Shown here: piece by piece, positions 1 through 64,000 of the stretch
Numbering within the stretch: the stretch's first letter is position 1
How the letters are laid out: every line of letters begins with the position of its first letter
DNA from: an uncultured Pseudomonadota bacterium
Lineage (GTDB): Bacteria; Pseudomonadota; Alphaproteobacteria; Rs-D84
DNA length: 64,000 bases
NCBI GenBank assembly: GCA_902774285.1
Contig: CACYHO010000002.1
Span: 91,023 to 155,022, forward strand
Direction: 5' to 3'
Program-made: the position numbers and the translations under genes
The notes under the pieces: generated by a model
What the model saw: only the letters and a program-made list of their open reading frames with translations
The model's database searches: none
Told to the model about the DNA's origin: nothing

Positions 1-117
1 GATTTACGCAAAGCATTGAAAGTTGCTGGATTCCTTACACGCGACAGCCGTGTTGTTGAACGTAAACACTACGGTTTCCACAAGGCACGTCGTTCCACAC
101 AGTTCAGCAAACGTTAA
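1..117 (+). CDS. rpsI: 30S ribosomal protein S9, C-terminal end
   Basis: This is the last 38 codons of ribosomal protein S9, a small-subunit protein whose C-terminal tail reaches the P-site tRNA. The visible residues include the family pattern [14 protein letters not shown] and the invariant ending QFSKR before TAA. The start lies outside the window. The neighbouring rplM that normally precedes it cannot be seen. A strong intrinsic terminator follows at once, so the operon ends here. Confidence 0.95.
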
Positions 118-143
118 TATGTATGCAAATTATGGAGACAAAC

Positions 144-172
144 AAAAAACCGCCGTTTTGGCGGTTTTTTTT
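144..172 (+). terminator. Rho-independent terminator after rpsI
   Basis: A GC-rich hairpin, ACCGCC with GGCGGT around a short loop, is flanked by an A-run and a T-run. It closes the rpsI transcript and may also serve the convergent small gene at 186-362. Confidence 0.9.
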
Positions 173-185
173 AAACAAACATAAT

Positions 186-362
186 TTAACGTTGTTTGAT
201 CATTTCAGTTTTGAAAACGTTTTGTTTCATTTGTGCAGATTTGTTTGCCAGAAAAAAACAACCTGTTTCCAAAGCAACCCAAATCAAAACGCCCGCAAAT
301 ATTACTATTTTATCTGCGCGTTCCAAATCTTTCCACTCAGTTTCTCTTTTTAACACTTTCAT
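186..362 (-). CDS. small single-pass membrane protein, 58 aa
   Basis: Translating the minus strand from ATG at 362 gives 58 residues beginning MKVLKRETEWKDLERADK, followed by a hydrophobic stretch (about residues 19-39) and a basic tail ending in IKQR. An AAGGG Shine-Dalgarno lies 6-7 nt before the ATG. A consensus-like promoter sits at 388-416. I do not recognise the family. Charged N-terminus, one membrane helix and basic tail match the layout of its upstream neighbour at 421-612, although promoter placement suggests separate transcription. It is short enough to be missed by length-filtered gene callers. Confidence 0.7.
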   Translation of the reverse strand: MKVLKRETEWKDLERADKIVIFAGVLIWVALETGCFFLANKSAQMKQNVFKTEMIKQR

Positions 363-387
363 TTCTTACCCTTTTTGTATACCAGGT

Positions 388-416
388 ATTATTAGCAAAA
401 AAATATTATTTGTCAA
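388..416 (-). promoter_or_regulatory. promoter of the 58-aa gene (conserved-spacer type)
   Basis: On the minus strand, TTGACA (411-416) is followed by an AT-rich spacer containing ATATTTTTTTG and an AATAAT/TAATAA -10 (388-394). The spacer resembles those at 2109, 16159, 7032(-) and 53666(-). Confidence 0.6.
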
Positions 417-420
417 CAAA

Positions 421-612
421 TTATCTTTGTTTTTCAAAAAAGGAAACTTTATTTGTATTTGATGAAACTTTGCTTTTCTTTTCAGAAGCATTTGCACCAA
501 TTATAACTGCTGTAGCAATTCCAGCAACAACCACCCACGGCAAAACATCATATTTTACCATTATCCACATTGTTTCACAAAAACGCTTAAAATCTGACTT
601 TTTGTTTTCCAT
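421..612 (-). CDS. small single-pass membrane protein, 63 aa
   Basis: This 63-residue protein starts MENKKSDFKRFCETMW and has one hydrophobic helix at about residues 23-41 (VLPWVVVAGIATAVIIGA) and a Lys/Ser-rich tail. AAAGGA lies 8 nt before the ATG, which supports real translation. No family is recognised. It is one of several tiny membrane proteins in this segment (186-362, 6630-6974, 7080-7391), all on the minus strand. Confidence 0.7.
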   Translation of the reverse strand: MENKKSDFKRFCETMWIMVKYDVLPWVVVAGIATAVIIGANASEKKSKVSSNTNKVSFFEKQR

Positions 613-687
613 TTATAATTCCTTTGGCTTTTTATCATATTCAATTAAATATACGCATAAAGTCAAGCAATTTTTTAAATGTTTATG

Positions 688-716
688 TTGCGTTTCTGAA
701 AAAATATTAGTATAAT
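688..716 (+). promoter_or_regulatory. tig promoter
   Basis: TTGCGT at 688-693, a 17-nt spacer and a perfect TATAAT at 711-716 lie about 35 nt before the tig start codon. This is a good housekeeping (sigma70-type) promoter. Confidence 0.75.
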
Positions 717-751
717 CAAGCCCAGTTTACAACACATCCAAAGGATAAATT

Positions 752-2050
752 ATGTTTACAAAAGAAAAAGTTAAAGATTTACATTATTCAGTGTCTGGTA
801 AATTGGCTGCTGCCGATGTTCAAGCTGCCGCAGATGAAGTTTTAACAGAATATGGCAAAACAGCTAAAATGCCAGGGTTTCGTGCTGGTCATATTCCATT
901 ATCTGTATTACGTCAAAAATATAATGCAAACGCTTGGGGCGAAGCAATTGATAAGGCATTAAATGCTGATTTGCAAAAATATTTAGAAGAAAAGAAAATC
1001 CGCCTTGCTGCACAACCAAAGGTTGATATGGCAGGTTTTGAAATGGGTAAAGATGTTGAATATTCTTTGGAATTTGATATTTTGCCAACTTTGCCAGCTA
1101 TTGATTTGGAAAAAATCACTGTGACAAAGAAAGTCGCCACATTCGACGAAAAAGAAGTCGATGTAGCATTAGAAAACATCCGTAAATCACGCAGTGTTGC
1201 TGAAAAACAAGATGAAAAATATGCTGCAAAAGATGGCGATGTGGCTGTTATTGATTTCAAAGGTTTTGTGGGTGATGAAGCTTTTGAAGGTGGTGAAGCA
1301 TCTAAACATCATTTGATTTTGGGCTCTGGCGCTTTTATCCCAGGTTTTGAAGATCAAGTTATTGGCCACAAAGCAGGCGATGAATTTGATGTAAATGTTA
1401 CATTTCCAAAAGAATATCATGCAGAAAACTTGGCAGGCAAAAAAGCCAGATTTGCAGTTAAAGTTCATGAAGTTCGTAAACACATTTTGCCAGAATTAAA
1501 TGACGAATTGGCAAAAGAAGTTGGTCAAGAATCTGTTGAAAAATTGAAAGAACACATTCGCACAATTATAACAGATCAATATGCCAGTGTCGCACAACAA
1601 GAAATGCGCAACGAATTATTGGATGTTTTGGCTGACAAAGTTAAACTTGATTTGCCAGAAACTTTGGTTGAACAAGAATTGACCATGGCAAAACAAGAAC
1701 ACGACCATCATAATGCCCAGCACGGTCATGACCATAAATGGGATGAAAAACAAGAAAAGAAAGACGCAGAACGTCGTGTTAAATTGGGACTTATCTTGGC
1801 AGAATGGGGCACACAAAACAAAGTCGAAGTAACCCGCGATGATTTGCAACAAGCAATCTGGAACGAAGCATCACGTTATCCAGATCCAAAACAAATCTTC
1901 GAATTCTATAACAAAAACCCAAATGCTGTTGCTATGTTGCGCGGCATGGTTTTTGAAAGAAAAGCTTTGGATGCCATGTTGACACACGTTAAAACAAAAG
2001 AAAAAACAGTTCCTGCTGATGAATTATTCAAACAGGCTTCTGTAAAATAA
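752..2050 (+). CDS. tig: trigger factor, ribosome-associated chaperone and prolyl isomerase
   Basis: Trigger factor binds the ribosome exit tunnel and shelters nascent chains. The 432-residue protein has the full three-part architecture. The N-terminal ribosome-binding domain carries the signature GFRAGHIPLSVLRQKY near residues 42-57. An FKBP-type isomerase domain spans about 150-245, and the helical chaperone arms follow. The start has AAAGGA about 8 nt upstream. An unusual His/Asp/Lys-rich insertion lies at about residues 315-340 in the C-terminal domain (EHDHHNAQHGHDHK). A terminator follows, so it is monocistronic, without the clpP partner often found downstream. Confidence 0.97.
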   Translation: MFTKEKVKDLHYSVSGKLAAADVQAAADEVLTEYGKTAKMPGFRAGHIPLSVLRQKYNANAWGEAIDKALNADLQKYLEEKKIRLAAQPKVDMAGFEMGKDVEYSLEFDILPTLPAIDLEKITVTKKVATFDEKEVDVALENIRKSRSVAEKQDEKYAAKDGDVAVIDFKGFVGDEAFEGGEASKHHLILGSGAFIPGFEDQVIGHKAGDEFDVNVTFPKEYHAENLAGKKARFAVKVHEVRKHILPELNDELAKEVGQESVEKLKEHIRTIITDQYASVAQQEMRNELLDVLADKVKLDLPETLVEQELTMAKQEHDHHNAQHGHDHKWDEKQEKKDAERRVKLGLILAEWGTQNKVEVTRDDLQQAIWNEASRYPDPKQIFEFYNKNPNAVAMLRGMVFERKALDAMLTHVKTKEKTVPADELFKQASVK

Positions 2051-2066
2051 TTCTTAATTATCACAC

Positions 2067-2096
2067 AAAACCGCTCTGAACAGGGCGGTTTTTTAT
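2067..2096 (+). terminator. terminator after tig
   Basis: The hairpin ACCGC-CT / AG-GGCGGT is followed by a T-run directly after the tig stop codon. Confidence 0.85.
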
Positions 2097-2108
2097 TTAC
2101 AAAAATAT

Positions 2109-2136
2109 TTGACATTATATATTTTTTGTCTATAAT
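2109..2136 (+). promoter_or_regulatory. promoter of the 2166 gene (conserved-spacer type)
   Basis: There is an exact TTGACA (2109-2114), a 16-nt spacer holding ATATTTTTTGTC, and an exact TATAAT (2131-2136). Spacer content is shared with other unknown genes in the window. Confidence 0.75.
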
Positions 2137-2165
2137 TTACACACAAATAAACGAAAAGGTAAAAA

Positions 2166-3104
2166 ATGGGAAAAATATTAAAATTTTTACACGAAATACA
2201 AAATGGCGAAAAAATGAAAGAATTTTTGCCATCTGCAACATTTAACAACATGTTACATTCGTTTTCTGAAAAGAATATCAAAGGCATAGCTATTTTTGAA
2301 GACTGCCTTTATAAAATATCAGATATGAAATGGCATAATTTTGATGACTACAAGCAAGAAAACCCTGCGAATCAGGTGTTATTACACGGCACGATGTACA
2401 AAGCATTGTTGGATATTTATACAAAATATCTGGGAATAAATTTAGACGATCCTTTTTTAGTTCAAAGACCATCTGTAAAGCCAATCGCACTTTCGTGGGA
2501 TGAATATCAAAAATTACAAAAAAAATACCGTGGTATTTGGAAACAAACTGACGAAGGCTATGTTTTAAACATAACAAAACAACCAATGGTTATTGTTGTT
2601 CAAAAACAATACAAAGATAAATTAAAACAATTATTAAAACGCTCAGATATGTTATTGCCTGTGATATATAAAGAAACAATGCCAGATATTGATTTGGGTA
2701 GCAAACTGCAATTATTCGAAATTCCAACACGACCAGCTTTTGTTTCAAATTCTATATCCGCCAATCGTGTAAGTGATGAACAATTAAAAACCATTAATGA
2801 ATTGTACGATATTTTTATAGAAATATCTAAAATAACAGTCCCTGTACGAACATATGTTTCCGTACGCGAAACATCTGGGGCATTAAATATTTTCAATGAA
2901 TACCATGACGAATTGACGCGTAAACATATCTTTGTAAAAACAAATGATGAATCCAAAGCAGTCCAAGCGCAAAAACAAATTGAATTACAAGACGCGAAAA
3001 GAAAATACAAAAAAGACACAAAAAATATAAATGCAAAATATACACATATGCACAACGAAATGATTGCGTTGTTAAAACTGCAAACAGATGTGAACATAAA
3101 ATAA
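2166..3104 (+). CDS. hypothetical cytoplasmic protein, 312 aa
   Basis: I do not recognise this protein. It has 312 residues with no signal peptide and no clear membrane helix. A mixed alpha/beta-looking body is followed by a Lys/Gln-rich, probably coiled-coil tail (about residues 255-300, AQKQIELQDAKRKYKKDTKN). AAAAGG lies 7 nt before ATG. It is a single-gene transcript with its own promoter and terminator. That promoter is the conserved-spacer type shared with other unknown genes, so co-expression with them is a reasonable inference. Confidence 0.8.
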   Translation: MGKILKFLHEIQNGEKMKEFLPSATFNNMLHSFSEKNIKGIAIFEDCLYKISDMKWHNFDDYKQENPANQVLLHGTMYKALLDIYTKYLGINLDDPFLVQRPSVKPIALSWDEYQKLQKKYRGIWKQTDEGYVLNITKQPMVIVVQKQYKDKLKQLLKRSDMLLPVIYKETMPDIDLGSKLQLFEIPTRPAFVSNSISANRVSDEQLKTINELYDIFIEISKITVPVRTYVSVRETSGALNIFNEYHDELTRKHIFVKTNDESKAVQAQKQIELQDAKRKYKKDTKNINAKYTHMHNEMIALLKLQTDVNIK

Positions 3105-3132
3105 AAAATGCCCGGCAAAGGGCGTTTTTTAT
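3105..3132 (+). terminator. terminator after the 2166 gene
   Basis: A short hairpin, TGCCC with GGGCG, followed by TTTTTT, comes immediately after the stop codon. Confidence 0.75.
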
Positions 3133-3161
3133 TGAAATATATTTCAGGTATTTATTATAAT
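3132..3161 (+). promoter_or_regulatory. thyA promoter
   Basis: TTGAAA (3132-3137), an 18-nt spacer and TATAAT (3156-3161) lie about 44 nt before the thyA ATG. Confidence 0.65.
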
Positions 3162-3204
3162 CACATCAACATTTAGAGAGAGAAAGCAAAGAAAAAGGAA
3201 AAAC

Positions 3205-4155
3205 ATGAAAGCTTATCTTGATATTCTTAAAAACTGCCTTGAAAACGGAACAAAATCTGATAATCGTACTGGAATTCCAACAATTCGTATCCCATGGGGT
3301 GCAACATTTGAACACAATATGGAAAACGGATTTCCTTTAATTACAACCAAGAAAATGGGATTAAAAAATATATCTACCGAACTGGAATTTTTTATAAATG
3401 GATATACCGATAAAAAATGGTTACAAGACCGCAAATGCCACATTTGGGACGAATGGGCAAACATAAAAACATGGAAACCTTTGTATGAATTAAAAAAACG
3501 AGAATTAAAAATAGATAACATGTTAACACCTGAATCCGATAAAAAAGCAAAAGAAGACGCTATGAATGAAACCCGTGATTTAGGGCCTATTTATGGTTGG
3601 CAATGGCGTCATTTTGGTAGCACGTATGTATGGAATCCTTACGTTCCTGAATTAAACTGTAATATTTACAATCCTGGCGTTGATCAATTAGCAAACGTTA
3701 TAGAAACAGCAAAAAAAGATCCAAATAATCGTCGTTTAATTGTTAATGCTTGGAACCCGATAGATATGGAAAAAATGGCTTTGCCACCATGTCATGTTAT
3801 GCACCAAATATTGATTCATAATGGTAAATTAAACCTGATTTGGACTCAACGTTCTTGTGATATGTTCCTGGGTATACCATATAATATCGCATCATATGCA
3901 ATGTTGCTTTTGTTATATGCAAAAGAATTGGGTTATAAACCTGGTGTTTTACGTGGTGAATTACACGACGTTCATATCTATGAAAACCATATTAACCAGG
4001 TCAAAGAACAATTATCACGCACACCATACAAATTGCCGACCGTTGAAATACCTGACGAAAATTGGAAAGGTATGCTGAACTGGCACGCAAAAGATGGTTT
4101 CGTATTAAAAGACTACATCTGTCACGAAGCCATCAAAGGTGATGTAGCACGATAA
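3205..4155 (+). CDS. thyA: thymidylate synthase
   Basis: ThyA methylates dUMP to dTMP using methylenetetrahydrofolate. The 316-residue protein has the catalytic cysteine in LPPCHVMHQ (about residue 196), the phosphate-binding pair in NNRRLIV, the dUMP-binding RSCDMFLGIPYN and the late DVHIYENH motif. It is longer than the common 264-residue form because of an insertion at about residues 90-125 before RDLGPIYGWQWRHFG, as in the longer ThyA subfamily. AAAGGA/AAAAGG elements precede the ATG. It is monocistronic, with its own promoter and terminator. Confidence 0.97.
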   Translation: MKAYLDILKNCLENGTKSDNRTGIPTIRIPWGATFEHNMENGFPLITTKKMGLKNISTELEFFINGYTDKKWLQDRKCHIWDEWANIKTWKPLYELKKRELKIDNMLTPESDKKAKEDAMNETRDLGPIYGWQWRHFGSTYVWNPYVPELNCNIYNPGVDQLANVIETAKKDPNNRRLIVNAWNPIDMEKMALPPCHVMHQILIHNGKLNLIWTQRSCDMFLGIPYNIASYAMLLLLYAKELGYKPGVLRGELHDVHIYENHINQVKEQLSRTPYKLPTVEIPDENWKGMLNWHAKDGFVLKDYICHEAIKGDVAR

Positions 4156-4159
4156 AACC

Positions 4160-4190
4160 AAAACCGCCTGAAATATGGCGGTTTTTTCTT
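4160..4190 (+). terminator. terminator after thyA
   Basis: The hairpin ACCGCC / GGCGGT with an 8-nt loop (4163-4182) is followed by a T-run. Confidence 0.9.
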
Positions 4191-4217
4191 GCTTTTTCAA
4201 AAAAAACTCTATATAAT
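4189..4217 (+). promoter_or_regulatory. rpsA promoter
   Basis: TTGCTT (4189-4194), an exact 17-nt spacer and TATAAT (4212-4217) predict transcription from about 4224, right at the base of the leader hairpin. Confidence 0.7.
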
Positions 4218-4221
4218 GTGT

Positions 4222-4300
4222 CTGCTTTTCACGGGTGGGCGTGAAAGCAGTCCGATTAACCCCACAAGACCTCGTCTTTATTTAGACTTATGACGATGGC
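4222..4300 (+). promoter_or_regulatory. structured rpsA leader with possible pseudoknot
   Basis: The leader begins with an 11-bp hairpin (4222-4233 with 4240-4250, one bulged T) whose loop contains GTGGG (4235-4239). CCCAC at 4261-4265 can pair with that loop to make an H-type pseudoknot. A second weak stem follows, CCTCGTC near 4270 with GACGATGG near 4292. E. coli autoregulates rpsA through a folded leader, so an S1 autoregulatory site is a plausible inference. I cannot name an RNA family for it. Confidence 0.5.
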
Positions 4301-4351
4301 AAGCTTTGTTATAAATTCTATGAAAGATTTATCCAAAGATTTATTTAAGGC
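4290..4351 (+). other. out-of-frame N-terminal coding segment of rpsA
   Basis: In the frame of ATG 4290, 4296 or 4320 the sequence reads ...SMKDLSKDLFKA, which aligns with the usual S1 N-terminus just before its first S1 domain. The main rpsA frame takes over at 4349 with GYATKGTVKDIRGDFAMVDVG. One extra G in the GG at 4349-4350 would join the two frames seamlessly as DLFKGYATKGTV. The main frame has TAA at 4346-4348 and no ATG, GTG or TTG before 4397. Confidence 0.65.
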
Positions 4352-4396
4352 TATGCTACAAAAGGAACCGTTAAAGACATCCGTGGCGATTTTGCT

Positions 4397-5941
4397 ATGG
4401 TTGATGTTGGTTTGAAATCCGAAGGTCGTATTCCATTAAAAGAATTCGGTGCTTCTGTTCCATCCGTTGGTGACATCATCGACGTTTTCGTTGAAAGATA
4501 TGAATCACGCGAAGGAACTGCTGTATTGTCTTATACAAAAGCTCGTGCTGAAAAAGCATGGAAAGATTTGGAAAAGACTGTTGCAGAAGGTATCGATCCA
4601 GAAGGAACAATTATTGATGTTGTTCGTGGTGGTTACACAGTTGACATCAATGGCGTATTCGCATTTATGCCATCTTCACAAGTCGACCATAAACCTGTTC
4701 GTGATGCAAAATCTTTAATCGGTTTGAAAGACAAATTCCGCGTTTTGAAAATGGACGCTTTGCGCACAAACGCTATCGTTTCTCGTCGCGCAATCCAAGC
4801 TGATACTATCGCTGCACAACAAGAAGAAGCTATGAAAAACATTTCTTTGGGCGCAGTTGTCGAAGGAACAGTTAAAAACATCACAGATTACGGTGTATTC
4901 GTAGATTTGGGCGGCGTTGACGGTTTGTTACACGTAACAGATTTGTCTTGGAAACGTATCAATCACCCACGCGAATTGGTTCATGTTGGTGAAAAAATCA
5001 AAGTTAAAGTTATCCAATTCGATCCTGAATCTCATCGTATTTCTTTGGGTGCAAAACAATTGGAAGAAGACCCTTGGGAAACAGCAAGCAAAGCATTCAA
5101 TGTTGGCGATACAGTAACTGGTAAAGTTTCTTCTTTGACAGATTACGGCGCATTCATTGATTTGGGCAACAATATTGAAGGTTTGGTCCATATGTCTGAA
5201 TTGTCTTGGACAAACAAAAATATTCACCCAAGCAAAGTTTTGCAAAATGGTCAAGAAATCAACGTTGTTGTCTTGGACATCGACCAAGAAAAACGCCGTA
5301 TTTCTTTGGGCTATAAACAATTGCAACCAAACCCATGGAAAGATTTTGCTGAAAGCCACAAAGTTGGCGATGTTATCACTGGTCCAATCAAGAACACAAC
5401 TGAATTCGGTTTGTTCGTCGCTTTGACACCAGATTTGGACGGTATGATCCACATCTCTGATTTGTCTTGGAACAAATTAGACGAAGAAGAATTGAAAAAA
5501 TTCGTTCGTGGTCAAGAAGTCACAGCAAAAATCTTGGACATCAATCCAGAAAAAGAACGCATCACATTGGGTATCAAACAATTGACAGAAGGTGCAGAAA
5601 ACAATGCTACTACTATCAAGAAAGGTGCCGTTGTATGCGGAACAGTTGCTGAAATCACACCAGACGAATTAATCTTGGCTTTGCCAGGCGATGTTCGTGG
5701 AACAATCCGCAGAACAGATTTGTCTCGTGAAAAAGCTGAACAAGACACATCAAAATACAATGTTGGTGATTCAGTAGAAGCATCTGTTGTTTCTGTTGAT
5801 GGCAACAATGTAAAATTATCTGTTCGTGCATTACAAGTAACACTTGAAAAACAAGCCGTTAAAGAATTTGCTAATGAAGCTGATTCTGGTTCTGTTTTGG
5901 GTGACATCTTGGGTGCCGCTATTGAAAACAGCAAAAAATAA
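4397..5941 (+). CDS. rpsA: 30S ribosomal protein S1 (N-terminus frameshifted or truncated)
   Basis: S1 unfolds mRNA and delivers it to the 30S subunit. Six S1 (OB-fold) repeats are recognisable, with strong family motifs such as DYGVFVDLGGVDGLLHVTDL, WTNKNIHPSKV and RRISLGYKQL. The first in-frame ATG is 4397, inside the first S1 domain (MVDVGLKSEGRIPLKEF). Coding similarity continues upstream to 4349 and then switches frame, so about 30-35 residues are missing from this call. No Shine-Dalgarno precedes 4397 at useful distance. Either a one-base deletion (assembly error or real mutation) or an unusual start explains this. A terminator follows. Confidence 0.9.
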   Translation: MVDVGLKSEGRIPLKEFGASVPSVGDIIDVFVERYESREGTAVLSYTKARAEKAWKDLEKTVAEGIDPEGTIIDVVRGGYTVDINGVFAFMPSSQVDHKPVRDAKSLIGLKDKFRVLKMDALRTNAIVSRRAIQADTIAAQQEEAMKNISLGAVVEGTVKNITDYGVFVDLGGVDGLLHVTDLSWKRINHPRELVHVGEKIKVKVIQFDPESHRISLGAKQLEEDPWETASKAFNVGDTVTGKVSSLTDYGAFIDLGNNIEGLVHMSELSWTNKNIHPSKVLQNGQEINVVVLDIDQEKRRISLGYKQLQPNPWKDFAESHKVGDVITGPIKNTTEFGLFVALTPDLDGMIHISDLSWNKLDEEELKKFVRGQEVTAKILDINPEKERITLGIKQLTEGAENNATTIKKGAVVCGTVAEITPDELILALPGDVRGTIRRTDLSREKAEQDTSKYNVGDSVEASVVSVDGNNVKLSVRALQVTLEKQAVKEFANEADSGSVLGDILGAAIENSKK

Positions 5942-5969
5942 TAATTTGAAATCAAGTTATTATGAAAAA

Positions 5970-5998
5970 AGTCCCGAAATTTTCGGGACTTTTTATTT
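5970..5998 (+). terminator. terminator after rpsA
   Basis: There is a 10-bp perfect stem, AGTCCCGAAA / TTTCGGGACT, with a T-run. Confidence 0.92.
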
Positions 5999-6051
5999 GA
6001 TTTTTAAACATGAAAAGCAATATAATATACGCATCAGAAAAGGAATTATAT

Positions 6052-6606
6052 ATGAAACCAACAATGATTGTTTTTATGGGTGGCCAGGGTTCAGGCAAGG
6101 GCACATTTGCACACCGTTTATTACAACAACACGATTATAATTATATCGAAATGGGCGAAATATTGCGTCAATTACCAGAGAACAGCGCATTACGCAAAAA
6201 AATCATGGGTGGGGAATTAGCCAAAGACGAAGAATTATTCCCAATAATATCTGAATACATCGGCGGAAATACAGACATAATCTTGGACGGGTTTCCGCGC
6301 ACAATTGGTCAGGCAAAATGGTTAATTGCAAACTTTGCAGACAAATTTGATATCAAGGTTGTGTTCTTGAATATAACCGAAGAAAAAATGATTGCACATA
6401 TTAAAAACAGAATAAAAGAGGGCGGAAATCGCGCAGACGATGCAGACGAAGCTGTTGTCCACAAACGCATAGAATCTTTTAAAACAATAACTATGCCGGC
6501 AATTGATTGGTTAAGAAACGAACCATCTGTTAAATTTTATGATATAGTTTTACCAGGTGATGATATAGATACAAATTTCAATCATATAATGGAAACAATA
6601 AAATAA
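6052..6606 (+). CDS. adk: adenylate kinase
   Basis: Adenylate kinase balances ATP, ADP and AMP. The 184-residue protein has the P-loop GGQGSGKGT at residues 10-18, the AMP-site motif DGFPRT and a short lid (RIKEGGNRADDADEAVVHKRI), so it is the short, zinc-free form. The start at 6052 is preferred because AAAAGGA lies 8 nt upstream. The longer frame from 6010 would run through the -10 TATAAT (6021-6026) and the ribosome-binding site. It is monocistronic, and its terminator overlaps the end of the convergent gene at 6630. Confidence 0.93.
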   Translation: MKPTMIVFMGGQGSGKGTFAHRLLQQHDYNYIEMGEILRQLPENSALRKKIMGGELAKDEELFPIISEYIGGNTDIILDGFPRTIGQAKWLIANFADKFDIKVVFLNITEEKMIAHIKNRIKEGGNRADDADEAVVHKRIESFKTITMPAIDWLRNEPSVKFYDIVLPGDDIDTNFNHIMETIK

Positions 6607-6634
6607 AAATCGCCAAAACTGGCGATTTTTTATC
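6605..6634 (+). terminator. terminator after adk
   Basis: ATCGCC / GGCGAT around AAAACT is followed by T6. It may act on both strands, since a convergent gene ends at 6630. Confidence 0.85.
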
Positions 6635-6974
6635 TTACTCTTACTCTTTGCATTTTTTTCATTATTCTTCTTTTTTCTTTTTTTTTCATATCTTCTATTT
6701 TCATAATCAAATACATAATAAAAAAGCCGACACCTTCTAAACCACACAAAACACCAACCGCTTTTCTGTTTTTGTCGTTATATCCAAAATTTTCCTTGTA
6801 TTGTGGTAATGTACTTGTTATTTGGGCAGCCGTTTGCTGATGGGCTTTGATATATTCAAAATCATTCGGTGTATATGCCTTATTCGGCACCAAAGGACTC
6901 ACCGCAAACAATGCCAGCAAAGCAGCCTTTTTACCATAAGTGAATAAATTTGTTGCCATTTTATTTTTTGCCAT
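6630..6974 (-). CDS. small membrane protein, 114 aa
   Basis: No family is recognised. The N-terminus has a hydrophobic segment (about residues 16-33, AALLALFAVSPLVP) that could be a signal peptide or membrane helix. A second helix lies at about 72-92 (GVLCGLEGVGFFIMYLIM), and an extremely basic tail follows (KKKEKRRIMKKMQRVRVR). AAAGG lies about 10 nt before ATG. Its promoter at 7004-7032 has the shared conserved spacer. A basic cytoplasmic tail behind a membrane helix could bind nucleic acid or acidic lipids, but that is inference. Confidence 0.65.
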   Translation of the reverse strand: MAKNKMATNLFTYGKKAALLALFAVSPLVPNKAYTPNDFEYIKAHQQTAAQITSTLPQYKENFGYNDKNRKAVGVLCGLEGVGFFIMYLIMKIEDMKKKEKRRIMKKMQRVRVR

Positions 6975-7003
6975 ATTAAAAAACCTTTGTTTTTTACAAG
7001 CAA

Positions 7004-7032
7004 AATATAATACAAAAAATATTTATTGTCAA
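7004..7032 (-). promoter_or_regulatory. promoter of the 6630-6974 gene (conserved-spacer type)
   Basis: On the minus strand, TTGACA (7027-7032), a 17-nt spacer with ATATTTTTTGTAT and TATATT (7004-7009). The core from -35 to past -10 is nearly identical to that at 16159-16187. Confidence 0.75.
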
Positions 7033-7054
7033 GTTTTTAAAAATAGTTAAAATA

Positions 7055-7083
7055 AAAAACCGCCATAATAGCGATTTTATTAT
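7055..7083 (-). terminator. terminator of the corA operon
   Basis: On the minus strand, ATCGC / GCGGT around a 7-nt loop is followed by TTTTTTATTTT, just after the stop of the 7080 gene. The stem is short, so the call is moderate. Confidence 0.55.
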
Positions 7084-7391
7084 TTTTGTTTTATTTTTTT
7101 CTGCATTGTTGCATAAGTTTCAAACCGTGCAATTTGTCCTTTGCTATATTTTTCTTTCAACTGTTTTTCCGATAACGCAGGTTTTACAGTTTTATATTGT
7201 TTATATTTAATGGCTTCTGATATTCCTGTCACACCCAATGCAAGTTCGGCTGATAATATGGCAGCAAATATCAAAAACATATTCATATGAACTAATTTTT
7301 TATTATTAACACATACCACGCGCCATGGGTGATGCGCCCACCATTTTTGAAAATTAGCATCTTTCATTTCTTCAACTGTTTTATTAATCAT
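7080..7391 (-). CDS. small membrane protein downstream of corA, 103 aa
   Basis: The start at 7391 (MINKTVEEMKDANFQ) is set by AAAAGGAC just upstream. The longer frame reaching 7580 only overlaps corA out of frame. One membrane helix lies at about residues 33-53 (MNMFLIFAAILSAELALGV), preceded by a Trp/His-rich stretch (KWWAHHPWR) and followed by a charged tail. It sits 20 nt behind corA and is surely co-transcribed, so a link to divalent-cation transport is possible but not shown. No family is recognised. Confidence 0.7.
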   Translation of the reverse strand: MINKTVEEMKDANFQKWWAHHPWRVVCVNNKKLVHMNMFLIFAAILSAELALGVTGISEAIKYKQYKTVKPALSEKQLKEKYSKGQIARFETYATMQKKIKQK

Positions 7392-7411
7392 ATTTTTGTC
7401 CTTTTGTTTAA

Positions 7412-8296
7412 TTAAAACACACGACGGCGGGCAATAGTGTATAAACCATATCCGGTAAGCAATACCATGATTGATATAAATATTACCAATGCCAAATGGG
7501 AATGCCCAACATAAGGCAATTCCATATTCATACCATAATACCCAACAACCACACTTGGTACCATCAAAACGATGTTCCAAATGGTCAAACGGTTAATGTA
7601 AGTGTTAGAATCAATGTTAATAATGCTTTCAAATGTTTCTTTGATTGATTTTAACATCTTGCTGTAACTGGTCACAACTTCGATAGCCTGATTAAATTCA
7701 ATACGTGCATCTTCTGATAATTCTTGGTTGTCTTCATCTTTGACAAAACCACGCAATTTATCAATTTTATCCATAACCGCAATATTGCCTTTAAGTGATG
7801 CCATATAAAGCGTATATGCATTTTCTACTTCCAATAACTGCATCAATTCTTGTTTACGGATACTTTCTTGTAATGCCTTTTTAGAATTAACAACTTTTTT
7901 GTTTAATTCTTTCAATGCACGCAGGTAAGATTCAGCAATATAATAGATTATATTCAAAATAAATGTTTCGCGCGTGTTCATTTCATCATCTTTGATTTTA
8001 TCCAACAAATCGCATCTTTTACGACATACGGTAATAACGTGTTTATTAGAATAAATTATAGACAATGGTTCGGTATGCCACGTTGTATCCATTTCACGAT
8101 TAGCAATCGGGAAACGCAAAATAATCACCTTGTAATCGTCTTCCAATTCAAGACGTGGTTGTTCATCCGGATCCAAAATATCCGAAATAGTATCTTCGTC
8201 GATTTTATATTCTGTTAATAAACGTTCGAAATCTTCGTGATCTGGGTTACCAACGTTAACCCAAGAGAATGTTTTTAATTTTTTTGTATCGAACAT
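7412..8296 (-). CDS. corA: CorA-family divalent cation (Mg2+/Co2+) transporter
   Basis: CorA proteins form pentameric inner-membrane channels for Mg2+ and related ions. This 294-residue protein has the long cytoplasmic alpha/beta and helical domain. Two C-terminal membrane helices follow, with the selectivity motif YGMNMELPY between them at about residues 255-263 (GMN). It ends in a short basic tail (ARRRVF). GGAGA precedes the ATG, and a promoter lies at 8342-8369. It heads a two-gene unit with the small membrane protein. Confidence 0.92.
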   Translation of the reverse strand: MFDTKKLKTFSWVNVGNPDHEDFERLLTEYKIDEDTISDILDPDEQPRLELEDDYKVIILRFPIANREMDTTWHTEPLSIIYSNKHVITVCRKRCDLLDKIKDDEMNTRETFILNIIYYIAESYLRALKELNKKVVNSKKALQESIRKQELMQLLEVENAYTLYMASLKGNIAVMDKIDKLRGFVKDEDNQELSEDARIEFNQAIEVVTSYSKMLKSIKETFESIINIDSNTYINRLTIWNIVLMVPSVVVGYYGMNMELPYVGHSHLALVIFISIMVLLTGYGLYTIARRRVF

Positions 8297-8341
8297 GACA
8301 CATTCTCCTTGTTGATATTTCTGTTTCTTTTATTCGCAAGA

Positions 8342-8369
8342 ATTTTATCATAATGCTTCAAAAAATCAA
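8342..8369 (-). promoter_or_regulatory. corA promoter
   Basis: Minus-strand TTGATT (8364-8369), a 16-nt spacer ending in TGA, and TAAAAT (8342-8347). The TG just before the -10 makes it an extended -10 type. Confidence 0.55.
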
Positions 8370-8429
8370 CTTTTTTCAAAATACAGCAACGCATTTTTTT
8401 AATACTGTTTTATATATTTAATTTTTTGC

Positions 8430-8459
8430 TTGCACGAATCGGTAAAATATTACTAGTAT
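8430..8459 (+). promoter_or_regulatory. acpS promoter
   Basis: TTGCAC (8430-8435), an 18-nt spacer and TAGTAT (8454-8459), 33 nt before acpS. Confidence 0.45.
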
Positions 8460-8492
8460 GCGCTTGAAGGATTTAACAAAAGGAAGGTTTAA

Positions 8493-8867
8493 ATGATAGT
8501 CGGAATAGGGATTGACCTTGTAGAAAGCGACAGATTCTTAGACTGGTCTGCCTTTAAAAAACAACGCATTTTCACAAAAAAAGAATTGGAATACGCCGAT
8601 AACGATAACGCAAAAAGTGAAAAACACCTGGCTAATTTCTGGGCAGCGCGCGAAGCGGCATTGAAAGCACTGGGTACAGGATTCGGCGACGATATTTCTT
8701 TTTCTGATATTTCCGTATCACATAATGACAACGGATGCCCAGAATTGATATTTGCGGGTGGCGCAAAAAATGCATTAAAAGAATTGGCAGGACCGTCGGC
8801 ACATGTCTTTTTATCAATAACCGACCAAGATGATTATTCCGCAGCGGTTGTTGTAATAGAAAAATAA
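8493..8867 (+). CDS. acpS: holo-[acyl-carrier-protein] synthase
   Basis: AcpS transfers 4'-phosphopantetheine from CoA to apo-ACP, activating fatty acid synthesis. The 124-residue length is typical. The two Mg-binding motifs are present: GIGIDLVESDRF at residues 4-15 and FWAAREAALKALG at about 49-61. AAAGGAAGG precedes the ATG. In many Alphaproteobacteria acpS lies beside lepB and rnc, but here those genes are 42 kb away, an example of the shuffled gene order. Confidence 0.94.
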   Translation: MIVGIGIDLVESDRFLDWSAFKKQRIFTKKELEYADNDNAKSEKHLANFWAAREAALKALGTGFGDDISFSDISVSHNDNGCPELIFAGGAKNALKELAGPSAHVFLSITDQDDYSAAVVVIEK

Positions 8868-8896
8868 AAAAACGCCAAATTGGCGTTTTTTTTTAA
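8868..8896 (+). terminator. bidirectional terminator between acpS and the 8893 gene
   Basis: AACGCC / GGCGTT with A7 before and T9 after, placed between two convergent genes. Confidence 0.88.
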
Positions 8897-10617
8897 TATC
8901 CCATTTCTTCTTGATACGCTGCTTCTTCAGCATCATAAAGATAATCAGATTCAGAATCAGGACTTATAAAACCAGATTCATAATCTTCTTCGCTTACAAA
9001 CATATCGTCATATTTAGAACCAGGTTCATATACGGGCTTGGTTGCCAAAATATCTTCTTCTGATGAAATCACAGGTTCTTCTTCAATATCAACAGAAGTA
9101 TTCAAATGACTCGGAACAACATCCATAACAACTGGTATTTCTTCAACCATTGGTTCCGCGATTGGTTCTTCGTCTTGTTCTTCTTGTTCTTCAATTGTTT
9201 CGGCTGATTCAACAACAGGTTCTGCATCTAAAAACACTGATTCGTCTTGTTGTTCTTCAACGACAGGTTTTGGTTCTTCCAACTTCGCAGCAGGTTGTTG
9301 TTCAGCAACAACTATTTCTGGTGCTTTTGCAACCAACACAGGCTTTGTATCAGATGCTATATTTTTTTGATATAACCACAAAGTGAAAACAGACAACAAA
9401 ATCAAAACAAGCAACAATATATAATATATGAATCCTGGTTTTGAATGTTCTTTAGTTTCTGTTGGTGTTTCAAAATTATTCACAATCGGCGAAACAGGGC
9501 GCACAGGTTCCGCAACCGGTTCTTCTTGAATTATTGGGTCAACAGGTTTCATTGTTTCAAGCACTGGTTTGTCTTCAACAATTTCTGTTTCTTCTTCAAT
9601 AACAGGTTGTGGTGTGAACACAGGTTCGGGTTCAGCAACCGGCGTCATTGTTTCCAAAACCGGTTTTGGTTCTGAAACAACAGGTGCGACCACTTCTTCT
9701 GGCTCATTAAATACAGGCGCATTAAATTCAATAGGTTTAAAAGCAATATCTTCGTTCAGAATTTGTGGATCTTCGTTAAACAAAGGTTTTACTTCTGTTT
9801 CTTCTGATTCTTCAACTTCGTCTTCTTCATATTCTTCATCTGCATCAACAGTTTGCACTGGATATTCAGGTGCAATCATCACAGGTTTACTTTTGACAGG
9901 TTGTTTTATTTCAGATGTTGGTTGATTCAACAAATTACTTGCCAATTCAGCATCTACTGTTGCTGCTTCCAATCTTTTTTGTGCAGAATCTAAACGTTTT
10001 TGTGCGCGTTTTAATTTTTCATTAGCCGCTTCTATTTGTGATTCTAATTTCAAAATTTTGGCAGCAGATTGTTTAGTATTAACACGTCCGATTTCTTTCT
10101 TTGCTGCACTTAATTTAGCGCGTAATGTTTTGATACGCGCCTGTAAATCAACAATAGAATCTTTTGTTCTGACAATCGTAGCATTCGTTTTTGAAATTGT
10201 TTCGTTTGCAGCATTCAAACGCATCATTGCACTGTGACGCACCGCAGAATCGCGCAATATATCCAATTGTGTTAAATGTTCATCAAGATCTTCGTCTGCA
10301 TTATATGCATTGATAAGATTTTCATAAACAGGCAAGCCAGAATATTCTATGTCTAATTTTTGATATTTATTATCAACCTTTGGACGAATCGTCTCTAAAT
10401 CTACCCCATAATCAGTTGATAAAATTTCATCCCACTTTTTATCGCCGTCTGGATTTATCACCAAAAGAACATTTGGTTTCTGTTCATTAACAGTATTATC
10501 CAATACGAATACCAGATTATCCGACGCATCATAAAACGCATTGACATCATTGTCGCCTATGTCAAAAGCGCGCATAACCAAAGTTCCGTAATTTGTATTT
10601 TCTCTCTCGCCCATCAT
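8893..10617 (-). CDS. coiled-coil, acidic Pro/Val-rich membrane protein, 574 aa
   Basis: I do not recognise this protein. From the start at 10617 (AAGGGG 8 nt upstream; the frame continues 20 codons further without a site), it shows a globular N-terminal domain (about 1-125), then a long coiled coil (about 135-230, rich in Ala/Lys/Arg/Leu). A Glu/Pro/Val-rich linker carries repeats of the type PVLETMxPV, followed by one membrane helix (about 395-417, YYILLLVLILLSVFTLWLY). A strongly acidic C-terminal tail ends DSESDYLYDAEEAAYQEEMGY. The gene follows gcrA by 17 nt and is probably co-transcribed. Confidence 0.8.
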   Translation of the reverse strand: MMGERENTNYGTLVMRAFDIGDNDVNAFYDASDNLVFVLDNTVNEQKPNVLLVINPDGDKKWDEILSTDYGVDLETIRPKVDNKYQKLDIEYSGLPVYENLINAYNADEDLDEHLTQLDILRDSAVRHSAMMRLNAANETISKTNATIVRTKDSIVDLQARIKTLRAKLSAAKKEIGRVNTKQSAAKILKLESQIEAANEKLKRAQKRLDSAQKRLEAATVDAELASNLLNQPTSEIKQPVKSKPVMIAPEYPVQTVDADEEYEEDEVEESEETEVKPLFNEDPQILNEDIAFKPIEFNAPVFNEPEEVVAPVVSEPKPVLETMTPVAEPEPVFTPQPVIEEETEIVEDKPVLETMKPVDPIIQEEPVAEPVRPVSPIVNNFETPTETKEHSKPGFIYYILLLVLILLSVFTLWLYQKNIASDTKPVLVAKAPEIVVAEQQPAAKLEEPKPVVEEQQDESVFLDAEPVVESAETIEEQEEQDEEPIAEPMVEEIPVVMDVVPSHLNTSVDIEEEPVISSEEDILATKPVYEPGSKYDDMFVSEEDYESGFISPDSESDYLYDAEEAAYQEEMGY

Positions 10618-10634
10618 TGAATGTTCCCCTTGGT

Positions 10635-11282
10635 TTATTTTTTCTTTGGTGGCGTGAATTGATAAGCCTGACGACAATGTTCATAACAATATGGTTTCCC
10701 AGCAAACACTGTTTCACCACAGAAATGGAAATTATCAGAGTCAGGATCGCCAATTGGCCAACGACATTGATTAGATTTCAAATTCGCCATTTGCAACGCA
10801 TGTTGTATTAACAATTCATGCAAAGCCAAATCTTTCTTTGTCTTTTTAGAAGCAGTTTTTGTCTTTTCAACTGGTTTGACTTCTTCAACCGCCGCTTTTT
10901 CTTTTTTTACAGGCTTTGCCACCTTTGCAGCAGGTTTAGCATTTTTAACAGGTGCTTTCTTTGCGACAATTTTCGCTGGTTTAGCAGGTTTCTTTTCCGC
11001 AACCTTTTTCACAGGTTTAACAGGCGCTGCTTTTTTAACAGCCTTTTTAGCAACAACTTTTGGTGCTGCTTTCTTAGCCGCTGTTTTTTTTGCAGGTTCT
11101 GCCTTAGCCGATTTTTTGGGCGCGGTTTCTGTCGCTTTGGCATTCCAACCAAGCCTGTTTAATTTGCCCACAACAGCATTTTTGGACATGCCTAATTTTT
11201 TACCCATTTCAGAGGTAGACAAACCTTTGCCAACCAACGCTTTTAACTTTTTCAGCATATTGCTGTCCCAACCAGTACTCAT
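10635..11282 (-). CDS. gcrA: GcrA cell cycle regulator
   Basis: GcrA is an alphaproteobacterial transcription regulator that binds sigma70-RNA polymerase at methylated GANTC promoters and drives S-phase genes. The 215-residue protein begins with the family helix-turn-helix (MSTGWDSNMLKKLKALVGKG, then MGKKLGMSKNAVVGKLNRLGW). It ends with the conserved Cys/His cluster CRWPIGDP...FHFCG...GKPYCYEHC (about 165-205). Between them lies an unusually long Lys/Ala/Pro linker (about 50-150, repeats of PAKK, VAKK and AAPK) like histone H1 tails. AAGGGA precedes the ATG. Confidence 0.95.
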   Translation of the reverse strand: MSTGWDSNMLKKLKALVGKGLSTSEMGKKLGMSKNAVVGKLNRLGWNAKATETAPKKSAKAEPAKKTAAKKAAPKVVAKKAVKKAAPVKPVKKVAEKKPAKPAKIVAKKAPVKNAKPAAKVAKPVKKEKAAVEEVKPVEKTKTASKKTKKDLALHELLIQHALQMANLKSNQCRWPIGDPDSDNFHFCGETVFAGKPYCYEHCRQAYQFTPPKKK

Positions 11283-11355
11283 AATAAAAAAATCCCTTGT
11301 TTTTATATCTTATATGATTGTATCATAAAAACGAATCGAAAGGCAAGGGGGAAAT

Positions 11356-11817
11356 ATGATTTCTTATATATTTTTTTCACTGGTTTTAATCGGGGCAATT
11401 TTTTGCGCTGTGCGTATGGCAACTGCTGATTTTCAACGCAGAATTATCCCAGATGTGTATTTATTTCCGTTTCTTTTTGCGGGACTTTTGACCACAACAT
11501 TTTTTCCGTGGCCTGTCACAATTTCAGATTCTGTTATTGGTGGCGCAATGGGATACTGTTTGGGACTGATTGTCGGTTTCATATTTGACAAGGTAAAACC
11601 AAACCAAAAATACCCACCTATTGGCATGGGAGATATAAAATTATTGGGTGCAGGCGGAATCTGGTTTGGAACACTGGGTTTGTCGATTGCAATGATTATA
11701 TCTTGCGTATTGGCATACATTTGGAATTGGAAGCGCAAAGACAAATATATTCCATTTGCACCATTCTTTTTAATTGGTGGATTTTTGTCTTTGATTATAA
11801 TTCAATTTTTGTTATAA
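11356..11817 (+). CDS. A24-family prepilin-type peptidase
   Basis: This integral membrane aspartyl peptidase family cleaves (and in larger members methylates) type IV prepilins. The 153-residue protein has about five hydrophobic helices and both family aspartates, ATADFQRRIIPD near residue 24 and IGMGDIKLLGAGG near residue 93. It lacks the N-terminal methylation domain of PilD, so it is the short CpaA/TadV-like form. AAGGGGG lies 6 nt before ATG. No pilin or secretion ATPase is nearby. The next genes encode secreted proteins of unknown type. Confidence 0.85.
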   Translation: MISYIFFSLVLIGAIFCAVRMATADFQRRIIPDVYLFPFLFAGLLTTTFFPWPVTISDSVIGGAMGYCLGLIVGFIFDKVKPNQKYPPIGMGDIKLLGAGGIWFGTLGLSIAMIISCVLAYIWNWKRKDKYIPFAPFFLIGGFLSLIIIQFLL

Positions 11818-11833
11818 TTAAAAAACAGGAAGG

Positions 11834-12763
11834 ATGAAAACAAACAAATTAAAATCTTTGTTGTTTGCTGTGGTTTGCGGTTTTTGTGCATTTGGCACTG
11901 CCGTGGCTGCTTCGCTTTTTTCTGATTATGGTCAAATTCAAAATGTTCAAAATTATTCAACAAACCCATTTTGGACACCAAATTCACCATATAATCAACG
12001 TTTACCGCAACCTGTATATGTGCAGGGCGCTGATTTAAATGATGAAGATTGTATAAGCGTCGTTCAATCATTGGTTTCTGTGCAATGTATGGCTCGCGAT
12101 AATTGTAAGAACACAACTTTGGCGGAAATTCGTCCAACAATAATGGTTCAATTGTCTAATCTGCCGGGAAATAATTATGTTTCGGCTTGTTCTGGATACC
12201 TTGATTACATATTTGAATCATATGTTGCCAAATATGGTAATACTGTTCCAAATCGTGCGGTTGCTTTTCCAAACGCAACAACGCCTAATCAAAATTTAAA
12301 CAATAACAATACAATTCCGATAGAAAACCCTTATAAACAAGTTGTTCCGAAATGGCAACAGGAAATAAACGAACGAAGTAACGAATTAAAACAATTACAA
12401 CAACAAAACGGTGCGGGCAGTGAACATCTGTCCGCTACTGCTTTTCCAACGACATATGCAGATTTAAGTTTTTCAGATCGTGTGGCAAATGCAACCGAAG
12501 GTTACGCACCATATAAAGATATGCACGCGTATGAAACCCCTAAATTAATAAGCACAAAAGAATGGTGCAATGGCGACGGCGCAGGGCGACCAGAATGTAA
12601 AGAATATGAACAACAACAAGCTAATAATAACAACGGAAATTCTGGATCAACTGGCGGTTCTGGGCCAACTGGGGGATCAGGATCAACCGGTGGTTCAGGA
12701 TCGTGTGCTAACGCTATAACATCAAGTCATGAAGAAAACGGAAAAATTGTATTTGCAATATGA
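11834..12763 (+). CDS. secreted protein with Gly/Ser-rich tail, 309 aa
   Basis: The signal peptide is clear (KSLLFAVVCGFCAFGTAVA, cleavage after AVAA). The mature part starts with an Asn/Tyr/Pro-rich stretch, has four closely spaced cysteines (DCISVVQSLVSVQC, then C, C), and ends with Gln/Asn runs and a collagen-like GSTGGSGPTGGSG linker before a short end. No family is recognised. Its TGA overlaps the next ATG (ATGA at 12760), so it is translationally coupled to the next gene. AAACAGGAAGG precedes its start, and it lies 16 nt behind the prepilin peptidase. Confidence 0.75.
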   Translation: MKTNKLKSLLFAVVCGFCAFGTAVAASLFSDYGQIQNVQNYSTNPFWTPNSPYNQRLPQPVYVQGADLNDEDCISVVQSLVSVQCMARDNCKNTTLAEIRPTIMVQLSNLPGNNYVSACSGYLDYIFESYVAKYGNTVPNRAVAFPNATTPNQNLNNNNTIPIENPYKQVVPKWQQEINERSNELKQLQQQNGAGSEHLSATAFPTTYADLSFSDRVANATEGYAPYKDMHAYETPKLISTKEWCNGDGAGRPECKEYEQQQANNNNGNSGSTGGSGPTGGSGSTGGSGSCANAITSSHEENGKIVFAI

Positions 12764-13791
12764 AAAAATTATTATGTTTGATTTTTTCTGTTTTATTTAT
12801 AACTGCCGCTAATGCTGCCAGTGATCCGTTGCAATCATGTTTGCAAAAAATTTCCACGAATGATTCTGCCTGGAAATCTGGTATAACAAATATTTTCGGA
12901 AACTCAGATTTAGACGATACAATCGTAGAACAAAATAAAGCAAAAATTTATTTGTTATTAACAGAAAGATTTAAAGATTTATGTGGCGCGGAACTTATTC
13001 AAATCGCAAAAACCAGTGGCGAACGTGCACGGATAGATTTTACACACAAAAACAAAAGTTATGCTTTTGATTTTTGCCTTGAAAAAATATTTGATAACCT
13101 TGGGCTACAAATGGGTATACTTGTTATAAACAGACGCGATTTGTACCCAACGAAAGTGTTGAAACTGTCAGAAATCCCAAAGAAACAAAAGTTTTTCACC
13201 GACGAATGTTCCGATTGGACTATTTTTGACAATTTGGATGATGATTCCGCAGTTAATGTTGCTGGACAATCTGTGTTTACAGAATACGGTGGCAGCAAGG
13301 AAGAATTTTTCCTCGATTTTGCCGAAGGTGACAATCGTCGTGCATTCCCTGGATTGGTAATTAAAGATAAAACAGGTTCAAGCGAAGAAGAAATTGTTTC
13401 CTATGCAAATATAAAAACGGCTGTTCAAAGGACAGAACAGTTTGCAAACCAATTAAAAAATGGTCCTTGCTCACAAAAAGGTTTATCTGTTTATTTGGTA
13501 GCATTAAATGTTCAACAGACACCTGTTAATACATCTGACAATCATGACCTATCGGCATCTGTTGTTGCTGTCAGTGGAGCTGCGACCGGAGGAATAGTTG
13601 GGGGTGTTATGGGTATATCAGCTGTTGCTACATGGATGGGCTTAGCTGGTGCAGCCGCTACTGCAGTTCCTATCGCTGGATGGGTTGTGGGAGGTGTTTT
13701 GGTTGCTGCTGGTGGTATTGTTGCATTATGGCCACAAAAAATAACAGACATTCAACAAGTTATGATTTTAGATGGTCCTTTTGATTTATAA
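12760..13791 (+). CDS. secreted or envelope protein with C-terminal glycine zipper, 343 aa
   Basis: A signal peptide (MKKLLCLIFSVLFITAANA) precedes a periplasmic domain of about 230 residues. Two hydrophobic Gly/Ala-rich segments follow (about 255-320, e.g. GAATGGIVGGVMGISAVA and GWVVGGVLVAAGGIVAL) with the GxxxG spacing of glycine zippers, then a short end (MILDGPFDL). Such zippers pack helices in membranes and occur in pore-forming and surface proteins, but no specific function can be assigned. It overlaps the upstream gene by 4 nt, indicating coupled translation. Confidence 0.75.
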   Translation: MKKLLCLIFSVLFITAANAASDPLQSCLQKISTNDSAWKSGITNIFGNSDLDDTIVEQNKAKIYLLLTERFKDLCGAELIQIAKTSGERARIDFTHKNKSYAFDFCLEKIFDNLGLQMGILVINRRDLYPTKVLKLSEIPKKQKFFTDECSDWTIFDNLDDDSAVNVAGQSVFTEYGGSKEEFFLDFAEGDNRRAFPGLVIKDKTGSSEEEIVSYANIKTAVQRTEQFANQLKNGPCSQKGLSVYLVALNVQQTPVNTSDNHDLSASVVAVSGAATGGIVGGVMGISAVATWMGLAGAAATAVPIAGWVVGGVLVAAGGIVALWPQKITDIQQVMILDGPFDL

Positions 13792-13822
13792 AACACCATC
13801 TGGGGCCGAGAGAGAATTATAA

Positions 13823-15706
13823 ATGTTGCATAAAATCATATTTTTTATCGCTTGTTTTGTTGTATATGGTGTCCAGGCACAAACAATTAGTACCCAGAAA
13901 AATTGTGCGGAACAAATTTTTTCACAAGCTTTATTAAAACACAGCGCAGAAATAGATGAAAGCGAACCTGAATTCAAAGTTCGTACGTGGGCGCGTGAAG
14001 CAATGACTGGCGACGCCGAAACATTAAAAGAAATTCTAAATTGTCCCGAATTACAACATATTGCCGATGATACCACTGTAGTCTTTAATCCGATTTCATA
14101 TGAATTTCCACACGGTCGGACAATCACTATAAATTACAGCACCCAACCAAAAGTATTGAAACAAAAATTAATATTGACCAATAAACGCAGCCTGCCAAAT
14201 GGTGATGTAAATCCAAGATTAATGGATCCAAATGATCCGGCAAAATATTTGAATACAGAACCGTCTTGGTATGCGATTATGGTTGTTCAACATGATTCTT
14301 TAAAAGATTTTGTTGGCCCGGATAAAAACAATACTTTGTCCATGAAATACATTAATGATCACATTAATGAAATCTATCCGCATGGGTATTATTGCACCAG
14401 CAAAAGCGCAATTGCCTATGACAAAGACACAATAAATCAAGTCGTTCACGAAGTAGTCAAACTTGAAGGCGATAGTAATGATTATTATGTTGCCGGCGAT
14501 GTCAATTTAGAATGGATAATGTACGCAGAAATCGCCGCTGATATTATTTTAACTGTCGCAACCGCCGGCGTTGGCGAAGCAGGTATGATTTCCATGAAAA
14601 GCGCACGCGCCTTTAAAGCAGGAAAAGAACTTTTACGTTCCGTCGGAAAACTTTCCAAAATTCCAGATGTAGAAAAATATATAAAAGCCACAAGCAAGAT
14701 AGCACAACATACTGATGATATTGCTAAAATAGAAAAAGAAATAAAAACATTAAAAAATGCCGAAGAAATTGCGTCTAAACGCAACCAGATAAAAAAATTA
14801 CAAGAAAGTATAAAAGGGCTGGAAAAAGAAGCAGAAACCTTGGCAAAAAACAGCAAAGATGTAACAAAATACAAAGAAATTGCGGAAACTTACAAAGATT
14901 TAAATAAATATTTTAAAGATTTAAGAGCATTCAAAAGACCACAAACCGGAAATATTATTACAAGGAATCTTAAAAAAGTTGGTGCTTTTGGAAAAACATT
15001 AAAAGCCGCAAATTCTGGTGCAAAAACAATGAAAAAAGCAAGCAAAGTCGCACGCGCAGGAATGTCATCGCGTTCTGCAAAAGCAAAATATTGGTTGGCC
15101 GATGCCACGTTAAAACACGGTGCACGTTTAGCACGATTTACACGAGATACTGGTTTATTATATGGCGCACTTTCTTTTATTGGCGACATGTATGACAAAA
15201 CATCCACCACATCCAAAGAATTTTCAAACGGTATCGAATTTAAACCTTTGTGTTTATTATCAGCTGACGATCTGGAAGGACAAGAAAATGTTGTAAATTA
15301 CGGTATGTGGTTAATGTGGGTTGGTAATTCAACAGATTCCGCTGATGATGATGCCGCATATTTGCAGGCCATGGATTTTGCATCTAAATTTTATTATCAA
15401 TTGGACGAATTCCAAGATGAAAATGGCGCAAACTGTAATGTTGATATTTATGTGGTTCATCCAATAATTCGTTTAGACGAAACAAATGTTAACGATCCAA
15501 AAGGCGAATTATTCTATCTGTTTATGAATGATATTCCGTGGTCAACCACCGATCAATTTGGCGCCCAGGTTTCAAATATTGAAGATTGGGAAAGGGTACA
15601 AACGACCCTGGATCAACAAGATCCTAATAACAAACACAAAAAACAAAACAATGACAATTCAGAACAAATACGCGCACAAATTGCCGCACAAGAATTAGAA
15701 CTATAA
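13823..15706 (+). CDS. large secreted coiled-coil protein, 627 aa
   Basis: A signal peptide (KIIFFIACFVVYGVQAQ) is followed by a mixed domain (about 20-220), a hydrophobic helix (about 232-250, MYAEIAADIILTVATAG) and a long Lys/Glu coiled coil (about 280-370). A basic Ala/Lys/Arg segment (about 380-440) and a C-terminal Cys-containing domain (about 470-590) complete it. The tail is Gln/Asn-rich. GAGAGAG lies 9 nt before ATG. It is third in the run starting at 11834 and is probably expressed with it. No family is recognised. Confidence 0.75.
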   Translation: MLHKIIFFIACFVVYGVQAQTISTQKNCAEQIFSQALLKHSAEIDESEPEFKVRTWAREAMTGDAETLKEILNCPELQHIADDTTVVFNPISYEFPHGRTITINYSTQPKVLKQKLILTNKRSLPNGDVNPRLMDPNDPAKYLNTEPSWYAIMVVQHDSLKDFVGPDKNNTLSMKYINDHINEIYPHGYYCTSKSAIAYDKDTINQVVHEVVKLEGDSNDYYVAGDVNLEWIMYAEIAADIILTVATAGVGEAGMISMKSARAFKAGKELLRSVGKLSKIPDVEKYIKATSKIAQHTDDIAKIEKEIKTLKNAEEIASKRNQIKKLQESIKGLEKEAETLAKNSKDVTKYKEIAETYKDLNKYFKDLRAFKRPQTGNIITRNLKKVGAFGKTLKAANSGAKTMKKASKVARAGMSSRSAKAKYWLADATLKHGARLARFTRDTGLLYGALSFIGDMYDKTSTTSKEFSNGIEFKPLCLLSADDLEGQENVVNYGMWLMWVGNSTDSADDDAAYLQAMDFASKFYYQLDEFQDENGANCNVDIYVVHPIIRLDETNVNDPKGELFYLFMNDIPWSTTDQFGAQVSNIEDWERVQTTLDQQDPNNKHKKQNNDNSEQIRAQIAAQELEL

Positions 15707-15738
15707 GCACATACAAAATATCAATGAATAAAACCTTG

Positions 15739-15767
15739 TTGTGTTTTTTGTAAAAAATATTTATAAT
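15739..15767 (+). promoter_or_regulatory. promoter of the 15794 gene
   Basis: TTGTGT (15739-15744), a 17-nt spacer and TATAAT (15762-15767). This places transcription start near 15774 and rules out the upstream ATG at 15773. Confidence 0.6.
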
Positions 15768-15793
15768 AAAAAATGAAGACAGGGAAAACATAT

Positions 15794-16111
15794 ATGAAAA
15801 AAATATTTCTTTCTTTTGTTATTATATCATCTGTTATGACAAATGCTTTTGCATACCAGGTTTTATCGACCAAAGAATTTGGTAAAGATGATGCAATGAA
15901 TCAAAATATTATTGTAAAATGCACAACAGACACAGGAAAGATATCCGAAGAAACTTGTTCATTACGCAGATATGTAAAATGCAACGGCAAAGACAAGAAA
16001 TCTCTTTGTAATTCTTGGCAGCCTTGGCGTGATTTGCGTAATCCTGGCGCCAGTTATAATGATTGGAAATCTGCCGCCAGTGCATGTTGCAAGAAAAAAG
16101 GTCTAAGATAA
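15794..16111 (+). CDS. small secreted Cys-rich protein, 105 aa
   Basis: ATG 15794 is chosen over 15773 because AGGGA lies 8 nt upstream and the promoter's start point falls beyond 15773. A signal peptide (KKIFLSFVIISSVMTNAFA) leads a mature part of about 85 residues. It has six cysteines (VKCTTDTG, ETCSLRRYVKC, SLCNSW, ACC), two tryptophans and a basic end. The paired cysteines suggest a disulfide-stabilised periplasmic or extracellular domain. It is monocistronic, with its own promoter and terminator. No family is recognised. Confidence 0.75.
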   Translation: MKKIFLSFVIISSVMTNAFAYQVLSTKEFGKDDAMNQNIIVKCTTDTGKISEETCSLRRYVKCNGKDKKSLCNSWQPWRDLRNPGASYNDWKSAASACCKKKGLR

Positions 16112-16112
16112 T

Positions 16113-16148
16113 AAAAAACCGCCTGAAAATAGGGCGGTATTTTTTTTA
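16113..16148 (+). terminator. terminator after the 15794 gene
   Basis: ACCGCCTG / (T)AGGGCGGT with a T-run. Confidence 0.85.
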
Positions 16149-16158
16149 CACAAACATA

Positions 16159-16187
16159 TTGACAAAATAATATTTTTGTATTATATT
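16159..16187 (+). promoter_or_regulatory. promoter of the 16217-18973 operon (conserved-spacer type)
   Basis: An exact TTGACA (16159-16164), a 17-nt spacer with ATATTTTTGTAT and TATATT (16182-16187). It closely matches the minus-strand promoter at 7004-7032. Confidence 0.75.
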
Positions 16188-16216
16188 TTACCCATAAAAC
16201 AAAAAAAGGATAAAGC

Positions 16217-16567
16217 ATGTCACAAATTGTTCAAGATTATAGAGATTTAAAAAAGGCTATTACAGCCACGGACGCAGTAAGATATGAATTAGCACAATAT
16301 TCTGCAACAGAATGTATTGCTAAAAACGATTTGATAAACCATGATCCACACGTTTTCGAAGGATTGCTTAGTCTGAACTCCGTTACATGCCCAACGGTTC
16401 AAAAAATCTGCGAAATAGATCACAAAAGATGTGCAAAATGTCCTGTTTTTATTAAACATGGTAATTATCAAACAATGCACGAAAAACTTGCAAAGGCAGA
16501 AAGGGAAGAACAGGCAGCTCGTCGCAAACTTATTAAAAATATATTGTGTTTTTGGAGAACAAAGTAA
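16217..16567 (+). CDS. hypothetical Cys-rich cytoplasmic protein, 116 aa
   Basis: It has no signal peptide or membrane helix. A Cys cluster at about residues 58-76 (TCPTVQKICEIDHKRCAKCP, C-x5-C-x6-C-x2-C) could hold a metal ion. The C-terminal third is Lys/Glu/Arg-rich and probably helical. AAAAAGGA lies 7 nt before the ATG. It is the first gene of a two-gene unit, 15 nt before the 796-residue protein, so the two probably act together. No family is recognised. Confidence 0.7.
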   Translation: MSQIVQDYRDLKKAITATDAVRYELAQYSATECIAKNDLINHDPHVFEGLLSLNSVTCPTVQKICEIDHKRCAKCPVFIKHGNYQTMHEKLAKAEREEQAARRKLIKNILCFWRTK

Positions 16568-16582
16568 CAAAAAGGGACCAAC

Positions 16583-18973
16583 ATGGGCTACATACCACCA
16601 AAGAATATATATGATGCAAAAATAGGCGACAGAAATATACGGGTAGACATTTATGATTTACCATATGGGGAATTTGATGCTGAAAACCCATTAATTATAT
16701 TGGGCAGCGTATCACTTGCAGACCAATCAAGAACAACTGATTTGACCAATGTTCAAATCATTGGCGATCTTGATATATCAAAACAGAAAATTTTGATTAA
16801 TTTTCCTTCACGCGTTAAAGGTTCCTTTATTTGCCGTTCCAACCCACAAATGCGCGACATTGCAACACGCAAAAAAGTTGACGTATTTCATGATTCCTTT
16901 GTATTCCCAGACGGTATAACAGAAATAGATTGTTCACATTCTATTTCTAATTTGTCTGTTTTATCGGGTAAAATACCATTTTCTGTTAAACAAATTATTG
17001 TTGCTGATGCAATTTTATCAAAACTGTCCGAAGATGATGAATTATTGATTGCCGCGACAGATTTCCAACAACAATATCCAAACATTATTATTCGTGGGGA
17101 AAAGAAAAGACAAATATTATCCGATGTTTTAGCAGGTCAACCTGTACCAACAAAAAAAGCAGACCGCACTCTTGAAAGCATAACTGTTATCGATAAGATG
17201 CTGGCTTTCAAAGAATCAAACAACGAACCAGAATATGCTGTAAAAACAGAAGATTTTTGTGATGAAACAGAAATTTTCGAATTATTAATTGCAGACAAAG
17301 ATATCAAATCTTCCAAAATCCTTCATTCTACATTAAGACGAAAAATCAAACAATTACTCGAAAAATTCGATACAGAAATAATGAAAGATGAAAAAACAGG
17401 GAAGTTTGCTGTTTGTATAAAAAAAACAGATTTATCAAAATTCATTGAATCTTTGAAAGAAAATTTACAAAAAAAATCACAAACAAAATCTGAAAAAGGA
17501 TCTAAAACAATGGACAATGACATACAAACACCAGAATATAGCAATAAATATGAAATTTTGGAAAAATGTCTTGCAAATGCGAGTATCGTAAAAATATCTG
17601 GTGGTGACGAAGAGTTACTTAAAGTTAAAATCCGTAAATACATGAACGCATGCAGTGACAGAAGACTTCTTGTAGATCCAAATTCTAATCGCTCAATATC
17701 TTGTATCCCTACAGAAAAAGTAGATACTTTGGTTGAAAAAGTATTGGAAGAATTAAAAGAAATCTATAGAAAAAAGAAGCCTGTACGTCGCACGGCAAAG
17801 GCAGAAAAAACAGCGGTTGCAACAACACAACCACAAAAACCGGTCCAGGTTGCAAAAACTGTTGCACCACAAAAACCAATTTTGAAACCTGTTTTAATAA
17901 GAAAATATATTCCACAACAAATATGGAAAGAAATTTGTAAAGCCTGTGGAAAAGGGAACACCGACAAACAAATGTTTGTGCTTAAAACTATTGCTTCTGT
18001 AAATGTGAACGTTGTTGACACACCACAAATAGATGGTCTTACTATTATAAACCCAGAAACACATGTACAAACCATGTCTTCTTATATGAAACACGAAAAC
18101 GGTCAGTCCCTTGTACAAAGCATAGATTCTGCTTGGGTATCAGATAATAAACGTATTATATGGACATATTTGCCAGAAGAAAAAGTTCTTGTTTGCACCG
18201 GATGTTGTCCTGAACACAACGCAAACAAACGCGAAAACAATAAATATTCACGTATACGCGACCTTGCTGCAATTGGTCAAAATGCTAATGGAGAAAAAAT
18301 AACTTTACAAAAAATTAAAAACGAAGGTTATTTAAACATTAGTGTTTTATTTGAACAATTATTGTCTAAAACTCAACCAGAAACTGGTAATGAGTCAACA
18401 AGCGCAGGCATAAAATCTGAAACAGGCGCAAAACAAACAGAAGAAAAAACAGTGGCAACACGCACTGGTAAAAGACAACGTATAACTATTAAAAAAGCAG
18501 AAAAAGTAAATTATACGCCTCGTACAAAACACAATGCAAAACCAGCCATGTTACAAGATATTGAAGTCATTAAAACGACTGTGAAGACAATACAAGAACC
18601 ATCAGAAAAATCAGGAATCGCACCAATTCTTGCAGAAGAACCAAAACCAATTGCTTTATCAACAGAAGCAATAAAAGAAGCCGAACAATACATTGATAAA
18701 GCCTTAGGTATACAAACACCGCAAAACATGGTTGATGTCTATGCAATACAAACATATCTGCAAACATTTGTGAAAACTATTGACACAATAGTAAAAGAAG
18801 GGCTTCAAAATGTATCAGAAGGAACAGATACAGCAGAACAACTTAAACAAATGGATTCTATACGCAAAGCACTGGTTCAGAAAGCTAAAATAGAAAATAT
18901 GATGCCAGAATTTGATAAAACGTGTATGTTATTAGATATGATAAAATCAAATACTAACCAACATACAAAATAA
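16583..18973 (+). CDS. large hypothetical protein with Cys clusters, 796 aa
   Basis: I do not recognise this protein. AAAAAGGGA precedes the ATG. The N-terminal part (about 1-165) reads like short beta strands (DLTNVQIIGDLDIS, SRVKGSFICRS). Two similar Lys/Asp-rich modules follow near 240-300 and 345-405 (STLRRKIKQLLEKFD and LLKVKIRKYMNAC), then a Pro/Thr/Lys linker. A domain at about 450-580 has two Cys pairs (ICKACGKG and VCTGCCPEH) that could bind zinc, and a helical end follows. There is no signal peptide. It is the second gene of a two-gene operon closed by a terminator at 18974. Confidence 0.75.
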   Translation: MGYIPPKNIYDAKIGDRNIRVDIYDLPYGEFDAENPLIILGSVSLADQSRTTDLTNVQIIGDLDISKQKILINFPSRVKGSFICRSNPQMRDIATRKKVDVFHDSFVFPDGITEIDCSHSISNLSVLSGKIPFSVKQIIVADAILSKLSEDDELLIAATDFQQQYPNIIIRGEKKRQILSDVLAGQPVPTKKADRTLESITVIDKMLAFKESNNEPEYAVKTEDFCDETEIFELLIADKDIKSSKILHSTLRRKIKQLLEKFDTEIMKDEKTGKFAVCIKKTDLSKFIESLKENLQKKSQTKSEKGSKTMDNDIQTPEYSNKYEILEKCLANASIVKISGGDEELLKVKIRKYMNACSDRRLLVDPNSNRSISCIPTEKVDTLVEKVLEELKEIYRKKKPVRRTAKAEKTAVATTQPQKPVQVAKTVAPQKPILKPVLIRKYIPQQIWKEICKACGKGNTDKQMFVLKTIASVNVNVVDTPQIDGLTIINPETHVQTMSSYMKHENGQSLVQSIDSAWVSDNKRIIWTYLPEEKVLVCTGCCPEHNANKRENNKYSRIRDLAAIGQNANGEKITLQKIKNEGYLNISVLFEQLLSKTQPETGNESTSAGIKSETGAKQTEEKTVATRTGKRQRITIKKAEKVNYTPRTKHNAKPAMLQDIEVIKTTVKTIQEPSEKSGIAPILAEEPKPIALSTEAIKEAEQYIDKALGIQTPQNMVDVYAIQTYLQTFVKTIDTIVKEGLQNVSEGTDTAEQLKQMDSIRKALVQKAKIENMMPEFDKTCMLLDMIKSNTNQHTK

Positions 18974-19003
18974 CAAAAAAGGGCCGAAAGCCCTTTTTGT
19001 TTT
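18974..19003 (+). terminator. bidirectional terminator
   Basis: AAAAAGGGC / GCCCTTTTT around CGAAA. It ends the 16217-18973 operon on the plus strand. On the minus strand it stands directly after the ACCA end of the tRNA-tail element. Confidence 0.85.
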
Positions 19004-19022
19004 TGGTGGATGTGGGCGGACT
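19003..19022 (-). repeat. exact copy of the tRNA-Val 3' end
   Basis: The 20 bases here are identical to 19121-19140, the T-loop-to-CCA end of tRNA-Val, at an offset of 118 bp. The copy begins inside the T loop, the usual crossover core for elements that integrate into tRNA genes. Confidence 0.85.
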
Positions 19023-19079
19023 GGTCTTTCGACCTCACTTCGTAGTCGAACCGCCAGACCATCGGTTCTTCGTCCACCC
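19004..19079 (-). other. tRNA-tail element behind tRNA-Val, 76 nt
   Basis: On the minus strand this 76-nt segment begins GGGTGGACGAAGAACC and ends with the tRNA-Val 3' sequence including CCA. Its T-arm 5' half (GGCGGTTCGA) is also present but is separated from GTCCGCC by a 24-nt insertion that can form hairpins (TTCGAC/GTCGAA; TGGTCT/AGACCA). The two ends pair, 19014-19021 with 19072-19079, because the first 16 nt are a degenerate inverted copy of the tail. It is flanked by terminators on both sides. Function is unknown; a non-autonomous integrated element or a small RNA are the main options. Confidence 0.6.
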
Positions 19080-19087
19080 AAAAAGAT

Positions 19088-19118
19088 AAAAAAATAGGGC
19101 GATTGCCCCATTTTTTAT
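19088..19118 (-). terminator. terminator of tRNA-Val
   Basis: On the minus strand, TGGGGC / GCCCTA around AATC is followed by T7, shortly after the tRNA CCA end. Confidence 0.75.
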
Positions 19119-19121
19119 CCT

Positions 19122-19198
19122 TGGTGGATGTGGGCGGACTCGAACCGCCGACCCCCACGATGTGAACGTGGTGCTCTAACCAACTGAGCCACACATCC
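19122..19198 (-). tRNA. tRNA-Val(CAC)
   Basis: The cloverleaf is complete. The acceptor stem is GGATGTG/CACATCC, the anticodon stem is CCACG/CGTGG with loop TTCACAT (anticodon CAC, reading GTG), and the T arm is GGCGG-TTCGAGT-CCGCC. CCA is encoded. It is last in a minus-strand cluster Leu-Ala-Leu-Val. Confidence 0.95.
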
Positions 19199-19207
19199 AA
19201 AACTTTA

Positions 19208-19232
19208 AATAAAAATCCGCTTTCGCGGATAT
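19208..19232 (-). terminator. hairpin between tRNA-Leu(TAA) and tRNA-Val
   Basis: ATCCGC / GCGGAT around a GAAA tetraloop, followed by TTTTTATTT on the minus strand. It is a likely terminator or processing hairpin. Confidence 0.6.
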
Positions 19233-19239
19233 CAAGTTT

Positions 19240-19326
19240 TGGTGGGGATAGTGGGACTTGAACCCACACGATCGCAATGATCAAAGGATTTTAAGTCCTC
19301 AGCGTCTACCATTCCGCCATATCCCC
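19240..19326 (-). tRNA. tRNA-Leu(TAA)
   Basis: This is a class II tRNA with a long variable arm. The acceptor is GGGGATA/TATCCCC, the anticodon loop is CTTAAAA within AGGA/TCCT (anticodon TAA, reading TTA) and CCA is encoded. Confidence 0.95.
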
Positions 19327-19350
19327 AGGACTTTTGCTTTGCCACTTTCA

Positions 19351-19426
19351 TGGTGGAGCTGATGAGATTCGAACTCACGACCTCTGCATTGCGAACGCAG
19401 CGCTCTACCAACTGAGCTACAACCCC
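19351..19426 (-). tRNA. tRNA-Ala(CGC)
   Basis: The acceptor GGGGTTG/CAGCTCC includes the G3-U70 wobble pair that marks alanine tRNAs. The anticodon loop TTCGCAA gives CGC (codon GCG). CCA is encoded. Confidence 0.95.
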
Positions 19427-19445
19427 ATGAACTCTTTCAAACATA

Positions 19446-19532
19446 TGGTGGGCACAAGAAGACTCGAACTTCCAAGGTATTGCTACCACTAGTACCTGAA
19501 ACTAGCGCGTCTACCAATTCCGCCATATGCCC
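19446..19532 (-). tRNA. tRNA-Leu(CAG)
   Basis: This is a class II tRNA with acceptor GGGCATA/TGTGCCC, anticodon loop TTCAGGT within CTAGT/ACTAG (CAG, codon CTG), a long variable arm and encoded CCA. It is first in the cluster. Confidence 0.95.
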
Positions 19533-19596
19533 GTTCAAAGCACAAGAAAAATTGAAAAAAATTATCAATTTTTTACATAAAAAATCGCGATTTTGC

Positions 19597-19626
19597 TTGC
19601 TCTGGTTTTCACAAATTTGCTAGAAT
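19597..19626 (+). promoter_or_regulatory. promoter of the 19637 Cys-rich protein gene
   Basis: TTGCTC (19597-19602), an 18-nt spacer ending in AAATTTGC, and TAGAAT (19621-19626). The same arrangement and spacer end occur before the paralogue at 61737. Confidence 0.6.
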
Positions 19627-19636
19627 TATTCAAGAG

Positions 19637-22282
19637 ATGAAGAAAATTCTATGTTTTATATTTGCAACAGTCATCTGCATATTTAATGCGGAAGCTGCCT
19701 CACGTGGCGAAAATACGGCATCTCGCGGCAAAAACACAAACGTTGTAACATCCGAAAAGAGTGCACGTTCAACAACATCTAGAAACGCTGTCAAAACAAC
19801 TGTTGCATCACGCAATGCAAAATCTGTTTCAATTTTATCATCTCGCAACGCTAAAAAAACTTCTGCAACAAGAACCCCTGTGTCACGCACTGCGATAATA
19901 CAAAACAAAACAGTTTCTTCACGCGCAGCTGCAACATCCCAAACGGCAGCATCAACAGAAACAAGAACTGGCGCAGAATACGAACAATGTAAATCCGCTT
20001 TTTTCACATGTATGGATCAATTTTGTCAGTTGAAAAATGACAGTTACAGAAGATGTTCTTGTAATGATCGTATTTTTGATCTTCAAGAAACTGCCGAAAC
20101 TTATCAAAAAGCCAATGAAAAATTGACAGAATTTTCAGAAGATTTAGATGTTGTTGGCATGACCCGCGAACAAGCATTGGCAATGAAAACTGCATCCGAA
20201 GGCGAAGATGCAATGACCGAAGACAAATCTGCATCAAAACAGTTATTACAAGCCATTATGAATTCTCTCAAAGGCGGAGATACATCTGTTGGCGGAAAAT
20301 ACAAAGATTTGAACAGTGTTACAATTTCTGCGGACATGTCCAATGCTTTCGGTATGGATGATTCTGGCCAAATTATCGCATCTTACAATGGCACAACTTT
20401 GTACAAAGCTGTATATCCAAAGTGCAGAAATGCTGTCAAAGAAGATTGTAACAACGCGTCGTTACAACGCGCTGTGAATGCTTATTTAATGGCAATCGAA
20501 CAAGATTGTAACACCGTAGAATCTGCATTAAAAACACAACAAAAAACATTGAAAGCTTCCACACACCAAAGCAGTGCCATGTTAGATTTAGCACGTGTAG
20601 AGAACCATCAAAAACATAATTCTGAAGATGTCGCAACTTGTTTAGCAAATGTTGAAACAACCATTCAAAGCGAAGAAGTTTGTGGCGCAGGATATCATAA
20701 ATGTTTGGATTATGGCCAATTTATTGATGTTGCAACTGGTGCACCTTTGACCGGCGTATCAGATTTCTATAAACTTGGCGAATTGTTAACATTTAAAACA
20801 AATGTTGATATCAAAGATCAAAAATTATCTTCCATGCAAAATAACAGAGAATTCGTTCAATTCTTTGAAAATAAAACAAAAAAATTTGCAAAAGAAGCAC
20901 TTGATAAATGTAACGAAGATTCAGATTATGTATGGCAACAATATCTGGACAGAGCATTGTTAGACATTTATTATGCACAACAATCTAAAGTGAAAGAAAT
21001 AAAGCAGAGTTGCTTAACATTGGTTGCACAATGTTATGACAATCAAAATGTATCTGTTACAAACGCTATGGTCAATCTAACCGGCGATTCAAGTTTATTA
21101 TTAAAACCAAACGCACTGTCATTGACAACACAAATGTGTAACAAATATATCGATTCTTGTGATGGTATGTTCAGCGGTATTATCAGAGATTATATTAAAA
21201 CAAAAGATGGAAAGGATTCTTTAAGTGCATGTCGTGCAATCGCACAGCAATGCTTTGATAAATTCGGCGGCGAAGAATACAGCAATTTCTATTCAACACG
21301 AAACGGACTTTTTGCAAAAGGCGACGCAATTGATTGGTTTTCAATTTATGCCTATGATTATACAACAGACTCCTATGGCAACCTTGATACTGTTACACCC
21401 AAAATAGATGAAAACGGCAATACAATCATTGTATCGCCATGTGCACAGCAACTTGCAGAAACCCCTGGATGCGTCGAAAAAGATGCAAATGGGAATATAA
21501 CCGAAAACGGCAAGAGAGCCTTAGAAGAAATTTTTGGTGGCTTTGATAAATATATTAACACCGATGATTTATTAGTAAGATATTCTGCCGCAGAAGGCAC
21601 AGATTCAACACGTCAAATACGTTCAAATGGTATTGCAACAGAAGTTTATTATAAAATCATAGATAGGCTTTCCAACCATTGTAAGGGATTGGGGGGGTAT
21701 TTTGTTGAATATAAATATGCCGCACAATACGGGTATCAACAAAATGATTTATGTAAAATTGCATCGGAAGATCCAAACAGCGTATTTTATATTGATGCAA
21801 ATGCTAATTCTGCCAGAACACTGGTATACTGGTATCATTTTAGCCGCGACGAAAACATGTGTCCCGCAGATTATAATATATCTGTAGACACACAATCTTG
21901 GGGGCTTTGTTCATGTTGGGAAAATGGTGGATATCGCAGCAAAAACGGTTCTATTGCAACCTGTCGTCCAATTATTCCTGCAATATCTGGTGACACTGAT
22001 ACAAACAGTGAAGTTATGTGTTCAGAAAATAATTTGTGTAAAGAAACCTATTCAGAAGGCGAAACTGTAGATAAAACTTGTGCCCAACCACGTGCTAACA
22101 GATCATTCTATTGGTGTCAACAAACCGTTGTATCTTCTGATGGTCAATTATGCCCAACAATGAATTTAACAACAGAACTTGGCTCAGGAGAAAATACAGG
22201 TGAAACAAAGTTATACTGCGCATCGGAAAACGGTCAATATATCAAAACCGTAAACGAAAACGTTCCTGGGCAAAACCGTTAG
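19637..22282 (+). CDS. giant secreted Cys-rich protein, 881 aa
   Basis: A signal peptide (KKILCFIFATVICIFNAEA) is followed by a low-complexity Ser/Arg/Thr/Ala region (about 20-115) with repeated SRNA/SRGxN units. A Cys-rich body follows, whose first motif is CKSAFFTCMDQFC...RRCSCNDRI (about 120-150). Many further cysteines are spaced singly or in pairs, suggesting an extensively disulfide-bonded exported protein. It is paralogous to the protein starting at 61737 (shared CMDxFC, RRCxC, CGxxxxKCLD and C-rich helical blocks) and shares its promoter layout. No characterised family is recognised; surface or matrix protein is inference. Confidence 0.8.
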   Translation: MKKILCFIFATVICIFNAEAASRGENTASRGKNTNVVTSEKSARSTTSRNAVKTTVASRNAKSVSILSSRNAKKTSATRTPVSRTAIIQNKTVSSRAAATSQTAASTETRTGAEYEQCKSAFFTCMDQFCQLKNDSYRRCSCNDRIFDLQETAETYQKANEKLTEFSEDLDVVGMTREQALAMKTASEGEDAMTEDKSASKQLLQAIMNSLKGGDTSVGGKYKDLNSVTISADMSNAFGMDDSGQIIASYNGTTLYKAVYPKCRNAVKEDCNNASLQRAVNAYLMAIEQDCNTVESALKTQQKTLKASTHQSSAMLDLARVENHQKHNSEDVATCLANVETTIQSEEVCGAGYHKCLDYGQFIDVATGAPLTGVSDFYKLGELLTFKTNVDIKDQKLSSMQNNREFVQFFENKTKKFAKEALDKCNEDSDYVWQQYLDRALLDIYYAQQSKVKEIKQSCLTLVAQCYDNQNVSVTNAMVNLTGDSSLLLKPNALSLTTQMCNKYIDSCDGMFSGIIRDYIKTKDGKDSLSACRAIAQQCFDKFGGEEYSNFYSTRNGLFAKGDAIDWFSIYAYDYTTDSYGNLDTVTPKIDENGNTIIVSPCAQQLAETPGCVEKDANGNITENGKRALEEIFGGFDKYINTDDLLVRYSAAEGTDSTRQIRSNGIATEVYYKIIDRLSNHCKGLGGYFVEYKYAAQYGYQQNDLCKIASEDPNSVFYIDANANSARTLVYWYHFSRDENMCPADYNISVDTQSWGLCSCWENGGYRSKNGSIATCRPIIPAISGDTDTNSEVMCSENNLCKETYSEGETVDKTCAQPRANRSFYWCQQTVVSSDGQLCPTMNLTTELGSGENTGETKLYCASENGQYIKTVNENVPGQNR

Positions 22283-22295
22283 AAATGCGTTTATT

Positions 22296-23414
22296 TTACA
22301 AATAAGCTAATATATCTTTAGCTATCACAGATGCTGGTTTTTCTTTGGAATTTGTCCATTTCTTGTCAGCATTTTTCAATTCTTGCATCATTTCTTTGCG
22401 CACATGCGGCAAAGTCAATTTCTGTAAAGCATCAACTATCGCGACGGGTTTAGCTCTGTTGCCTAATAATTCTGGAAATATTGTTTTATTCATCAAAATA
22501 TTAACCAAAGACGCCCATTTAACCCGCAACAACATATGCGCCAATAAAATAGTTAAAGCATTCATTTTATAGACAACTATTGTTGGTATATGCATTATTG
22601 CCAATTCCGCAGACACCGTCCCACTGGCAACAATAGCAATATATGTATTAGCATATAATTGATAGCGTTTATCAGACGAAATCAATTCAGGTTTTGTTGC
22701 CCAATTTTTAACGTGTTGATGCACATAAGAGTCTGTTGTTTCTACTGTTGGAATCACGAATTTATAATTACGATAACCGGCGTTCACTAACATATCAACC
22801 GTCTTGTGAAATACAGGTAACAGTTTTTTAACTTCAGCCATACGGCTTCCTGGCACCAGTGTTATTATTTTATCTGATGTGGTTGATTTATATTTATCAA
22901 GGCCATCTGAAATAGGGTGCCCAACAGCAACCGTGTCCAACCCATATTTTGTAAAATAAGGTATTTCAAAATCAAAAAAAGCATATAATTTATCGAATAT
23001 TTTTGCATATTTCTTTGCACGTCCTGGCCGCCAAGCCCACACTTGTGGTGCAACAACATGGAAAAACTTTACGCGTTTCAAAGCACCCGATTTACGCACG
23101 CCACAAACGACCGCTTTCGCAAAACCAGGGGAATCTATGGTTAAAACAATATCTGGTTTTTCAGATATGATCGCATTAATGGTTTGTTTTATACGGGTCG
23201 ACAAAGTTTTTGCATATGCCAAAACTTCTACTATTCCCATAACGGACAAATCTGACATAGGAAAAATTGATTTTAATCCCTGTGCTTCCATATGTTGACC
23301 GCCAATCCCGACAAATTCAACACCATGCATTTCGTGCATTATTTTTGCACCCAAAACATCACCGGAAACTTCACCAGCAATTATAAAAATCTTTTTTGTT
23401 TTAGCGGTTTTCAT
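22296..23414 (-). CDS. lpxB: lipid-A-disaccharide synthase
   Basis: LpxB joins UDP-diacylglucosamine and lipid X to form the lipid A disaccharide at the inner membrane. The 372-residue product, starting at MKTAKTKKIF, shows the N-terminal IIAGEVSGDVLGAKIM and FVGIGGQHMEAQG motifs, the central DSPGF and VAPQVWAWRPGRAKKYAK blocks and the GSRMAEVK donor-site region. The start at 23414 overlaps the lpxA end by 14 nt, with GGAACTG upstream; a further 13 in-frame codons exist upstream but lack a site. It is translationally coupled to lpxA. Confidence 0.95.
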   Translation of the reverse strand: MKTAKTKKIFIIAGEVSGDVLGAKIMHEMHGVEFVGIGGQHMEAQGLKSIFPMSDLSVMGIVEVLAYAKTLSTRIKQTINAIISEKPDIVLTIDSPGFAKAVVCGVRKSGALKRVKFFHVVAPQVWAWRPGRAKKYAKIFDKLYAFFDFEIPYFTKYGLDTVAVGHPISDGLDKYKSTTSDKIITLVPGSRMAEVKKLLPVFHKTVDMLVNAGYRNYKFVIPTVETTDSYVHQHVKNWATKPELISSDKRYQLYANTYIAIVASGTVSAELAIMHIPTIVVYKMNALTILLAHMLLRVKWASLVNILMNKTIFPELLGNRAKPVAIVDALQKLTLPHVRKEMMQELKNADKKWTNSKEKPASVIAKDILAYL

Positions 23415-24207
23415 TTTTCGCAGTTCCAATGCCACGCTTTGAACGATTTTCAATAAAATCTATTGCATCCATTGCGTATTTATTGTTTTTAACTTCTTTG
23501 CGAATTTTATTAATTCTGTCACTAACTGTACCTTCGTCGCTGCCAAACACTGCAGAATATACAGAATGGATTGCATGTAAATCTTCGTTTGTGAATCCAT
23601 GACGCATCAATCCGACACGGTTAATCGTGCGATATACAGCACGCGTACCATCATAAATAGCATATGGCAAAACATCGTTTCCAACACCACTCATTCCACC
23701 AATAAACGCGTTTCTGCCGATACGGGCAAACTGTAACACCATCACACCACCAGACAATATAGCAAAATCTTCAACTTCCACATGGCCAGCAACTTGGACC
23801 AAATTAGACATAACCACACTGTTACCGACTTTGCAATCGTGTCCAACATGCGCATTGACCATAATTTGACAATCGTCACCGATTTCTGTTCCATCAGACG
23901 CAGGTGTTCCAGAATGAATTGTAACATATTCACGAATTCTGCAACGTTTCCCGATGCGCAAACCCGTCATTGCTGCTTCGTCTTGCCATTTTAAATCTTG
24001 GCTCATAACACCAAGAACAGCAAAAGGATATACAATAGAATCATCACCAATAGATGTTTTTCCATCAATAACAACATTAGATACTAATTCAACACGATCA
24101 CCCAAAACAACATTCGGGCCAATGATACAAAAAGGACCAATTTTGCAATCGTTTCCTATAATCGCACCAGGTTTAATAACAGCACTTGGGTCAATAATTG
24201 TAGCCAT
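23401..24207 (-). CDS. lpxA: UDP-N-acetylglucosamine acyltransferase
   Basis: LpxA performs the first step of lipid A synthesis, adding a hydroxyacyl chain to UDP-GlcNAc. The 268-residue protein has the left-handed beta-helix hexapeptide pattern from residue 7 to about 190 (e.g. IGNDCKIGPFCIIGPN), the catalytic-site region VNAHVGHDCKVG (His near residue 125) and the C-terminal helical domain starting near GLMRHGFT. GGAAAA precedes ATG. The usual lpxD-fabZ neighbours are absent. Confidence 0.96.
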   Translation of the reverse strand: MATIIDPSAVIKPGAIIGNDCKIGPFCIIGPNVVLGDRVELVSNVVIDGKTSIGDDSIVYPFAVLGVMSQDLKWQDEAAMTGLRIGKRCRIREYVTIHSGTPASDGTEIGDDCQIMVNAHVGHDCKVGNSVVMSNLVQVAGHVEVEDFAILSGGVMVLQFARIGRNAFIGGMSGVGNDVLPYAIYDGTRAVYRTINRVGLMRHGFTNEDLHAIHSVYSAVFGSDEGTVSDRINKIRKEVKNNKYAMDAIDFIENRSKRGIGTAKNENR

Positions 24208-24295
24208 TTCTTTTTTCCATTATTTTTATAAGTTAATCTTTCAACGAGATTGTATAATAAATGCCAGAAATATTGTATTCAATAAATATAACCAA

Positions 24296-25288
24296 TTATA
24301 ACAAATCAAGAAAATCTTTGGCTTTAATTTTTTTATTTAATTGTACAAAATAAAGTATTCCCAAACCGCTTATTACGGGGCACATTATCAAAACCCCAAA
24401 ACACACCAAAGTTAATGCCCATGAATATTTTGACAAACCAGCAAAAGATTTATTCGAATGATAAATAGTTAGGGCTTCTACCAATGCTGTTGCAGCCAAC
24501 AAACCAACAAACACAGGGACGGATTCTGTCGATACAAACAAAACCGCCGCCAAAGCCGCAATGATTCTAAAAAGCCATTTTAATTTTACATATGCACTTT
24601 CATAAATTTTCGATTTTGCATTGATATATTTCGTGATAATAGTTGTCACTGCAAAAAATCCTGTCACAAACAGTGCAGCCAAATGGATTATTGTTAAATT
24701 ACCCAATTGTCCAAATCTAAAATATTCTGGTTGCATCAATACCAATGCTGTCATAACACCAAAAACAAGGGTCGAAACAACAACATCTGACAGATTTCTA
24801 TGTAATCTTGCACCAACAATTATACCGCAAAAGACCGCACTTATTTGTAATAACAACCCCCACAAATCTGGCTTTGCAGAAAAAATCGTCAAAGTTAATA
24901 ACAAAAGGAAAGAAATTAGAACTGTTTTTTTATTCTTGAAAACATTTAAATAGTTCAATTTTACAGCACGATTTGTGACATATGTCATTGATATAAATAA
25001 TACAGTTGCTATCGTCAAAGGAAGCAATGATATACCGTCACGTATTACCGCATAGTTTCCACCAAAAATCAACAACCAAAATGCTAAAGTTAAAACCGAC
25101 CAAAAACCTATTTTTTCTTCTGTATTATTATTCCATTGTAAACGAGCCAATATATCGCGACCATATAAGTATATAAAATAAAATAATGGCACACTTAAAA
25201 TGGCGGTTGAAAAGAAATAGGGGTTGATCAAAGCAGCATTATTAAAAGAACTTATTGCGGTTGTCACTATTGATAATTCATTAAACAT
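24296..25288 (-). CDS. polytopic membrane protein, 330 aa
   Basis: There are about nine or ten hydrophobic helices spread over the whole length, with short polar loops and no recognisable catalytic motif. The N-terminus (MFNELSIVTTAISSFNNAAL) lies outside the first helix. AAAAGG lies 6-7 nt before ATG. It is transcribed divergently from the methyltransferase at 25327. A transporter or polymer-export role is possible, but nothing in the sequence decides it. Confidence 0.75.
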   Translation of the reverse strand: MFNELSIVTTAISSFNNAALINPYFFSTAILSVPLFYFIYLYGRDILARLQWNNNTEEKIGFWSVLTLAFWLLIFGGNYAVIRDGISLLPLTIATVLFISMTYVTNRAVKLNYLNVFKNKKTVLISFLLLLTLTIFSAKPDLWGLLLQISAVFCGIIVGARLHRNLSDVVVSTLVFGVMTALVLMQPEYFRFGQLGNLTIIHLAALFVTGFFAVTTIITKYINAKSKIYESAYVKLKWLFRIIAALAAVLFVSTESVPVFVGLLAATALVEALTIYHSNKSFAGLSKYSWALTLVCFGVLIMCPVISGLGILYFVQLNKKIKAKDFLDLL

Positions 25289-25326
25289 AAACTTGCCTTT
25301 TGGTTTTATTAGATTATTATATAGGT

Positions 25327-26019
25327 ATGTCAGAAAAACAAGAAAATTTTACATTATTAAATGGTATGGTTATCATGAAGCGCAGTTCATATAATCCTAC
25401 CAGCGATGCCGTTTGGTTGGCAGCATTTGTTCATACTTCAAATAAAATAAAAACTGTTTTGGATGTAGGAATAGGGACCGGAGGCGTGTCTCTTTGTTTA
25501 TTGTCTCGTTTACCAAATCTGAAGGTGACAGGTATTGATGTTTCAAATGACATGTTGGAAATTTGTCACGATAATGCAGAATTAAACGACAAAAACATAA
25601 CATTAATTAACAAAGATATTTTGACTTGGTCAACAACTGATCGTTTTGATTTAGTTGTAACAAATCCTCCGTATTTCAAGGGAACGCCAGCCAAACATAA
25701 TGCGCACCACAATGCAGATATAAAAGAATGGATAAAAAAAGCTGGTGCCCGTGTATCTTCAAATGGATATTTTTGCACGATAGTTGATGCTGCTTGTGCG
25801 GGCCAAGTTATAAGTTGTTTACATGATAAAAAATTTGGTGACATTCAAATATTTCCTCTGTTTGGGGCAAAAAACGTTGCAGAACGCGTATTGATACGCG
25901 CAAAAAACGGGGTAAAAACAGGCACCACTATTTATTCAGGCACATCTATGAATAATGATTCTATTTTACGCGATGGCTTGACTATTGATGCTTTATTGTC
26001 TACACTGGGGACAAAATGA
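25327..26019 (+). CDS. tRNA1(Val) A37 N6-methyltransferase-like protein
   Basis: This is a class I SAM-dependent methyltransferase with DVGIGTGGVSLCLL (SAM site, about residues 40-53), GIDVSNDMLEI and the amino-methylating motif VVTNPPYFKG at about 106-115. NPPYF with this spacing fits the TrmN6/YfiC group that methylates A37 of tRNA-Val. ATG 25327 (MSEKQENFTLL) is preferred over a TTG at 25300. A TATTAT lies only 6 nt upstream and no Shine-Dalgarno is present, so the mRNA may be leaderless. It overlaps the next gene by ATGA. Confidence 0.75.
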   Translation: MSEKQENFTLLNGMVIMKRSSYNPTSDAVWLAAFVHTSNKIKTVLDVGIGTGGVSLCLLSRLPNLKVTGIDVSNDMLEICHDNAELNDKNITLINKDILTWSTTDRFDLVVTNPPYFKGTPAKHNAHHNADIKEWIKKAGARVSSNGYFCTIVDAACAGQVISCLHDKKFGDIQIFPLFGAKNVAERVLIRAKNGVKTGTTIYSGTSMNNDSILRDGLTIDALLSTLGTK

Positions 26020-27293
26020 TCGGATTTATAGCAAGATATTTTTCGTCCTTTTGGGAATTGATAACCGCACCATTCAGGTTAATCTGGCGCGGTATCGCTA
26101 AGTTATTTCCACCACGCGATTGCACTGTTATGGACACGGTTGATGGTCAAGTACACACATATCAACAAAGTAGTTTTTGGCGTTTTACTAAATTTTGCGC
26201 AATTATAACCATGTCTATTTGGGCCACATGGTCAACATATGTATATGTATATCATCGTCCTTTGTTACAAAAACGCACGCAACAATTGGAACAAACTCGT
26301 ACTCAACATCAACGTCAAATGACAGATTTAAAGACTTATTTGAAAAAATATAACGATTTGACACGCGAATTGAATATTGTTGATGATAAAATATTAAAAG
26401 CCAATAAGTTGTCTGATAAAGACAAAGAAAACCTGTTAAACACAAAATCTAAAATCGTTGGCGAACTTGATTTCTTGCAAACCAGAATTGTTGAAATGAT
26501 GGGTGACGAAAATTACAGTCCAGAATTTGATAAGATATCAGAATTGGCAATGGAATTTGAATTGGTTCGCAATGAAAATGATGTTTTAAAACAGAAAAAT
26601 CAACAAATGATTGAATCTGTTCAAGAAATATCTGATGCAGACAATCAAATTGTTGAACAGGTTTCAAAGTTAACAAAAGACAATATTGACGAATTGCACA
26701 AGAATTTGAAAAAGATTAATACCAGCATTACAAAACTTGGTTTAACAGAAACATCTTTGGTATCTCAGGCAAATAATTATTCTAACCAAATTATTGGTGG
26801 ACGCTTTATACAATTGAATTTGAATAAAAACACAGACGAAAAATACAAGAAAATCGCTGCCGACATCGAAAAATGGCACGGATTAAACAGATTAACACAA
26901 ATTTTACCTATCGGGGCCCCGGTTGCTAAAAAAACAATAACATCACCATACGGTATGCGCCAAGATCCTTTTACAAAAAAGAACAAACACCACAAAGGTA
27001 TTGATTTTGCAGGGAAGATTGGCACCGAATTATATGCAGTTGCACCTGGTCGTGTAGTGTCCGCTGGCGAACGTTCTGGATATGGCACTACTGTCGAAAT
27101 AGATCATGGTTTGGGCTTTACAACTTTATATGCACATTTATCAAAAATTATGGTGTCCCGTGGCGATTGGATCCGCCCTGGAACAGTTGTCGGTCTTGGC
27201 GGTTCATCGGGACGTTCAACAGGCCCACACTTGCATTATGAAATAAGATACAAGGGATCACCATTTAACCCAATTAATTTTGTAAAAGAATAA
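26016..27293 (+). CDS. M23-family (LytM) peptidoglycan endopeptidase, membrane-anchored
   Basis: The 425-residue protein has one N-terminal membrane helix (about 48-70), a long coiled coil (about 80-200) and a C-terminal LytM domain. The zinc ligands lie in HHKGIDF (HxxxD) near 330 and in GPHLHYE (HxH) near 405. Such proteins cut peptide cross-links in the cell wall. The next gene is a bactofilin 13 nt away. Bactofilin and M23 peptidase pairs are a known cell-shape module in Proteobacteria, in which the bactofilin positions the hydrolase. Confidence 0.92.
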   Translation: MIGFIARYFSSFWELITAPFRLIWRGIAKLFPPRDCTVMDTVDGQVHTYQQSSFWRFTKFCAIITMSIWATWSTYVYVYHRPLLQKRTQQLEQTRTQHQRQMTDLKTYLKKYNDLTRELNIVDDKILKANKLSDKDKENLLNTKSKIVGELDFLQTRIVEMMGDENYSPEFDKISELAMEFELVRNENDVLKQKNQQMIESVQEISDADNQIVEQVSKLTKDNIDELHKNLKKINTSITKLGLTETSLVSQANNYSNQIIGGRFIQLNLNKNTDEKYKKIAADIEKWHGLNRLTQILPIGAPVAKKTITSPYGMRQDPFTKKNKHHKGIDFAGKIGTELYAVAPGRVVSAGERSGYGTTVEIDHGLGFTTLYAHLSKIMVSRGDWIRPGTVVGLGGSSGRSTGPHLHYEIRYKGSPFNPINFVKE

Positions 27294-27305
27294 AGGGAAG
27301 GAAAA

Positions 27306-27656
27306 ATGTTAGCGTTTACTAATGCAGATGAAAAAAAATCGCCTACTATTGTGGGTGCTGGTTGCAAATTAAAAGGCAATATAGATACCGATCATACTGT
27401 TCAAATTCATGGTAATGTTCATGGTAATGTTGCCGCAGAAACAGTTATTATAGGTCGTGGTGGCAAAGTCGTTGGTGATATAACTGCAAATACATTGTTT
27501 TTACACGGATCTTTAAATGGCGATGCAACTGTTAAAATTGCAAATATTTTCTCAAACGCAACAATGTCTGGCACTTTATATTACAAAACACTGAATATTA
27601 CTGGTAATACAGGATTGGAATGCAAATTAGAAAAAATGAAGGAATCTAAAAAATGA
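27306..27656 (+). CDS. bactofilin (polymer-forming cytoskeletal protein)
   Basis: Bactofilins polymerise without nucleotide into membrane-associated filaments. This 116-residue protein has a short N-terminal tail and the beta-helix core with repeating glycine turns (GAGCKLKGNIDTDHTVQIHG, then VIIGRGGKVVGDI, LNGDATVKIAN). A Lys/Glu-rich tail follows. AAGGGAAGG precedes the start. It lies between the M23 peptidase and rpiB and overlaps rpiB by 4 nt. Confidence 0.93.
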   Translation: MLAFTNADEKKSPTIVGAGCKLKGNIDTDHTVQIHGNVHGNVAAETVIIGRGGKVVGDITANTLFLHGSLNGDATVKIANIFSNATMSGTLYYKTLNITGNTGLECKLEKMKESKK

Positions 27657-28102
27657 ACAAAAACGATATTTCACGCGTTTACATCGCAGGCGACCATCGT
27701 GGAGTGGGGCTGAAATTATATCTTTATGAAATGTTAATGGCAGACGGATATAATGTCATCAATTTGGGAACAGACGATTTGAATACCCCTGTAGATTTTC
27801 CAGATATTGCAAACAAAGTGGCAGAAGCCATGTTGGATGATCCACAATCACGTGGTATTTTAATTTGTGGCACCGGGGCAGGTATGGAAATCGCAGCCAA
27901 CAGATATCGCCATATTCGTGCATCTCGTGTTGACAGACCAGAACAAGCACGCGATGATCGTTTTCATGATGATATAAATGTTTTGGCACTGGCTGCTGAT
28001 GATATAGATATTGAACAAGCTTTCTTGTGCGCACAAACATTTTTGGAAAGCCCGTTTGATAATATTGAACGACGCGTCCGCCGTATTCAAAAAATATCTT
28101 AA
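27653..28102 (+). CDS. rpiB: ribose-5-phosphate isomerase B (RpiB/LacAB family)
   Basis: RpiB interconverts ribose 5-phosphate and ribulose 5-phosphate in the pentose phosphate pathway. The 149-residue protein has the N-terminal YIAGDHRGVGLK, the catalytic cysteine in ILICGTGAGMEIAANR (about residue 68), and the phosphate-binding SRVDRPEQARDDRFHDDINVLAL region. Start overlap (ATGA) couples it to the bactofilin. Transketolase at 38432 would use the same pathway. Confidence 0.9.
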   Translation: MNKNDISRVYIAGDHRGVGLKLYLYEMLMADGYNVINLGTDDLNTPVDFPDIANKVAEAMLDDPQSRGILICGTGAGMEIAANRYRHIRASRVDRPEQARDDRFHDDINVLALAADDIDIEQAFLCAQTFLESPFDNIERRVRRIQKIS

Positions 28103-28104
28103 AA

Positions 28105-28135
28105 AACAAACCGCCATTTTGGCGGTTCATTTTTT
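28105..28135 (+). terminator. bidirectional terminator between rpiB and leuS
   Basis: ACCGCC / GGCGGT around ATTTT, with A- and T-runs, between convergent genes. Confidence 0.88.
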
Positions 28136-30536
28136 ATTTCTTTACAACAAAATTGACCAACTTCTTTGGGACAACAATTGTTTTGATTATTGTTGCACCT
28201 TCTAATTGTTTGGCTGCATTTTGCTTAGCTGTTTCAATCAAATCAGCTTCACTGATATCGGTTGGCACGACAAAATCTTTTGCACGCTTGCCGTTTACAG
28301 AAACAACGATTGTCATTTCATTTTCAACCAATTTTGATTCATCAAATGTTGGCCACGGTTCGAAAACCAGCATATCTTGGTGGCCCAATTTTTCCCACAT
28401 TTCTTCGGTCAAATGTGGTGCAAACGGGTTCAGTAATTGAATCAAAATTTCATAAGCCTTGCGTGGCATTTTACCACCAGGAAATTCATTAATAAATTCC
28501 ATCATAGCAGAAATAGCCGTATTAAATTTCATATTTTCAATACGGTCTATCATATCCGCAATCATACGATTTACCAAAAATTCTTGTTTTGGTGTCAATG
28601 CATCATCTGTCAAATTATCTGACAAACTTTCTACACGACCAAGGAATCTTTGCACCCCACGTAAAGTATCTTCGGACCAATTAGCGTTTTGTTCCCACGG
28701 TCCCAGATATAAAATAGCCATACGACAAGCATCAGCCCCAGCACGATTAACAACATCAGATGAAGGAACAGTGTTGCCACGTGATTTTGACATTTTGGTT
28801 CCGTCGGCAGCCATAATCAAACCATTGCTTGTACGTTTTTTATATGGTTCTGAACCAGGAACGAAACCTAAATCTGACAATGCTTTATACCAAAAACGGG
28901 AATAGAGCAAATGACGCGTTGTATGTTCCATACCGCCATTATAATGATCAACAGGCATCCAATTGTTCATCTGTTCACGCGAACAAAATTCTTTGTCGTT
29001 CTTTGAATCAAGATAACGCAAGAAATACCAAGACGATCCAGCCCATTGTGGCATGGTATCCGTTTCACGTTTTGCCGCACCACCACAACAAGGGCAGGTT
29101 GTATTCACCCAATCTGTTGCGCGCGCAAGCGGACTTTCGCCATCTTCTGTTGGCTTGTAATCTGTCATATATGGTTGCAGTACTGGCAATTGATCTTCTG
29201 GTACGGGTTGCCATCCGCATTTTTCACAATAAACAAGTGGAATAGGTTCACCCCAATACATTTGACGCGAAAAACCCCAATCTTTTAATTTGTATTTTGT
29301 TGTTCCACGAGCAAAACCGTGTTCGGTTCCATATTTTATTGCAGCATCGATTGCTTCTTGTTTTCCCATACCATTCAAAAATTCAGAATTGATATGTTCG
29401 CCATCCATTTCCCACGCTTCTTTTTCAACATCGCCCCCGGCCAATACGGGAATAACAGGCAGCCCAAACTTCTTTGCAAACGCCCAATCGCGTCCATCAT
29501 GTGCAGGAACAGCCATAATCGCACCAAAACCATAATCAGCCAACACATAATCTGATATAAAGATTGGTGTTTCTGTATTATTAAATGGATTTATAGCCTT
29601 TACACCTTTTAATTCGACGCCTGTTTTTTCTTTATTTGCATCGGTTCTTTCAAATTCAGATTTAGCACGTGCAGCATTTATATATGCATTAACTTCTTCG
29701 ACATTAGAAATTTTGCCTTCGTTTATCCATTTTTGAACCAATTTGTGTTCTGGTGCCAATACACAGAAAGTCACACCAAATATAGTATCAACACGGGTAG
29801 TGTAAACAGTCATAATATCGTTACCAACACGAAAATCTACTTCTGCACCATGTGAACGACCAATCCAATTTATTTGCTGAGTTTTTACCTGTTCCGGATA
29901 ATCAACCAAAGCCAAATCATCAATCAAACGATCTGCATATTTAGTGATTGCCAAATTCCACTGTAATTTCATTTTCTTTTCAACTGGGCCATGACAACGT
30001 TCGCATTTGCCATCTTCCAATTCTTCATTGGTCAAATTAGTTTTACAATTTGGACACCAATTCATAGGCAATTCAGATTTATATGCAAGTCCGGCTTTGA
30101 AAAACTGTATGAACATCCATTGAGTCCATTTTACAAATTCTGGATCAGATGTAGCTAATTTTGATTCTGGATTAAAAGATAGTCCCATTATTGAAATGTC
30201 ATTTTCAAAAATCTTTATTAATTCAGCTACAGATTCACTTGGATGTTTTCCAATTTTTGTCGCATATTTTTCAGAAGAAATCCCCATAGAATCATAACCA
30301 ATGGGATACAAAACATCAAAGCCGCGCATACGTTTATAACGCGCCATAACATCCATACCGGTATAAGGCAACATATGACCAACATGCAACCCTGAACCAC
30401 TTGGGAAAGGGAATTCAATCAAATTATAATACTTTGGTTTAGAACCATCATTTTTTGGCACAAAAGCGCGTTCATCACGCCAACGTTTTTGCCATTTAGA
30501 TTCACGTTCCAAAATATGTTTAATATCGTCAGCCAT
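28134..30536 (-). CDS. leuS: leucine--tRNA ligase
   Basis: LeuS charges leucine tRNAs and proofreads them. The 800-residue protein has the class I HIGH variant in SGLHVGHMLPYTGMD, a zinc-like Cys module (WCPNCKTNLTNEELEDGKCERC), an editing domain including TTRVDTIFG, and KMSKS in DGTKMSKSRGN. The start at 30536 (MADDIKHILER) is chosen because GGTGG lies 5 nt upstream; four more codons are open above it. The length is slightly below the E. coli enzyme but the domains are complete. Confidence 0.97.
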   Translation of the reverse strand: MADDIKHILERESKWQKRWRDERAFVPKNDGSKPKYYNLIEFPFPSGSGLHVGHMLPYTGMDVMARYKRMRGFDVLYPIGYDSMGISSEKYATKIGKHPSESVAELIKIFENDISIMGLSFNPESKLATSDPEFVKWTQWMFIQFFKAGLAYKSELPMNWCPNCKTNLTNEELEDGKCERCHGPVEKKMKLQWNLAITKYADRLIDDLALVDYPEQVKTQQINWIGRSHGAEVDFRVGNDIMTVYTTRVDTIFGVTFCVLAPEHKLVQKWINEGKISNVEEVNAYINAARAKSEFERTDANKEKTGVELKGVKAINPFNNTETPIFISDYVLADYGFGAIMAVPAHDGRDWAFAKKFGLPVIPVLAGGDVEKEAWEMDGEHINSEFLNGMGKQEAIDAAIKYGTEHGFARGTTKYKLKDWGFSRQMYWGEPIPLVYCEKCGWQPVPEDQLPVLQPYMTDYKPTEDGESPLARATDWVNTTCPCCGGAAKRETDTMPQWAGSSWYFLRYLDSKNDKEFCSREQMNNWMPVDHYNGGMEHTTRHLLYSRFWYKALSDLGFVPGSEPYKKRTSNGLIMAADGTKMSKSRGNTVPSSDVVNRAGADACRMAILYLGPWEQNANWSEDTLRGVQRFLGRVESLSDNLTDDALTPKQEFLVNRMIADMIDRIENMKFNTAISAMMEFINEFPGGKMPRKAYEILIQLLNPFAPHLTEEMWEKLGHQDMLVFEPWPTFDESKLVENEMTIVVSVNGKRAKDFVVPTDISEADLIETAKQNAAKQLEGATIIKTIVVPKKLVNFVVKK

Positions 30537-30645
30537 TTTTACCACCATTTATTATTAAATTTACGAAAACAATTTTATATTCAAGCATCAGAAAATTCAA
30601 GTCTTTTATATATAAAAGCAGAGTAATAAAAATATACTCATATAA

Positions 30646-30661
30646 ATATTATGTATAGTTT
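30646..30661 (+). repeat. left arm of a 16-bp inverted repeat
   Basis: The 16 bases ATATTATGTATAGTTT are the exact reverse complement of 31170-31185. Confidence 0.75.
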
Positions 30662-30790
30662 GTAAAAAACACAAAAAAGCCATCCTGTTATCGTTCATAT
30701 CTGTTCAAATATATATCAAAAATGGCAATTTTTGATAAAAATATGCCTAAAAATGCCATTTTAAAGCGCAAAAACACAAAAAAATCAGTA

Positions 30791-30808
30791 AAAAACCGCA
30801 GAAAACCG
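30791..30808 (+). repeat. left arm of an 18-bp inverted repeat
   Basis: AAAAACCGCAGAAAACCG is the exact reverse complement of 31230-31247. Each copy is itself a short terminator-like stem with a T-run, on opposite strands. Confidence 0.75.
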
Positions 30809-31131
30809 GCATTTTTGTCGATTTTTCAGCAAAAATTCATAAAAAATTAAAAAATCATCCAATCGATTTAGAGCGATGTGACCATATAAATATATGATTT
30901 ACAAAAATTTAATCGATGTGAGAAGGGCGAATATTATAAAAAAATAGCCATAATATATATCAAAAGGTAATTTTTTATAAAAATAGAAACAAAATTTATT
31001 TTACAGTAAAAACAAACAGTTAAAATTTTTTTGTAATAAAATAATTTAACATAAAAAATATTTTTAAAAAATTATAAAAAAATAAACATATTTATATGTA
31101 TTTGATCCTAATAATTAATTTATTGTTATAC

Positions 31132-31181
31132 TATGTATTGTTTAACAGCGAGCCTAGCGAGCACATGTTAAACTATACATA
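31132..31181. repeat. hairpin with 16-nt arms and GCGAGC-repeat loop
   Basis: 31132-31147 pairs with 31166-31181 with one mismatch. The 18-nt loop holds two GCGAGC copies separated by CTA. It is the most GC-rich piece in an otherwise AT-rich region. Confidence 0.7.
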
Positions 31182-31334
31182 ATATACATTATGCGCCTTT
31201 TATATAATGTTTTTTTAATGTGTCCCCCGCGGTTTTCTGCGGTTTTTAAAAGCAACTGTTTTTATTTATGAAAATTATTATAAAAATTATAAAAAATTAT
31301 TCCGATATGCGCATATATGTACATATTATTTTCA

Positions 31335-31362
31335 ATAAACAATCTATTTATAGATTGTTTAT
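31335..31362. repeat. perfect palindrome, 12-bp arms
   Basis: ATAAACAATCTA, a TTTA loop and TAGATTGTTTAT, followed by a T-rich stretch on the plus strand. It could end a transcript from the non-coding region. Confidence 0.65.
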
Positions 31363-31427
31363 TTGTTTATTATTATTTTTATTTTTCATATTTGTATTTT
31401 TTTTATCAATCATCCCCTGTTATGCAG

Positions 31428-31460
31428 AAAACCGCCTTTTCTGACGAAATCGGGCGGTTT
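31428..31460 (-). terminator. terminator of the aroK-mscL operon
   Basis: AAAACCGCC / GGCGGTTTTT around a 16-nt loop, downstream of the mscL stop on the minus strand. Confidence 0.75.
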
Positions 31461-31486
31461 TTCTTGCCAACATATAATATCAATAA

Positions 31487-32038
31487 TTATTTGATTTTAG
31501 CCACTTTTTTAGCAGTTTTTGCAACCTTACTTACTTTTTCTTTCAAAGATTTAAGGCTTTTTGTTAATTCGGCTTCTTCTGCTGGACCAATTTCTTCAGG
31601 CTTTACTGCACTGCAACAATACGGGCATTTTGTAGCTTTTTTGCTTATAGACTGTTGGCAATATGGACATGCGCGAGTTGTGACAGGCCCTTTTGCACGT
31701 GCAGAATTAGCAATTTTTACGATAATAAATACAGCGAACATCGTTATAAGAAAACTGATGACCGCATTTAAAAATGTCCCAAGGTTCAAAGTTGTTGCAC
31801 CAGCCGCAGTTGCTTCTGCCATTGTGTTGTAATGAGCGCCCGCTTCGCCGCCACCAAGTACAAAGAACCATTGTGAAAAATCAATTCCACCAACTAACAT
31901 CCCAACTGGCGGCATAATAATATCTTTGACCAAAGAATTAACTACACTGGTCATAACAGACCCAACGATAATACCGACAGCCATATCGATTGCACTGCCT
32001 TTGTTAATAAATGATTTGAATTCAGACAAAAGTTTCAT
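31487..32038 (-). CDS. mscL: MscL mechanosensitive channel with C-terminal zinc-ribbon-like motif
   Basis: MscL opens under membrane tension to release solutes during osmotic downshock. The N-terminal amphipathic helix (MKLLSEFKSFINKGSAIDMAV) and the pore helix (GIIVGSVMTSVVNSLVKDIIMP) are typical. The second helix lies at about 87-112. After it comes an added double-Cys module, CPYCQQSISKKATKCPYCCS (Cys 124, 127, 138, 141, 142), then a Lys/Ala-rich helical end. At 183 residues it is longer than the usual 136. It overlaps aroK by 4 nt (ATGA). Confidence 0.93.
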   Translation of the reverse strand: MKLLSEFKSFINKGSAIDMAVGIIVGSVMTSVVNSLVKDIIMPPVGMLVGGIDFSQWFFVLGGGEAGAHYNTMAEATAAGATTLNLGTFLNAVISFLITMFAVFIIVKIANSARAKGPVTTRACPYCQQSISKKATKCPYCCSAVKPEEIGPAEEAELTKSLKSLKEKVSKVAKTAKKVAKIK

Positions 32039-32601
32039 TTTGATTCTCCTTTTTGTTTTTCATTGTGTTTTTCAATCGCAGATAAAACTTTATGTAATGT
32101 TTTATGAATATTTTCATCACGCGTTTCAACCATTATGTTCGCCAAAGCATAAGTATCATATCTTTCTTTGATTAATTGCGCCAGAATTTCACGCGAATCT
32201 GTGTTCAATAACTGTGGTCGAGTATGACGGAAATTAGTCCTTTTTACAAGCAATTCTAAATCGGCTTTAAGCCATATTGTTATTGCCTTTTCCAGAACGG
32301 TTTGCCGCACAGCAGGCGTTATAAAAGCACCTTCTCCGGTGGATATAACCTTTACCAAAGGTGGCGTATCTATCAATCTTTCTATAACTTTTTGTTCGAC
32401 ACGTCTGAATTCTTGTTCACCATACATAGAAAAGATATCAACAACACTGCAACCAGCTGCTTTTTCAATTTCTTTGTCTGAATCCACAAAAGGAATCCCA
32501 AGATTTCGGGCCAAAGCACGTCCAACACTGGTTTTGCCTGCCCCCATCAAACCAACCATAACTATTGGTTTAGTCAAAGTTATTTGTTTTTTATTTCTCA
32601 T
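32035..32601 (-). CDS. aroK: shikimate kinase
   Basis: AroK phosphorylates shikimate in aromatic amino acid synthesis. The 188-residue product from ATG 32601 (MRNKKQITLTKPIVMVG) has the P-loop GLMGAGKTSVGRALA, the substrate motif VDSDKEIEKAAG, EFRRVE, a GEGAF version of the usual GGGAF, and the lid region RTNFRHTRPQLL. No Shine-Dalgarno is present. A promoter (TTGTCT 32632-32637, 17 nt, TAGAAT 32609-32614) ends 7 nt before the ATG, so the transcript is probably leaderless. aroB, the usual partner, is absent; mscL follows instead. Confidence 0.92.
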   Translation of the reverse strand: MRNKKQITLTKPIVMVGLMGAGKTSVGRALARNLGIPFVDSDKEIEKAAGCSVVDIFSMYGEQEFRRVEQKVIERLIDTPPLVKVISTGEGAFITPAVRQTVLEKAITIWLKADLELLVKRTNFRHTRPQLLNTDSREILAQLIKERYDTYALANIMVETRDENIHKTLHKVLSAIEKHNEKQKGESK

Positions 32602-32608
32602 ACGACTT

Positions 32609-32637
32609 ATTCTATATAAAAAGAAAAAGTAAGACAA
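32609..32637 (-). promoter_or_regulatory. aroK promoter, leaderless spacing
   Basis: Minus-strand TTGTCT, a 17-nt spacer and TAGAAT. The -10 ends 7 nt before the start codon, which puts transcription start at or next to the A of ATG. Confidence 0.6.
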
Positions 32638-32698
32638 TAAAAATTTCCAAAAGCCTAAAAGTATGATATAATCATAACATAATAGAGAGAGAAAAATT

Positions 32699-33709
32699 AT
32701 GAACATAAAACATACTTCGCTTTTTTTAATTTGCACCCTGCTTTGTATGGCAAATTCTGCAAATGCTGCTGGAATTTATAACAATAATATGTCTGCACTT
32801 AATGTTAATATGTTAACAGATGTGTTTATGTCGTATACAAACTATAGTGAAAAAATGTCCGATTTGTTTGTTCATAAAGTAATGTATGGCACAATGGACA
32901 GATTGGACGAATACGGTGACGATGGTTCTACATTAAAAACTTTGAATTCAAACCATATTTCACAAAGTGATACTTTTATACAGAATATTTGGGTTGATGC
33001 CAACCATGTTAATGAAAATATACATTATGGTCAGAACATCTCTGAACATGGACGTTTTAATTTAGCCACAGTTGGTGTTACAACGCGTGCCACAGATTTA
33101 AAATACGGAAAAATATCTTTTGGTGGATTTACTTCTTATATAAATACAAACATGTCTGATTTTCATGGAAATGGTGATGTTGTCGGAATATTTTCAAATT
33201 ATAAATACAAAAACTTTAAAACCAATGCTCTTTTGAATACAGGTTCTATAACTAATCATTCAAATGGCGCAAAATTTAACAATTCGTGGCTTAATATCGG
33301 GGCCAATGCATCAGGAACATTCAAGATAGACGATACATTCTTTGTTCGTCCAAAAATATACATGTCATACACATTTGTAACATCTGATGATTTATATATA
33401 AATGGCAACACTGTTTCTTCTGATAATTATAATTTCTTTAATGTCGCACCAGCATTGGCATTCATCAAAGAAGTTTCACCAGATTGGTATGGCTCTTTAT
33501 CTGCTAAATATGTTGCGCACATGGGTGGCAGAAATGACATAAATATTGGTGGTTCAGAAATTCGTGGACTTTACCTTGATAATCACACGGATATAGGTCT
33601 TGATGTAGAACATGATTACAAACAATTTGTATTCGGTGCAAATGTTCATAAACAAATTTGGGGTATGGACGGCTGGTCAGCCAATATAAATGTTAAATAT
33701 GCATTTTAA
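32699..33709 (+). CDS. outer-membrane beta-barrel protein, autotransporter-like, 336 aa
   Basis: A signal peptide (LFLICTLLCMANSANA) is followed by a helical/Asn-rich stretch (about 25-80). Alternating beta strands rich in aromatic residues then run to a final strand ending in phenylalanine (SANINVKYAF), the signal recognised by the BAM complex. The strand pattern (FNLATVGVTTRATDLKYGKI, ISFGGFTSYI) resembles autotransporter barrels, but no passenger domain is present. GAGAGAG precedes ATG, with a TATAAT near 32666-32671. It is monocistronic. Confidence 0.8.
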   Translation: MNIKHTSLFLICTLLCMANSANAAGIYNNNMSALNVNMLTDVFMSYTNYSEKMSDLFVHKVMYGTMDRLDEYGDDGSTLKTLNSNHISQSDTFIQNIWVDANHVNENIHYGQNISEHGRFNLATVGVTTRATDLKYGKISFGGFTSYINTNMSDFHGNGDVVGIFSNYKYKNFKTNALLNTGSITNHSNGAKFNNSWLNIGANASGTFKIDDTFFVRPKIYMSYTFVTSDDLYINGNTVSSDNYNFFNVAPALAFIKEVSPDWYGSLSAKYVAHMGGRNDINIGGSEIRGLYLDNHTDIGLDVEHDYKQFVFGANVHKQIWGMDGWSANINVKYAF

Positions 33710-33742
33710 AAAAACACCGACCAAATGGTCGGTGTTTTTATA
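33709..33742 (+). terminator. bidirectional terminator between the barrel gene and prfA
   Basis: An ACACCGACC / GGTCGGTGT perfect stem with A- and T-runs. Confidence 0.9.
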
Positions 33743-33755
33743 ATAACAATTCACT

Positions 33756-34820
33756 TCAATCCAATGCGGCCAATCTTTCCAATTGATCGGCACTGATAAG
33801 TGCATCAATCATTTCGTCAAGCCCTTCGCCACCGGCCAAAATATCGTCCAGTTTATAAAGCGTCAATTTTATACGATGGTCGGTTACGCGTTGTTCTGGA
33901 AAATTATAAGTTCTGATTTTTTCGCTTCTATCGCCCGAACCAACCATACTGCGACGCGATGCATTCGAAGCATTCATTTGCTCATTTCTTTGTTTTTCAT
34001 ACAAACGCGAACGCAATACAGCCATAGCAGTTGCTTTGTTTTGTAATTGGGAACGTTCGTTTTGACATGTCACAACTATACCAGTTGGGAAATGGGTAAT
34101 ACGGATTGCAGAATCTGTTTTGTTAACGTGTTGACCACCTGCCCCTGATGCGCGGAAAATATCAATTCGAATATCTTTGTCATCAATGACCACGTCGATA
34201 TCTTTGGCTTCTGGCATAACGGCGACAGATGCTGCAGATGTATGAATACGGCCACCAGCTTCGGTTTCAGGCACACGTTGCACACGATGAATACCAGATT
34301 CAAATTTCATACGGGCATAAACACCATCACCTTCTATTTTGAAAATGATTTCTTTATATCCGTGTAACGAAGTTGCGTTTTCTTCGATAATTTCTATTTT
34401 CCAACCATGACGCAGAGCATAAGATTTATATTGATTGAATAAATCGCCCGCAAAAAGTGCAGATTCTTCACCACCAACACCCGCGCGAATTTCCATAATC
34501 GCACTGTTATCGTCAGCGGCATCGCGTGGCAAAAGCGCAATTTGTAAATCGCGTTCCAAATCAGGCAGAATATGATTTAATTCATCTAATTGTTCTGCCG
34601 CAATAGATTTTAATTCTGGATCATTCAGCATTTCTTCCGCATCACGAATACCAGCTTGCGTTTGCAAATATTTATCAATCAAAGGCAAAACTTCGTTTAA
34701 TTGTGAATATTCTTTTGACAATTTAGTCAATTCATCGCCCGATATTTCACCAGAATTCATTTTAGCTTCGATATCTTTGGCGCGATTTTGAATATCCAAT
34801 AATTTTTGTTCGATAATCAT
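33756..34820 (-). CDS. prfA: peptide chain release factor 1
   Basis: RF1 ends translation at UAA and UAG. The 354-residue protein has the GGQ motif in [15 protein letters not shown] (about residue 230), a PET version of the PxT codon-reading motif in [15 protein letters not shown], and the ending [10 protein letters not shown]. The start lies just behind hisS, and its Shine-Dalgarno (AAGGTA) is inside the hisS 3' end, indicating coupling. prmC, the GGQ methylase gene often next to prfA, is not adjacent. Confidence 0.96.
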
Positions 34821-34821
34821 A

Positions 34822-36123
34822 TTATTTTACCTTTATATTTTTAATTGCATCGGCAACAGATACGGTTTCTTGGTTTCCAGATTCCATATTCTTCAAAGCA
34901 ATGACATTTTTAGCCACTTCGTCATCACCGATAATAGCGGCAAATTTAGCCCCTATTTTATCAGCATATTCAATTTGATTTTTGAACTTTTTATCAGTAT
35001 CCAAATATGAAACAGCCACTATTCCGGCATCACGCAAAGAATTTACAACACCAGATGCATATGCAACATTGTTATTACCCATCACCAAAACCGCAACATC
35101 AACAGGGTTTAAAAATCTTGTTAAATCTATTTGGTTATTTTCTAACATGGACGCAAAAATTCTTGAAAATCCGATTGCCGCCCCAACCCCAACTATTTTT
35201 GTCTTGGAGAATTTTGATGCCAAATTTTCATAACGGCCACCACCAGCCGCAGTGCCTAATTCTGGATGATCGGTTAATTTAAATTCGAAAACCAGACCTG
35301 TATAATATGCCAAACCGCGCGCGATAGATAAATCTATTTTCGCATTTTTGACCCCCATGCCGTCCAAAACTTTCATAAAATCTGTTAATTCTGCGATTGC
35401 AGCATCCAGTTTTTCAGATTTGCCGACAAAATTTTCATACCCATCAACAAACACAGATTTAATTACATTTTCTTTATCTGTATTATTTAAGGCTTCTTTC
35501 AAACCTTCGGCAAAATCTTCATCACCCATCTTGTCTTTTTTATCAATCAAGACAAAAACAGATTTTTTCTGATCTGCATTCATTTCCAAATAGTCAAACA
35601 AAGCATCCCAGAATGGACGTGATCCAACATGTACAACATTTGGACCAATGAATTCGTTAACAGAATCAAGAGCCCGACTTATCACAGAGATAATTTCAGC
35701 ATCATAATTTGTTGATAAAGAATTTATTCCCATTATATCCAAATCCATCTGGTAAAATTCGCGATAGCGTCCGCGTTGTGCGCGTTCGCCACGATAACGT
35801 TTGGAAAATTGTGATGCACGGAACGGGAACACTAAATCATTCAGATGACCAGCCACATAGCGCGATAAGCCGACGGTTCCGTCATAACGCAATCCCATTT
35901 TAGTATCGCCTTTTTGGAACAAAAACATTTGTGTTTCAATTTCGTCCCAATTATCTTTATCAGTCAAAACTTCTGCGCGTTCTATGGCCGGCAAATCCAG
36001 CATTGAAAAACCAGCAAGTCGCAAAACATTTTGCATTTTTGCGGCACAATAATCAAAACAGCGTTGTTGCGATGGCAACAATTCAATAAATCCGCTTAAA
36101 GGTTTTGTTGGTTTTAAATCCAT
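34822..36123 (-). CDS. hisS: histidine--tRNA ligase
   Basis: HisRS charges tRNA-His. The 433-residue class II enzyme shows motif 2 in [20 protein letters not shown], the histidine-specific [13 protein letters not shown] loop, motif 3 in [12 protein letters not shown], and a C-terminal anticodon-binding domain ([10 protein letters not shown] onward). AAGGA precedes ATG. A promoter with extended -10 (TGATATAAT near 36180-36190 on the minus strand) lies upstream. Confidence 0.95.
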
Positions 36124-36314
36124 TTTTAATCCTTTTTTATAAAACCCAACTTAGGAAACTTTCTGTTATTTTCAACAGACATTATATCATAAAAAATATG
36201 TAAACGCTAGAAACACACACCCGCACGGGCGTGATGTAATTGAAATGAAAAAGATACAGTTTTTGTATTCATTATGTGACTATTATAGTATCTATTTTTT
36301 ATATTTGCAAGAAA
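36124..36314. other. intergenic region upstream of hisS
   Basis: It holds the hisS promoter region, a 7-bp GC hairpin (36216-36233, CACACCC/GGGCGTG) and a loose AGATAC/GTATCT inverted repeat. No gene is seen. Confidence 0.5.
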
Positions 36315-36341
36315 AACCCGCCGTTTTGGCGGGTTTCAATA
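36315..36341 (-). terminator. terminator of the 36343 gene
   Basis: ACCCGCC / GGCGGGT followed by TTTTTC on the minus strand, just after the stop codon. Confidence 0.88.
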
Positions 36342-36342
36342 A

Positions 36343-37653
36343 TTATCTTCTAAGGCCTATTGTAAATGTATCACCCCAATCAGCAACCTTTTGACCGCCA
36401 ACTGTGCAATGCAATGCGTCAAAGCCTTTTTCAATTTGTTTCTTTTTGATTACAACACCTGAAACAACACCACCAACGGTTCCCAAAACCACACCAGCAG
36501 TAAGGTCAGACGCAAGACGCGCGGTATTAAAATTACCTTCGGCATCTTTCCAAACACTTGCCTGTTTACTTGCATTGTTTGCAAAATCTTCCAATGTTGC
36601 TGTGGCTTTAGACAATTCATCTGAATTCGGTCCAACCTTGACAGGAGATATTGATGTTGCGCCAGAACCACACACAAGTTCTATAAGTTTCATAGAATCT
36701 TCATATTCTTGTGTTACGGATTTTATAATACTTTCAAAGTTGTGAACGTTCATTTGTGCAATATCACAACCACCCAATTTAGCAACTTGTTCTTTTGTTA
36801 ACTTAATCCGTTCGCCCTTTTTGAATTCCTTAGTTTTATTATTACATTTTATATCCACATTCAAAATATAATAACAATCTTCTTCAACAACAGGAACTGG
36901 TTCCGGATCTGGTTGGGGATCTGGTTTTGGATTTGGTTTGGGTTTTGGTTTTGGATCCGGTTTTGGATCTGGTTTTGGTGTTGGCTTTACAGGATCTTCT
37001 TTTTCAGCACAATCTTCACAATCGTCAGTTATATCAACCCACTTATCATTACCAGGATCACCCAAAACACATTTGTATTTTCGTTGTTTACCAATTTCAT
37101 TGCGTTCAAAAACATGTCCGGCTGGCAACACTATAATTGTTCCATCCGCACACACGCTGCTGTCACATTCATACACCTGTGAATAAACACGCGCTTTAAG
37201 AGCGTCATAATCTTGCACAGTTGGGTACAAATACTCGTCTGCAGATAGGTTTTGAAAAGCCTTATCCAGACCGGTATCGCTTCCCCAATATGCAAGTTTA
37301 GTACATTCGGTAAGCCCCGCAGTACTTTCAACACGCTCCCATTTGTCATTATTCCAAGAAGTAGAACACTTATAAATAGCATCTTCATGAATTGTACGAT
37401 TACCAAACACGTGCCCAGATTTAACTTTGACATAGCTGTTATGTTGGCACCAAGAACTGTCACATTCATAAAAATAACCACTGTTCACGGCATTTAAATA
37501 GTCACGCTTTGTTTCAAACAAATATTCATCAGATCCAGCATTCCAATTATTATTATCTGGTGAAAAAGTAAGTGATGTTTTACACATATTAGCGGCATAC
37601 GCAGTACCAGTGCAAACAAAAACTGCCAACGAACATAATGCGATTTTCTTCAT
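36343..37653 (-). CDS. secreted two-repeat protein with PKP linker and glycine zipper, 436 aa
   Basis: A signal peptide (KKIALCSLAVFVCTGTAYA) is followed by two repeats of about 85 residues. Each has a DEYLxxTxxDY block, YECDSSxC, a GHVF motif and YKC...NDKW. Then come a Pro/Lys/Asp linker (about 218-253, PKPDPKP repeats), a third Cys-containing domain, and a C-terminal glycine zipper (VVLGTVGGVVSGVVI) ending TIGLRR. The build suggests a cell-surface adhesion or binding protein, which is inference. AAGGGAAGAG precedes the start. No characterised family is recognised. Confidence 0.8.
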   Translation of the reverse strand: MKKIALCSLAVFVCTGTAYAANMCKTSLTFSPDNNNWNAGSDEYLFETKRDYLNAVNSGYFYECDSSWCQHNSYVKVKSGHVFGNRTIHEDAIYKCSTSWNNDKWERVESTAGLTECTKLAYWGSDTGLDKAFQNLSADEYLYPTVQDYDALKARVYSQVYECDSSVCADGTIIVLPAGHVFERNEIGKQRKYKCVLGDPGNDKWVDITDDCEDCAEKEDPVKPTPKPDPKPDPKPKPKPNPKPDPQPDPEPVPVVEEDCYYILNVDIKCNNKTKEFKKGERIKLTKEQVAKLGGCDIAQMNVHNFESIIKSVTQEYEDSMKLIELVCGSGATSISPVKVGPNSDELSKATATLEDFANNASKQASVWKDAEGNFNTARLASDLTAGVVLGTVGGVVSGVVIKKKQIEKGFDALHCTVGGQKVADWGDTFTIGLRR

Positions 37654-37727
37654 ATTCTCTTCCCTTTTTTAATATTATTTCTGTATTTATTTTATCATAA
37701 AGGTGGCACTAATAAAAGCGTTTTTTA

Positions 37728-38432
37728 TCAAAAATATTTATGTAAACTTTGACCGTTTTTGGAAAGCCATCGTTTTGCCCGTTCCACCCCAAAACCATAA
37801 AGCTGCGATACATTTGCCCAAAATTCTGGCGAATGATCCATATATTTTCTATGTGATAATTCATGCATGACGACATAACGCATAATTTCGTATGGCGCGA
37901 AAGCCAATCGCCACGAAAAAGATATTGTTCCGGTTGACGAACATGATCCCCATCGCGATGATGTATCACGCAATGTTATGTGTGTTGGCCAATATTCACG
38001 CGGAGTCGTTTTTATTATGCTTTTTATTTCTGTTAATAATTCATCTTTGATAAAATCACGAACACGTCGTTCAAACATATCCGCCCCGCCCCCAATACAA
38101 AGCGTTGTTTTATCGGTATCCATATATTTATTGGAACGTAATGTATCATCGTGAATAACACGCACATCGCGTCCCAAAATCGGTATTATCATGCCTGGTT
38201 TAATGTCTTCTTTCGTTGGTGCAGCATTAAAAATATGCTCGACCCATTTGCGTTTAGATTCCAAAACACCCATCACAAACTTGGTCGATGAAGTCCATGG
38301 TTTTGAAATATGAATTTCTTTCTTTGGCGATATCTTTGGACGCAAAGTCACATTACGCGCACCGCGACGATTTTCTATGACAACCGGCACAGATTCCCCA
38401 CTTGATAAAACAAAGATATTTTCAACAACCAT
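37728..38432 (-). CDS. YgjP-type (DUF45) metallopeptidase-like protein
   Basis: The 234-residue protein has the family core: SSRWGSCSSTGTISFSWRL, then an HExxH-like zinc motif in VVMHELSHRKYMDHSPEFW (about 187-205). This places it in the YgjP/DUF45 group of SprT-like zinc proteases, whose physiological substrates are mostly unknown. It starts one nt inside the tkt stop codon (TAATG), so it is coupled to transketolase. Confidence 0.88.
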   Translation of the reverse strand: MVVENIFVLSSGESVPVVIENRRGARNVTLRPKISPKKEIHISKPWTSSTKFVMGVLESKRKWVEHIFNAAPTKEDIKPGMIIPILGRDVRVIHDDTLRSNKYMDTDKTTLCIGGGADMFERRVRDFIKDELLTEIKSIIKTTPREYWPTHITLRDTSSRWGSCSSTGTISFSWRLAFAPYEIMRYVVMHELSHRKYMDHSPEFWANVSQLYGFGVERAKRWLSKNGQSLHKYF

Positions 38433-40207
38433 TATTTAATATAACATTTTATTTCATTGATAATTTTATCGGCATCGAAACCGTATTCTTTGTAAAGCGT
38501 ATCGCCATTGCCTGATGCACCAAAATGGTCAATTCCAATCACAGCATCTGCGAATTCAAACCAGGCACCTGGTGTGGCCGCTTCAATAGCAATCACACAA
38601 CCACGCAAAAGTGATGATTTATATTTTGCATCTTGTTTTTTGAAATCCTTCACATTCACCATGGATACAACCTGAACATTTTTAAAACGCGATGCAATTT
38701 CAACGGCCAATGGAATTTCGGAACCTGTGGCAATAATTGTTGTTCGGGTATGACCTGATTTTGCAGGAACAATTACATACGCGCCACGCGACAAATCAGC
38801 ATCAGTTGGTGACGGAATCTGTTTGAATTTTTGACGCGACAATATTATCGCAGATGGTTCGTCTGTATTCTTAATCGCACTGTTCCACGCATATGCGATT
38901 TCTGTCATATTACATGGACGATACACATTTAAATTTGGAATCAATCGCAATGATGGCAACTGTTCAATTGGTTGGTGTGTTGGTCCATCTTCACCAACGG
39001 CAATACTGTCATGCGAAAAAACATAAATGACAGGCAAATGTGAAAGTGCAGCGATTCGAATCGATGGACGCATATAATCACTGAATGCCAAGAAAGTCGA
39101 ACCCACACTGCGCAAACCGTCCACAGCCATACCATTCATTATCGCCGCCATAGCATGTTCGCGAACACCATAGTTTATAAAATTCCCGTTGAACTTATTC
39201 GCACTTATTTCTTTCGCGTTTGTTGTTCGAACATTTGTATTACGCGACAAATCTGCAGATCCAATTATTAAATCTGTGTCAGCTTTCATCAATAAATCAA
39301 GATATATTCCAGATAACTCACGCGAAGAAATGCGTTCTGGTGTTTTTGGAATTTTAATGCGTTGCATCGCGTTTATCGCACGAACAGATTCTGCAATCGG
39401 ACGACGCTTTACCACGTCCCACAAACGCAATCCATCGGCATTTGTGTTCTTTGAAATCAGGTTTAACATTTCTGTATCCGATAATGCAAAACCATGTGCA
39501 GAACTTTTATTTTCCAAAGACGATGCGCGCCCCAAAACATTTTTACATTGTATAAATACAGGATAACTTGATTTTTCTGCACGATCTAACGCGTGTTCCA
39601 ATGCATCAATGTCATTACCGCGCACCGCCATTACATTAAAACCCATTGAACGCATACGCGCGCATATATCAATATCTGTTTGTGCGGCACCATCAATAGA
39701 TAATTTATTATCGTCCCATACAACTATTAAATTATTCAAATTGTAACGACCTGCGAACGAAAGCGATTCGAAAGACACACCTTCCATTAAATCACCGTCA
39801 CTGCACAAACAATATGTGCGCGCACGAATACCACGAATTTTTTGTGATAAAGCTAAACCAACGGCATTACCAACGCCCTGACCCAATGGACCTGTTGTAG
39901 CGTCAACACCATCGATTCCATATTCTGGATGGCCTGGCAAACCGCCATATTTTCGAAAAGTGTTTAAATCGCCAATTTTATAACCCGCCAATTTTAATAC
40001 TGCATATAACATTGCGCTGCCATGGCCAGCCGATAAAACAAATCGATCAATTCCACGACGCAAATGGTTCGCATAAATTGATGTTATTATTTCACTGGCA
40101 TCTAACACTATACCTATATGTCCAGAATGCGCAGACAACACAGCACCCAATGCGGTTGCGCGCACTGTATTTGACATTTGTTGTAATTGTTTGGCATTAA
40201 ACTTCAT
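38432..40207 (-). CDS. tkt: transketolase
   Basis: Transketolase moves two-carbon units between sugar phosphates using thiamine diphosphate. The 591-residue protein is shorter than the usual 660 but has the key parts: SAHSGHIG, SAGHGSAMLYAVLKLAGY, PLGQGVGNAVG, the TPP-binding CSDGDLMEG...VVWDDN, FINYGVREHAMAAIMNGMA and HDSIAVGEDGPTHQP. No Shine-Dalgarno precedes ATG 40207. An extended -10 (TGATATAAT) ends 8 nt upstream, so a leaderless mRNA is likely. With rpiB it serves the non-oxidative pentose phosphate pathway. Confidence 0.93.
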   Translation of the reverse strand: MKFNAKQLQQMSNTVRATALGAVLSAHSGHIGIVLDASEIITSIYANHLRRGIDRFVLSAGHGSAMLYAVLKLAGYKIGDLNTFRKYGGLPGHPEYGIDGVDATTGPLGQGVGNAVGLALSQKIRGIRARTYCLCSDGDLMEGVSFESLSFAGRYNLNNLIVVWDDNKLSIDGAAQTDIDICARMRSMGFNVMAVRGNDIDALEHALDRAEKSSYPVFIQCKNVLGRASSLENKSSAHGFALSDTEMLNLISKNTNADGLRLWDVVKRRPIAESVRAINAMQRIKIPKTPERISSRELSGIYLDLLMKADTDLIIGSADLSRNTNVRTTNAKEISANKFNGNFINYGVREHAMAAIMNGMAVDGLRSVGSTFLAFSDYMRPSIRIAALSHLPVIYVFSHDSIAVGEDGPTHQPIEQLPSLRLIPNLNVYRPCNMTEIAYAWNSAIKNTDEPSAIILSRQKFKQIPSPTDADLSRGAYVIVPAKSGHTRTTIIATGSEIPLAVEIASRFKNVQVVSMVNVKDFKKQDAKYKSSLLRGCVIAIEAATPGAWFEFADAVIGIDHFGASGNGDTLYKEYGFDADKIINEIKCYIK

Positions 40208-40211
40208 TTTA

Positions 40212-40224
40212 TGATATTATATCA
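40212..40224. promoter_or_regulatory. shared divergent promoter core, tkt and rnhA
   Basis: The near-palindrome TGATATTATATCA provides TATAAT (40216-40221) for tkt on the minus strand and a TATTAT-like box for rnhA on the plus strand. No good -35 is seen for tkt, but the TG before its -10 compensates. Confidence 0.5.
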
Positions 40225-40243
40225 CAAAAAGGATGTAAAAAAA

Positions 40244-40672
40244 ATGCTAAAAATTTGGACAGACGGCAGTTGTTTAGGCAACCCAGGCCCAGGCGGATGG
40301 GGCTTTGTAGCAACAGACGGAATACATACCGCTGAACGTTGTGGTGGTGAAAAAGACACAACCAACAACAAAATGGAATTAACAGCAGTAATAAAGGCAT
40401 TATCTGCTGCAAAAAAACATAATGAAATCGAAATTCATACCGACAGCCAATATGTGAAAAATGGTATGGAATCTTGGATTAAAAATTGGAAGAAAAATAA
40501 TTGGCGCACTGCAGATAAAAAACCTGTGAAAAATGTGGAATTATGGCAACAGCTGGATGAATTAGCATCAAAAATAAAAATTCATTGGGTTTGGGTCAAA
40601 GGACATGCGGGCGAAGAATTTAACGAACGCGTGGACGACCTGGCACGAACCGCTGCAGAAAGTTATAAATAA
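40244..40672 (+). CDS. rnhA: ribonuclease HI
   Basis: RNase HI cuts the RNA strand of RNA-DNA hybrids. The 142-residue protein from ATG 40244 (AAAAAGGA upstream) has all four acidic catalytic positions, in KIWTDGSCLGNPGPGG (Asp), KMELTAVIKAL (Glu), IHTDSQYVKNG (Asp) and ERVDDLARTAA (Asp). It also has the substrate-handling WVWVKGHAGEEFNE. The longer frame from 40187 runs through the tkt start and promoter and is rejected. Confidence 0.95.
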   Translation: MLKIWTDGSCLGNPGPGGWGFVATDGIHTAERCGGEKDTTNNKMELTAVIKALSAAKKHNEIEIHTDSQYVKNGMESWIKNWKKNNWRTADKKPVKNVELWQQLDELASKIKIHWVWVKGHAGEEFNERVDDLARTAAESYK

Positions 40673-40700
40673 AAAAACGTCCGTTTGGACGTTTTTTTAT
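40670..40700 (+). terminator. bidirectional terminator between rnhA and the 40697 gene
   Basis: AACGTCC / GGACGTT around GTTT, with A7 and T7. Confidence 0.9.
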
Positions 40701-41392
40701 CTTTGCTTTTGTTTTTGCAATTTTATCATTGCCTTATTGTATGCTTGCTTTGATTGAAAATTTAATAATCTGCATATATATTCTGCATGTGTTTTTGTCA
40801 ATGGTGAATAAATTACTTCATATTCAGATACCAATTTATAATGTTGTTGAAAGTTCATTTCACGATTTAGTTTATGTTCATAAGTGATGAACACGGTTCC
40901 ACCATTTACGCCATTATTATGAACACTTACAATAATACGTGGTGCAGGCTTATACGTTGTGTATGGAATCTTTTCTGTCGGTTCTATTTTATCAACAACA
41001 TAAACAACTAATCCAGGCAATATAACCGTGGTATCAGAAAAAATATTAAAACCCCAGTTTTTATTTAATTTTTCAGAAATTGAACGAATTGCCGGTAATT
41101 TTATTTTTTGATTGGCCCTTTCCGCTTCTTGGGTAAGTGCATCTTCTGCCGCTATTTCCATACCTTCATAATCTTCAAGATTATAGTCTTTCTTTTCAAG
41201 ATATTCTATAAAATCCACCTGAAAAGCGGCCATATCATTGTTCATCTTTTCCACAGTATAATTTTTTTCTTTGATAAATTTTTGCATTTCAGATTCAATA
41301 ATCGCATCCGTCAATGGACGCTTCTTGCAAAATCTTCGTTTAAGATTTGAAAACATTTCTTTTAACCAAGATGTTTTTGTGTTATCTGCCAT
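40697..41392 (-). CDS. hypothetical protein, 231 aa
   Basis: This cytoplasmic-looking protein has a basic N-terminus (KEMFSNLKRRFCKKRPL), a helical acidic middle and a beta-rich C-terminal half containing PRIIVSVHNNGVNGGTVFITYEH. It ends in a Lys/Gln tail. No family is recognised. It lies 23 nt downstream of the putative lipoprotein at 41416 and is probably in the same transcript. An AGGG sits about 12 nt before ATG. Confidence 0.65.
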   Translation of the reverse strand: MADNTKTSWLKEMFSNLKRRFCKKRPLTDAIIESEMQKFIKEKNYTVEKMNNDMAAFQVDFIEYLEKKDYNLEDYEGMEIAAEDALTQEAERANQKIKLPAIRSISEKLNKNWGFNIFSDTTVILPGLVVYVVDKIEPTEKIPYTTYKPAPRIIVSVHNNGVNGGTVFITYEHKLNREMNFQQHYKLVSEYEVIYSPLTKTHAEYICRLLNFQSKQAYNKAMIKLQKQKQR

Positions 41393-41415
41393 AATTGATG
41401 TTCGCCCTGCATTTC

Positions 41416-41871
41416 TTAATGTTGTCTACGTAAATTATTATATTTTTCGTTTAATGCTTTGATTTCAGCGTCATGTTTTTGTTTGCGAACCAAATCAGGC
41501 AAACTGTCACGATGAACACCGTTTATTGATACAACGTTGTAATAATATCTGCTGGTGCTACCAATAACTGCAGAGCTATAACATGATGCTTCTACTTCAA
41601 CATCACCATCAAAATTATAGAACAAAACCGTATCGCCTTTGTTCATATTCAAATATATATTTTCGGTTTGTCTGTCACGGTTTACATTGTTAAAATTTAT
41701 TAAACGATAAACATAATCAGTATCATTGACTGGTGTTAAAAACACCTGATTGTCAATTTTACCTTTGACAATACCAGTTTCTCGCGTATCTCTGCACGAA
41801 TGCATCGACAGAGCAAACAAAGGTATCAACATTGTTGTTTTGGAAATTTTGAAAGAGGTACTACGCTTCAT
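41416..41871 (-). CDS. putative lipoprotein, 151 aa
   Basis: A basic start and hydrophobic segment lead to a cysteine (LIPLFALSMHSC at about residue 26) that could be a lipobox, though the residue before Cys is Ser and the match is not perfect. The mature part is beta-rich and polar with a charged helical end. AAAAAGGA precedes ATG. It is upstream of and probably co-transcribed with the 40697 gene. No family is recognised. Confidence 0.6.
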   Translation of the reverse strand: MKRSTSFKISKTTMLIPLFALSMHSCRDTRETGIVKGKIDNQVFLTPVNDTDYVYRLINFNNVNRDRQTENIYLNMNKGDTVLFYNFDGDVEVEASCYSSAVIGSTSRYYYNVVSINGVHRDSLPDLVRKQKHDAEIKALNEKYNNLRRQH

Positions 41872-41923
41872 ATCGTATCCTTTTTGATAAGACCATCCAC
41901 CCTCTCTCTAGCAAAAAACTATA

Positions 41924-42583
41924 CTATCCTTTGAATCCAGTTGCAACAATAAACATTTCAACACTGTCTTTTCGTGAAGACGGCGGTTTGATGTAATGCA
42001 CATCTGTAAAATGTTCTTTGATTTGTTTAACCAAATCGTTTGTTGTACCACCGGTAAAAGATTTTGCAATAAATGTTCCGCCGCTTTTTAACGCACGCAA
42101 AGCGAAATCCAGAGCATATTCCAATAAAACCATTTGACGCAAATGATCTGTTTTTTTGTGTCCAACGGTATTTGGTGCCATATCAGACATTACAATATCC
42201 GCCGTTCCACGTCCCATTTCATCGTGTGGTAAATTCAACTTTTCTTCCAACCAAGTTAATGCTTCATCAGAAGTAAAATCGCCCTGGTATGTTTCAACGC
42301 CATTGATTGGTTTTATTTCCAACAAATCCATAGCGAATATTTTTGATTTTGGAAATTCGCGTGCAACATATTGCGACCAAGATCCAGGTGCAGCACCCAA
42401 ATCAACAACAACCTGACCATTCTTAAAGAAATGATATTTTTCGTTCATTTCTATGATTTTATATGCAGCGCGTGCACGATAGCCGTCTTTCTGGGCCCGT
42501 GCCACATAAGGATCATGCGCCTGGCGTTGCAACCAAGCAACCGAAGATTTATGTTGTGCAATTTTTTTGTTCAGGATTTTCAT
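41924..42583 (-). CDS. rlmE: 23S rRNA (uridine-2552-2'-O)-methyltransferase
   Basis: RlmE (FtsJ/RrmJ) methylates U2552 in the ribosomal A-loop. From MKILNKK at 42583 the protein has 219 residues. The catalytic K-D-K-E tetrad is visible: RARAAYKI (Lys), VMSDMAPNTVGHK (Asp), FIAKSFTGG (Lys) and SVEMFIVATGF (Glu). The SAM motif is VVDLGAAPGSWSQY. The frame continues 30 codons upstream through the end of the preceding gene and is not used. It is 4 nt behind the SRP M-domain gene. Confidence 0.93.
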   Translation of the reverse strand: MKILNKKIAQHKSSVAWLQRQAHDPYVARAQKDGYRARAAYKIIEMNEKYHFFKNGQVVVDLGAAPGSWSQYVAREFPKSKIFAMDLLEIKPINGVETYQGDFTSDEALTWLEEKLNLPHDEMGRGTADIVMSDMAPNTVGHKKTDHLRQMVLLEYALDFALRALKSGGTFIAKSFTGGTTNDLVKQIKEHFTDVHYIKPPSSRKDSVEMFIVATGFKG

Positions 42584-42587
42584 TTTA

Positions 42588-43112
42588 TTATTTATTTCCC
42601 GCTGGTGTTGTTGGTTTTGCACCTGGGAAGCCACCTTGAGATTGCATACGTTGCATAACCGCTTCCATTCCACCCATACGTTGAATCATTGCCATTTGGC
42701 GTTTCATGTTCAAATATTGTTTGATAATATGTTCAACTTCACGAACTGTGCAACCTGCTGTTTCGGCAATACGAGTCTTTGCATTAGCAAAAACTTTTTC
42801 TGGATCTGCACGTTCTTCGGCTGTCATTGCTTCCAAGATTTTGATCTGGGCATCAACACTGCCGTCTTTGATTTTTTCTTTCATAGCAGCAACAGCACCA
42901 GACATTCCAGGAACCATTTTAAGCAGACCGCTAAAATTGCTCATTTTCTTGATTTGTTTTAATTGGGCCAACATATCATTCATATCAAATTGGCCGGACA
43001 TCATACGTTCTGCGGTTTCTTTCATACCAGATGGCATTTTTGCCGCTTCTTTTTCCAAATCGATATTTTCTGTTTTTTCTTCTACTTTTTTCTTTTTTCC
43101 AAATCCGAACAT
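42588..43112 (-). CDS. stand-alone SRP54/Ffh M-domain protein, 174 aa
   Basis: The sequence matches only the C-terminal M domain of Ffh: FDMNDMLAQLKQIKKM, SGLLKMVPGMSG, KILEAMTAEERADPEKV, then TRIAETAGCTVREVEHIIKQYLNMKRQM and a Met/Gln-rich end. The N and GTPase domains are entirely missing; in their place is a short basic start (FGFGKKKKVEEKTE). The RNA-binding GSG of Ffh reads TAG here. The M domain normally binds 4.5S RNA and signal peptides, so this may be a diverged paralogue or half of a split SRP. It lies between uvrA and rlmE. Confidence 0.8.
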   Translation of the reverse strand: MFGFGKKKKVEEKTENIDLEKEAAKMPSGMKETAERMMSGQFDMNDMLAQLKQIKKMSNFSGLLKMVPGMSGAVAAMKEKIKDGSVDAQIKILEAMTAEERADPEKVFANAKTRIAETAGCTVREVEHIIKQYLNMKRQMAMIQRMGGMEAVMQRMQSQGGFPGAKPTTPAGNK

Positions 43113-43154
43113 TTGTTGTCTCCTGTTGTTTATTTTCGTTAGTTTTGTTTAATT

Positions 43155-46013
43155 TTATTTGCTTTTCTTTGGTTTGTCCAGATACTTTTTAAGATACTTA
43201 CCTGTCAAAGATTCCGTATTTGCTGCGACATCTTCCGGGGTTCCGACCGCCACAACACGACCACCACCGGCACCACCATTTGGTCCCAAATCTATAACCC
43301 AATCAGCTGTTTTGATAACTTCCAAATTATGTTCAATAACAATAACTGTGTTACCCTGGTCTACCAATTCATGCAACACGGACAACAGCGATTTAATATC
43401 TTCGAAATGAAGTCCCGTTGTTGGTTCATCCAAAATGTATATTGTTTGTCCAGTGCTGCGCGCCGCCAATTCTTTTGACAATTTTATACGCTGGGCTTCA
43501 CCACCAGATAAATCAAGTGAACTTTGACCCAATTTAATATAATCAAGCCCCACGCGTTTTAATAATTCCAATTTACGCGCAATTTGTGGGACATTTATAA
43601 AGAATCTGTATGCTTCTTCGACCGTCATATTCAATACATCAGCGATAGATTTACCTTTGTATTTAACAGCCAAAGTTTCATCGTTATATCTTTGTCCATG
43701 GCATTTGTCACATTCAACATAAATGTCAGCCAAGAAATTCATTTCTATCTTGATTTGCCCATCACCCTGACATGCTTCACAACGGCCACCTTTGACATTA
43801 AATGAAAAACGCCCAGCATCATATCCACGTGTTTTTGCTTCTGGCAAATTGGCAAAAAAATCACGAATATTGTTAAACACACCAACATAAGTCGCAGGAT
43901 TACTGCGTGGACTGCGCCCGATTGGCGATTGGTCTATGTCAACAACTTTGTCGATGTTTTCCATACCACGAATTATGTCATGGGCGCCAGTTTCCATTTT
44001 GGAATTATAAAGTGCACGCATAATTGCCGGATACAAAGTTGTTAATAACAAAGAAGATTTTCCAGACCCTGAAACACCTGTTAATGCAATAAATTTACCC
44101 AATGGGAAATCAACCGTCACATTTTTAAGATTGTTGGCACGCGCGCCCTCTATTCTTATAACCTTGCCATTACCGGTTCTGCGTTTTTTTGGAACTTCGA
44201 TTTTTCGCTTTCCAGACAAGTATTGCCCTGTCAAAGAATCAGGATTTTTTATAACCTGATCTGGTGTTCCTTGGGCGATTACATTACCACCGTTTATACC
44301 GGCACCGCGACCAATATCAACCAAATAATCTGCGGCACGCATCATATCTTCGTCATGTTCAACAACGATAACAGAATTATCTTTGTCGCGAAGCATTTTC
44401 AATGTATCAATCAATTTATCATTATCACTTTGATGCAAACCAATTGATGGTTCGTCTAAAACATATAAAACCCCAGATAAACCACTGCCGATTTGGGATG
44501 CCAATCTTATACGTTGCGCTTCGCCCCCAGATAATGTTCCCGCCATACGCGCCATAGTCAAATACCCCAAACCAACATTTTGCAAGAAATATAAACGTGA
44601 TGTTATTTCGCGCAAGACCATGGATGCAATTTCGTTTTCTTTTTGTGTTAAATGATTTGGCAAATCTTGGAACCAGCGCAAAGAATCATCAACCGACATT
44701 TCACAAACATCCATAATGTCACAATTATTTATTTTGATACAAAGTGCCTGAATATTTAACCTTTTTCCATGACATACAGGACATGGTTTTTCAGATTGAT
44801 ATTTTGATAATTCTGTTTTTGTGGCTTCAGAATCAGATTCGCGTAATCTGCGTTCCAGGTTTGGAATTACGCCTTCGTAAGGTTTTTCATATATATAACC
44901 GTTCCAATTTATTTTTATTGGATCATCGCCAGTCCCATATAAAATAATTTCTTTATCTTTGTCAGACAATGTATGCCATGGTTTTGATAATGGAATTTTA
45001 TATTTTTTGTGCAACGCATCCATGACATTTTCATATTGGCTTAACATACCACCACGTGACCAAGGCGCAATTGCGCCACCCAATATAGATTTTGATGGAT
45101 CTGGCACCACCAAATCTGGTGATATGTTTAATTGCACGCCCAAACCATCGCAGGCACTGCACGCCCCTATTGGCGCATTAAAAGAAAATAATCTTGGTTC
45201 TATTTTTGGAACTGTAAAACCACTGACCGGGCAAGCATATTCTTGCGAATACAAAGAATCTTCATTTGTATCAAGACGGTGAACAATAACCGCACCAGGA
45301 ACCAAACGCAATGATGCTTCGAACGAAGAATAAAGTCGTGATTTAAATTCATCAAATTCGTCACCAACCAAATCTGTATCTGGCATGGCAACACGGTCTA
45401 TTATGACCATTATATTGTGTTTTTTGTTTTTATCCAACGGTGGCACAGATGACAAATCATACAATGTTCCATCAACTATCGCACGTTGATAGCCCTGCTT
45501 TATCAAAAAAGCGATTTCTTTTTTATATTCGCCTTTGCGGTCACGAACCATAGGCGCCATTATATAGAACTTTACACCATGCGGAATTTTCAGTGTCCAT
45601 TCAACCATTTCCGCAATTGTTTGTGATTTAATTGGTAACCCCGTCACCGGTGAATACGGAATACCAATACGCGCCCAAAGAAGGCGCAAATAATCATATA
45701 TTTCCGTCACTGTTCCAACGGTAGAACGCGGATTTCGCGAAGTGGTTTTTTGTTCAATAGAAATTGCCGGTGACAAACCTTCAATTAAATCAACATCCGG
45801 CTTTTTCTGCATATCCAAAAACTGACGCGCATAGGAAGATAAAGATTCAACATATCTGCGTTGACCTTCGGCATAAATAGTATTAAAAGCCAATGAAGAT
45901 TTACCCGAACCAGATACGCCAGTCAATACCACCAATTTATTTTTTGGCAGGTCCAAATCAATATTCTTAAGATTATTTTCGCGTGCACCGCGAATTTTTA
46001 TACTTCCGCTCAT
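43155..46013 (-). CDS. uvrA: UvrABC excision nuclease subunit A
   Basis: UvrA is the damage-recognition ATPase of nucleotide excision repair. The 952-residue protein is full length with two ABC modules: Walker [15 protein letters not shown] near residue 33 and [14 protein letters not shown] near 640. Signatures are [16 protein letters not shown] and [15 protein letters not shown]. Zinc modules are [16 protein letters not shown] and CEACQGDG...CDKCHGQR. No Shine-Dalgarno is present; TTGATT, a 16-nt spacer and TATATA end 6 nt before ATG, suggesting a leaderless mRNA. Confidence 0.97.
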
Positions 46014-46066
46014 AGTGAATATATAGTTGTTAAACGCAAAAAATCAATAGATTGCTGATAATAAAA

Positions 46067-46924
46067 CTAGTCAGCAAAACCAACAGACTTCAACGCATCT
46101 GGTGCCATTGAAATTCCTGTTTTTCTGGTGTTCGCTGGTCCAAGTTTTTTCAACAATTGTCCATCAACCCAAACGTCTATTGCACCAACATTACCAAATG
46201 TTGCCTTTAATTTATCTGATGCCGGCAAATAATATACATCTCCTGGTATCAACACGCGTGAAAAAACACTGTTTCCACGTGCATCTTCTATCTTTACCCA
46301 AGATTCTTTTTCAGCCTGTAATACAACACGTGATTCCTTGCGATTTTTCGTATCAAATTTTTCATGTATTGGATATCTGAAATCTGGTTCTTTGACTGTG
46401 GCAACAACTTCCACCGTTTCTGTTGCATTTGTATCGACCACTGGTTCAGATTTTCCACCAAAAATCAACAACGACAAAATGATGACAAATATCAATGCGG
46501 CAAAGCCTGAAGCAAACCAAATCCAATGTTTTTTCACATAATTAATAGATGTTTTAAACCATTTGAATATCGCTTCTTTATCAATTTTTATTGGTTGTTT
46601 TTGAGCATCAACAACAGGTTCTTCGTCTTCTTCTGACTCTTCTTTGATTATTCCCAATTCTTTTTTCAATTTAAGAATAACTTCATCAGGATCCAACCCC
46701 AATTCAACAGCATAACTGCGTGCAAAACCCAAAATATAAACATCTTCTGGAATAACGCGATAATTACCTTCTTCCAACGCAGTCAAGAATTCTTCTTTGA
46801 TGCAAAGTAATTTAGCGATTGTGGAAATTTCACGTTTTCTGCGTCCTGTTGTACGTGCATTTTTCAACATTTCGCCTGCTGTCATATCTAACATTGGCGC
46901 AATCATTTCTTGTTGTTCATTCAT
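46067..46924 (-). CDS. rodZ: RodZ-like protein (HTH, membrane helix, DUF4115)
   Basis: RodZ links the MreB cytoskeleton to the cell wall machinery. This 285-residue protein has a cytoplasmic helix-turn-helix domain (about 12-85, including CIKEEFLTALEEGNY and PEDVYILGFARSYA), one membrane helix (about 132-152) and a periplasmic beta domain with SWVKIEDARGNSVFSRVLIPGD typical of DUF4115. GGGG precedes ATG. mreB is not in the window. Confidence 0.85.
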   Translation of the reverse strand: MNEQQEMIAPMLDMTAGEMLKNARTTGRRKREISTIAKLLCIKEEFLTALEEGNYRVIPEDVYILGFARSYAVELGLDPDEVILKLKKELGIIKEESEEDEEPVVDAQKQPIKIDKEAIFKWFKTSINYVKKHWIWFASGFAALIFVIILSLLIFGGKSEPVVDTNATETVEVVATVKEPDFRYPIHEKFDTKNRKESRVVLQAEKESWVKIEDARGNSVFSRVLIPGDVYYLPASDKLKATFGNVGAIDVWVDGQLLKKLGPANTRKTGISMAPDALKSVGFAD

Positions 46925-46975
46925 GTTTTATCCCCTTGATGTCCCTATGTTATGCCAGAAATTGTCAGATGTCAA

Positions 46976-47887
46976 TTACAGTCCCCAAAAATCTTTTATT
47001 ATTTTTTTCAATTCCGTTGCGTCTGTTATTTGATTAACAGTTATGCGGAATTGTGCAGAATTGGGCATTCCAGCAGAATACCATGCAGCATGTTTTCGAA
47101 ACATTGGCACCCCCGCCCTTTCACCATAATAATCAATTATCAAATCCAAATGTTCCAATGCTACGGAACCAATATTTTCAGGTTTTTGACAAGTGCCACA
47201 AATTTCACCAATAATCCATGGTTGGCCCAACATGGCGCGCCCTATCATCGCACCATCATAGCCAAGTTTTTGCACACGCTCTATATCTTCAATTGTTTTC
47301 AAATCGCCGTTTGCAATAATCGGTATCGGCAAAACAGGTTTTGGTGGCAAAATGGAATTTCCAGAATACCCTTGCGCCCTGGTTCGACCATGTAATGTCA
47401 CAAAAGAAGCCCCAGAAAGCGCGGCAACGCGTACCAAATCTTGCCAATCTTTATGAGCATCATCCCACCCCAAGCGTGTTTTAACAGAAACTGGTATCTT
47501 AACAGATTTTACACAACTTTCTATTATACGCCCTGCCAATGCATGATCGCGCATTAAAAATGCACCAGCACCCGCACGTGTTGCGACTTTTGGTACAGGA
47601 CAACCCATATTTATATCAATCCATTTTGCACCAGCATCTTGCAAAATTTTGGCGGCTTCACCCATCAAAGCAGGATCCGCACCAAAAATTTGTGCACCAA
47701 TATTGCCTTCATCACTATAATCGTCAAAATTACGAATACAGTTTTTATGTCCGCCAACCAAAGAATGACAAGATATCATTTCTGTCACCATAGAAACATC
47801 TGGCGCGAAACCACACAAAATCTTTCGGAATGGTTTATCTGTTATTCCAGCAAGTGGCGCAGTAAAAATTTGATTATTACTAAACAT
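46976..47887 (-). CDS. dus: tRNA-dihydrouridine synthase (DusB-like)
   Basis: Dus enzymes reduce uridines in tRNA D-loops with FMN. The 303-residue product from MFSNNQIFTAPLAGITDKP has the FMN and catalytic motifs VTEMISCHSL, IDINMGCPVPKV (catalytic Cys) and FVTLHGRTRAQGY, plus the IIANGDLKT and AMIGRAMLGQPWI phosphate-binding blocks. There is no Shine-Dalgarno, and its -10 ends 7 nt before ATG. The promoter is shared back-to-back with the gene at 47907. Upstream in-frame codons to 47986 overlap that gene and are rejected. Confidence 0.92.
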   Translation of the reverse strand: MFSNNQIFTAPLAGITDKPFRKILCGFAPDVSMVTEMISCHSLVGGHKNCIRNFDDYSDEGNIGAQIFGADPALMGEAAKILQDAGAKWIDINMGCPVPKVATRAGAGAFLMRDHALAGRIIESCVKSVKIPVSVKTRLGWDDAHKDWQDLVRVAALSGASFVTLHGRTRAQGYSGNSILPPKPVLPIPIIANGDLKTIEDIERVQKLGYDGAMIGRAMLGQPWIIGEICGTCQKPENIGSVALEHLDLIIDYYGERAGVPMFRKHAAWYSAGMPNSAQFRITVNQITDATELKKIIKDFWGL

Positions 47888-47923
47888 TTGTGATATAATA
47901 GACGACATGAAGGAAAAAATCAA
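47870..47923. promoter_or_regulatory. overlapping divergent promoters sharing one -10, dus and ftsB-like gene
   Basis: Plus: TTGATT (47870-47875), 18 nt, TATAAT (47894-47899), 7 nt, ATG. Minus: TTGATT (47918-47923), 17 nt, TATTAT (47895-47900), 7 nt, ATG. The two -10 boxes overlap by five bases, so both genes should start transcription at or next to their start codons and compete for polymerase. Confidence 0.7.
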
Positions 47924-48239
47924 AAATTTCTTTGAATTCTTAAAAAGCGCTTGGACCGAAAGTTCTCGCGGCAAGATTGGTATCATTTTGATGATACTTT
48001 CTTTGTTCTTTTTTGTGCGTTTATTTTATGGAACGCGCAATATTCAAAGTTTTGTTATAAACGCATGGAATCTGAACCATGAACGTGCTGAATTAGCGGT
48101 GGCGCAGAAAAAATTAAAACAAATTCAAAATCATATTTATTTGTTGCAACACCCGAATTCTTCATCTGATTATATCGAAGAATTGGGGTTGCAAACATTG
48201 AATTTGGGCGACAGCGATTTCAAAGAATTAAAATATTAA
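47907..48239 (+). CDS. FtsB/DivIC-like septum protein
   Basis: The 110-residue protein has an N-terminal cytoplasmic stretch, one membrane helix (about 24-41, GIILMILSLFFFVRLFYG), a short coiled coil (about 57-85, AVAQKKLKQIQNHIYLL) and a small end domain. This is the layout of FtsB/DivIC, which link early and late division proteins. No Shine-Dalgarno is present; the start is set by a promoter 7 nt away. Its stop overlaps the convergent tspO stop by three bases. Confidence 0.7.
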   Translation: MKEKIKNFFEFLKSAWTESSRGKIGIILMILSLFFFVRLFYGTRNIQSFVINAWNLNHERAELAVAQKKLKQIQNHIYLLQHPNSSSDYIEELGLQTLNLGDSDFKELKY

Positions 48240-48718
48240 TTCAAATATAGAATCATCCCGTTTAAATAAAAAGCAAACATTAACCATATTATATATGGAA
48301 CTACCAACCAGAACGACAAATGGCTAATTCTGAAGAATGCACGTGCCATAAATATAGCCGTGATAAGTAGTGCAGTTAATATTACAAGTGCAACTTCTGG
48401 TAATTGTGCCCCAAAGAACGCAAAAGACCATAAAAAGTTAAAAACTATATTTATCGCAAATAAAATATATGCAGTTGTTTTATCATATCTGTTGTTTGTA
48501 TTTGTTTTTTGCATGATAAAAAATAATGCCATACCAATTAAAAAATATAAAACTGTCCAAACAGCCGAAAACACCCACCCTTCTGGTGTAAGCACAGAAT
48601 GATTTAGTGTGTTGTACCATGCGTTTTGACCAGTGCTGATTGGTGCAAAAAACAAACCAAGCAAACCAGGTAAAAACGATAAAAACATTGCAAATAAAAA
48701 TTTTAAAAATGTTATCAT
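48236..48718 (-). CDS. tspO: TspO/MBR family protein
   Basis: TspO proteins are five-helix membrane proteins that bind porphyrins and regulate stress responses in Alphaproteobacteria. This 160-residue protein has five hydrophobic helices and the family residues in FLPGLLGLFFAP, WYNTLNHSVLTPEGWVFSAV, WTVLYFLIGMALF and NFLWSFAFFG. AAAGGAG lies 7 nt before ATG. It is convergent with the FtsB-like gene. Confidence 0.88.
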   Translation of the reverse strand: MITFLKFLFAMFLSFLPGLLGLFFAPISTGQNAWYNTLNHSVLTPEGWVFSAVWTVLYFLIGMALFFIMQKTNTNNRYDKTTAYILFAINIVFNFLWSFAFFGAQLPEVALVILTALLITAIFMARAFFRISHLSFWLVVPYIIWLMFAFYLNGMILYLN

Positions 48719-48808
48719 TGTAATCTCCTTTGGTTATCAAAATTATAACATCATCATATAAAACAAACCTATTGGAAAGATTTCTTAGGAAAACAGCAGA
48801 AAATATGA

Positions 48809-48892
48809 TATAATATATGAAAGTTGAAAAAATCGTGGCATGCGGTTATTTCACACTTGTCTAAAAAAAACCGTCAAACGACGGTTTTTTTA
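48809..48892 (+). ncRNA. candidate small RNA, about 70 nt
   Basis: An extended -10 (TGATATAAT, 48809-48814 for TATAAT) predicts a start near 48821. A strong terminator (ACCGTC/GACGGT, T7) ends at about 48891. Between them is no plausible gene. The terminator also overlaps the comM stop on the other strand, so it may exist mainly for comM. Confidence 0.3.
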
Positions 48893-50413
48893 GTGTTTAA
48901 CCCCATATTTTCCGCGGTTTATCGGACGATAAGATAAAGCTTCTGCCAAATCAGATATATTTATATTATCATCGCCACGCAAATCGGCAATCGTTCGTGC
49001 GATTCGTTTTATACGATTATAACCACGTGCAGACATTCCCATTTTTTCCGCCGCAGTGTTCAAAAAGTTTGTTAATTCATCACTTAACACAACATATTTA
49101 TCCATATCGCCGCCATCCAACAGCGCGTTAACATAACCCTGACGCACAATCTGACGATTACGTGCAGCAACAACACGTTCACGAATTTGCGCACTGGTTT
49201 CAACAGGAACATTATTTGTATTATTCATTTCCCATGGATTAACAGCATCAACATCAACATGCAAATCTATTCTGTCCAATAATGGGCCAGATATTTTATT
49301 TTGGTATGCTTCTGCGCATCTTGGCGCACGCGAACAAGACAAAGCCGCGTTTCCCAAATGCCCACATGGACACGGATTCATCGCGGCAATCAATTGAAAA
49401 TGCGCAGGATATGTCGCGTTTCTTTTTGCACGCGATATAACAATCTTTCCTGATTCCATTGGCTGACGCAAAATTTCCAAAGTTGCGCGATTAAATTCTG
49501 GTAATTCATCAAGAAACAAAACACCATTATGTGCCAAAGATATTTCACCAGGACGCGCATCAGAACCACCACCCGCCAAAGCAACTGCACTGGCCGTGTG
49601 ATGAACACTGCGAAACGGACGATTAGATACCAAAGATTGATTGTCCAATTTTCCAGCAATAGAATAAATTATAGATGTTTCTAAAATTTCATTCGCTGTC
49701 ATTTCTGGCATTATCGTTGGCAAACGCGAAGCCAACATTGTTTTACCAGATCCCGGGGGACCAATCATCAACATTGCGTGTCCACCAGCTGCGGCAATTT
49801 CCAGCGCACGCTTTGCAGATTCTTGACCATGCACTTCTGATAAATCGCCAATTTTTTCACTTTCATTTATTGGTGTTGCCATTGGTGGCAATGGTAAAAT
49901 TTGCGCACCTTTGAAATGATTTATTAAATCCAGAACATGATTTGGCGCAAGTATATTTGTGTGGCCTGCCCAACGCGCTTCTGACCCCTGACAGCCCGGA
50001 CAAATGATACCCATATTGTTATGATTGGCCCAAACACTGGCCGCCAAAACACCACTGGTTCTGACAATAACACCATCAAGACCTATTTCTCCAATAATCA
50101 CATATTTAGAAATTTCATCTTCTGGTAATACGCCCATAGCACATAATATTCCGCACAAAATTGGCAAATCAAAATGTGAACCACTTTTTTCAATATCAGC
50201 CGGCGATAAATTGACAGTTAGTTTTTTCGCAGGCAAAGATAAATTCAATGCGGACAAAGCATTACGAATTCTTTCCGCAGATTCTTTAACGGCACGATCG
50301 GCCAAACCGATGATATTAAATTCTGGTTTTGCAAAACCCGCAGACAATTGAATTTGAACATCTATCTTTGTGATGTCCATACCATTAAAAATTATTGAAC
50401 TTAAATTTATCAT
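48890..50413 (-). CDS. comM: YifB/ComM-type AAA+ ATPase (Mg-chelatase-like)
   Basis: ComM is a hexameric helicase that promotes branch migration during natural transformation. The 507-residue protein has the N-terminal Lon-like domain (AGFAKPEFNIIGLADRAVKESAERIR; VNLSPADIEKSGSHFDLP), Walker A MIGPPGSGKTMLASRL, Walker B GVLFLDELPEF and MNPCPCGHLG...CSRAPRCAE. No Shine-Dalgarno is seen; TTGAAA (50443-50448), 17 nt and TAATAT (50420-50425) end 6 nt before ATG, implying a leaderless mRNA. Confidence 0.93.
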   Translation of the reverse strand: MINLSSIIFNGMDITKIDVQIQLSAGFAKPEFNIIGLADRAVKESAERIRNALSALNLSLPAKKLTVNLSPADIEKSGSHFDLPILCGILCAMGVLPEDEISKYVIIGEIGLDGVIVRTSGVLAASVWANHNNMGIICPGCQGSEARWAGHTNILAPNHVLDLINHFKGAQILPLPPMATPINESEKIGDLSEVHGQESAKRALEIAAAGGHAMLMIGPPGSGKTMLASRLPTIMPEMTANEILETSIIYSIAGKLDNQSLVSNRPFRSVHHTASAVALAGGGSDARPGEISLAHNGVLFLDELPEFNRATLEILRQPMESGKIVISRAKRNATYPAHFQLIAAMNPCPCGHLGNAALSCSRAPRCAEAYQNKISGPLLDRIDLHVDVDAVNPWEMNNTNNVPVETSAQIRERVVAARNRQIVRQGYVNALLDGGDMDKYVVLSDELTNFLNTAAEKMGMSARGYNRIKRIARTIADLRGDDNINISDLAEALSYRPINRGKYGVKH

Positions 50414-50419
50414 ACGGAC

Positions 50420-50448
50420 ATATTAAAACTTGCGCTGGCGCTTTTCAA
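50420..50448 (-). promoter_or_regulatory. comM promoter, leaderless spacing
   Basis: TTGAAA, exactly 17 nt, TAATAT, then 6 nt to ATG on the minus strand. Confidence 0.6.
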
Positions 50449-50484
50449 GGTATAAAATGGCTTTGATAAAAAAAGGAAAAAAGA

Positions 50485-51369
50485 ATGCCAGCAAAAAATC
50501 ACAATGCCGCACGTGAATGGTTTGACACGATATTTTACGGTGGGCTTATTGCTATTATATTTCGCAGTTTGTTATTGGAACCATTTAATATTCCATCTGG
50601 ATCAATGATACCATCACTTCATGTTGGGGATCATATATTTGTTCAAAAATGGAATTATGGGTATTCACGTTATTCGTTTCCATTTGGTTCTTGGAATTTA
50701 TGGAATGGTCGTTTTTGGGCAAAACACGAACCAAAAGCTGGCGACATTATTGTTTTCCGCAAACCAGATGCCAATGTTGAATATGTAAAAAGATTGATTG
50801 GTGTTCCGGGCGATACAATTCAAATGAAAGATGGACGTTTATATATCAACGGCAAAATGGTTGAAAGAAAAAATCCACGTCCATATATAATTGCTAATTT
50901 ACCAAAATCTATGCGCAGTGTCGGCTATTACAAAGACACTATGTCTATCAAGGGTAACAAAATTTGGATAGATAATAAGCCTGCACCATTTAATTACACA
51001 ATTGAATATAAATCTGACAGAATATGTCAAATGTCGCCATATGAATGCGGTGTATTTAACGCAACTGAATATACCGAAGTTTTACCAAACGGCGTTGAAC
51101 ACAGCATTATCGAAATGACTGACACCGCACCATTGGATAACACAGAAATATTCACTGTCCCAGAAAAACATTTATTCTTTATGGGCGATAATCGCGACAA
51201 CAGCGCTGATTCACGCACACCTGCGGTATCATATGTTTCACGCGACAATGTATTGGGACGCGTATGGTTTGTATGGTATTCACATAATTATTATTCACCA
51301 ATGTTTGCGGTATGGAATTGGGGCAACAAAATCCGTTGGGACAGAATTGGCATGGGGAAAAGACAATGA
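50485..51369 (+). CDS. lepB: signal peptidase I
   Basis: LepB removes signal peptides from exported proteins at the inner membrane. The 294-residue protein has one N-terminal helix, the catalytic serine in IPSGSMIPSLHVGD, the catalytic lysine in VEYVKRLIGVPGDTI and the closing MGDNRDNSADSR motif. A middle insertion contains two cysteines (ICQMSPYECG). AAAAAAGGA precedes ATG. Its stop overlaps the rnc ATG (ATGA), the normal alphaproteobacterial lepB-rnc pairing. Confidence 0.96.
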   Translation: MPAKNHNAAREWFDTIFYGGLIAIIFRSLLLEPFNIPSGSMIPSLHVGDHIFVQKWNYGYSRYSFPFGSWNLWNGRFWAKHEPKAGDIIVFRKPDANVEYVKRLIGVPGDTIQMKDGRLYINGKMVERKNPRPYIIANLPKSMRSVGYYKDTMSIKGNKIWIDNKPAPFNYTIEYKSDRICQMSPYECGVFNATEYTEVLPNGVEHSIIEMTDTAPLDNTEIFTVPEKHLFFMGDNRDNSADSRTPAVSYVSRDNVLGRVWFVWYSHNYYSPMFAVWNWGNKIRWDRIGMGKRQ

Positions 51370-51995
51370 AATTAAATTATGAATTTAAAAATATAGAATT
51401 ATTAAATTTGGCCCTTACCCAAAGTGGTATTGATTCAAAACATAATAATGAAAGACTGGAATTTATTGGTGATCGTGTTCTGGGATTGTCTGTTGCGGCA
51501 ATGTTATATGAAATGTATCCAGATGAACCAGAAGGTAACTTGGCGCGCCGCCATGCATTCTTGGTATCCACAGATACACTGGCACGCGTTGCTGTTGATA
51601 TTGAATTGGAAAAACACTTGCGTCATGGCCATATGACCGGCGGGAAAACAAACCATATTCTTGCAAATGCAATGGAAGCTATTTTGGGTGCAATATTTCT
51701 TGATTCTGGGTTTGAAATTGCGCGTGAAATAATAACAGATATATGGCACGATTTGGCTTCTGCCGAAATAGTTGCACCAAAAGATGCAAAAACCACATTG
51801 CAAGAATTTGTTCAGAAAAACGGTCATGGCGATTTGCCAATATATGAATACAACGAACCAACCGGCGCATCACACAATCCTGAATTTACTGTGACAGTAA
51901 CGGCATTGGGAAAATCTGCGATTGGGGTTGGCGCGTCCAAAAAATTGGCCAGTTTAGATGCCGCAGAAAAATTATTAAAAGTCCTTGCAATTTAA
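51366..51995 (+). CDS. rnc: ribonuclease III
   Basis: RNase III cleaves double-stranded RNA, including rRNA precursors. The 209-residue protein from ATG 51366 has the signature HNNERLEFIGDRVLGL, the second metal site in NAMEAILGAIFLDSGF, and a C-terminal double-stranded RNA-binding domain (KTTLQEFVQKNGHGDLPIY, ending SKKLASLDAAEKLLK). It is coupled to lepB by a 4-nt overlap. era, which usually follows, is replaced by secG. Confidence 0.96.
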   Translation: MKLNYEFKNIELLNLALTQSGIDSKHNNERLEFIGDRVLGLSVAAMLYEMYPDEPEGNLARRHAFLVSTDTLARVAVDIELEKHLRHGHMTGGKTNHILANAMEAILGAIFLDSGFEIAREIITDIWHDLASAEIVAPKDAKTTLQEFVQKNGHGDLPIYEYNEPTGASHNPEFTVTVTALGKSAIGVGASKKLASLDAAEKLLKVLAI

Positions 51996-52037
51996 GGGGC
52001 CGATTATTACAATCTTTAAAAACCAAAGGAAAAAGAT

Positions 52038-52421
52038 ATGTTTTCAATTTTATTAATTTTATTAGTTATTGTCGCAGTTTTAATGACTGGTTTGATCTTG
52101 TTACAAAAATCAGAAGGTTCTGGAATGTCTGGATCATCTGCTGCATCTATGTTTGGTGGTGTATTAACAGGATCAGCAGCAGGGAACTTTTTAACAAAAA
52201 CAACTGCGATTTTGGCGACTGTATTTTTCGTTCTTTGCGCCCTGCTTTCATTGGTTGTTGCAAAGACAGATATTGCGGGCACACATCAATCTGGATTGCG
52301 TAATGAATTGACGGCCGAAGAAAAAGCGGCCCAACCATTACAAACACCAATCGCAACAGAATCTGAACCGGCCAGTGTTGAAACAAAAGAACCTGCAAAA
52401 ACAGATTCCAAGAAAAAATAA
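52038..52421 (+). CDS. secG: protein-export membrane protein SecG
   Basis: SecG is the small accessory subunit of the SecYEG translocon. The 127-residue protein has two membrane helices (about 2-22 and 52-73) around the family loop LLQKSEGSGMSG...GGVLTGSAAGNFLTK. A Glu/Pro/Lys tail follows. AAAGGAAA precedes ATG. It is 42 nt behind rnc and ends with a terminator. Confidence 0.93.
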   Translation: MFSILLILLVIVAVLMTGLILLQKSEGSGMSGSSAASMFGGVLTGSAAGNFLTKTTAILATVFFVLCALLSLVVAKTDIAGTHQSGLRNELTAEEKAAQPLQTPIATESEPASVETKEPAKTDSKKK

Positions 52422-52436
52422 TTCATTTGTAATTTA

Positions 52437-52468
52437 AAAACACCGCCCGTTTGGGCGGTTGTTTTTTA
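52437..52468 (+). terminator. terminator after secG
   Basis: ACCGCCC / GGGCGGT with GTTT loop and T-run. Confidence 0.88.
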
Positions 52469-52478
52469 TTGGTTACTA

Positions 52479-52736
52479 TTATTTCTTTTTAGATTTTGCT
52501 GATTTTTTAGCAGGCGCTTTTTTTGCGACTGGTTTAGAAGCAGCAGGCATCTTTTTATATTCTGCATATAACAATGCAATGCATACATAGACTACCAATG
52601 CAGAAATTGCAGTGAATATGCCAGCAATCAAATCACCACCAGCAAAATACATAAACAAAATCAAACCAAACACCAAAATTACAGTATATGCAATGTTGGC
52701 TGCAAATAATTTACCCAATTTTTCAAAGAATTTCAT
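52479..52736 (-). CDS. small two-helix membrane protein with basic tail, 85 aa
   Basis: Two hydrophobic helices (about 13-33 and 36-58) are followed by a Lys/Ala/Pro tail (SKPVAKKAPAKKSAKSKKK) of the same composition as the GcrA linker. AAAGGGGGAA precedes ATG. No family is recognised. The basic tail in the cytoplasm could bind DNA, RNA or acidic lipids, which is inference. Confidence 0.7.
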   Translation of the reverse strand: MKFFEKLGKLFAANIAYTVILVFGLILFMYFAGGDLIAGIFTAISALVVYVCIALLYAEYKKMPAASKPVAKKAPAKKSAKSKKK

Positions 52737-52845
52737 TATTTCCCCCTTTTGTTCATCTTTAATTATAACATAAAAAAATAATCTGTGAATAAAAAAAGTG
52801 TCGCAAATAAATTCGCGACACTGTAAGCAACAACAAAGAAGTCTT

Positions 52846-53607
52846 TTATAAAATTATTTGACCGTTTATTTTGGTACCTTCTGGTAATGGACCAAAAGAA
52901 GATTCACGGTTAACATATACATTTCCATTTACTTTGAATTTGCCACAAAAGTTCACTTTGTTAACATTGCGGATAAACAAGTGACCGTTTATTTTTGCGT
53001 CACATGGAATTGTATATTTACGCATATTTTGAATATACAAATTACCGTTAACTTTTACACCATTTGATAAAACTGGTGCGCCTGGATATTTTTCAACGAT
53101 AACATCACCTGACAATGTTTGTTGTGGTAATTCGTCGGCGGGAACAGACAATTCACGAATAATTTCTGGTTTTGCAACACCAACTGTTCTGATTTTTGGT
53201 GTGATGTTTGTTTGTGAATCAATTTTTACCGGCAAAACAGTACTGTATTTGCGTTTAACAACACGGCGTTCGTCGACTGGTTGTTTCGCTTTTTGTTGTG
53301 TCATTATAATATTTGATTTGTTGTTTGATGCAACCGCTTTGTCACATTTGTTGCAACGAACAAAATCTGAAATAAGTGACAAGAACAATACAATTATCGC
53401 AACCAATAATGTCAAATTAACCATGCCAACTATATCAATAGATTTTAACCAATTCCATATTGCGCGGCATACGCGGCAAATCAAACGCCATAACCATTTA
53501 ATTGCACGAATCGGGAAAGCCAACACTTTCTTGAACCATTGTTTAATGTTTTGCTTGCGCGCTTTGCGTGACGCATTTTTCATTTTTACAGATTTATTAT
53601 TATTCAT
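52846..53607 (-). CDS. membrane protein with bactofilin-like repeat domain, 253 aa
   Basis: From MNNNKSVKMKNASRKARK (AAAAAAGGA upstream) the protein has a very basic, Trp-rich amphipathic N-terminus (KWLWRLICRVCRAIWNWLK). One membrane helix (about 62-83) and a CNKCDKA motif follow. A linker leads to a C-terminal block of short strands with regular Asn-Gly turns (VNGNLYIQNM, INGHLFIRNV, VNGNVYVNRE, INGQIIL), like a bactofilin or other beta-helix. The 52 extra codons up to 53763 cross the promoter, a terminator and the tRNA-tail element and are rejected. Confidence 0.75.
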   Translation of the reverse strand: MNNNKSVKMKNASRKARKQNIKQWFKKVLAFPIRAIKWLWRLICRVCRAIWNWLKSIDIVGMVNLTLLVAIIVLFLSLISDFVRCNKCDKAVASNNKSNIIMTQQKAKQPVDERRVVKRKYSTVLPVKIDSQTNITPKIRTVGVAKPEIIRELSVPADELPQQTLSGDVIVEKYPGAPVLSNGVKVNGNLYIQNMRKYTIPCDAKINGHLFIRNVNKVNFCGKFKVNGNVYVNRESSFGPLPEGTKINGQIIL

Positions 53608-53638
53608 TTTAAATCCTTTTTTGTGTTTGTTTACTACA

Positions 53639-53666
53639 AATATAGACAATATATTTAATTTGTCAA
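53639..53666 (-). promoter_or_regulatory. promoter of the 52846-53607 gene (conserved-spacer type)
   Basis: Minus-strand TTGACA (53661-53666), a 16-nt spacer containing ATATATTGTC, and TATATT (53639-53644). Confidence 0.7.
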
Positions 53667-53685
53667 GCACTTTTGTCAAAAAATT

Positions 53686-53712
53686 AAAACCGACAAAAAA
53701 CGGTCGGTTTAA
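53686..53712 (-). terminator. terminator after the second tRNA-tail element
   Basis: AAACCGAC / GTCGGTTT with T-runs. It directly follows the CCA of the tail copy on the minus strand. Confidence 0.75.
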
Positions 53713-53736
53713 TTTGTGGCGCGCCCAGCAGGACTC
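53706..53736 (-). repeat. copy of the tRNA-Arg 3' end plus flank
   Basis: The 31 bases match 53861-53891 with one mismatch, at an offset of 155 bp. They cover the T loop to CCA of tRNA-Arg and 10 bases of the 3' flank. Confidence 0.85.
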
Positions 53737-53829
53737 CCTCGGCATAAAATGCCTACGGGGCAATCGTAACGGTTTCGGTGCGCTTTGCTGCCAAAACCTA
53801 CTGCTTGTCGAAGGTTCTCGTCCTGGGGC
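53717..53829 (-). other. tRNA-tail element behind tRNA-Arg, about 113 nt
   Basis: On the minus strand it begins GCCCCAGGACGAGAACC, a degenerate inverted copy of the tail, and ends with the exact tRNA-Arg 3' end. The ends pair (53723-53734 with 53820-53829). Inside lie a 5-6 bp hairpin (GGCAT/ATGCC) and GGTTTCGG/CCAAAACC. It shares the start motif GGACGA(A)GAACC and a TTCGAC block with the tRNA-Val element. Terminators stand on both sides. Confidence 0.6.
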
Positions 53830-53837
53830 TTACAACA

Positions 53838-53870
53838 TAAATAAAACCACCCAAATGGGTGGTTTAATTT
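53838..53870 (-). terminator. terminator of tRNA-Arg
   Basis: ACCACCC / GGGTGGT around ATTT, with T-run on the minus strand. Confidence 0.8.
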
Positions 53871-53871
53871 A

Positions 53872-53948
53872 TGGCGCGCCCAGCAGGACTCGAACCTGCA
53901 ACCCACAGATTAGAAATCTGTTGCTCTATCCAATTGAGCCATGGGCGC
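53872..53948 (-). tRNA. tRNA-Arg(TCT)
   Basis: Acceptor GCGCCCA/TGGGCGC, anticodon stem ACAGA/TCTGT with loop TTTCTAA (TCT, codon AGA), T arm GCAGG-TTCGAGT-CCTGC, discriminator G and encoded CCA. Confidence 0.95.
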
Positions 53949-53965
53949 AACGAAGGGATTCTAAA

Positions 53966-55180
53966 CTATTTTACAATCACTTTCAAGAAAACTTTTTTGC
54001 CGCGTTGAACCATTATTGATTCACGTGGTTCAACAATATATTCTTTATCTGTTATCTTTTCGCCATCAATTTGAATACCGCCCTGTTCTATCATACGGCG
54101 CGCTTCCGATTTAGAATCAAACAATTTGATAGTGGTTAAAAATTCAAGTATTGGCATAGACGATTTCATTTCAAAATCGATACTTGGCACATTTGTACTG
54201 TTTGCGCCACCACCGAACAATGCGGCCGCTGCTTCTTCCGCGGCACGCGCAGCATCTGTTCCATGCGCGATTTCTGTTGCAGCAAACGCTAAACGTTTTT
54301 TAACTTCGTTTAATTCAGCGCCCTGCTTTTTAATCAATTCGTTAATTTCACTTAATGGAATTTCAGTGAATATTTTCAAGAACTTTTCCACCAAATCATC
54401 TGGTGTATTGCGGAAATATTGATAATATTCATAAGGTGTTGTTTTATCTTCATTAACCCAAATCGCATTGCCTGCAGATTTTCCAATTTTATTACCATTA
54501 GAATCTGTGATAAGCGCGGTTGATAATACATAAACTTCTTTGCCACATTTTTTACGCACCAATTCAACGCCCATTATCGCGTTACCCCATTGATCCGCAC
54601 CACAAAGTTGCAGGACACAATTGTGTTCTTTGTAAAGAGTCAAAAAATCAACCGCCTGAAATGTCATATAATTGAATTCAAGGAAAGTCATACCATTTTC
54701 AAGACGCTTTTTAACACTTTCCATCGACAACATACGCGGCACTGTAAAATCCATGCCGTATTTTGCCAAAAATTCCAAATGGGAATAACCGCGCATCCAA
54801 TCATAATTATCAACCATTAACGCATCATCTTTGCCGTCACCAAATCTTAAGAATTTAGAAAATGATTTTTTTAATCCCGCTATATTTTTAGCCAATGTTT
54901 CTTCTGTCATTATTGGACGACCAGAATCACGACCACTTGGATCACCAATACGACCAGTTGCACCGCCAACCAGTGCAATTGGCTTATGACCATATTTTTG
55001 AAGCCAGCGCATCATCATAACAGGAACCAAATGTCCAACATGTAATGAATCCCCCGTAGGATCTGATCCCAAATAAGCAACTATTTTGCCGTTATCCAAT
55101 AAATCACGAACGGCATCCATATCGGAACTTTGATTAATAAAACCACGTTGTTGTAATTCTTCAAATAAAGTGTTTGGCAT
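53966..55180 (-). CDS. tyrS: tyrosine--tRNA ligase
   Basis: TyrRS charges tRNA-Tyr. The 404-residue class I enzyme has the HIGH variant in PTGDSLHVGHLVPV, the tyrosine/dimer region QLCGADQWGNAIMGVELVRK, the KMSKS variant in NGNKIGKSAGNAIW and a C-terminal S4-type RNA-binding domain (SEARRMIEQGGIQIDGEKI). AAAAAAGG precedes ATG. The tRNA-Arg gene lies just downstream on the same strand. Confidence 0.96.
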   Translation of the reverse strand: MPNTLFEELQQRGFINQSSDMDAVRDLLDNGKIVAYLGSDPTGDSLHVGHLVPVMMMRWLQKYGHKPIALVGGATGRIGDPSGRDSGRPIMTEETLAKNIAGLKKSFSKFLRFGDGKDDALMVDNYDWMRGYSHLEFLAKYGMDFTVPRMLSMESVKKRLENGMTFLEFNYMTFQAVDFLTLYKEHNCVLQLCGADQWGNAIMGVELVRKKCGKEVYVLSTALITDSNGNKIGKSAGNAIWVNEDKTTPYEYYQYFRNTPDDLVEKFLKIFTEIPLSEINELIKKQGAELNEVKKRLAFAATEIAHGTDAARAAEEAAAALFGGGANSTNVPSIDFEMKSSMPILEFLTTIKLFDSKSEARRMIEQGGIQIDGEKITDKEYIVEPRESIMVQRGKKVFLKVIVK

Positions 55181-55229
55181 TTTTAACCTTTTTTATAATC
55201 ACGGTTATTATAACACAATATTTTTGGAT

Positions 55230-55424
55230 TTAACACCCTTTTTGTCTGTTTTTGCAATATTCTTCGATTTTGGTTTTCAGACTTTGTTTGAATTTTTTGG
55301 TTGTTTTAGCAATAACACGATGATCGCATTTTCCATCAATGTTCACATCATAAGACACAACATGAACACCAGGTATATCATATACATTCATATTGCCAAC
55401 AGAAACCGTTATTTTCTTAGACAT
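55230..55424 (-). CDS. hypothetical small protein, 64 aa
   Basis: A soluble-looking 64-residue protein with a beta-rich first half (KKITVSVGNMNVYDIPGVHV) and a basic helical second half ending KNRQKGC. A GGTAAAATAAT site precedes ATG and lies in the end of the upstream 58-aa gene, one nt away, so the two are coupled. No family is recognised. Confidence 0.6.
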   Translation of the reverse strand: MSKKITVSVGNMNVYDIPGVHVVSYDVNIDGKCDHRVIAKTTKKFKQSLKTKIEEYCKNRQKGC

Positions 55425-55425
55425 A

Positions 55426-55602
55426 TTATTTTACCAGTCCTTGTTTTTGCCATTGTAATCTTTTGATATTATATTGTTGTTTTTGTTTTTTATAAAACGC
55501 CCTCATTCTGTCCATGCTGTCCATCAAAACCACACCAAATGGTTTGAAAGAACCATCTTTATCAACATAAACAGAAGATGTTGCTATACCTATTATTTTC
55601 AT
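55426..55602 (-). CDS. hypothetical small protein, 58 aa
   Basis: Minus-strand translation from ATG 55602 gives 58 residues, beginning MKIIGIATSSVYVDKDGSF and ending in a Lys/Gln/Arg-rich helix (YKKQKQQYNIKRLQWQKQ). AAAGGAAAA lies 5 nt before the ATG. Its stop (TAA) is one nt before the ATG of the 64-aa gene. Good ribosome-binding site and tight coupling support a real two-gene unit too short for length-filtered callers. Confidence 0.65.
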   Translation of the reverse strand: MKIIGIATSSVYVDKDGSFKPFGVVLMDSMDRMRAFYKKQKQQYNIKRLQWQKQGLVK

Positions 55603-55627
55603 TACTTTTCCTTTTTTTTGGGTAAAA

Positions 55628-55664
55628 AACCGCGCCTTTTTTTCAAAGCGCGGTTAATTTTACC
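55628..55664 (-). terminator. terminator of the rpsB-tsf operon
   Basis: AACCGCGC / GCGCGGTT around a 12-nt loop with T6 on the minus strand. Confidence 0.85.
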
Positions 55665-55674
55665 TTGCTTTGAT

Positions 55675-56544
55675 TTAGCCCAACATTTTTGCTACTTCAT
55701 CGGCCAAATTATCTTCGCGTTTTTGGATTCCTTCGCCCAAGACATAGTATGCATAACCGGCCAATTTCCCACCGTGTTCTGCAATAACATCTTTAACTTT
55801 TTTGGATGGATCCATAACGAAAGGTTGTTCTTCCAAAACAGATTCTGCATACCATTTTTGAATACGACCTTCGACCATCTTTTCAACGATGTTTTCAGGT
55901 TTGCCAGCTGTGGCACCAGATTCAATGAAGACCTTCTTTTCGCGTTCGACTGCATTTGGATCAACGTCTGCAATTGTCATAAATTCAGGTTTGTTTGCAG
56001 CAATATGCATTGCAACTTTGTTACCGATTTCATCAATACGTGCATCATCACCATTAATAGCAACGACCACACCAATTTGACCCATACCTGGAACCAAAGC
56101 ATTGTGAACATATGTATAAATATGATCACCGTTTACTTTAGCGATACGGCGCAAAGACATATTTTCACCAATTGTGGAAATAGTTGCAGCAATATCATCT
56201 TTCACAGCATTCATTGTTGCTTCGAAATCGCCTTGTAATTCAGCGGCTTTTTGTGCAACATTTGCAACCAATGCTTGGAATTTATCGTTTTTAGCAACAA
56301 AATCTGTTTCTGCGTTCAATTCAACAACGCAACCCATATTGTCGCATTTAACAACTGTGACCAAACCAGATGCAGCAACACGGCCAGCCTTTGAAGCAGC
56401 CTTTACGATACCTTTTTGACGCAACCAATCAGATGCAGCTTCGATATCGCCATTGTTTTCAATCAATGCTTTTTTGCAATCCATCATACCTGCGGAAGTT
56501 TTTTCACGCAGTTCTTGAATCAATTTTGCTGTTACTTCTGCCAT
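55675..56544 (-). CDS. tsf: elongation factor Ts
   Basis: EF-Ts recycles EF-Tu by exchanging GDP for GTP. The 289-residue protein has the N-terminal UBA-like domain (LIQELREKTSAGMMDCKKAL), the core TDFVAKNDKFQALV motif and the family ending. AAAGGAA precedes ATG. It follows rpsB by 26 nt as in most bacteria, but pyrH and frr do not follow; a terminator does. Confidence 0.97.
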   Translation of the reverse strand: MAEVTAKLIQELREKTSAGMMDCKKALIENNGDIEAASDWLRQKGIVKAASKAGRVAASGLVTVVKCDNMGCVVELNAETDFVAKNDKFQALVANVAQKAAELQGDFEATMNAVKDDIAATISTIGENMSLRRIAKVNGDHIYTYVHNALVPGMGQIGVVVAINGDDARIDEIGNKVAMHIAANKPEFMTIADVDPNAVEREKKVFIESGATAGKPENIVEKMVEGRIQKWYAESVLEEQPFVMDPSKKVKDVIAEHGGKLAGYAYYVLGEGIQKREDNLADEVAKMLG

Positions 56545-56570
56545 TTGTTATTCCTTTCTTTTATATATTA

Positions 56571-57425
56571 TTATTTTGCTTCTGCTTTGTCTGCCAATTT
56601 GCTGCGACGAACTTCGCGAGCTTCAGAAGTTTTAGATTTTTGTTTTGCTTCTTTGACTTTCAAATCGTGTTCGTATTCTTCAGCAGCAGCTTCTGCATTA
56701 TCAACTGCTTCTTTTTTACCAGCAGCGCCACCCAATCTTTTTTCAATACCAGACAAGATAGCATCAACGAACAAATCACAATACAATTGTGTTGCGCGTG
56801 AAGCGTCATCGTTTCCTGGAACTGGGTAATCAACTAATTCTGGATTAGCATTTGTATCGCAGATAGCAATTGTTGGGATGTCCAAATTCTTTGCTTCGTG
56901 AACAGCATTCAATTCACGTGGAACATCGATAACAATCATTGCCTGTGGAACACCGTGCATTTCCATAATACCGCCAAAGATTTCGCGTAATTTAGCAACT
57001 TCTTTGGTCATTACACCGACTTCTTTCTTGGTTAAACCCAATTTGTCAGCATTAGCAATATCACTTTCCATCTTTTTCAAACGACGGATGCTTTGAGAAA
57101 CTGTTGTCCAGTTTGTCAACATACCACCCAACCAGCGGTTATTAACATAAAATTGACCGCATTTTTCAGCAGCATCTTTAACAATATCTTTTGCCTGATG
57201 TTTTGTTGCAACGAACAAGATTTTACCACCAGCGGCTGCGATTGCTTCCAAAGCAACCAAAGAACGGTGCAACAATGGTGCTGTTTTATTCAAATTGATA
57301 ATATGAATTTTATCTTTTACGCCATAAACATATGGTGTCATTAATGGATTCCAACGACGTGTATGGTGTCCAAAATGAACGCCTGCTTCCATTAATTGTT
57401 TCATAGTAAATGTTGGCAATGCCAT
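56571..57425 (-). CDS. rpsB: 30S ribosomal protein S2
   Basis: S2 binds the 30S subunit late in assembly and is needed for S1 binding. From MALPTFTMKQLMEAGVHFGH (AAAAAGGA upstream) it has 284 residues. Family motifs include HTRRWNPLMTPYVYG, FVATKHQAKDI, NNRWLGGMLTNW and the NPELVDYPVPGNDDA block. A Lys/Glu/Ala tail extends it beyond the usual 240. The extra 19 codons to 57482 are leader. Confidence 0.97.
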   Translation of the reverse strand: MALPTFTMKQLMEAGVHFGHHTRRWNPLMTPYVYGVKDKIHIINLNKTAPLLHRSLVALEAIAAAGGKILFVATKHQAKDIVKDAAEKCGQFYVNNRWLGGMLTNWTTVSQSIRRLKKMESDIANADKLGLTKKEVGVMTKEVAKLREIFGGIMEMHGVPQAMIVIDVPRELNAVHEAKNLDIPTIAICDTNANPELVDYPVPGNDDASRATQLYCDLFVDAILSGIEKRLGGAAGKKEAVDNAEAAAEEYEHDLKVKEAKQKSKTSEAREVRRSKLADKAEAK

Positions 57426-57526
57426 GATTTTATCCTTTTTTTCTGTTGTTATCCTCGCTATCAGATGTAAAAAACCAAACAAAATTTGGACAGAAATTAT
57501 ATCCGATAACTGTGTTATTCGCGCAA
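57426..57526 (-). promoter_or_regulatory. rpsB promoter and leader
   Basis: TATAAT (minus strand, 57496-57501) with TTGCGC (57521-57526) at a long 19-nt spacing gives a leader of about 65 nt. The bases above it are GC-rich and palindromic (GCGCAAGCGCG). No S2 leader motif could be confirmed by eye. Confidence 0.4.
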
Positions 57527-57581
57527 GCGCGTAAGCGCATATTAAACTAAATCACACGGAAAATCAAGTTTTTTGTAATAA

Positions 57582-58418
57582 TTATCTTATTCTTTCAAGA
57601 TATGCAGATCGTGTTTTATAAAAATTCGATGAAATATATACTTTTTTTGAAAATATCCAATTACTATTAGCATTTGCTATTTCTTGCCCTATGTGATTAA
57701 AATAATCGCATGCTTCTTCATCGTAAGTTTCCGCTACAATTCTGCCACCAACATTAACATGTTCCATCAAAGGAACAATTGTTTCTTTGTAATCACCTTC
57801 AGAAACATAATCTAGAATATTAGACAAATGTATAAAATCATAAGATTTTGTTAAACGTTTCCCCAAATAATGTATATCTGTTAAAATAAAATTATATGGT
57901 TTTGTCACTTTTTTACGTAATCTTGAATATTCATAAGAGCTAAATAAACAATCTGAATCAGTCGGTCTGACCCCAGAAGAAAACAATGGTGCACCATTTA
58001 CAGCATGAAGATAATCAGATTCAATTTTAGGCAAATTGCATAAAATTTCCGGCATATGTTTAATATCTGCAAAATCGTCTATTGAACGATGCCCCACCAT
58101 AAATAAATCATCTAAAAGATGCATATAATTGTGATACCCCAGATATTTTAATGCTATGACTTTGATATCCATTATACATTTTGCATTATAACTAATATCA
58201 AAAGTATCGACGTTTTCTATGCCACGCAAAGAACAAAACAACGGATGATCCCCAGATGCAGCCGTAACCAATGCAGATTTAGCATTTTTCGGAATCAAAC
58301 ACATTGTTTTATGCAAATTTTCATTAGTAACAGCATACGCACGGGAATATGTGGTAAAACCAACATACCCAGGTGTCACAGAACGTTTTGCAATTGTATA
58401 ATCTGGTACAAAATCCAT
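57582..58418 (-). CDS. DUF3419-like SAM-dependent protein
   Basis: The 278-residue protein has a Rossmann-like block ALVTAASGDHPLFCSLRG followed by VDTFDISYNAKCIMDIKV. This resembles DUF3419 / BtaA-type proteins that transfer aminocarboxypropyl groups from SAM. Later ones match too: FIHLSNILDYVSEGDY and HVNVGGRIVAETYDE. The start is ATG 58418 (MDFVPDYTIAKRS), 6 nt after AAGGTG; a GTG three codons earlier overlaps that site. Substrate is unknown. It has its own promoter. Confidence 0.6.
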   Translation of the reverse strand: MDFVPDYTIAKRSVTPGYVGFTTYSRAYAVTNENLHKTMCLIPKNAKSALVTAASGDHPLFCSLRGIENVDTFDISYNAKCIMDIKVIALKYLGYHNYMHLLDDLFMVGHRSIDDFADIKHMPEILCNLPKIESDYLHAVNGAPLFSSGVRPTDSDCLFSSYEYSRLRKKVTKPYNFILTDIHYLGKRLTKSYDFIHLSNILDYVSEGDYKETIVPLMEHVNVGGRIVAETYDEEACDYFNHIGQEIANANSNWIFSKKVYISSNFYKTRSAYLERIR

Positions 58419-58442
58419 AAATTTCACCTTATGTCAACAGAC

Positions 58443-58486
58443 ATTTTATTGCACAAAACACACTATTGTCAACATATTTTTGACAA
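58443..58486 (-). promoter_or_regulatory. promoter and possible operator of the DUF3419-like gene
   Basis: Minus-strand TTGACA (58467-58472), 18 nt, TAAAAT (58443-58448). An inverted repeat TTGTCAA-7 nt-TTGACAA (58466-58472 / 58480-58486) overlaps the -35. Confidence 0.5.
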
Positions 58487-58516
58487 ATATGACTATTGTA
58501 TTAAAGATGATATTTT

Positions 58517-59380
58517 TTAATCTACAGATTTTTTATACATCAAATCGAAGTTATGGATATAACTGAATGATATACCGATTGATGTATTCGCACCATAATC
58601 AACAGCATGTCTAGAATGGGCACGACGATATTTTACATATGGCCCCATTGTTAAATCACCCCAGACATTAGTATCAAGACGCGCAACCGCAGAAAAATCA
58701 TATTCTAAATCTTCGCCAACATATTGCGAATAAGACAAATATTTTCTGTAATACCCGTCGGACGAGAATTTTACGCCTTCACGCAATTTATAATCTATTC
58801 GCCACCCTGCTTCAGCAGCAGACTTACTAACTTTTTCATCTGCATACGTAAAATCGTATTCATATACACCAACGATGTATAAACTTTTGATAATATCGTG
58901 ATCAAACAACGCAAAACCCGCATTTGGACGTATAATATTACGACGTGGGTCACCTTGGAATTCTGTTTCATATTGACCTCGAACAATTGGTCCTAGTTTG
59001 AAAGAATCAAAATCCCAACAGGCATATGCTAAATCAGACGAAAATAAAATTTTATCTGCACTTTCATCAACAGTCTTTTGTCCATCAACATTTGTAATAC
59101 TTTGTTTCCCGTATTCCACAAATAAAGAATTATCCCATTTGAATCTTTCAAAACCATATTCCAGCGCAACATCAAATACGCCCTTGACATCTTCTTGATC
59201 GGACGCTTTAAGTGCCGCAACAGAAGAATTTTGATATTGGTCCGCATTCTTCATTGATGTCTTTGTCCAATCAAGCCCAAGACGACGAATGTTCAAATTA
59301 AATTTTGTTTCATTTGGGGAATTATCTGCCATAGCAACCATTGGCATTATCAAAGCCAATGTTAAAAATATTTTTTTCAT
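58517..59380 (-). CDS. outer-membrane beta-barrel protein, 287 aa
   Basis: A signal peptide (KKIFLTLALIMPMVAMA) is followed by alternating polar/aromatic beta strands with many Tyr/Phe/Trp (FDVALEYGFERFKW, LYIVGVYEYDFTYA, LTMGPYVKYRRAHSR). It is barrel-like, though the last residues (KKSVD) lack a terminal Phe. CAAGGA precedes ATG. It is the last of three envelope genes (61476 to 58517) on one strand. No function is recognised. Confidence 0.7.
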   Translation of the reverse strand: MKKIFLTLALIMPMVAMADNSPNETKFNLNIRRLGLDWTKTSMKNADQYQNSSVAALKASDQEDVKGVFDVALEYGFERFKWDNSLFVEYGKQSITNVDGQKTVDESADKILFSSDLAYACWDFDSFKLGPIVRGQYETEFQGDPRRNIIRPNAGFALFDHDIIKSLYIVGVYEYDFTYADEKVSKSAAEAGWRIDYKLREGVKFSSDGYYRKYLSYSQYVGEDLEYDFSAVARLDTNVWGDLTMGPYVKYRRAHSRHAVDYGANTSIGISFSYIHNFDLMYKKSVD

Positions 59381-59395
59381 TGTATTATCCTTGCA

Positions 59396-60016
59396 TTATC
59401 TCCAGATATGTAAAACACCTTCGTTATCAGAAAATTTCCAACCAGCACTTTTCGCGGCCGCTGTGAATTTAGTCCGATAAGACAATGGCATTTTGGCAAC
59501 AATCTGATTTCCAACAATAGATTGTGTTTCTATTTCAATATTACCATCGCGCGTAATACGTTTTAATTCGGCCCAATCTTGAATTCCATTTGATATAACC
59601 ATTAACACAGTGAAACGTTCATCACTTTCTGCCAAAGGCACCCAATTTTGCACTTCATTTGAATCAAGCCATTTTTTCGCCGCATCATTATCTATGTTCA
59701 TTGTAATCTTTGCAGAATAACTGTCTACAGACATTTGTTCGTTCGCAACACTGGACGAAGAAATCAAATTCATCAAATCATCGCTTGATGTATTTTTTAT
59801 TAATTCATTCAAAGCATCTTTGTTTGAATATTGCGATAAAACAATACTTAAAATTTGACGGCGTGCAGAATTTACAGCATTTATTTTTGCATTTGCTGCG
59901 GTATCACTGGTTTCTTTTACAGATACGCTGCCTGACAGGCCAGCACCAAACGCAACCGGCACAAACACAACAGCCGCAAACAACACAACCAACAATTTAT
60001 GTGTCAAAAATTTCAC
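59396..60016 (-). CDS. periplasmic protein, 206 aa
   Basis: This begins at a GTG (60016) with AAGGG about 9 nt upstream. A signal peptide (LLVVLFAAVVFVPVAFGAG) is followed by an Ala/Asn/Ser-rich helical domain (NSARRQILSIVLSQYSNK) and a beta-rich end with VPLAESDERFTVLMVIS. The middle/terminal layout recalls secreted DUF2066-type proteins, but the match is weak. It lies between two beta-barrel genes, 11-15 nt from each, so a role at the outer membrane is inferred. Confidence 0.65.
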   Translation of the reverse strand: MKFLTHKLLVVLFAAVVFVPVAFGAGLSGSVSVKETSDTAANAKINAVNSARRQILSIVLSQYSNKDALNELIKNTSSDDLMNLISSSSVANEQMSVDSYSAKITMNIDNDAAKKWLDSNEVQNWVPLAESDERFTVLMVISNGIQDWAELKRITRDGNIEIETQSIVGNQIVAKMPLSYRTKFTAAAKSAGWKFSDNEGVLHIWR

Positions 60017-60027
60017 GCCACAAACCC

Positions 60028-61476
60028 TTAGAATTTAATATTTATACCCATACGAATTCCCATCGATGAATAAATAGACTTAATTTCATCCTTGCTTTCC
60101 AGTTTCCAACCGCGCGCACTGAAAAAATCGACATCATCTTGTGCATCTGTAAGTTGTGCTTGGTAAGCAGCAATCAAGTTACTATTTGCATTCTGGTTTG
60201 TCAAATAAGTAATGTAATTTGTAAGATTTGTTACTTGATTGGTATAGAAAGCTTGATTTATGTATGTCGTAGCGTCAGCTTTTTTAACATTATAATAATC
60301 ATAAGTTAATCCCAAAGAAAACATTACACTATCTGTTACTGCAGTTGACCAAGCTGCATTCAAACCCAAATGATAAGCGTCACCAAAAGCCCCCTTGTCT
60401 TCTACGCTTTTTGGGTGTTCCCAATCAACACGGTATGGTTGGTCACCTGTTGAATTATATATTGGCAGCCCAAATTCAACACCTGCATTCACAAAATTAT
60501 TATTGTTTATTGTGTATTCCATATCCAAGGCGACATATGGACCTGCCCATTCTGTTTCATATTTATGAGAAGTTCCAGATTGTGTATAATAATAAGTATC
60601 ACCCAAAGTAAGATACGCGGCCCCTTCCGGAACAACAATATCTGTCAAAGTGCCATCTGTGTATTGATCCCTGCCAGAAACCTGTATTTGATTATTAACA
60701 ACAAAACCAGCATATGGATCACATTGCATTTCTCCGCCAACCTCGATACAATTGGTAAGTTGATGCGTTGAATTTCCCATAAACACGTCCATTGTCAAAC
60801 CACTATTCTTTTTAGTGATTAATTCATACTTGAAATAACGATATCCAACTGATGGTGTTATTCTTAAATTTCCAACTTTAAAGAAATCTGTTAAACCCAA
60901 AGCAGCATTAAATCCCATTTGTGTTCCACCATCACTGGTGCCAACACTCATGGCGTATCCAGAAATTCGTCCCGGGTCATAATCAATGTACCCATATGCC
61001 CCACCAGATATATCGTCATCAATCATTGCTGTTTCGCCAAACTGTTTTCCATATCTTGCACCAAATTTGATCTGCACTGGTGTTTCAGAACCAAAATAAT
61101 ATATACCATCACCACTTACAACATTCCATACCACATCATCATAGCGCAATTTGGATTTGGCCTTATCCATTTCAAAATTCCAACTTGCAAATTCATGCGT
61201 AGCAGCTATATCCAAATGGAAACCTTGTTTTGTCGCATTATTTTTTGCAGATTTTTTAGATTTTTGTGATGAATATTTCTGCGTTCCCATTGTTTGCATG
61301 GCCTGATCATATCCGCGTCCGGCGCCATAACTGTTATAATATCCACCACTATTACTTCCGTAACGTTGTGGATTTTGATATAAATTTCCATTATAATAAG
61401 TTCCTGCAGCACCTGCAATCACAGGCATCATAGCCATTATACTTGCACCAAACAACGAACAATAAAATCTTTTCAT
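60028..61476 (-). CDS. outer-membrane beta-barrel protein, 482 aa
   Basis: A signal peptide (SLFGASIMAMMPVIAGA) is followed by a Tyr/Asn/Gly-rich segment (about 25-75), a short Lys/Ser stretch, and then a long series of amphipathic beta strands with Tyr/Trp girdles. The end is SMGIRMGINIKF, with the terminal Phe expected for BAM-inserted barrels. Two cysteines (CIEVGGEMQC) likely form a loop disulfide. AAAGGAA precedes ATG. It is the first gene of a three-gene envelope operon. Porin or omptin-like is possible, not decided. Confidence 0.8.
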   Translation of the reverse strand: MKRFYCSLFGASIMAMMPVIAGAAGTYYNGNLYQNPQRYGSNSGGYYNSYGAGRGYDQAMQTMGTQKYSSQKSKKSAKNNATKQGFHLDIAATHEFASWNFEMDKAKSKLRYDDVVWNVVSGDGIYYFGSETPVQIKFGARYGKQFGETAMIDDDISGGAYGYIDYDPGRISGYAMSVGTSDGGTQMGFNAALGLTDFFKVGNLRITPSVGYRYFKYELITKKNSGLTMDVFMGNSTHQLTNCIEVGGEMQCDPYAGFVVNNQIQVSGRDQYTDGTLTDIVVPEGAAYLTLGDTYYYTQSGTSHKYETEWAGPYVALDMEYTINNNNFVNAGVEFGLPIYNSTGDQPYRVDWEHPKSVEDKGAFGDAYHLGLNAAWSTAVTDSVMFSLGLTYDYYNVKKADATTYINQAFYTNQVTNLTNYITYLTNQNANSNLIAAYQAQLTDAQDDVDFFSARGWKLESKDEIKSIYSSMGIRMGINIKF

Positions 61477-61559
61477 ATGTCATTCCTTTCTTTTATCTTT
61501 CAAATTATATCATAAAATGGTTGAAAAAAAAATAGTTTTATAATATGTTTTAACAAAAT

Positions 61560-61644
61560 GCGATCGTGGCGGAATTGGTATACGCGCAGCACTAAGGATG
61601 CTGTGGAGCAATCCTTGAGGGTTCAAGTCCCTCCGGTCGCACCA
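61560..61644 (+). tRNA. tRNA-Leu(AAG)
   Basis: This is a class II tRNA with acceptor GCGATCG/CGGTCGC, anticodon stem CAGCA/TGCTG with loop CTAAGGA, a GGA/TCC variable arm, T arm GAGGG-TTCAAGT-CCCTC and encoded CCA. The anticodon reads AAG, with A at the wobble position, which is unusual in bacteria (GAG is normal). Confidence 0.93.
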
Positions 61645-61696
61645 AACTTTGCGTCTGTGACGCTTATTTTTTTGCAAAAAAAGTTAATTTTGTGCT

Positions 61697-61725
61697 TGCT
61701 CACAAAATCATAAATTTGCTAACAT
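61697..61725 (+). promoter_or_regulatory. promoter of the 61737 Cys-rich protein gene
   Basis: TTGCTC, an 18-nt spacer ending AAATTTGC, and TAACAT (61720-61725). It has the same hexamer, spacing and spacer end as at 19597-19626. Confidence 0.55.
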
Positions 61726-61736
61726 TTTCATAAGGA

Positions 61737-64000
61737 ATGAAAAGGATAATACTGTTTTTTGCCGTATGCCTTGGTTTGTCTGTGTCCCAGACGACATTTG
61801 CTGACGCATCTGACACTGTTCGCACGGCTTCAAAACGTGGCACCACAACAGTAACAACAACACAATCTTCCGGACGTTCTATAAGCACCAGCGCAAAAAG
61901 AACAGATAATTCCACAAACGCATCTAAAAACACTCGAACTGCGGCAAAACCACAACAAAAAGTGTCTTCACGCACGACCACCAATCAAACAGGTGTCAAA
62001 CCACGTGGTACCGCAATAATAAAAATAACACCAGAACAAAATGAACGTATGTCTGTCCCTTCTCGCGCCTCTGTTTCACGCACAGTGAGCAACAGACAAT
62101 CTGAATCCAGATCTGCAACCACTTCTTCCAACAAAACATCCCGCACTGCCGTGTCCACACAAAAAACAAAACGTGCTTCACGCGCTACAGCATTAAACAC
62201 CGAGAAAATATCAAATATAAAATCATTAGATTATTCAAAATGCAAAACTGTGTATTACGAATGTATGGATGAGTTTTGTGCAAACAAAGACACTAATTTA
62301 CGCAGATGTGCATGTTCTTCACGCATTCATGAATTTGACAATATCAAAAAGCAATTAAGTAATGCCGAAGACAAAATGTTAGATTTTAATCAACGTTTGT
62401 TAACGGTCAGTTTGGAAAAAGAAGATGCCGCGGCAATCAATGTAGCAACCGAAGGTGAATTGGCTTTCCAAAAGAAAGACACAACCGAATCAGAAAAACT
62501 GTTGCAAAAGATAACAAAAGCTTTGAATGATTCCGGTGATTCAAAAATCAATAACAATTTATCTGCAATATCTTTGTCTTTGGATATGGATACGGCATGG
62601 GACGATATTGATTCCTTGTCGGGCGCAGCAACTTCGGCAAAGAACGGCGTTGATTTATATAACGCAGCAAGCCCTGTATGTGTAGCAATGGCGCGCGAAG
62701 TATGCAGCGACGAAGAATTGGATATTGCAAAAAGTGGGTATAAATTAACCATTCAACAAGATTGTGACACTGTCGCAAAATCTTATAAAACACAATACAG
62801 CAACGCGATAGAAAAGATTCATGAAAGTGCCGCATTGTTGGATATGTCACGTTTAAATGTTTATCAACAACGTAACAGCGATGACATGTTAACTTGTAAA
62901 AAGAAAATATTAAATCAATTATCTGATACAGCTGTGTGCGGTAAAAATTTGTATAAATGTCTAGATACAACAGGACAATATATTGATCCTTCCAATGGTT
63001 CGGCATTTTTATCAGAAGATTTGTATAATTTAACTAATTTATTGCAAGAACCTGTAGCTGGCGAAAAATGGTCAAAGATCGCACAAAACGAAAGTTTCGT
63101 GAATTTCTTGAATTCAAAGAAAAAATTCTTGGAACCAGCAACTGAACAATGTCAGGATATTTCCGATGTTGTATGGAACGAATTTGTAGAAGATGCTTTA
63201 GGCCAAATAAAATTGGCACAGAATGCGAAATTGGAAGAAATCAGACGCAGTTGCACAACCCTACTTACAGAATGCAAAACACAAGCACTGCAAAGCTTGT
63301 CTGATTTTGATGCGCGTGCTTTATCAGCATTTAGCGTGGCCGCAGATAAAACCGCAAACAAGATGTGCGAAGATATAGAAATTTCTTGTAATAGAATTAT
63401 GAGTTATAACGATATTCAATCTGATTGGGGCGAAGGCATGACCGGTATTGCAGCAAATGTATCTAGTCAAAAAATTAAGGAGACATGTATTCAGGTAGGC
63501 CGTGATTGTATCGTTCAACAATGTAACGCAACCGCTGGTAATTTCGCATTATGTCAAAACGAAACATCTGATATAAGAACAAAGATTTTAAAACAAGCCG
63601 CTTGTTACGATCAAATCAGAGATTGTGTCGCGAATGCCGACGGTATGACAAATGCCGAAAATCAATTAAACGAGACAGCAAACACATTGTTAGCCGAAAT
63701 ATGGGGTGATTGCACGACAAATTCTGAAGACCCGACCAGCAACACAATTATAGATGGTGATTCTTTATTATCTTGGTTTGCAACAAACACTGGCACATAC
63801 AGTTGCAACAAAACTGGTTGTGCACCTGGTTATGTCCCAAGCACACGCGGTTGTATAAAAAAGATTAATCAAAACACAGACGATGGTGGCACGGCAACAA
63901 GTGCAAATGAAATTATCAATGTCACAGAAAATATAACCAATTTCTGTAAGGGGGGCATATTGGATGTTTACGGGAATTGTTGCACTGGGACAAAAAACAA
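61737..64000 (+). CDS. giant secreted Cys-rich protein, partial at the window end
   Basis: The frame from ATG 61737 (AAGGA 3 nt upstream) stays open to the last base, so the C-terminus is missing; at least 754 residues are present. A signal peptide (IILFFAVCLGLSVSQTTFA) precedes a Ser/Thr/Arg/Lys low-complexity region (about 25-160). A body paralogous to the 19637 protein follows: CKTVYYECMDEFC, RRCACSSRI, QQDCDTVAKS, AVCGKNLYKCLD, RRSCTTLLTEC. Cysteines are frequent throughout. No characterised family is recognised. Confidence 0.8.
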   Translation, partial: MKRIILFFAVCLGLSVSQTTFADASDTVRTASKRGTTTVTTTQSSGRSISTSAKRTDNSTNASKNTRTAAKPQQKVSSRTTTNQTGVKPRGTAIIKITPEQNERMSVPSRASVSRTVSNRQSESRSATTSSNKTSRTAVSTQKTKRASRATALNTEKISNIKSLDYSKCKTVYYECMDEFCANKDTNLRRCACSSRIHEFDNIKKQLSNAEDKMLDFNQRLLTVSLEKEDAAAINVATEGELAFQKKDTTESEKLLQKITKALNDSGDSKINNNLSAISLSLDMDTAWDDIDSLSGAATSAKNGVDLYNAASPVCVAMAREVCSDEELDIAKSGYKLTIQQDCDTVAKSYKTQYSNAIEKIHESAALLDMSRLNVYQQRNSDDMLTCKKKILNQLSDTAVCGKNLYKCLDTTGQYIDPSNGSAFLSEDLYNLTNLLQEPVAGEKWSKIAQNESFVNFLNSKKKFLEPATEQCQDISDVVWNEFVEDALGQIKLAQNAKLEEIRRSCTTLLTECKTQALQSLSDFDARALSAFSVAADKTANKMCEDIEISCNRIMSYNDIQSDWGEGMTGIAANVSSQKIKETCIQVGRDCIVQQCNATAGNFALCQNETSDIRTKILKQAACYDQIRDCVANADGMTNAENQLNETANTLLAEIWGDCTTNSEDPTSNTIIDGDSLLSWFATNTGTYSCNKTGCAPGYVPSTRGCIKKINQNTDDGGTATSANEIINVTENITNFCKGGILDVYGNCCTGTKN

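Follow-up and report, generated by a model that had tools for sequence, protein, structure and literature searches.

Rfam lists RtT RNA as a small family (RF00391); it was first described behind tRNA-Tyr of Escherichia coli, and to our knowledge its role is not settled. Integrative elements that target tRNA genes with cores in the T-loop carry a direct repeat of the tRNA 3' end that starts in the T-loop; T-loop position A58 marks a common integrase crossover region. Tandem GA in RtT RNA has been reported (PMC7657543), and two RtT-family RNAs of Actinobacillus pleuropneumoniae, Arrc20 and Arrc21, lie near Asn and Lys tRNA genes and gave northern signals (PMC4986893). Read directly, the E. coli tyrT region shows a tRNA, an inverted tail arm, a tandem-GA hairpin, and a 19-nt tail. 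RtT matches were present in 46 of 398 Pseudomonadota genomes; the loci examined follow Tyr, Pro, Lys, Ser, or Gln tRNAs, and most of them end in tail copies of 18 to 19 nt.

The window (the whole 64,000-nucleotide stretch of DNA analyzed here) contains tRNA-Val(CAC), a terminator, a 76-nt segment, and a second terminator on the minus strand, all where the original prediction had placed them (Table 1). The exact 20-bp copy of the tRNA 3' end noted there resolves into 19 nt, positions 58 to 76, plus an A after CCA that is common to the tRNA and its tail copy. The segment also contains the T-arm 5' half GGTTCGAC and the hairpin insertion, and its ends do pair: what had been called a degenerate inverted tail is one strand of an 8-bp helix between GGGUGGAC (19079-19072) and GUCCGCCC (19021-19014), with one G.U pair. 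The inverted 5' arm GGGTGGAC pairs with GTCCGCCC, and its duplex with the unit's own tail (-16.8 kcal/mol) surpasses those formed with the 20 other tRNA tails compared; folded alone, the 76-nt segment has modest stability only (z -1.8). The unit thus follows the RtT layout, being downstream of a tRNA on the same strand with a 19-nt CCA tail, an arm-tail helix, and a tandem-GA hairpin, in which GAGAACC...GGUUCGA is represented by GAAGAACC...GGTTCGAC (19071-19045). In genome G561 (locus L195) the same tRNA-Val(CAC) is followed by a full-length type C unit, and in G030 (L010) by a similarly reduced one with one tail mismatch. By this comparison the flagged unit is a reduced type C that kept its arm, core, and exact tail and lost its inner modules; it may be a dying unit. 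A two-piece (permuted) tmRNA was considered for the locus and rejected, the match (18.9 bits, E 0.4) lying mostly over the tRNA itself. The unit behind tRNA-Arg(TCT) in the same window, which the original prediction did not include, is full length and a better example than the tRNA-Val unit.

TABLE 1 Features of the two units in the window and of beta units elsewhere in the genome (contig:position)
Feature	Location	Strand	Basis or context
tRNA-Val (CAC), host gene	19122..19198	-	ARAGORN; Rfam tRNA 69.4 bits
Source of the copied tail, final 19 nt of tRNA-Val(CAC)	19140-19122	-	
Intrinsic-terminator-like hairpin separating tRNA-Val from the unit	19080..19120	-	Read from sequence; -17.9 kcal/mol, z -5.0
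76-nt segment	19079-19003	-	Sequence
P1 5' arm GGGTGGAC, partner of the tail copy	19072..19079	-	Sequence; duplex energy
P2 core GAAGAACC-loop-GGTTCGAC: apparent corrupted inverted T-arm, then direct T-arm 5' half	19045..19071	-	Sequence
T-arm 5' half GGTTCGAC	19052-19045	-	Sequence
Putative interior-module remnant (reduced type C)	19023..19044	-	Compared with L195 (full-length) and L010 (reduced)
Tail copy AGTCCGCCCACATCCACCA, tRNA nt 58-76 (A58 to CCA), exact	19004..19022	-	Sequence
Terminator-like hairpin 3' of the unit	about 18999-18973	-	Sequence and fold
tRNA-Arg (TCT), host of the second unit in the window	53872..53948	-	ARAGORN
Full-length type A unit behind tRNA-Arg(TCT)	53717..53836	-	R1 98 bits, E 2.1e-26
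20-nt tRNA-Arg tail copy ending that type A unit	53736-53717	-	Tail comparison
Beta unit, Pro-TGG	C4:8312-8510		Own genome
Beta unit, Gln-CTG	C4:36108-36290		Own genome
Beta unit, Ser-TGA, tail decayed	C1:390706-390900		Own genome
Beta unit, Arg-ACG, tail decayed	C1:531900-532166		Own genome

The genome to which the window belongs measures 855 kb and is about 77% complete; all 45 of its tRNA genes were checked, to at most 600 nt downstream. The suspicion that further tRNA genes might be trailed by their own 3' end was borne out: seven of the 45 (Lys-CTT, Tyr, one Met, Gly-CCC, Val-CAC, Arg-TCT, and Arg-CCG) have an exact own-tail copy of at least 19 nt (19 to 20 nt), 99 to 164 nt downstream, and none of the 45 has an own-tail copy upstream. 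All seven copies begin at A58 or one nucleotide earlier. When the tails of other tRNAs were used as a control, none of 1952 comparisons within the genome reached 14 nt. Four more tRNAs (His, Gly-GCC, Pro-TGG, and Gln-CTG) have own-tail copies of 12 to 15 nt, and units with decayed tails stand behind two more Met genes, Ser-GCT, Ser-TGA, and Arg-ACG; overall, between one-quarter and one-third of the genome's tRNA genes have a unit, the share being roughly a third once the decayed tails are counted. Chance and assembly artifact as sources of the tail copies are ruled out by this census together with many independent assemblies.

In these and related loci, a typical unit comes after the terminator of its tRNA, opens with an inverted, imperfect copy of that tRNA's 3' end, and continues with a tandem-GA hairpin, one or two structured modules, an exact 19-nt tail with CCA, and a terminator. 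Of 156 genomes of the genus, 74 contain the core GACGA(A)GAACC...GGTTCG, compared with 1 for the reversed control, and 110 of 120 distinct core sites in the genus have a same-strand tRNA fewer than 400 nt upstream. The core reads as a corrupted inverted T-arm (GACTCGAACC to GACGAGAACC), and behind tRNA-Gly-CCC of the own genome (C2:36931-37004) the perfect inverted T-arm GAATCGAACCC is kept in the 5' arm, which suggests that units originated as an inverted plus a direct copy of the tRNA 3' end. The tail copy matches whichever tRNA stands upstream; for tRNA-Lys(CTT), in a set selected by tail match, five different tRNA tails are each matched by their unit. Across the family, arms pair better with their own tail than with other tails (-15.7 versus -11.4 kcal/mol; 0 of 1000 permutations). 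Arm complementarity was nevertheless rejected as the whole reason for tail identity, since in many units a large share of the acceptor part is unpaired yet exact. The unit behind tRNA-His at L372 likewise holds a perfect inverted T-arm in its 5' arm.

Full-length units are a covarying structured RNA family. In the type A fold, 89.5% of cells over 22 units are paired, and double-change cells number 69, compared with 21 ± 3 after shuffling (0 of 500 shuffles), a signal that collapses when the partner is slid. The RNAalifold alignment energy of 25 units is -41, versus -8 ± 3 for shuffled columns; default RNAalifold on A1 gave weak structure, and the structure from a run with RIBOSUM was adopted and then tested for covariation. 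The inner modules of the new units include AGUA...GUUACG and CCCGCAG...CGAGGG hairpins. A second module type, which we call beta, is a long hairpin (AAAACGGATAT...ATAGAGTTTTT) that sits between an arm formed by the inverted host tail and a tail copy of 12 to 15 nt; it is present in 41 of 151 genomes of the genus and in none of the control. Four beta units of the own genome are listed in Table 1, and the interiors of the Pro and Gln units are nearly identical.

R1, a covariance model of the new family whose E-values are rough, picked up nine strong copies in the own genome. Within the bacterial family it matched 169 of 183 genomes (92%), covering 11 of 13 genera with up to 17 matches per genome. 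These are metagenome-assembled genomes, and scans of more than 40 genomes were run under stricter filters. In a class sample of 289 genomes only one genome outside the family was matched by R1, and its unit likewise stands behind a tRNA (Ser-GGA). A tRNA lies just upstream of 63 of 68 R1 hits, and 48 of those 63 have no mismatch in 19 nt; the hits were found without use of the tail, but 14 of the source loci had earlier been chosen by tail. A genome-wide scan with the core pattern gave mostly chance matches outside gut alphaproteobacteria, Kangiella excepted. In Kangiella aquimarina DSM 16071, a gammaproteobacterium, tRNA-Asp is followed by a terminator and then by a unit, about 260 nt long, that has this core and copies 25 nt of the tail (L058, 3801-4190). 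We found no general description of tRNA-tail repeats in the literature searched, to which subscription journals mostly did not belong, and an earlier account may exist.

Like RtT RNA, the new units stand behind a tRNA on the same strand, have a 5' arm complementary to the tail and a hairpin with tandem GA (GAUGAGAACC...GGUUCGA in RtT, GACGAGAACC...GGTTCGAC here), end in the terminal 19 nt of the tRNA with CCA, and occur in tandem copies. They differ from it in having other inner modules and a strong terminator after the tRNA, in standing behind most tRNA kinds, and in not being recognized by the Rfam model. RF00391 had no match in the own genome or in the other alphaproteobacteria listed, and against the new units the Rfam model gave no match even at E up to 1, leaving the gathering cutoff unreached. 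R1, for its part, matches the RtT positions in most RtT loci of gamma- and betaproteobacteria (E 7.5e-7 to 0.2), and there is no reverse match. Because the Rfam model fails on the new units, the case for shared ancestry with RtT depends on the weaker R1 search and on architecture. Arrc20 and Arrc21 share with the units the tie of an RtT homologue to tRNA genes (Asn and Lys), but are gammaproteobacterial and recognized by Rfam. We conclude that the new units are of the same kind as RtT and form a distinct variant of it, not a member of RF00391 as curated.

On this evidence, it is likely that the flagged segment is a reduced member of an RtT-like RNA family linked to tRNA tails, whose units would be expressed by read-through, folding, and tRNA-like trimming. 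The suggestion of a tRNA-like small RNA in the original prediction comes close to this: the intact relatives are indeed structured RNAs that covary as a family and have their tail in common with the host tRNA. The space between terminator and unit is too short for a promoter, so the unit would have to be transcribed from the tRNA gene by read-through of the tRNA terminator; for the same reason, and given that this terminator is strong, very little RNA might be made. In the folded RNA the 5' arm would pair with the unit's tail copy, and tRNA-processing enzymes would then trim the tRNA-like 3' end to leave a small RNA ending in CCA, as we infer from the anatomy. Precedents for the RNA step are E. 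coli rtT and the northern-positive RtT RNAs of Actinobacillus (PMC4986893). The shared tail would let tRNA-processing enzymes treat the unit as a tRNA end, and it would also give the arm two possible partners, the tail of the unit and that of the tRNA. We regard it as unlikely that the units are, across the genome, companion RNAs each specific to its tRNA, whose arm switches between the tRNA tail and its own copy, so that read-through RNA controls the maturation or abundance of that tRNA; the exact host tail would then be kept because the arm switches pairing.

A sober alternative to such a tRNA-specific switch is recombination that homogenizes repeats: gene conversion between the tRNA and its direct repeat, or excision and reduplication, would keep the tail identical in place of selection on the RNA. 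Repeats at these loci do recombine, as seen from identical tandem copies and from the identical terminators behind both tails at Met and Gly-GCC, but the terminators and interiors around the exact 19 nt mostly differ, which would leave a very short stretch of homology, and the inner modules covary as RNA. We therefore hold this explanation of tail identity to be rather doubtful, if a little less so than the switch. A better chance, still short of even, goes to the reading that the flagged unit is a nonfunctional former type C, its interior mostly deleted and the rest held by inertia, which is compatible with the family explanation. It is 76 nt long, compared with about 120 to 150 nt, and is not matched by R1; the full-length relative in G561 and the similarly reduced one in G030 also fit this reading. 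Decay by inertia sits less well with the exact tail copy, the arm-tail helix kept with a G.U pair, the terminators on both sides, and the recurrence of the reduced form in two species.

The original prediction had also proposed a non-autonomous, tRNA-targeted mobile unit. Such units would enter the T-loop of tRNA genes through a trans-acting enzyme, the tail copy being the repeated attachment core. The boundary at A58 fits this, and the comparison of empty and filled sites that the prediction invited shows that both exist: G043 (L013) has an empty site between the same flanking genes as G000 (upstream protein 80% identical, downstream 31%, E 5e-56). The same tRNA-Val(CAC) is followed by type A, type B, type C, or no unit, depending on the species, and two or three identical tandem units, tail and terminator included, stand behind one tRNA at L357 (G025), L354 (G555), and L349 (G577), probably as a result of recent array growth; the near-identical beta interiors of Pro and Gln also speak for mobility. 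Together, empty sites, module replacement, and identical tandem copies indicate that some gain, loss, and movement happened. However, for 30 of 63 units the nearest relative of the interior sits behind the same tRNA of another genome (expected, 4.6), and for only 5 of 63 behind a different tRNA of the same genome (expected, 3.4), which is no significant excess; recent copying within a genome is not supported by this count. Units have therefore been passed on mostly in place, and this speaks against a mobile element that is active. The direct tRNA 3'-end repeat starting in the T-loop is shared with tRNA-targeted integrative elements; the units differ from these in their structured RNA interior, inverted tail arm, and tail fitting any host tRNA, and at 76 to 150 bp they have no integrase or cargo gene, which 76 bp could not hold. 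The interiors are constrained as RNA structure, and no fixed attachment site explains tails and inverted arms fitted to the host; one and the same interior is also found behind tRNAs whose tails differ, a pattern not expected from an integrase restricted to a single fixed site. The core pattern had no match in a viral contig collection, on which ground a viral origin was rejected as well. As an explanation of the family, mobile units are improbable: the active process in the proposal finds no support, and some gain, loss, and movement remain of it.

The RtT layout is a major genome feature here, far larger and more varied than in E. coli, and the hundreds of natural variants are available for comparative work. 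They spell out the tail rule (nt 58 to 76) and pose the question of why an exact host-tRNA tail is kept despite a fast-changing interior. At two further loci, L129 and L134, both around position 1500, a tail plus unit stands with no recognizable tRNA upstream; the stretch common to them (GGCAAGAAGAT...GGAATAATGTG-like) might represent a third type of module, arranged in an array.
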